Below are positions 1-21,963 of a stretch of DNA of 21,963 bases, in pieces. The notes below the pieces were generated by a model that had not been told where the DNA came from, ran no database searches, and saw only the letters and a program-made list of their open reading frames with translations. This DNA comes from a virus. Position 1 is the stretch's first letter. Every line of letters begins with the position of its first letter. The stretch lies in the IMG/VR virus record IMGVR_UViG_3300007735_000899, positions 1-21,963 of that record. One strand, 5' to 3'. Made by a program: the position numbers and the translations under genes.

Positions 1-1502
1 GATACTGCTCCTGTTAATCCGTTAAACGATCGAACTCCGGTATTTGTAATAGTTACAGATCCTGTGGCTCCACTCACGGAAATTCCTGTACCTGCCACAG
101 CAGCGGATACTCCTTGTACAGCTCCAACTAGTCCATTAAATGAAGTTACAGCAGTACCGTTTACCCAAGCACTACCATTATACTTTAATACTTGACCGTT
201 TGTGGCCGATGTAATTGTTACGTCTGTTAGATCGTCTATACTGGTTGCTGCCACACCACCACCACCAATATTAGACAGATTTCTAAATATACCACTGTTA
301 ATAAATTTAGCGTCGTTTGTGTTGTTTAATTGTGTGGTTCCACTCTTAACAATAAGGTATCCACCAAACACTCCCAAATTAGCAGTGGAATCGTCTTCGC
401 TAAACACTTCAAACGGAATGTTTGCTTGTGCAGCTTCAATAGAGTTGTACGTTTGTCGTCCGTAGTATGCAGCAATCACGTTAGGAACACCGGGCAAGAA
501 GAACAAACGTTGTATGGTGTACAGACCACCGGCTACAGAATTTAGTGTTCCAGTTCCGTCATCCCATTTGGTAGGATCTATAGATGAGTTAGTGACGATT
601 GCAAATTTACCGGTTCCGTCACGGTAATAACGGTATACGGTTGATATGGGAGTTGCGTTGGTGTCTTCCACCACATTTGGACTGTCTGGATTGGTGGTGT
701 AGTTTCGACCAATCATGTACGCTGCACCAGTGCTTTTATTTACTTGGAGATTGGCTCCGTTAGCACTGATTTCGTGTCCTGAAATCTTTATAGGACCAAA
801 CGCCCGAACAAACGGATCTAGCTGTGACGGTTGACCGTATGCAACGTGTGGTACAGCTACAGCAAAATTTATAGAGGTGTTGTTGGGATGGATCAATACC
901 CCCAACGGAATAGAGTTGTCGTATTCGCTGTCTGTCCATTTGGTGGTTGATTGAACTATATTTCCTGACGAATTTATCTTGACCCACGTGTTTTCGTATG
1001 CTGCAAGATTAGCAACGGTTATCCCGGTTTGAGCCGCCCAGTTAATGTAGCTGATCACTGCATTAGGATAACCACTAGTGGAACCACCGGGCGTAACAAT
1101 AATACCACGGCCAGCGGTCACATCAAAAGTTGCAGTATTACCCGCATTTACTGTGAGCAGACCTCCGTATAGCAGACCACTCTGTAGATTTTCTACAAAA
1201 CGTTGCCCCGAGATTCCACGTATAAGGTCAGTGTCTAGTCCCGATCCTGCTCCATCATTATACGATGCCCAACCTGTGACTGCACCAGTGTATCCGTTGA
1301 ATGATATAACGTAATCGCCAACGGGCCCGGTGGCTCCAGTATTTCCTTGAGCTCCTGTAGCACCAGTAGCTCCTGTTGGGCCTGCTGTACCAGATCCTCC
1401 GGATACAATCTTTTCCCAAGCACTTCCATTCCAAGACCACGTTATACTATTGTAAGCATACGTTTGGCCAGACGCAGGATTGGTAGGAAAATCGATTGGC
1501 AT
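1..1502 (-). CDS. Tail fibre protein with short collagen-like neck, 3' end outside the window
   Basis: An open frame of 500 codons runs from the ATG at 1502 to the left edge without a stop. The start MPIDFPTNPASGQTYAYN with WSWNGSAWEK is a frequent N-terminus of fibres in aquatic T4-like phages. Residues 38-62 are eight Gly-X-Y triplets, five with Thr in Y (GPT GAT GAT and similar). The motif SFNGxxGAV occurs at about 67, and twice more near the left edge, with TSIDDLTDVTITSATNGQVLKYNGSAWVNG between. These are known building blocks of phage fibres. The long middle part looks beta-rich. It lies 15 bases after the collagen-like gene. The role is inferred as host recognition or structural fibre. 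The C-terminus cannot be judged. Confidence 0.82.
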   Translation of the reverse strand, partial: MPIDFPTNPASGQTYAYNSITWSWNGSAWEKIVSGGSGTAGPTGATGATGAQGNTGATGPVGDYVISFNGYTGAVTGWASYNDGAGSGLDTDLIRGISGQRFVENLQSGLLYGGLLTVNAGNTATFDVTAGRGIIVTPGGSTSGYPNAVISYINWAAQTGITVANLAAYENTWVKINSSGNIVQSTTKWTDSEYDNSIPLGVLIHPNNTSINFAVAVPHVAYGQPSQLDPFVRAFGPIKISGHEISANGANLQVNKSTGAAYMIGRNYTTNPDSPNVVEDTNATPISTVYRYYRDGTGKFAIVTNSSIDPTKWDDGTGTLNSVAGGLYTIQRLFFLPGVPNVIAAYYGRQTYNSIEAAQANIPFEVFSEDDSTANLGVFGGYLIVKSGTTQLNNTNDAKFINSGIFRNLSNIGGGGVAATSIDDLTDVTITSATNGQVLKYNGSAWVNGTAVTSFNGLVGAVQGVSAAVAGTGISVSGATGSVTITNTGVRSFNGLTGAV

Positions 1503-1517
1503 ATACTGTGTATATTC

Positions 1518-3095
1518 TTAAAATTCTACCCAAATTCCAGTGATTCCATTTACCATACGAGTAAACAGTTTACCGGTATTGATATTTATCCATCTATCGC
1601 CATTGTACATAGTACCAGCAGGTTCGGTGGATTGTGTGAACGTCCGTACACCCAGAATGTTCATGTTTGCAGAAAGGGTGGCACCACTACTCAAAGTAGA
1701 TATGAGATTAAAATTTCTAAACGTGCCTTCGTCTGTGGTAATTGTAACTGCCTGTACGTTTGTGGAACTAACGTTTGTTCCAGCATCTCCTTTACTTCCT
1801 GCTGCTCCTATTCTTCCGTTTGGGACATAAAATATACTTACAGGTTCATTGTCGTTAAAAGTAATTACCGACGATTTTGCCACATTATACGAAAAATTGT
1901 AGTATGTTATTCCGGCCGGTCCGGGACTGATGGGATTTATACTTTCTATACCGTAAAGAGATCCTTTATTGGTTATCTGGCTGGTAACAAACAACCATCC
2001 TCTACTCACATCAGCCACACCAGAATCAGGATAATCGTAAAGATATTTAAAATAATTATTTTTATCTAAACCATTAGCGTCTGTTCCGGATATAGAAATT
2101 ACATTAGAAACAGGACTAAATTTACCGGCAGATGTATCGCCAGATGTAGTATACGTGTACAGTACTCCGGAAAGACCGGTTGTTCCTGCTGGTCCTTGAC
2201 TACCGGATCCGCCACACACACCAGAAATTTCAATATCTACTTGTTTGCCTTTACGAGTTACAGTTACTCCAGATCCTTTAAAATTTAAATCGTTTACAGA
2301 TTTGATCACACGAGCACCATTTTTGTAGATGCCCACTGCACCACCACCAACAGAACCAGTATTTAACCATGAGAAATTTTGAGCTACCGTTTGTGCATCT
2401 AATTTAGTTTTTATCAGTTTAGTTAGATCTTCTTTAAATTTAGACCCATCAAATGAAATTATTTGATCTTGTAAAATTAACGGGTAATTCGCTGCTACAA
2501 TTCCTGGCTCTCCCTTAGGTCCTTCTGGACCTTCTGGGCCTTGTATGCCGGGTATTCCTTGCAGGCCGCGTTCGCCTTGAGGGCCGCGTTCGCCTTGAGG
2601 ACCGCGTTCGCCTTGAGGGCCGCGTTCTCCCTGTGGACCGTGTTCTCCGTCTTTTCCGTCTTTTCCGGGAATACCCTGAAGTCCTTGAGGGCCGCGTTCG
2701 CCCTGTGGCCCGTGTTCTCCGTCTTTTCCGGGAATACCCTGAAGTCCTTGAGGGCCGCGTTCGCCCCGTGGACCCTCGGGTCCTATAGGTCCTATAGGGC
2801 CGGGTTCGCCCTGAACTCCTTGTTCGCCTTTATCTCCGGGCCAACCGGTTTCGCCAGTATCTCCTTTATCTCCTTTTTCGCCTTTTGCGCCAGAGTCTCC
2901 TTTTGGTCCTTGAGGGCCCATAGGACCACGTTCGCCTTGAGGGCCTGCCCAACCGTCTTCTCCTTTTGGTCCCCGAGGACCGGCAGGTCCTCTTGGACCA
3001 GGAATATTAAAACTTTGTTGTGTTGGTATTTCGTTCTGTTGCTTGGGGGTTGCAACAGGCGGATTTATATTAAAATATTTTTTAAATTTATCCAT
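1518..3095 (-). CDS. Collagen-like tail fibre protein
   Basis: A 525-residue protein. Residues 33-200 are about 56 uninterrupted Gly-X-Y triplets, with Pro in many X places and Arg, Lys, Glu and Gln in Y (for example GPQGER repeats), typical of phage collagen-like triple-helix shafts. The first 32 residues are a polar N-terminal piece, probably the anchor to the virion. Residues 205-525 form the non-collagen head, with a short second run (GSGSQGPAGTTGLSG near 296-310) and a C-terminus with DRWININTGKLFTRM, a pattern seen at fibre tips. The trimeric fibre and the host-binding role are inferred. No chaperone gene is seen nearby. The DNA of the shaft is internally repeated. There is no clear ribosome site. 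Confidence 0.88.
   Translation of the reverse strand: MDKFKKYFNINPPVATPKQQNEIPTQQSFNIPGPRGPAGPRGPKGEDGWAGPQGERGPMGPQGPKGDSGAKGEKGDKGDTGETGWPGDKGEQGVQGEPGPIGPIGPEGPRGERGPQGLQGIPGKDGEHGPQGERGPQGLQGIPGKDGKDGEHGPQGERGPQGERGPQGERGPQGERGLQGIPGIQGPEGPEGPKGEPGIVAANYPLILQDQIISFDGSKFKEDLTKLIKTKLDAQTVAQNFSWLNTGSVGGGAVGIYKNGARVIKSVNDLNFKGSGVTVTRKGKQVDIEISGVCGGSGSQGPAGTTGLSGVLYTYTTSGDTSAGKFSPVSNVISISGTDANGLDKNNYFKYLYDYPDSGVADVSRGWLFVTSQITNKGSLYGIESINPISPGPAGITYYNFSYNVAKSSVITFNDNEPVSIFYVPNGRIGAAGSKGDAGTNVSSTNVQAVTITTDEGTFRNFNLISTLSSGATLSANMNILGVRTFTQSTEPAGTMYNGDRWININTGKLFTRMVNGITGIWVEF
2564..2635. repeat. Tandem 18-bp repeats in the collagen shaft
   Basis: Four 18-bp units begin at 2564, 2582, 2600 and 2618. 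The first two are identical, the third differs by one base and the fourth by several. Each encodes one GPQGER-type pair of triplets. Such arrays can gain or lose units by slippage without shifting the frame. Confidence 0.9.
2638..2772. repeat. Direct repeat, 72 bp and 63 bp copies
   Basis: Two nearly identical copies lie head to tail. The first (2638-2709) differs from the second (2710-2772) mainly by an extra nine-base CTTTTCCGT-type unit, which adds three residues (Gly-Lys-Asp). Both encode GLQGIPGKDG-EHGPQGERGP-like blocks. This looks like a recent duplication inside the shaft, still in frame. Confidence 0.88.
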
Positions 3096-3109
3096 ACGAT
3101 TAAAAATTA

Positions 3110-6100
3110 TTAAGTATTGTTTTTAGACCAAAGAGATTTAGCGGTTTGTATCATTCGAACTTTTGCGTCTTCTAATACATAGTCTATTATTTGTTGAGTT
3201 TCAAACGATGAAGTGGCTCCTCTGTCTGCTGTTCCGTTGTAATACGCTACTTTGTTTCCGTAAGGAGCCAACGACAGTCCCAACGGTAACCATTCTGACG
3301 GCGTATACTGTTCTACAGGGCCTGCAAATGTGTTCTGGCTTGCTGTTGCCCACCACCAACGATTTCCTGTTGCACCCAAACACACGCCTTTAAGGTAATT
3401 ATATTGTGCTGAAATTGCTTGCCTTAACATAGTTTTATCCGACCACTGATTAATTCCAGCCGTTGTTCCGCCTGGGTGATTAAACATCCATTTTCGCCAC
3501 TCTGGTTGTGGTGCTGTGTCTTCATTTTGTCCGTTAGTTATTCTTCCTGCCACGATCCATCTATTAGTAGCGGTATTTTGCCATATAGCAATTCCATTTC
3601 CTCCACCATTCATAATAGGTTGTAACTGTTCGTAATTTATATTAGCATCGGTCTGTATAGTCCAAGGAGGAGTATAATAATATTCTGTTTCGTAAGTTTG
3701 CCGTGAATACGGGTTGCTTGTTGCTATGGTGTTGTAGAACACACTAACAAACGGAATAATTAATTTTTTAGGTTTTCCTGCTGCACTCAATAATTCATTA
3801 ATCTTAACGCATGCGGAAACCCCTTGTATAACTCTAATTCTATTCATATCTGGAGAATTTAAACTAGAATAAAAACTAGGCATCCACATATCAAAAGAAT
3901 CAATAGCACCACTCATTCCTTTAATCCACGCGTCCGCATAAAAATCAATTTTACTTTGAATGTTCGCAACAGAAACGTTATTTCCTAACACGTTCCCGGA
4001 ACCGTCTTGAAAATAATAACCCCAAACAGGCCAATTGTACACACCAAATTTACATTTAGGAAAGTAATGACGTAAACCGTGGAAATATACGCCGTCTGTT
4101 CCTGTTCCGCCATCAAAAATTTTTGCTATAGTGTACGCTAGTTCTGTAAAGTTTTGTCGAACAGTTCGTCCTTGATTGTCTTGAGAAATTAAAGCTTGCG
4201 GTTGTTCGAATGTTATTCCGTTATTATCGACAGTGGTGCTGATAATATCAACACTATCGGTTGGACCTGTCATTACTCCAAACCCAAAATGACCAACATC
4301 TCTATGATCTTCAAACCAATTTATGTAAATATATTCGGTTTTACTTGCAGTTACCCCTTGTAACACCAGAAGACGAACTATGTTGTCGATTTCTCGTGAT
4401 GTCACGTAATTGAAAGCATTAGTATTATATCCTTCACCAAATCGTAAAGAGCCATTAGCAGTCAAGCCGCCTTTCCAACCAGTAGTTAGACCAGGAATGC
4501 CATCAATTTTGTCGTAATACCACAAATAATACGGATCTATATTTTGCACATACGGCATATATTTGGCTCCCATTGCTTCGTAAGCAGCAACAGGAGCTCT
4601 ACCACCACCACTCATTTGTCTAATATCGTAAATTTGAGTTATTCCGCCTGTACTACCGTCATAAAATATTAAACTGTCAATATATGAATATTCTGGTGGG
4701 GTAGAGTTTGTGGTTGTTTTCCAGACACCAACATCAGAACCCAAAATATATTGTACATTTGTGCTTGTATCAACAGCTATTGAAATTTCTGGTTTAAATG
4801 TTGTTCGCCACAAATACGTATTGTTTGCTAGTTTAGCCCCTGTTGTTATATAATTTGTGTTCCAAGAAATGGAAGTAAGTCCTGATGGGGCTGTTTCTTT
4901 TATTCTTTTATTACCAAATCGCGTGTTTAATTCGTTTATTGTGGAATCTATTTTAGTTGCATACGTTAAACTTAATCCATTAAATTGTGATGGATTCCAA
5001 TACAAATACGCTTCTGCTCCCAATAGTCCAAGATGTATTATATTTTCGTAATAATACCTATCGTCTGTAGAAAATAATACAGGAGCATCAACCGAAATTC
5101 CGGTGTATCCTGGACTGGCGATCCACGGATGAAATCCTTTAGTAGCATCAGAACGACGAACAGACCGTGCTAGCTGTTGGCTTTGAATAAATCCAGACCA
5201 AACGGTTTGTGGCACCAGATCCGAAAAAGTGTATCCAGCAGGTGCAGTGTATCTAAAAATTAATTGAGTTGGGTTGGATTTGTTCACATACCATGCGGTC
5301 TTTATTCCTTCTAATATTCCGTAGAAATGTGGTGCAGAAGCAGTACCAAAGATATCGTCGTGGCTTTGTGGGTGACCATTAGAATCCGGTCCGGGGTTTA
5401 TTGTAGCAATAAATCCGTCGTAATTGCTTCCTCTTAAATCTGGTAATTTTTGTTTTGAATAATCCCACAATGCACGATTCAGTACTGCTGCACCGTATTG
5501 CCCAATAACTTTATTGAATGTGATATATTCTGCTCCTGAAGAATATGCTCCTAAAGTAACGTTAGTTAATGTAATTCCTGATAACAAATCAGACAAAGAA
5601 GAAAGGCCGTATTTTGCTTGCGTATATCTGGAGTCTCCGGTTAGTCCTTTTAATTTTTTTTCAAAAGTAATTCCATCAAAGGAACTTATCATGTATTGGT
5701 TTTCTTGATCAATAATAAGAAAATCAAAAGTAGTTCCCAGAGAATCTAACCAAGAATTCCATTCGGTAGTTACTCCTTTTATTCCAGTATCTGCCCATGG
5801 AGTTACGTTTGTCACTCCGGGAACAGATCCGGACGGTATATTGTCGGTTGTTGCCCCCCAAATTGATCTGGGTCCCCAATATCGTATAGGAGCAAGGAAC
5901 CGTTTACCAGCCGAAATTCCATCCAATCGGCTTCTTACGGCAGATGCGGATTCAATAGGTGTATTGGAATTATTAATATTAAAAATATCATTATAGCTAA
6001 CCCAGACAAACGGAACAATAGAAGTTAAACTGGAGCTATTAGGTATTTCAAACCAAGAACCCAGAATAATATTGTATGATTCTGATTCTCCTATTATATT

Positions 6101-6235
6101 TGGATACGGTATTTGTAACGGTATAATTTGATATTGTATTTTATCTTTTATAGAGAGCGAAAATACACTACGGCGGACTCCTTGAATTATTTTTGGAGTT
6201 ATCTGATTTAAAATGTTTCGTATTTTTAATTTCAT
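3110..6235 (-). CDS. Large virion-associated protein, possible glycoside-hydrolase-like barrels
   Basis: A 1041-residue protein with no family I can name securely, between structural genes. It is rich in Trp, Tyr, Asn and Gly, as in fibre or carbohydrate-active proteins. Two stretches look like TIM-barrel units. In the first, FDFLIIDQENQY at 170-181 resembles the Asp-x-Glu active-site strand of GH56 hyaluronidases, and GAEAYLYWNP at 406-415 resembles a final barrel strand. In the second, GVYNWPVWGYYF (731-742), SFDMWMPSFY (780-789), KKLIIPFVSVFYNT (823-836) and GGNGIAIWQ (878-886) follow the order of the last four barrel strands in that fold. This is pattern reading, not an alignment. It may be a tail-borne glycan-binding or glycan-cutting protein. 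Confidence 0.5.
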   Translation of the reverse strand: MKLKIRNILNQITPKIIQGVRRSVFSLSIKDKIQYQIIPLQIPYPNIIGESESYNIILGSWFEIPNSSSLTSIVPFVWVSYNDIFNINNSNTPIESASAVRSRLDGISAGKRFLAPIRYWGPRSIWGATTDNIPSGSVPGVTNVTPWADTGIKGVTTEWNSWLDSLGTTFDFLIIDQENQYMISSFDGITFEKKLKGLTGDSRYTQAKYGLSSLSDLLSGITLTNVTLGAYSSGAEYITFNKVIGQYGAAVLNRALWDYSKQKLPDLRGSNYDGFIATINPGPDSNGHPQSHDDIFGTASAPHFYGILEGIKTAWYVNKSNPTQLIFRYTAPAGYTFSDLVPQTVWSGFIQSQQLARSVRRSDATKGFHPWIASPGYTGISVDAPVLFSTDDRYYYENIIHLGLLGAEAYLYWNPSQFNGLSLTYATKIDSTINELNTRFGNKRIKETAPSGLTSISWNTNYITTGAKLANNTYLWRTTFKPEISIAVDTSTNVQYILGSDVGVWKTTTNSTPPEYSYIDSLIFYDGSTGGITQIYDIRQMSGGGRAPVAAYEAMGAKYMPYVQNIDPYYLWYYDKIDGIPGLTTGWKGGLTANGSLRFGEGYNTNAFNYVTSREIDNIVRLLVLQGVTASKTEYIYINWFEDHRDVGHFGFGVMTGPTDSVDIISTTVDNNGITFEQPQALISQDNQGRTVRQNFTELAYTIAKIFDGGTGTDGVYFHGLRHYFPKCKFGVYNWPVWGYYFQDGSGNVLGNNVSVANIQSKIDFYADAWIKGMSGAIDSFDMWMPSFYSSLNSPDMNRIRVIQGVSACVKINELLSAAGKPKKLIIPFVSVFYNTIATSNPYSRQTYETEYYYTPPWTIQTDANINYEQLQPIMNGGGNGIAIWQNTATNRWIVAGRITNGQNEDTAPQPEWRKWMFNHPGGTTAGINQWSDKTMLRQAISAQYNYLKGVCLGATGNRWWWATASQNTFAGPVEQYTPSEWLPLGLSLAPYGNKVAYYNGTADRGATSSFETQQIIDYVLEDAKVRMIQTAKSLWSKNNT

Positions 6236-6283
6236 ATTGTCTGTTAAAACATTAAAATCTTGTAGTGTCTTGCTGTTTGCACG

Positions 6284-6421
6284 TCAGTATATTCCGTCAT
6301 ACGAACCATACAATACGATATATTTTATAACTTGTTTTATTTTTAATTTTACGATACCGTAATAATCATCAGGTTCAAAAAACGATACAGTTTCAGAAGT
6401 TTGGCGAATTTTAATTTTCAA
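6284..6421 (-). CDS. Possible 45-residue protein, TTG start
   Basis: A 45-codon open frame whose TTG start overlaps the upstream TGA stop (TTGA), with GAAGGGAAAG about five to eight bases before it as a usable ribosome site. The protein begins KIKIRQTSETVSFFEPDDYY and then has Lys and branched residues, ending in YGSYDGIY. I recognise no family. Support comes from the coupled start, the ribosome site and the fact that it fills most of the longest gap in the window. Against it are the rare start codon and small size. A second tiny frame (6244-6309) overlaps its end. Confidence 0.4.
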   Translation of the reverse strand: MKIKIRQTSETVSFFEPDDYYGIVKLKIKQVIKYIVLYGSYDGIY

Positions 6422-6828
6422 TCGACTTTCCCTTCAACAGAAACTCTACCTTCTAAAAGTCTTTGTGAATACGTGGTTCCTATTAATAATTTAATATCGT
6501 AGAAGTATTTACCGTATGGCATAGAATCGGTTGTGTTTGCGTCCATAGTGATGTAGATACCCCCTGTCAAACCGGATCCATCATAGTTTCTATTAAGGGT
6601 GATACCTCCTACGCCACCTATTCCACCGGTATAGCCACCGGTGTATCCGTAGGTTATTCCGTTATTGGTAGCAAACACTAAAGGATAGTCTGCTCCTCTG
6701 TACCGTTTTATTTGCATTTCTGCTCGGTACGGAGACAAATTAACAGCGGTATTTCCGTCTGTTAAGTACTGTACCCAAAGATCAAAATTAGAACCCTGAT
6801 TGATTGATAAGTCGTATTTTGCTGTCAT
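6418..6828 (-). CDS. Phage structural protein, small beta-rich domain
   Basis: A 136-residue protein of a pattern common in phage virion regions. It starts KYDLSINQGSNFDLWVQYL, continues with VNLSPYRAEMQIKRY, then the Gly/Tyr-rich GYTGGYTGGIGGVGGI at about 61-76. It ends with MPYGKYFYDIKLLIG and RLLEGRVSVEGKV. The alternating strands, with the pattern 'unit gives YDI.L then RLLEG.V.V', suggest one Ig-like or baseplate-type beta-sandwich. The exact place in the virion is unknown; a tail-fibre or baseplate accessory is most likely, since fibre genes follow. There is no signal peptide. A late-promoter match lies directly upstream, and the stop overlaps a TTG that may start a tiny gene. Confidence 0.7.
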   Translation of the reverse strand: MTAKYDLSINQGSNFDLWVQYLTDGNTAVNLSPYRAEMQIKRYRGADYPLVFATNNGITYGYTGGYTGGIGGVGGITLNRNYDGSGLTGGIYITMDANTTDSMPYGKYFYDIKLLIGTTYSQRLLEGRVSVEGKVD

Positions 6829-6841
6829 ACTAGTATTTATC
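6829..6841 (-). promoter_or_regulatory. T4-type late promoter at the sugar-to-structural border
   Basis: GATAAATACTA on the minus strand matches the T4 late promoter consensus (TATAAATA, extended by CTA) at all but the first base. It lies in the 15-base gap between the GT2-TPR stop and the ATG of the first structural gene. With T4 spacing the transcript would start at or next to that ATG. No Shine-Dalgarno is visible in the gap, consistent with a leaderless or nearly leaderless message. Confidence 0.5.
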
Positions 6842-6843
6842 GT

Positions 6844-8088
6844 TTATCGACTGACAGCTTTTCGGTCCTTAAACTTCTTTTTGGGTAAATGAGCAGGGAA
6901 AATTGCGGGTTTATGGTCCTTTTTTTCGCTCTGTTTTTTGGCCTGCTCATCTATTTGTTGGATAAGATGCGTCTGATTAGTTTGTTCAAAAAACTTCAGA
7001 TATTCGTTTAGATTGTTTTGTACCCGAGGAATTTGGTCCTCTGGTAAACGGGTTTCAGTGAGTAGTTTCTTGCATGCAGCATAGCCCATATGGGGCTTGC
7101 CCGCATAGAATGCAGTGGATCCAAGCTCATCTAAAATTCCGTATTTGTAAACATCTTCTGATACGAATAAAATATCGTCTGAAGGATAAGGAATTTCTGC
7201 AGCCATTTTGGCGTACAAGAACCCCAAACGAGGATGCCCCATTAAACGGTAAATTCTTGCAATTTGATGTAAGGGTTCTGCCCGGGTAGGACGTAGTTCC
7301 CATGCTTCCAAGAATGCTTGTTGGATTTCAATCCACGGTTTGTTTTGGAGCCCCCGGCACATGCCTATACGATACGCAGCGTAGAATTGTTCTTCTTCCC
7401 AACCACCCATATGTACACGTTTTATGTACGCTTCTTCTGCTTTTTCCCATTGCTGCGAATCAAAATAGCTCTGAGCCAGATAGAACTGGTATCGTATATT
7501 GTTAGGTTCTTCTTGAAGTGCCTTTTCTAGAAGCTCTGCATCTTTTTTATACTTTTCTACAGGCGTAATATTGAGATTACGTGCTCCCATAGTACGAGCA
7601 ACGATTGCATAACTTCCATCAATTTTACTGATATTTGGTTGTTTATTTTCTATTGTTGGGTATTCGTGAAGAACGCCTACGTATTTCCAACCACAACCGG
7701 TTTTAAATATTTGAGTACGCCACCACACAAATTCTTGACGTTTAAATTTTAACGCAAACGCATCAATTTCTTGAGGAATGTTTATAGGAAATTCAAATTT
7801 ACCTTCAATATAATCGTCAGCATCAATCATCCAAGCCCAATCAGCCTTTCCATCACAAAGAGCCAGAGCTTCTGATCTGTTATGCCCGAAACCTACCCAT
7901 GGACGTTCGTGGAGCTCTCCGGGGATTCCTTTTTCTGCAAAATAATTACGAATTAGGTCTTGAGTGCCGTCTGTAGAGCCGGTGTCTACGATAACCCAAT
8001 AATCAATATATTTGTGAATAGAATCAAAGCACTCTTTAATAATATGAGTCTCATTCTTTACAATCATCGATAAGCATAATTTAGGCAT
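6844..8088 (-). CDS. GT2 glycosyltransferase with TPR-like C-terminal region
   Basis: I chose the ATG at 8088 (414 residues) over a GTG at 8103, because GTGGAG sits about nine bases upstream of this ATG and the protein then starts MPKLCLSMIVKNE, the normal GT2 start strand. IVDTGSTDGTQDLI at 33-46 and WMIDADDYIE at 86-95 are the nucleotide and metal (DxDD) motifs. WWRTQIFKTG and GVLHEY follow. From about residue 185 on, helix pairs such as YQFYLAQSYFDSQQWEKAEEAY form TPR-like repeats, and the end is Lys-rich. This GT2-TPR form is common in aquatic phages; the repeats may grip a protein or glycan acceptor. It is the last sugar gene before the virion block. Confidence 0.85.
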   Translation of the reverse strand: MPKLCLSMIVKNETHIIKECFDSIHKYIDYWVIVDTGSTDGTQDLIRNYFAEKGIPGELHERPWVGFGHNRSEALALCDGKADWAWMIDADDYIEGKFEFPINIPQEIDAFALKFKRQEFVWWRTQIFKTGCGWKYVGVLHEYPTIENKQPNISKIDGSYAIVARTMGARNLNITPVEKYKKDAELLEKALQEEPNNIRYQFYLAQSYFDSQQWEKAEEAYIKRVHMGGWEEEQFYAAYRIGMCRGLQNKPWIEIQQAFLEAWELRPTRAEPLHQIARIYRLMGHPRLGFLYAKMAAEIPYPSDDILFVSEDVYKYGILDELGSTAFYAGKPHMGYAACKKLLTETRLPEDQIPRVQNNLNEYLKFFEQTNQTHLIQQIDEQAKKQSEKKDHKPAIFPAHLPKKKFKDRKAVSR

Positions 8089-8100
8089 AGTATAAATCTC

Positions 8101-8114
8101 CACTCTTATTTATG
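8101..8114 (-). promoter_or_regulatory. Possible T4-type late promoter before the GT2-TPR gene
   Basis: CATAAATA at 8114-8107 on the minus strand fits seven of eight positions of the T4 late -10 element TATAAATA. It overlaps the last codons of gmd. Using the T4 spacing, the transcript would begin near 8101, leaving a leader of about 13 bases before the ATG at 8088. The same bases also encode the His-Lys-stop end of Gmd, so the match could be incidental. Confidence 0.3.
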
Positions 8115-9083
8115 TAACTCTTGTAACCAATGTTGCGTCATTTCTTGCATCATTAATTCAAATGTGTATTTTGGGGACCATCCAAGCACCGTTCTTGCCA
8201 GTGTTGCGTCTCCTCTTAAATAGTTAAGTTCTTCTGGCCTTTCGTATTTTTTATCTGTTTTTACGTGGTGTTTCCAGTCTAAACCTAGTTGATCAAACAC
8301 ATATTTTACCATTTCTTCTACGGTTCTGGTTTCCCCCGTAGCCAAAACAAAATCTTTAGGAGTATCTTGTTGAAGCATCAACCACATTCCTTCGATATAA
8401 TCTTTTGCGTGACCCCAATCTCGCTTGGAATACAGGTTGCCCAAAACCAATTCTTTAGACAGTCCTAATTTAATTTTAACTGCTTCTAATGCCGTTTTAT
8501 TGGTCACAAAGTTGATTCCTCGTCTGGGTGATTCGTGATTAAACAAAATTCCAGAGCACACAAACATATTATACGCCTGTCTATAGTTCCTGCAAAGCGT
8601 ATGTGCGTACAGTTTTGCACAGCCGTATGGGCTCACAGGAACCATTGGTGTCGTTTCTCTTTGGAACCCGTCTGGATCGCATGAATTACCAAACATCTCA
8701 GAAGTACCGGCATGATATACCTTTGAATGAGGCGAGAATCGTCTAACAGCTTCTAAAACTGCTAGTGTGCCTCCACCATTTACGTCTAAAGTATATTTTG
8801 GTAGATCAAAAGAAACTTGAACGTGTGATTGTGCGCCTAAATGGTATATTTCGTCTGGTTGAGTCTTGTTAACCACAGAATCAACACTGATAGGATCTAT
8901 TAGATCCATGTAGTGCAGGGTTACTTCATTTTTGGCGTGAAGATGTTCTATACGGGTTGTTTGAGATTCTGGAACAGAATTTCTACGGATAGTTCCGTGA
9001 ACTTTATAATCCTTTTCAAGTAAAAATTCCGCCAAATAAGAGGCGTCTTGACCGTTAGCTCCGATTATTAATGCTGTTTTCAT
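8106..9083 (-). CDS. gmd: GDP-mannose 4,6-dehydratase
   Basis: A 325-residue Gmd, full length for the family. GANGQDASYLAEF at 8-20 is the Gmd version of the cofactor loop, with Ala14 in place of the usual third Gly. TIRRNS at 31-36 is the NADP-binding RR segment. HAGTSEMFG at 124-132 gives the Thr/Ser/Glu, and SPYGCAK at 151-157 the catalytic Tyr153 and Lys157. LFNHESPRRG and GNLYSKRDWGHAKDY are near-diagnostic. The product, GDP-4-keto-6-deoxy-D-mannose, feeds GDP-L-fucose, GDP-D-rhamnose, perosamine or colitose; the two GT10 genes favour fucose. Composition is less AT-rich than the preceding genes. Its last codons overlap a late-promoter-like motif. Confidence 0.93.
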   Translation of the reverse strand: MKTALIIGANGQDASYLAEFLLEKDYKVHGTIRRNSVPESQTTRIEHLHAKNEVTLHYMDLIDPISVDSVVNKTQPDEIYHLGAQSHVQVSFDLPKYTLDVNGGGTLAVLEAVRRFSPHSKVYHAGTSEMFGNSCDPDGFQRETTPMVPVSPYGCAKLYAHTLCRNYRQAYNMFVCSGILFNHESPRRGINFVTNKTALEAVKIKLGLSKELVLGNLYSKRDWGHAKDYIEGMWLMLQQDTPKDFVLATGETRTVEEMVKYVFDQLGLDWKHHVKTDKKYERPEELNYLRGDATLARTVLGWSPKYTFELMMQEMTQHWLQELHK

Positions 9084-9843
9084 ATAATGTTTTGTATGTT
9101 TGTTTTATGCCTTTAACCAATCCTATAGTTTTTATAGGAAGCTCATTGTAAACACCACAATAAAATTGAAGTGTATTTTTGTTTTCTATGTTTATTGGTA
9201 CTTTATGTAAATCTAATTCATTAATTATACTTGCAATATTAGACAAGGTATATTTATCGCTGTAACAACAATTTACTTCTTTATTAGGTGTATCATTTTG
9301 GATATAATAATCTACCAAATTTATTAAATCTTTCATGTAAAAGAAATCCATAATTTTATCTGTATGGATTATCATAGGTTCTTTTTTTAAATACCGTATA
9401 ATATTTGCTTTTATAAATCGTGTGTCTAGTTCATTTTCATCAAAAGTAGCAAAAATTCGTAAATTATAAAAATTTGGAGTTTGTTTTATGGAAGTAGCAA
9501 TTGATCTTTTGCTCATACCATAATAGCTTTTGAGGTTAAAAATTTCTGCACCAGAGCCAAATGAAATTAATTTTTTAAATCTGTGTCGGTTTGCGTACAG
9601 ATTGCTGTACATCGTTAAATTATCTGTTAATACCTTTTCTGTGTCTGGTTGTAATCTAGTTCCACCAATTGCAGCAGTATGAATTACTGTATCATACTTT
9701 TTTTCAAACCAATCTCGTGTTTTATTGTGGTCTGTAAGATCAAAATCCTGTCTGGCTATAACCGTAATTTTATATTTGTCTTTTAATCCACTGTAAAGAC
9801 TTTTTGCTATATAACCATTTCCACCAGTAATAAGAATATTCAT
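9055..9843 (-). CDS. Short SDR nucleotide-sugar reductase/epimerase
   Basis: A 262-residue extended SDR. The cofactor loop GGNGYIA is at 7-13, with HTAAIGG at 55-61. SFGSGAE at 94-100 holds the serine, and YYGMSK at 107-112 holds Tyr108 and Lys112. This is shorter than most extended SDRs (about 310-330 residues), with a reduced C-terminal substrate domain. Next to gmd, the attractive reading is a GDP-4-keto-6-deoxymannose reductase or epimerase like GDP-fucose synthase. Next to the split transketolase on its other side, a ketone reductase finishing a branched sugar is equally possible. It overlaps the neighbouring genes by 4 and 29 bases. Confidence 0.7.
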   Translation of the reverse strand: MNILITGGNGYIAKSLYSGLKDKYKITVIARQDFDLTDHNKTRDWFEKKYDTVIHTAAIGGTRLQPDTEKVLTDNLTMYSNLYANRHRFKKLISFGSGAEIFNLKSYYGMSKRSIATSIKQTPNFYNLRIFATFDENELDTRFIKANIIRYLKKEPMIIHTDKIMDFFYMKDLINLVDYYIQNDTPNKEVNCCYSDKYTLSNIASIINELDLHKVPINIENKNTLQFYCGVYNELPIKTIGLVKGIKQTYKTLYENSINNRS

Positions 9844-10316
9844 TTTTTTAAATTTAAATAATTAGGAGACTTATTTTTAATTAATGTTTTAAAAATATTA
9901 TTTAATTCTTCTTCTGATGTTGGGTGATGTGATTTTACATTTTTAAAACAATTCATTATTTCTTTATCGTCTTCTGCCCAATGGGAAAAACCAAGATAAC
10001 CATAATCTTTATCTCGACCTCCACCGATTATGTTTACAGGAATATTTTCGTGGTTTAGATAATTTCTTATCATTTCAAACGGCCTGTAAATAGTAAATGG
10101 AGTTATAGAATAAATAAAAGGAACTTTACCTTCCATAGCTAATCCTATAGCCATTCCCATCATTACCATTTCAGAAGATCCTACGTTGTAGAATCTGTCA
10201 GAGAATTCATCTCGTATTTTATCCCAAAGACCGTAACCCAGATCGCCTGTTATCAGATAAATATCTGGATTAACTCGCATTTCATCCAGTAATAATTGTG
10301 CAAATTGTTTTCTCAT
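9840..10316 (-). CDS. Split transketolase, pyrimidine-binding half
   Basis: A 158-residue protein equal to the middle (PYR) domain of transketolase. LITGDLG at 21-27 and FYNVGSSEMVMMGMAIGLA (42-60) are typical; Glu49 fits the Glu that activates the TPP aminopyrimidine. GGGRDKDYGYLGFSHWAEDD follows as the usual Gly-rich and His segment. The C-terminal domain of full transketolase is absent, as in other split pairs. It starts inside the end of the N-terminal half (35-base overlap), preceded by AAAGGA six bases before the ATG, which fixes the start and suggests the two subunits are made together. It ends in a four-base overlap with the SDR gene. Confidence 0.85.
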   Translation of the reverse strand: MRKQFAQLLLDEMRVNPDIYLITGDLGYGLWDKIRDEFSDRFYNVGSSEMVMMGMAIGLAMEGKVPFIYSITPFTIYRPFEMIRNYLNHENIPVNIIGGGRDKDYGYLGFSHWAEDDKEIMNCFKNVKSHHPTSEEELNNIFKTLIKNKSPNYLNLKK

Positions 10317-10941
10317 CTAATTCCTTTAATGCGGTTTTATAGTCTTCTTCTTTCATCACATGATAGTGAGCATTTAATCCACGTAAAAATGAAAATTGTT
10401 CTACCGTAGTGTGGTGTATTTTTATGTCTGGTAAAAAAGCGCGAAGACGAGCTACTAGATATTCTGTATCTATCTTCATATATGCAGCGTATCCATTTAT
10501 ATTAACGTGAACCACTAAATTGTTTATCTGTTGCTCGTGTATAGTTTTTAGTGATTCCCAAACACTGCCTTCTGCACATTCTCCGTCACTTATTAATACG
10601 TGGACGGTACGATTTGGATTAGCTACTGCTCGACCCAATGCAATGGTTATTCCTAGTCCTAAACTGCCAGTAGAACAATATATCTTATCTTCTTCATCTC
10701 GGTGTGGATGACCACCGTGCTTTTTAAACAAATATTCTGCATCTTTGCCATGATATTTTTCAAGACAGCAGTAAAGAGCCAATGCTGCATGGCCCGAAGA
10801 TAATATAAAAATATCATCAGACTTCATGCTAGCATAAATACTGTCAATTATATCTATACTTGAAAAATAACTACCAAGATGGCTGAGTTTATTAGCGTAC
10901 GCTATATCTAATATTCGTTTTTTTAACTTAACATTTACCAT
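10282..10941 (-). CDS. Split transketolase, N-terminal (TPP-binding) half
   Basis: A 219-residue protein corresponding to the pyrophosphate-binding domain of transketolase. SHLGSYFS at 20-27 matches the conserved GHxG-type start, LSSGHAALALY at 48-58 the second active-site segment, and HPHRDE at 78-83 the substrate loop. The TPP/Mg motif is SDGECAEGS at 118-126, ending in an NIN triplet at 147-149. It needs a partner with the pyrimidine domain, which the next gene supplies. Such split pairs occur in bacterial surface-sugar clusters. Transketolases move a two-carbon ketol unit, so a role in building a branched or longer sugar is plausible. A normal pentose-phosphate role is less likely here. 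Confidence 0.85.
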   Translation of the reverse strand: MVNVKLKKRILDIAYANKLSHLGSYFSSIDIIDSIYASMKSDDIFILSSGHAALALYCCLEKYHGKDAEYLFKKHGGHPHRDEEDKIYCSTGSLGLGITIALGRAVANPNRTVHVLISDGECAEGSVWESLKTIHEQQINNLVVHVNINGYAAYMKIDTEYLVARLRAFLPDIKIHHTTVEQFSFLRGLNAHYHVMKEEDYKTALKELDEKTICTIITG

Positions 10942-11888
10942 ATAAACTTATTTTTGTAATACTCAATAATTTGTGATATTTCATTATCAAATTTTTTCTG
11001 AGGACACCAACCTAACGATCTTAGTTTAGAGTCGTCCAGTGCATAACGAACATCTTGGCCTGCTCTAGAATATGACATATCAACGTAATCATTAATATTA
11101 TAATTGTCTGTCTTTAATATTGTAGACAATATTTTATTTACGGTGTCTAGATTAGACTGTTCAAAACCACCAGCTATATTATAAATCTCATTAGTTACTC
11201 CGGATTCAATAATTTTTATTATTGCACCAGCAGTATCTTCTGCGTGCAGCCAGTTTCTAATAGGAGTTCCATTATTATGGAGTGGTATTTTACGGTTTAA
11301 TGTTAGGTACTTACAAACTTTTGGTATTAATTTTTCTACATATTGGCCAATTCCGTAATTATTAGTTGGTCGTACAATTACGTATGGAATGTTGTATGTG
11401 CGATTCCATGCCAAAATTAACATATCTGCCGCAGCTTTGGTGGCAGAATATGGATTTGATGGCTTTAGAAGATCGGTTTCTTTGTGGGCATCTTCTATAA
11501 TATCTCCATATACTTCGTCCGTGCTGAAGTGTAAAAGTGTAGGAATTTTTTTATTTTCTTGACGATAATTTTTAATCAAACCTAAAATATTATGAACACC
11601 GTTTATATTTGAACGAATAAAATCATCACTATTAGTGATAGAATTTCCTACATGAGTTTCTGCCGCAGTATTAATAATGTAATCACAATCGTATAGGAAT
11701 TTTAAATCATTGATATCACAACGAACAAAAGAAAAATTATCGTATTGTTCAAATTCTTTTAAAAGTTCTTTATTAGCAGCATATGTAATTTTATCTACAC
11801 CTTTTACGAACCAGCCTTTTTTAAGACACAATCTCGTAACATAAGATCCTATGAATCCCAAACATCCTGTTATATATACTATTTTCAT
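10935..11888 (-). CDS. RmlB-like nucleotide-sugar 4,6-dehydratase
   Basis: A 317-residue extended SDR. The NAD-binding loop GCLGFIG is at 8-14, followed by VDKITYAANKELL, close to the VDKLTYAGN of dTDP-glucose 4,6-dehydratase. STDEVYG at 122-128 supplies the Thr/Asp/Glu catalytic trio typical of RmlB, and YSATK at 147-151 the Tyr and Lys. RPTNNYGIGQ and NNGTPIRNWLHAEDTA follow as in that family. The reaction makes NDP-4-keto-6-deoxyglucose. The sequence looks more like the dTDP than the CDP enzyme, though the nearby E1-type dehydrase is classically fed by CDP-glucose chemistry. It overlaps its neighbours by 4 and 7 bases. Confidence 0.85.
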   Translation of the reverse strand: MKIVYITGCLGFIGSYVTRLCLKKGWFVKGVDKITYAANKELLKEFEQYDNFSFVRCDINDLKFLYDCDYIINTAAETHVGNSITNSDDFIRSNINGVHNILGLIKNYRQENKKIPTLLHFSTDEVYGDIIEDAHKETDLLKPSNPYSATKAAADMLILAWNRTYNIPYVIVRPTNNYGIGQYVEKLIPKVCKYLTLNRKIPLHNNGTPIRNWLHAEDTAGAIIKIIESGVTNEIYNIAGGFEQSNLDTVNKILSTILKTDNYNINDYVDMSYSRAGQDVRYALDDSKLRSLGWCPQKKFDNEISQIIEYYKNKFIW

Positions 11889-12814
11889 AATTCTCTAATT
11901 TCTATTGGTATTTTATTTTGATTATACGGAAAAGTTCTCAAAAAACCACCAACACATCTTTCATACTTTATACGGTACGCTTCATCGTTTATTTTTTTTA
12001 CATCTTTATTTAATGTTTTTCTGGTACTACCATCTTTTAGTGGGCATTTAAACTCTATAGGAATGTAGCCAGTTCTCCAGCCGTTTAAATAATACGCTCT
12101 AGCAAATAAATCGTGATCAGAATCGTGTAAAAAAAAATGTTGTTCGTCCATATATTTCATTGCCTTTAATTTACTCGAATCCAACAATAATGGTCCTCTA
12201 TTACAAGTTCCATACATGTATAAGTAATTTTTATTTAGATTGGGGGGTAATGGTTGTTCTAATAAATTTCCAAGTTTTCCAATACCAGCACCACCACCCA
12301 ATTCATGAGTACATCTACCAGAAATTCCTATAATATCTTGATATCTAAATCCTTTGGCTAAAGTAGAATTAAAACCAAATTCTATCATTTCCATATCGGC
12401 TTGTATTTCTAAAATATATTTTCCTGATGATAATAAAAATCCCATGTTATCACAAGTAGTCTCAAAAACAGGAGTTTCTTGTTTTATAATTATTATTTTT
12501 GTTAAATTTATAACTGATATATTATTAAATAAATTTAATAATATTGCTTCCGTATTATCTACACAAAAATCTAATATAATTATCATTTCAAAATCCGAAT
12601 CCATATTACGGATAATGCTAATAATATTTTTTTGTATAATAGCCTCTTGGTTAAAAACCGGAACAACAACACTATATTCTGGTTTATTAGAACTAAATTC
12701 TTTATATAATATTATTTTTGGTTCTGCTTGATTTGGTAAAGGAGCAGGATCTCCGTAAAATTTATTATCATAATAATTTTTATGTTTTAATTGTTCTTCT
12801 AATTCTTCTATCAT
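11885..12814 (-). CDS. GT2 family glycosyltransferase
   Basis: A 309-residue protein. YSVVVPVFNQEAIIQKNI at 47-64 is the classical GT2 start strand, LDFCVDNTE at 81-89 the nucleotide-binding region, and LEIQADMEM at 135-143 the metal site in a variant form (QAD in place of DxD). LHDSDHDLFARAY at 229-241 fits the catalytic ED-type helix of inverting GT2 enzymes. The first 45 residues form an extra N-terminal extension. There are no membrane spans, unlike polymer synthases, so it is probably a soluble transferase. It overlaps the dehydratase gene by four bases and is extremely AT-rich (4 of 60 bases are G or C at 12481-12540). Confidence 0.8.
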   Translation of the reverse strand: MIEELEEQLKHKNYYDNKFYGDPAPLPNQAEPKIILYKEFSSNKPEYSVVVPVFNQEAIIQKNIISIIRNMDSDFEMIIILDFCVDNTEAILLNLFNNISVINLTKIIIIKQETPVFETTCDNMGFLLSSGKYILEIQADMEMIEFGFNSTLAKGFRYQDIIGISGRCTHELGGGAGIGKLGNLLEQPLPPNLNKNYLYMYGTCNRGPLLLDSSKLKAMKYMDEQHFFLHDSDHDLFARAYYLNGWRTGYIPIEFKCPLKDGSTRKTLNKDVKKINDEAYRIKYERCVGGFLRTFPYNQNKIPIEIREL

Positions 12815-12815
12815 A

Positions 12816-13676
12816 TTATGCTTTAATTTTTATATATTTTACATTATCATTAAATGTTTCTTGATTTATAGATCTTCTAGATCTATAAATCGCAGTATCT
12901 GATTTTACTTTATTTCCTGTGTGTGTTATATGAAACGGTTCTGTTTTATTGTCATAGACTAAAAAACATTCTTCTATTTCTCTATCGTGATTTAAAATTG
13001 TTAAATTTAATTTTCTTGCAATAATGCTGAATAGTGTTTGATCATGTCTGCCAGTTCCCCATCCATCTGGGCACGTTCCATCGTCCACAAAATTTATTAT
13101 TTCTTCTGCTAATTCGCACATGGGATTGATATATTTTTCTTTTAGTGCTGTAGATACTCCTTGAAATCCCGCATCAATACCGTATAAATCATCATTAAGT
13201 AGCCATTTATTTTGATCTGAGTTTAAATTCATTTTTTTAATTATATGTCTTGGAGTCATCCATTTTATTGAATGACCACAATCGGTTAAAAAATATCCAT
13301 TTTGTTTTATGTGTTCGAACAGACCGTTTAGTGGTCGTAATACTGTAGTTCCAGAATCCGCATAAAGAACATATGGAAACATTTCTAAAGCCTGATTAAT
13401 AATAACAGGCTTCCAAGAAAAAAGACCTTTCACCCATCTGTCATAATTTCCATGTTTTGCAGAAAATAATGGTGTTGTTATTAATGGATTTATTTTTTTA
13501 ACATCAAAAACTTCAACTCTGTCTATTGTTTGTAATTGTTGTATTTGGTGTGGTTGCATTCCTAAGTTATAAACAGCAATTTTTTTAAGTTCTTTTTCAT
13601 TATATCTAAAAATAGAACCTATAAAATTTAATAATACGTAATAATGTTCACTATCTGCTGCTGTGCAAAAATACAT
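12816..13676 (-). CDS. GT8/DUF1647-like putative glycosyltransferase
   Basis: A 286-residue protein. YVLYADSGTTVLRPL at 102-116 looks like the metal/nucleotide-sugar strand of GT-A enzymes, with DSG in place of DxD. GTGRHDQTLFSIIARK at 207-222 resembles the late HDQ element of GT8 and related families. GIDAGFQGV at 166-174 sits between them, as expected. This order resembles the DUF1647-type proteins. The start has a good ribosome site (AAGGAG about nine bases upstream). The stop is one base from the next gene's start. Near its 3' end the DNA holds a striking 13-bp inverted repeat. Donor and acceptor are unknown. Confidence 0.55.
   Translation of the reverse strand: MYFCTAADSEHYYVLLNFIGSIFRYNEKELKKIAVYNLGMQPHQIQQLQTIDRVEVFDVKKINPLITTPLFSAKHGNYDRWVKGLFSWKPVIINQALEMFPYVLYADSGTTVLRPLNGLFEHIKQNGYFLTDCGHSIKWMTPRHIIKKMNLNSDQNKWLLNDDLYGIDAGFQGVSTALKEKYINPMCELAEEIINFVDDGTCPDGWGTGRHDQTLFSIIARKLNLTILNHDREIEECFLVYDNKTEPFHITHTGNKVKSDTAIYRSRRSINQETFNDNVKYIKIKA
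12863..12891. repeat. Perfect 13-bp inverted repeat with 3-base loop
   Basis: GATTTATAGATCT is followed by TCT and then its exact reverse complement AGATCTATAAATC. It lies inside the 3' part of the 12816-13676 gene, where it encodes the segment IYRSRRSIN. No T-run follows on either strand, so it is not an ordinary intrinsic terminator. It could form a stable RNA hairpin or bind a dimeric protein. The inner part contains AGATCT on both sides of the loop. Confidence 0.9.
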
Positions 13677-13691
13677 AATAAAATGATCTCC

Positions 13692-14360
13692 TTATAAAAT
13701 TTTAGATTCAATAATCATATCACCGTGTGTCGTGTCTCGTTCTGTATCATCGGCATTAAATGGTTGACCCACAAATTGTCTTCCATCTCTTTTTGTTGGA
13801 AAGGGCTTATTTTCAAAAAAAGGATCATGAACTACTGAATTATTTTTTACTAAAGGATATATGTGTTCTGCTAAAAATTTTTGATCTATATTATAATCAT
13901 CTATAAACTCACTAGTTTTACTATATTTTAAAATTTTATTTGTAATTCCTTTTAAAATACCATTTCTTGCCCCCCACATTCCACCTAAAATTTTATAATT
14001 GTGCCATTGGTGATCTCTCATTATATGAAAATTGTGTTCACTATTTAACCACACATCTACTGCATTTTTTTCTCTTTCGTTTAATCTAGAATCTGTATCT
14101 CTAGATATAACAATATTGTCACTGTCTGCAGCAAAAAATCTCCAAAACATATTAGACCATTTACCCTGTTGATTCATTAAAAAAACTTCAACATTAGGCA
14201 TCTGTATAAGATCATTTACACACTTTTTATCCGCGTCTTCTCCACAATAAAATCTAGAAATCCAATCTGGATATATTTTATATGCTAGTTCTACATTTTT
14301 TATTGCGCCTGTGCAATAAATAGGATTATTTGCCCAAAGACTATATGATATTATTTTCAT
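13692..14360 (-). CDS. Putative GT-A-like glycosyltransferase of a phage-common family
   Basis: A 222-residue protein. It starts ISYSLWANNPIYCTGAI, has MFWRFFAADSDNIVISRDTDSR at about 71-92 and continues with FHIMRDHQWH and ILGGMWGARNG. I recognise this pattern as a family seen in aquatic phages and bacteria, usually annotated hypothetical or glycosyltransferase. The RDTDS part (87-91) behaves like a DxD metal site at the end of a strand. The mix of WR, RD and HxW around it suggests a sugar-phosphate pocket. The role is inferred from this motif and from neighbours on both sides that are glycosyltransferases. There is no signal peptide. A 15-base gap with TAAGGAG follows before the next gene. 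Confidence 0.55.
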   Translation of the reverse strand: MKIISYSLWANNPIYCTGAIKNVELAYKIYPDWISRFYCGEDADKKCVNDLIQMPNVEVFLMNQQGKWSNMFWRFFAADSDNIVISRDTDSRLNEREKNAVDVWLNSEHNFHIMRDHQWHNYKILGGMWGARNGILKGITNKILKYSKTSEFIDDYNIDQKFLAEHIYPLVKNNSVVHDPFFENKPFPTKRDGRQFVGQPFNADDTERDTTHGDMIIESKIL

Positions 14361-15111
14361 TTATTTCTTTTAATGATTTTACACGTATAAATTTTTCACA
14401 GTATTTAAATGTCTCTGGTAAAGAAGGACACCAAATATAAAATTTGTCAATGTTATTTATTGTCCATTTATTCATACACAAATGAAGAGGTCCTGTATTG
14501 ACTGCAACTATATTTTTTACATTTTTGGACAACTTTGCTATATCAACTACAGAAAGATTATAATCTAATGTGCATGGTAAGTTGTTTACTTTTCTTGTAG
14601 TTATTACTTTTTTATTCTTAGTTTTTTCTATTAACCAATTACAATCTTCATCAAAATTTGGAAACGGTATACTCATATTAACACTATTAATAAACAACAA
14701 ATCAAAATTTTTATGAGGAGATTCTTCTTTTAAAATTGCTTGATTATAAATCATGTCAGATTTATTATTAAATGGACATTCTATGCCCATAATAGCGGAC
14801 ACTTTTTTCCACAATAGTAAAAAAAATGTAGCTTGATCTGATTCTTCTTTAAAAATTATATCCGATTCGTCAGATATTTTTTGATAATTGTGCTTTGATA
14901 TCCACGTGTCTACAGAGTTAGAATATATTTTATCGTCTAATTTTAATAAATTTTTATCTTCTATTAATTCATTTAATTGATTATGATAAATGGGATTACA
15001 AGCAAAATTAAAATTAATATTGTTATTCTTTTTTACAGCATTTGTTAAAAAATGCATAGTTTGAATACAATCACCCAAGTGAGCAGTATTGTGGCAATTA
15101 ATTGTTTTCAT
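14341..15111 (-). CDS. GT9-like (heptosyltransferase-like) glycosyltransferase
   Basis: The frame extends to 15144, but I prefer the ATG at 15111. It gives a 256-residue protein beginning MKTINCHNTAHLGDC, so the glycine loop HLGDC (11-15) sits where GT9 proteins have their N-terminal GDxI-type loop, and it cuts the overlap with the dehydrase gene to 14 bases. AVNTGPLHLCM at 203-213 matches the donor-side TGxxH pattern of heptosyltransferases. It is shorter than usual GT9 enzymes (about 330-350 residues), and the middle is hard to align, so catalytic competence is uncertain. No membrane segment is seen. It overlaps the next gene by 20 bases. Confidence 0.5.
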   Translation of the reverse strand: MKTINCHNTAHLGDCIQTMHFLTNAVKKNNNINFNFACNPIYHNQLNELIEDKNLLKLDDKIYSNSVDTWISKHNYQKISDESDIIFKEESDQATFFLLLWKKVSAIMGIECPFNNKSDMIYNQAILKEESPHKNFDLLFINSVNMSIPFPNFDEDCNWLIEKTKNKKVITTRKVNNLPCTLDYNLSVVDIAKLSKNVKNIVAVNTGPLHLCMNKWTINNIDKFYIWCPSLPETFKYCEKFIRVKSLKEINENNII

Positions 15112-16426
15112 ATTTTTTAAAAAAATCTTTTGTGACTTCTTCAATATAATTTAATTGTTCTTCTGTAATAACTGGACTAGTTCCAAGAAAAAAAGTATCA
15201 GTAGTTACTTTTCTTGCATTTGGATAGTTATTGATTACTTCATCTTGATTCATCATTCCTGAATATGCTGGTTGCAGCATAATATTCCCGGCAAAATATG
15301 GTCTGGTTTGGATTTTACGCGATTCAAAATAATCAACAATATCTATTCTTTTAAATGGACTGTTGTTTTTTATTGTTAGAGCAAAAGCAAACCAGGCAGG
15401 ATCTGAATCATTAGTTGCTTTTGGTATGATAAAATATTCTTCGTATTTGGAAAAAATATCACAAAGTCTCTTGTGGTTGCGTTTTCTTAATTCAATAATT
15501 TTTGGTAATTTTTTAAGCTGCACAAGGCCCATAGCGGCCTGAATATCTGTTGGTTTTAAATTATAACCAATTTCATCATAAACATATTTGTGATCAAAAA
15601 TTTCATCCGGTAATGCAGGAAGCCAATTTGAAAAACGGGTTTTACAAGAGCCATTTTTTAAAAGATTTGCTTTTTGCCCAACGCAATAACAACCTCTTCC
15701 CCATTCACGAAAACTTCTTACAACTATTTCTTGTTTATGGGTATTACAAGCAACAAATCCTCCTTCTCCCATGGTTATATGATGGGCAGGATAAAAAGAA
15801 CAACTTGCAAAATCACCAAAACTGCCAAGTGGTTTATTTTTATAAGTAGATCCCAAAGCATCACAGCAATCTTCTAGTAAGATAAGACCGTACTGATTTA
15901 TAATAGACATAAGTCTATTCATGTTTGGAGGGTTGCCTAATACATGAGCAAAGGTTATAATTTTGCAGCCTTTCTTTGCTTTTTCTTCAACTTGATCTAA
16001 ATTTAAATTTAGTGTATCTAGATCGATATCAACAAATACGGGCTCAAAACCAACTTGAAATATAGGATTAATTGTTGTTGGAAATCCAGCAATTGGAGTT
16101 ATTACTTTTGTTCCTTTTGGAAATCCAGTTAATCTTTTTGAACATAAAGCAGACATCATTATTAAATTAGAGCTGCTGCCACTATTTGTCAATATGCCAA
16201 ATTGTTTATCTAGTAATTTGGGAAATTGCTGCTCAAAACGAATACCATTCTCACCTAACACTAACCAGCCATTTAATAACGATTTAGCTGCTTCTGTGAA
16301 TTCTTCATCGTCAAAATAAGGTCCAGCATATTGGACCCAATCTTTACCAGGAATCCAGCTTTTATTGTTATTTTTATTCTTTATAAAATCTTGTATTGAA
16401 TCTAATATGTGCTGCATTTTTAACAT
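15098..16426 (-). CDS. E1/RfbH-type PLP and [2Fe-2S] sugar 3-dehydrase
   Basis: A 442-residue protein of the DegT/DnrJ/EryC1 fold, full length for this branch. The motif SFYPAHHITMGEGG (210-223) has His215 where aminotransferases have the PLP-binding Lys. This marks the 3-dehydrase subgroup (ColD, and E1/RfbH/AscC). Cysteines 188, 246 and 248 reproduce the C-X57-C-X1-C spacing of the [2Fe-2S] ligands in E1. The fourth, Cys261, comes after 12 residues instead of the usual 7. The known reaction removes the 3-hydroxyl from CDP-4-keto-6-deoxyglucose with electrons from a separate reductase (E3), which is not in this window. The start may be Met1 or Met4; neither has a clear Shine-Dalgarno. The exact substrate is inferred. 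Confidence 0.85.
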   Translation of the reverse strand: MLKMQHILDSIQDFIKNKNNNKSWIPGKDWVQYAGPYFDDEEFTEAAKSLLNGWLVLGENGIRFEQQFPKLLDKQFGILTNSGSSSNLIMMSALCSKRLTGFPKGTKVITPIAGFPTTINPIFQVGFEPVFVDIDLDTLNLNLDQVEEKAKKGCKIITFAHVLGNPPNMNRLMSIINQYGLILLEDCCDALGSTYKNKPLGSFGDFASCSFYPAHHITMGEGGFVACNTHKQEIVVRSFREWGRGCYCVGQKANLLKNGSCKTRFSNWLPALPDEIFDHKYVYDEIGYNLKPTDIQAAMGLVQLKKLPKIIELRKRNHKRLCDIFSKYEEYFIIPKATNDSDPAWFAFALTIKNNSPFKRIDIVDYFESRKIQTRPYFAGNIMLQPAYSGMMNQDEVINNYPNARKVTTDTFFLGTSPVITEEQLNYIEEVTKDFFKKYENN

Positions 16427-16452
16427 TATACATCATAACCAAGATTTATCAA
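16415..16452 (-). promoter_or_regulatory. Possible sigma70-type promoter before the dehydrase gene
   Basis: On the minus strand TTGATA (16452-16447) is followed after 16 bases by TATAAT (16430-16425). That is one mismatch from the -35 consensus and a perfect -10. It straddles the end of the FkbM-like gene and the start of the dehydrase gene. The first dehydrase ATG overlaps the -10 box, so a transcript from here would use the second ATG (Met4, 16417) with almost no leader. In DNA this AT-rich, chance matches are common. Confidence 0.25.
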
Positions 16453-17149
16453 ATAAATTAATGCTATTTACTAAATTGTTTGGTATTGAAAGATTATTTA
16501 ATAGATCATTTCTAACATATATCATATTACCACAATGACATACACAGCTATATCCTTTTTTAATACCTAATTTTAAAGAATCAAAAAACGAATAATATTT
16601 TGGATTACCTGTTTTTTCTGGAAGAATGCTGCTATTTATTTCTATAATAACTACTTTGGGTGATAAATTATGTTCTTCCCAAACTATATGATCATAAGAA
16701 TCAATATCTATATTTAATACATCATAGTCTTTTACATTGGCTATATCCAAAACTTCATTTAAATTTTTTTGTTCTGGATTCCAATCTAAAATACCGCATT
16801 TAACATGAAACGTATTACAATAATCAAATGCTTGTTTATTTAAAATTTCGTTTTTAGTTTTTATAAAATAGTTAAAAGTTTTTATCTTTTTATTTGTTTC
16901 TTCTATTTGTTTTAATTTTGGATATTTTAATTTACAATTTTCGTCAACAAGGCACGGTTCAATTAAAATTGCGCTTGCTCCTTGGTCTATTAAATTTTTA
17001 AAATTACTGTAACTTGTTCCGTCGTATGCACCAACATCAACCAATGTTAATTCATCAATTACAAAATTTAATTCTTTAAATATTTTTTCTATAATTCCAT
17101 CTTCACCATTTTGGCTATACTTATCATATTTAAATTTATTATAATACAT
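16433..17149 (-). CDS. FkbM-like methyltransferase
   Basis: A 238-residue protein opening with YSQNGEDGII at 11-20, a hallmark of a FkbM-like family common in phage and bacterial glycan clusters. LVDVGAYDGTSYSN follows at 36-49 as the SAM-binding loop, and ILIEP at 61-65 as the second strand. VLNIDIDSYD at 145-154 fits the later acidic strand. FkbM relatives O-methylate sugars or polyketides. Here sugar methylation is the natural guess, for instance capping a glycan end. Two methyltransferases in a row suggest modifications at two positions. It ends six bases before the dehydrase gene. Confidence 0.68.
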   Translation of the reverse strand: MYYNKFKYDKYSQNGEDGIIEKIFKELNFVIDELTLVDVGAYDGTSYSNFKNLIDQGASAILIEPCLVDENCKLKYPKLKQIEETNKKIKTFNYFIKTKNEILNKQAFDYCNTFHVKCGILDWNPEQKNLNEVLDIANVKDYDVLNIDIDSYDHIVWEEHNLSPKVVIIEINSSILPEKTGNPKYYSFFDSLKLGIKKGYSCVCHCGNMIYVRNDLLNNLSIPNNLVNSINLFDKSWL

Positions 17150-17817
17150 TATTTTTTCCTAAAAATATATCTGTCGCCTATGTTTCCACCGGTGTGTTTG
17201 GATTCAGCATAATTGTATATTTGTTTTTCTAAAACAAAACGAGAAAGTAATGTTTCTAATTGATCTGTATTATGCCTAATATCTAAAATTATAATACCAT
17301 TTGGTGAAAGTGTTTTTTCCATAAGATCAATGTATGTGTTGACATGAAAATGCCAACCGCAAGACAAAAATGAAGAAATAATATCAAATTTTTTTGTAAA
17401 AAGATTGTCGTAATTTGTTGTTTCGTATAAATTTATTTTATCTAAATTTACTCCATTACTAGTTAAAATATCATTAGCAGCTTTCATGCTATTATAACAT
17501 TTATATTCTTTATTAAACCCAGATATTTTTTCTGTATTTAATTCTGTTTTGTCTAAAAGATTTATTTCTGTAGAATTGTAATGCTTATATAAAAAAATAT
17601 CTATTAGGGCCAAACCACAACCGATATCTAAAAGTTTATCGCAACTTTGTGGTAAATATTCTTTAATCATATCAAAATCTTTTTTAACCATTGTAGTTAT
17701 AGCTTCGTCTATTTTTGATTGTTCTGAATCAAAATTTAAACTATATTCTGTGGTTAATCTAGTTCTTTGTGGAAACAAATATTTTAAATATTCTTTATTA
17801 AAATTTTTAATGTTCAT
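17149..17817 (-). CDS. Class I SAM-dependent methyltransferase
   Basis: A 222-residue protein with KLLDIGCGLALIDIFLY at 61-77, the glycine-rich SAM-binding loop of class I methyltransferases, followed by an acidic strand end (NLLDKTEL) expected to hold the ribose. A second strand, GIIILDIRHN at about 174-183, fits the family core. Residues 1-50 form a possible helical cap. The substrate is not evident. Its place between glycosyltransferases, and directly against another methyltransferase gene (sharing one base at 17149), suggests O-methylation of a sugar or glycan. A small-molecule or protein target remains possible. The gene is strongly AT-rich. Confidence 0.7.
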   Translation of the reverse strand: MNIKNFNKEYLKYLFPQRTRLTTEYSLNFDSEQSKIDEAITTMVKKDFDMIKEYLPQSCDKLLDIGCGLALIDIFLYKHYNSTEINLLDKTELNTEKISGFNKEYKCYNSMKAANDILTSNGVNLDKINLYETTNYDNLFTKKFDIISSFLSCGWHFHVNTYIDLMEKTLSPNGIIILDIRHNTDQLETLLSRFVLEKQIYNYAESKHTGGNIGDRYIFRKK

Positions 17818-17830
17818 TTTAATTCTTTCT

Positions 17831-18667
17831 TCATGAATGTATTCCCATTCCCCAATCGTTTAGATTAGGAATATTGTATTCTTTCACCATTTTTTTGATA
17901 AATTGATATTTGTAATTATTGTTAACGTCTTGTTTGTTGTAAATCTGTGGATCTATCTGTAAAGGAAAAGTAATATTTGCGTATTGCCAATTAAAATTAT
18001 TTACAGACGCATCATAAGCCGATGCTGGAATGGTACTAGCATTAAACTTTACTCTATTTACATAATCTGTAATTTTCCAAAAATATTGTTTTATTGCCAC
18101 TGCTTTTTTATCTAACCACTGAAGATGCGCAATAAAAATTGAAGGTGCCGGTATAACTCCTTGTTTTGCTGGAACTGGTAAATGTTCGGAATGCATTTGT
18201 GCAGGTTTAAATGATGCTTTAGCTTCATAAGACCCTATTCGATCTTTTAAATTATATCCCCATGGCCCGTCTACTCGTATTTGATTTTTGTCTGTATATT
18301 GAATCCATTGAGCATGAAACAAAGTATCTTTATTACTATTTAATACCGTTTCTAATTCTTGTTTGGACATTGTTCCATCTAAATATTCGTCTGTGTCTAA
18401 GCAAATAATATTTCCTGAATATTTAAATGCTTCATCAAACAACATTTGACGTTCATTAGATTCTATGGATAACTCACTATCTTTTAGATTATTTTGCAAC
18501 ACACTTAAAATATTAAATTTATCTTTATTTGCTGCTAAATATTCTCCGGTTCCATCTGTAGAACGGTCATCTAAAAATACAAAACCATCGGCATATTTTT
18601 GCCAAATTGGTAGCATTTCTTTTAATAAGAATAGCTCATTTCTAGTTCTTGTTATTTGGATAATCAT
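17831..18667 (-). CDS. GT2-like glycosyltransferase
   Basis: A 278-residue protein with the GT2 pattern near the N-terminus: IIQITRTRNE, then FLDDRSTDGTGEYL at 31-44 and CLDTDEYL at 89-96. The first fits the nucleotide-binding DDxSxDxT region and the second the metal-binding DxD. This arrangement is typical of the Glyco_tranf_2_4 branch, which transfers sugars in surface polysaccharide clusters. The remaining 180 residues are not recognisable in detail. There is no transmembrane segment. It lies four bases from the GT10 gene and 13 bases from the methyltransferase gene, within one operon-like run. The sugar and acceptor are unknown. Confidence 0.75.
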   Translation of the reverse strand: MIIQITRTRNELFLLKEMLPIWQKYADGFVFLDDRSTDGTGEYLAANKDKFNILSVLQNNLKDSELSIESNERQMLFDEAFKYSGNIICLDTDEYLDGTMSKQELETVLNSNKDTLFHAQWIQYTDKNQIRVDGPWGYNLKDRIGSYEAKASFKPAQMHSEHLPVPAKQGVIPAPSIFIAHLQWLDKKAVAIKQYFWKITDYVNRVKFNASTIPASAYDASVNNFNWQYANITFPLQIDPQIYNKQDVNNNYKYQFIKKMVKEYNIPNLNDWGMGIHS

Positions 18668-18671
18668 AATA

Positions 18672-19505
18672 TTAACAGCTCAGTATTCTATGTATGAGTG
18701 ATTCACAATATTTTTTTGCTTTTTCAAAATTATTATTAATTTTACTTAAATTTTCATAATAATATTGTTCAGTGTAATTAAAAGCTAAAACGTTTTGAGG
18801 ATTGATCCAATAACTAGTATCAAAATATTCTGATACGTTAGGACATCCCCAATAAACAGGAATAGTTTTTGTGATTAAACAATCAATTAATTTTTCTGTG
18901 AAATAATTAGGTTCACTTGAACTTTCTATGACTACAGAATACATGGAATTAAAAAGATGTATTTTATCGTCATTTGGTAATGTTGAAACGTTTGGTATAG
19001 GAGATCGTGTTGAAGAATAAAAATTTAATTTTGTTTTAATTTTTTCTTTATTGTTCCAAATAATATGACGAATATTGTAACCGGGTTTACCGGTCAATGC
19101 ACCACAAACCATACTAACACTATTTTCTTTTGTTAATGTTCCAAGATTGTCCGTAAATACACCAATTGAATCCGGATGATGTGGTGATTTGTTTAACCAA
19201 GTTGTGCCGTATGGTTGTTTTACGGCATGTGGACACTGTTCTAAAATTTTAGGATTTGATGTTACAATTTTAGTGTAATGCTGTTGATTTGCAATAACAT
19301 GATCTGATTGTTCTACCCAAGCAGATGTTGTTGGTTCATTTATGTTTACAAATATTTTATTTTTTGCGTCTGAATAAAAGTGAACGGGTCCACCCGGTCT
19401 AGAATTTTTACCAAATCTTGTAAAATGAATTTCATATGACTCTGGTAGATCTGGTAAAGAACTCTGTGGTATTAAATAATCAGCATTTAGTACTAATGGT
19501 TTCAT
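18672..19505 (-). CDS. Second GT10 family glycosyltransferase
   Basis: A 277-residue protein with the same GT10 core as its upstream neighbour: YSVVIESSSEPNYFTEKL at 189-206, then TIPVYWGCPNVSEYF at 214-228. The two are clearly related in this core but diverged elsewhere, so this looks like an old tandem pair rather than a fresh copy. In GT10 enzymes the segment holds the GDP-fucose site. The pair may add two fucose residues in different linkages, or one may use another GDP-sugar. The start overlaps the previous stop (ATGA type). There is no signal peptide and the gene is AT-rich. Confidence 0.82.
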   Translation of the reverse strand: MKPLVLNADYLIPQSSLPDLPESYEIHFTRFGKNSRPGGPVHFYSDAKNKIFVNINEPTTSAWVEQSDHVIANQQHYTKIVTSNPKILEQCPHAVKQPYGTTWLNKSPHHPDSIGVFTDNLGTLTKENSVSMVCGALTGKPGYNIRHIIWNNKEKIKTKLNFYSSTRSPIPNVSTLPNDDKIHLFNSMYSVVIESSSEPNYFTEKLIDCLITKTIPVYWGCPNVSEYFDTSYWINPQNVLAFNYTEQYYYENLSKINNNFEKAKKYCESLIHRILSC

Positions 19506-20365
19506 TTTTTTATTATATCAAAAAGTTCATCATCGGCTATTTTTAGCTTTTGTAATGCATTGTAATTGTGTTCGATTGCGTTTTTTTTACTGCTGTAAAG
19601 ATCTTCGTTTAAAGAATCAAATATTTCTTTTTCTTTGCCAACTTCTAACCAAATTATTCCTTCTGGATCAAAAATATCTGGTATGTTTTTTGTGCCCCAA
19701 TAAACAGGAATAGTACCAACAGAAAAACAGTCTGTTAATTTTTCTGTGTAATACGAATCATAAAATCCATTTTCAATAACCACACTAAATTTGTAGTCTC
19801 TTACTCCGTTGATTTTAGTGTTCCATGGATTTTTAGGATCTTCTACTGTTCTTTCTGTTCCGTGAGCACCACCAAATACATCAAAACCACAATCTAATGC
19901 CATTCGTGCTAATTGGTGACGATACACATGTCCTTCTGTCATCTTTTTAGGTGAACAAAACATAGAACATATTTTAGTTTTATCATAAATCTTCCAGTCT
20001 TGTTTGTTTATCCACGGATAATTACTGCCATTTGAACAGTACAAAAAATTCTCATTTAATTCTAATAATTCTTTATCGCATGTAAAAATTTTATTATAAA
20101 AATTATTAAATAATAATTTATGATTGTGTATCAAAAAAGAATACACGTCAGGTATAATAAACTTAGATTCACATACCCATCCAAATTTTTTATTTTTTGG
20201 TTTATTTAAATCTGGTCTCAATAACAAACCACGATCAACGTGGACATCCCATTCACCGTCAGTTAAACACCATTCAAACGATGTTGGTTTTATGTTTGAA
20301 CAAGACGAATATTTAAAATCAAACGGTAGACCTATTCCTTTTATTTTGTACCTGGACTCTGCCAT
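19502..20365 (-). CDS. GT10 family (alpha-1,3-fucosyltransferase-like) glycosyltransferase
   Basis: A 287-residue protein. Residues 194-225 carry the GT10 donor-site signature: SVVIENGFYDSYYTEKL followed by a short helix and TIPVYWG, then NIPDIF. In this family the segment binds GDP-fucose, and the Glu of the VIEN part and the TEK triad are conserved. The N-terminal half (VDRGLLLRPDL, FGWVCESKFI) resembles the acceptor-side Rossmann domain. It is probably soluble, with no membrane anchor. It overlaps the preceding gene by 25 bases and the following gene, also a GT10 member, by four. Gmd further down the same strand could supply part of a GDP-fucose route. Linkage and acceptor are not visible, and other GDP-sugar donors are possible. 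Confidence 0.82.
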   Translation of the reverse strand: MAESRYKIKGIGLPFDFKYSSCSNIKPTSFEWCLTDGEWDVHVDRGLLLRPDLNKPKNKKFGWVCESKFIIPDVYSFLIHNHKLLFNNFYNKIFTCDKELLELNENFLYCSNGSNYPWINKQDWKIYDKTKICSMFCSPKKMTEGHVYRHQLARMALDCGFDVFGGAHGTERTVEDPKNPWNTKINGVRDYKFSVVIENGFYDSYYTEKLTDCFSVGTIPVYWGTKNIPDIFDPEGIIWLEVGKEKEIFDSLNEDLYSSKKNAIEHNYNALQKLKIADDELFDIIKK

Positions 20366-20979
20366 TCTATTAAATCCTCACTCATGCCCAAGCTTTTTAA
20401 TGCTTGTTTTTTTGACTCTACATCTGCTAAACCCATAACAATAACACTGTTTTCGTTTTCATGACCAGGCCAAACGCAATATTCGGGGCCCACAAATTTC
20501 ATTTGAAATCCTTCTTTTTGATAAAAAGAATGTAAAATTCCTATTAATGCCTCATGGTCAAACCATTGTCCATTTTTTGTCATTTGTTTTGCCATAAAAG
20601 ACCAGTGTTGTAAAAACTCAAGTGCTTTAGAATTAAAAGCAAAATAAATTGGAGATGCTTTTGCTGCATGTAATTTTGGGTGAGAACACGCAACGGCTAG
20701 ATCTGTATTTCCTACAAATTGATCAAACACATTAAGGTCTTTACGAACGTCTGAATCAATATCCAACCAAACAAGTGGTTTTTGTTTTTGAACCAACATT
20801 TGATATATGAACTGTGGTTTACTCAGACAGTTCTTTTGATACGAACCTAAAGAATCTTTTTGCCTGATATCATGTGGTATATTTAAACGAGCTAACTGTT
20901 CGTGTAATCGTTTTGCATGATCGCTGTAATATGTTTTACCGTCTATGTCACTATAAAAAGAAATCACTTCAGTTTTCAT
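20341..20979 (-). CDS. Putative GT-A fold glycosyltransferase
   Basis: A 212-residue protein with WLDIDSDV at residues 71-78. This fits the DxD motif that binds metal and nucleotide sugar in GT-A glycosyltransferases. A hydrophobic strand (KPLV) precedes it and ACSHP follows at about 97-101, the usual order in the nucleotide-diphospho-sugar transferase group. There is no signal peptide or membrane segment, so it is probably cytoplasmic. Its ATG lies two bases after the regA stop, with AGGA eleven bases upstream inside the end of regA. Its 3' end overlaps the next gene by 25 bases. Composition is less AT-rich than the genes that follow. Donor and acceptor are unknown, and a non-catalytic GT-A relative cannot be excluded. 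Confidence 0.6.
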   Translation of the reverse strand: MKTEVISFYSDIDGKTYYSDHAKRLHEQLARLNIPHDIRQKDSLGSYQKNCLSKPQFIYQMLVQKQKPLVWLDIDSDVRKDLNVFDQFVGNTDLAVACSHPKLHAAKASPIYFAFNSKALEFLQHWSFMAKQMTKNGQWFDHEALIGILHSFYQKEGFQMKFVGPEYCVWPGHENENSVIVMGLADVESKKQALKSLGMSEDLIEWQSPGTK

Positions 20980-20981
20980 GA

Positions 20982-21386
20982 TTAAGAGTTTCCTATATGA
21001 TATTTAGGCACCAGTTGCCATTCTTTCTTTTCTTTATGGGGAATAATTTTTAATTGAGCCAGAGAAATAATTGGTTCTTTATATTCTTCTGGATCGACTG
21101 CTTCTACTAGCCCCCATTCTACTAGCAGCTTTACAATCATATTGCGTCGGCCAAGGTCGGTATCGTCTATATCTGTTTCTAATCCGTCAAGATCTAACAT
21201 CTCTTTAAAATGCATAATTGCGTATCGACCACGTTTATGGAGGATATGGCAGCTCTGATACAGCTTTTTTTCTTTCTTAGACGACACGCCCATACGGGTA
21301 AGTGTTTCTTTGACCTTTAAGAAGTCGTCTTTTGTTTTTAGTTTGACTTCTACTCCAAGGCCATCAAAAATATCTTCGGGTTCCAT
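20982..21386 (-). CDS. regA: Translational repressor RegA
   Basis: A 134-residue RegA homologue. Residues about 20-62 carry the family hallmark segments DDFLKVKETLTRMG, YQSCHILHKRGRY and HFKEML, and the C-terminus has EWQLVPKYHIGNS, very close to T4 RegA. RegA is an RNA-binding protein that represses early phage mRNAs by covering their ribosome-binding regions, its own included. The N-terminus is about 12 residues longer than in T4 (122 residues total there). In T4 the next gene is DNA polymerase 43. Here the next gene, two bases on, is a putative glycosyltransferase, so regA marks the left edge of the conserved replication block. Confidence 0.93.
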   Translation of the reverse strand: MEPEDIFDGLGVEVKLKTKDDFLKVKETLTRMGVSSKKEKKLYQSCHILHKRGRYAIMHFKEMLDLDGLETDIDDTDLGRRNMIVKLLVEWGLVEAVDPEEYKEPIISLAQLKIIPHKEKKEWQLVPKYHIGNS

Positions 21387-21423
21387 AATAATCCGCTTTC
21401 ATTAAAATTTCAGTAACACGGAA
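21387..21423 (-). promoter_or_regulatory. regA leader, possible RegA autoregulation site
   Basis: This is the only real intergenic gap in the replication block. On the minus strand it ends with AGCGGATTATT directly before the regA ATG, giving a weak GGA ribosome-binding core and a U/A-rich stretch over the start. T4 RegA is known to bind such AU-rich initiation regions, including its own. The sequence shows only the position and composition; binding is inferred from the family. Confidence 0.25.
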
Positions 21424-21819
21424 TTATTTAGGAATTTGGGTATTTGTACCACCCTGATCTACACGAGCAAAGATAACTTTCCAGTCTCTCTCAGAGATAA
21501 GATCTGCTGCTTGTTTAGCTTTGGTATGAGAATACCCGTATAAGGTCTTTAAAGCTTCTATACGTTCATTAGACTCATCTTTGATCCACTTGCTGAATCG
21601 TTTCCGGGCTCGTGCGGAAACCCGAAGAAAGTCGTACTGGAGCTTTTTACCCAACCCTGGTAGGCGATTCATTTCGTTTGCCAGAAAAATGGTATCAGAA
21701 AAATACGAAAGACCACGGTTAGCTAAAAATGGATTGTACTCCCGTTCACACCCCGGATCTTCGTCCATAAGTGGAATTTTTGTCTGATTTATAGAATTTA
21801 AAAAGTCAAATGGATTCAT
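21424..21819 (-). CDS. 62: Clamp-loader small subunit gp62
   Basis: A 131-residue protein matching the T4-like gp62 family as I know it. It opens with MNPFDFLNSIN, then YNPFLANRGLSYFSDTIFLA around residues 28-47, then a basic helix (RKRFSKWIKDE) and YGYSHTKAKQAADL. gp62 joins gp44 to form the clamp loader at the phage replication fork. It is shorter than T4 gp62 (187 residues). The start is fixed by its ATGA overlap with the gp44 stop. regA follows after a 37-base gap, the T4 order. Base composition is balanced (33 of 60 bases are G or C at 21601-21660), unlike the AT-rich island downstream. Confidence 0.9.
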   Translation of the reverse strand: MNPFDFLNSINQTKIPLMDEDPGCEREYNPFLANRGLSYFSDTIFLANEMNRLPGLGKKLQYDFLRVSARARKRFSKWIKDESNERIEALKTLYGYSHTKAKQAADLISERDWKVIFARVDQGGTNTQIPK

Positions 21820-21963
21820 TGCTTGAACTCACAATTCATCATTAGCTCCACCATAAACGCACACAGATTGATCTCTTGGTCGGCTACAAAGGCGGTCTTG
21901 TATTGGTATTCGCCTATAATCACAACCGCCTGAGGGATGCTCTTGGGGTCTAGATGCTCGTCA
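21816..21963 (-). CDS. 44: Clamp-loader large subunit gp44, C-terminal fragment
   Basis: This is the last 48 codons of an open frame that enters from the right edge and ends in TGA. The translated tail includes the segments VADQEINLCAFMVEL and MNCEFKQ, which I recognise from memory as the C-terminus of T4-type gp44. That protein is the AAA+ ATPase subunit that loads the gp45 sliding clamp onto primer-template DNA. The fragment lies outside the ATPase motifs, so the call rests on this tail and on the gene order 44-62-regA. The stop overlaps the start of the next gene in an ATGA tetranucleotide, which suggests coupled translation, as is known for T4 genes 44 and 62. The 5' part is missing only because of the window boundary. 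Confidence 0.82.
   Translation of the reverse strand, partial: DEHLDPKSIPQAVVIIGEYQYKTAFVADQEINLCAFMVELMMNCEFKQ

Follow-up and report, generated by a model that had tools for sequence, protein, structure and literature searches.

A putative E1-type sugar 3-dehydratase and an exchangeable ThDP carboligase slot in a T4-like phage family

Sugar genes of the window

The window, by which we mean the whole stretch of DNA analysed here, is a 21,963-base fragment from IMG/VR that carries T4-like gp62 and RegA. The closest RegA proteins (~56–61%) are found in Synechococcus phages and in a Methylophilales phage, and this split leaves the host open. A megablast of the window matched no phage record. The following sugar genes, all on the minus strand, are considered below.

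15098..16426, minus strand: E1/RfbH-type nucleotide-sugar 3-dehydratase, 442 aa, with His215 for the PLP lysine and Cys188, Cys246, Cys248 and Cys261
11885..12814, minus strand: GT2-type glycosyltransferase, with weak GT2 family matches
10935..11888, minus strand: RmlB-like nucleotide-sugar 4,6-dehydratase, with STDEVYG and YSATK motifs; predicted source of the 4-keto-6-deoxy E1 substrate
10282..10941, minus strand: TktN, 219 aa, one half (ThDP-binding) of a split minimal transketolase, with SDGE...N and three His at transketolase-like positions
9840..10316, minus strand: TktC, 158 aa, the other half (pyrimidine-binding) of this transketolase, with Glu49 at the catalytic-Glu position
9055..9843, minus strand: short SDR oxidoreductase with YGMSK and weak Fcl/RmlD-type matches; predicted to reduce a ketone, either in the branch or at C4
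8106..9083, minus strand: GDP-mannose 4,6-dehydratase-like SDR (TIGR01472 382.7 bits, cut-off 415)

Adjoining this sugar island is a gene for a collagen-like (Gly-X-Y) tail-fibre protein (1518–3095, minus strand), and beside the tail fibre lies one for a 1041-aa protein (3110–6235, minus strand) without any PHROG match.

The dehydratase ORF runs from its ATG start at 16426 to 15098. The earlier note had given the correct coordinates for this gene but no strand; a plus-strand ORF over the same interval is excluded, as that frame is full of stops. The protein passes the cut-off of the NCBIfam RfbH equivalog NF011936 (466.9 bits, cut-off 423), and aminotransferase models score far under their own cut-offs. 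Residues 6–436 align with Yersinia E1 (PDB: 3bcx, E 7.7e-102), the second-best solved relative is the H220K mutant of the same enzyme (PDB: 3bb8, E 1.4e-100), and ColD stands behind both (E 2.8e-55), with 344.5 bits for E1 vs 191.1 for ColD. An AlphaFold2 model of the protein (mean pLDDT 91, pTM 0.89) aligns with 3bb8 over 412 residues at 1.8 Å (Z 53.1), while ColD reaches Z 46.6. Family cut-off, PDB alignment, and fold therefore bear out the E1-type assignment made previously. The same applies to the proposed replacement of the PLP lysine by His215, which aligns with E1 His220, the residue altered in the H220K mutant. We consider it highly probable that the gene encodes a true E1/RfbH-type 3-dehydratase, its activity being inferred.

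Scanning IMG/VR turned up 211 relatives of this gene; the best 80 (75–97% identity) were retained and, together with the window, form a phage E1 set of 81 sequences, 64 of them distinct. With the gene present on 80 other contigs, chance or an assembly artefact as its source is excluded.

The RmlB-like SDR stays alongside E1 across this phage family, mostly at 67–85% identity. It scores 302.2 bits against TIGR01181 (cut-off 365.1) vs 75.1 against the CDP-glucose dehydratase model TIGR02622, and its top PDB matches are dTDP-glucose 4,6-dehydratases. Bacterial E1 loci usually have CDP-glucose enzymes; the phages keep the RmlB-like 4,6-dehydratase instead, and no good RfbF or RfbG match was found in phage loci. 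One large E1-bearing phage record has an RmlA-like thymidylyltransferase (TIGR01207 249.9 bits, cut-off 360.65). Judging by these sequences, a dTDP-linked route would be the better guess; it is not shown, and the nucleotide stays uncertain, as the RmlB-like protein lies below the dTDP cut-off and a Gmd-like gene is present in the window. The latter is variable in presence among the phage relatives and therefore probably belongs to a second sugar pathway. Gmd as the partner of E1 (the colitose route) is excluded as the main reading, since Gmd varies and the RmlB-like protein stays with E1.

We note several further genes around E1 and its relatives. In L151 (590–2232), the 211 kb record of the E1-bearing locus L073, the RmlA-like nucleotidyltransferase and an uncharacterised Rossmann/SDR-like ORF sit directly ahead of a clamp-loader-like gene. 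A second, shorter DegT-family gene (383–390 aa), probably for a sugar aminotransferase, clusters with E1 and lies in the same island in L018, L038, L061, L063, L074, L076, and L080. Finally, a 'Salmonella phage' record of 2,570 bases (OR851175.1) has an RfbH-like gene over half of its length and may be host DNA.

Cysteine motif and electron source

Counted along the 3bcx alignment, the cysteines of the window protein and of E1 pair as Cys188/Cys193, Cys246/Cys251, Cys248/Cys253, and Cys261/Cys261. The first three retain the C-X57-C-X1-C arrangement of E1, as had been proposed. The sole length difference in the region is a gain of five residues between Cys248 and Cys261, turning X7 into X12, so that the fourth cysteine is not at X7, the spacing of the studied enzyme. 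The spacing of 12 rather than 7 reported in the earlier note is consequently real; it is not peculiar to one phage, X12 being a trait of the whole phage family. Cys187, Cys188, His215, His216, Cys246, Cys248, Cys261, and the X12 spacing are common to all 81 phage sequences (64 distinct), whereas Cys95, Cys154, and Cys209 vary, as do loop positions 251, 254, 255, and 260. Two marine phages at ~42% identity, the named Synechococcus phage S-H68 and AG-345-D19, have X11.

Nearly all E1-type bacterial sequences from a targeted contig scan are X7. Since the two peptides used in that scan were similar to the query, genome samples from three phyla (395, 398, and 386 genomes) were added. In these, X7 was found at every E1-type locus with a readable cysteine motif (88/88), the motif CYCEPGKDNTC among them having been missed by the script pattern and read by eye. 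The exceptions come from MAG contigs: L123 (66% identity) has X12 and L082 (64%) has X11, and both cluster with the phages on the E1 tree; a fragment, L138 (60%), also resembles the phage sequences. These three may be viral contigs inside MAGs, which is unproven. We note that L123 (9995–16135; Alphaproteobacteria MAG SZUA-1021) carries the X12 E1, an RmlB-like SDR, and a split transketolase 65–70% like the phage versions, and that it is either a viral contig that ended up in a MAG or a copy belonging to a bacterium.

As a lineage trait in which the ligand residues are kept, the X12 loop argues for function and against decay. It is very likely, in our judgement, that the phage E1 retains its Fe-S cluster. 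Cluster binding is nonetheless inferred, and the fourth ligand is unproven, as loop 251–258 is modelled at low confidence (pLDDT <50).

In bacteria, the E1 gene is typically preceded by RfbF, then RfbG, and trailed by an FNR-like reductase of ~225–240 aa; in the bacterial locus L083, for example, RfbF (430 bits) and RfbG (507 bits) both score over their cut-offs. A tblastn search with four such E1-adjacent reductases matched 42 bacterial loci and 0 phage loci, and a protein search for the reductase was positive in 0 of 45 whole phage records (including those of 211 kb and 199 kb) and in 3 of 3 bacterial controls. Neither Fer2 (PF00111) nor NAD_binding_1 (PF00175) domains were found in the phages. 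NAD_binding_1 is a weak test for E3, with the bacterial reductase itself barely reaching the cut-off of 22 (22.0 bits), and it was superseded by the protein search with its positive controls. Most phage records are fragments, and the absence of genes is therefore strong only in aggregate. The lack of an E3-type reductase, claimed at first for the window, thus stands and can be widened to all 45 records and to the phage loci.

In the related Fe-S 3-dehydratase SpnQ, ferredoxin or flavodoxin pairs are reported to replace E3 (PMC8987622). Because SpnQ runs on such pairs, the supposition that host electrons would drive the phage E1 is reasonable, the electron donor being inferred by analogy. The longer X12 loop may be suited to a non-E3 electron partner, which is again an inference.

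The ThDP carboligase slot

Between the RmlB-like SDR and the SDR at 9055–9843, the window encodes a split transketolase that the earlier note had not mentioned and that is the stronger clue. The family matches of both halves are weak and above cut-off (TktN, PF00456, 30.5 bits; TktC, PF02779, 56 bits), and the Transketolase_C domain (PF02780) was not found in TktC. His21, His51, His78, SDGE 118–121, and Asn149 of TktN, as well as Glu49 of TktC, do not vary among the 20 phage copies (14 distinct). The phage enzyme reads SDG where the canonical ThDP motif is GDG. Gene junctions in the window overlap at 10935–10941, 10282–10316, 9840–9843, and 9055–9083, as in a coupled operon.

The contents of this slot across the family were obtained by clustering all ORFs in the loci, the informative ones being those with both flanking SDRs (n = 59, window included); the SDR at 9055–9843 is conserved at the far end. 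A ThDP enzyme lies between the two SDRs in 59 of 59 informative loci, and no slot is empty. Thirty-one loci have a single-chain YerE/JanthE-like enzyme, 19 including the window a split transketolase, and 8 a PDH-E1-like pair, while one (L074) has two kinds: a PDH-like pair occupies its slot, and a YerE-like gene lies immediately upstream of the slot. Consequently, 4,6-dehydratase, 3-dehydratase, ThDP carboligase, and SDR are encoded together in all 59.

The best PDB match of the YerE-like phage enzyme is 8rph (457.9 bits), followed by an acetolactate synthase (259.2). The former is JanthE, a YerE-like carboligase that joins aldehydes to ketones (PMC12188165). The ThDP superfamilies that branch keto-sugars, or are proposed to, are the YerE-like, alpha-KADH2, and transketolase ones; for transketolases, keto-sugar use is unproven anywhere and experimental evidence is missing (PMC12247030). 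The earlier inference of a 3,6-dideoxy or further modified sugar is supported by the slot content, and the next step can now be named as C4 branching by a ThDP enzyme.

The neighbours of the carboligase differ by type. In most loci, YerE-like intervals hold PanB (311.7 bits, cut-off 272), NeuB/PseI-like, HpcH/HpaI-like with AroB-like, or DmpF/DmpG genes, and such possible makers of special 2-oxo acids are confined to these intervals. ErwE is reported to prefer 4-hydroxy-2-oxo acids (PMC12247030), which are the product class of DmpG. Transketolase and PDH intervals have at most a methyltransferase gene, which is consistent with enzymes that draw on pyruvate or common ketose phosphates. We further observe that the YerE-like cassettes of L006, L011, L027, and L031 share a set made up of one DJ-1/PfpI-like gene and two genes without assignment that always occur jointly, and that a 4Fe-4S dicluster (LdpA-like) protein, possibly an electron carrier or a donor-making enzyme, is encoded within the YerE-like cassette of L007 (14895–16058) and also in L023 and L066.

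The carboligase, and by inference the branch that it would add, is an exchangeable module. The E1 tree requires at least 16 changes of carboligase type, and close relatives such as the window and L001, whose E1 proteins are 97% identical, or L019 and L022, differ in type. An 11-kb stretch of the window and L001 is collinear, with 83% of nucleotides identical; it runs almost to the very end of the dehydratase gene, and collinearity restarts just ahead of the SDR at 9055–9843. Between these points, the window has 1.1 kb with the transketolase genes and L001 has 5.4 kb with NeuB-like, YerE-like, FabG-like, and AroB-like genes, with no detectable sequence shared between the two slots. Similarly, a PDH-like pair and a YerE-like cassette take the same slot in the pairs L019/L022 and L008/L011.

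Proposed pathway, alternatives, and known systems

We propose that the cassette acts as follows: (I) the RmlB-like 4,6-dehydratase (10935–11888) would yield an NDP-4-keto-6-deoxyhexose, probably from host dTDP-glucose; (II) the phage E1, predicted to be PMP- and [2Fe-2S]-dependent like Yersinia E1, would remove the C3 hydroxyl via a PMP-glucoseen intermediate; (III) this intermediate would be reduced through the Fe-S cluster with electrons from a host ferredoxin or flavodoxin system, invoked because the phage is without E3, and the cysteine loop, longer by five residues, may be suited to the host partner; (IV) the resulting 4-keto-3,6-dideoxy product would be the ketone acceptor for the ThDP carboligase, so that the split transketolase of the window would take a hydroxyacetyl unit from a ketose phosphate and place it on C4; and (V) the SDR at 9055–9843 would reduce the branch to give a C4-branched 3,6-dideoxy octose for glycosyltransferases. 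Sister phages would use the same slot with a YerE-like enzyme and their own 2-oxo-acid-making genes, or with a PDH-E1-like pair. To the whole scheme of a host-powered E1 and C4 branching by an exchangeable carboligase we assign, as a matter of judgement, a probability of about 0.68. The order of steps and the product are inferred, with neither an assay nor a sugar structure at hand.

The E1 product could instead end as a plain 3,6-dideoxyhexose of the abequose or paratose type, reduced at C4 by the SDR at 9055–9843, with the ThDP enzymes serving another sugar of the island. Known E1 pathways often end in such simple sugars (PMC8987622), and phage islands do encode further sugar enzymes such as Gmd. 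Yet the ThDP gene is never missing between the two conserved SDRs, the three slot types correspond to the three keto-sugar-branching superfamilies (PMC12247030), and the same carboligase kinds occur in bacterial E1 loci. We therefore regard the plain dideoxyhexose as unlikely and consumption of the E1 product by the ThDP enzyme as likely, the branching activity being inferred.

Other readings concern the dehydratase itself. That it works like ColD, by PLP/glutamate-dependent 3-dehydration without an Fe-S cluster and with its cysteines as relics, would agree with the missing E3, with the shared fold (Z 46.6), and with a Gmd-like gene in the window that could provide GDP-4-keto-6-deoxymannose. 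It is quite unlikely given that the protein is nearer to E1 by both bit score and Z (53 for E1), that none of the 64 distinct phage sequences has lost any of the four cysteines where other cysteines drift, and that the constant partner of E1 is the RmlB-like protein, not Gmd. A DegT-family sugar aminotransferase mistaken for a dehydratase is highly improbable: sugar aminotransferases have this fold in common, and SpnQ does catalyse aminotransfer without a reductase (PMC8987622), but His occupies the position of the catalytic PLP lysine in 81 of 81 phage sequences, and it is the RfbH equivalog, not any aminotransferase model, whose cut-off is passed.

Returning to the branching scheme, we see about even odds for a broader joint reading, in which a T4-like phage lineage holds a fixed 4,6-dehydratase/E1/reductase backbone, rewired to host electrons via the longer Fe-S loop, with a plug-in site for three ThDP carboligases. 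Here, recombination would insert unrelated carboligases, each with its donor supply if needed; phages would diversify the branch on a single sugar of the surface or virion, as others do their tail fibres; and the phage split transketolases would act on a keto-sugar, an activity undemonstrated so far. The destination of the sugar is undecided and could be the host surface, the virion, or DNA.

Whether transketolases add to sugar ketones is an open question of ThDP enzymology, for which only Streptomycete candidates have been put forward (PMC12247030). Exchange in place at the phage loci provides independent genetic evidence on keto-sugar transketolases, in the form of small pairs (219 + 158 aa). 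With its X12 loop and no E3 alongside, the phage enzyme lends itself to testing whether an Fe-S dehydratase has moved to an electron donor of the host. The exchange of sugar-branching modules as whole cassettes suggests that phages are under strong selection to vary one glycan.

Among known systems, E1 of Yersinia pseudotuberculosis (CDP-6-deoxy-L-threo-D-glycero-4-hexulose-3-dehydrase, 3bcx/3bb8) shares with the phage enzyme full-length homology, fold, active-site His, and the first three cysteines with their spacing. The phage enzyme differs in its loop before the fourth cysteine (X12, five residues longer), in the absence of an encoded E3, and in its partner 4,6-dehydratase, which is RmlB-like and not a CDP-glucose enzyme. 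SpnQ of the Saccharopolyspora spinosa spinosyn pathway is likewise an Fe-S PMP 3-dehydratase, reportedly with ferredoxin/flavodoxin reductase pairs for E3; its substrate is a different one, dTDP-4-keto-2,6-dideoxyglucose (PMC8987622).

In the pathways to yersiniose, erwiniose, and other branched sugars (YerE, ErwE, JanthE), the YerE and ErwE carboligases accept the E1 product, as we propose for the phages, and YerE makes yersiniose from it. The YerE-like enzymes of the sister phages match JanthE best. Unlike these pathways, the present one is phage-encoded, its carboligase can be swapped for a split transketolase or a PDH-E1-like pair, and several phages carry their own 2-oxo-acid-making genes. 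Split-gene transketolases have been proposed in amipurimycin and miharamycin biosynthesis, where they would add hydroxyacetyl to a keto-sugar, and the 13 cited candidates are all from Streptomycetes (PMC12247030). Compared with these, the phage halves are shorter and without the C-terminal transketolase domain.

Genes for a YerE-like enzyme or a split transketolase also occur in bacterial E1 loci, in some cases accompanied by DmpF/DmpG or HpaI-like genes. Three Bacteroidales-type loci (L083, L108, L133) show RfbF-RfbG-E1-reductase-SDR-split transketolase clusters and are candidate bacterial keto-sugar transketolases outside Streptomyces. As bacterial E1 loci hold the same carboligase kinds, this kind of pathway is bacterial and partly known. 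E1 homologues in cyanophages have already been annotated (S-H68), and we found no report of the present pathway in phages in the open-licence papers searched. What appears to be new is a phage family that possesses such a pathway, in which the carboligase slot is exchangeable, E3 is missing, the 4,6-dehydratase is RmlB-like, and the Fe-S loop of E1 is longer.
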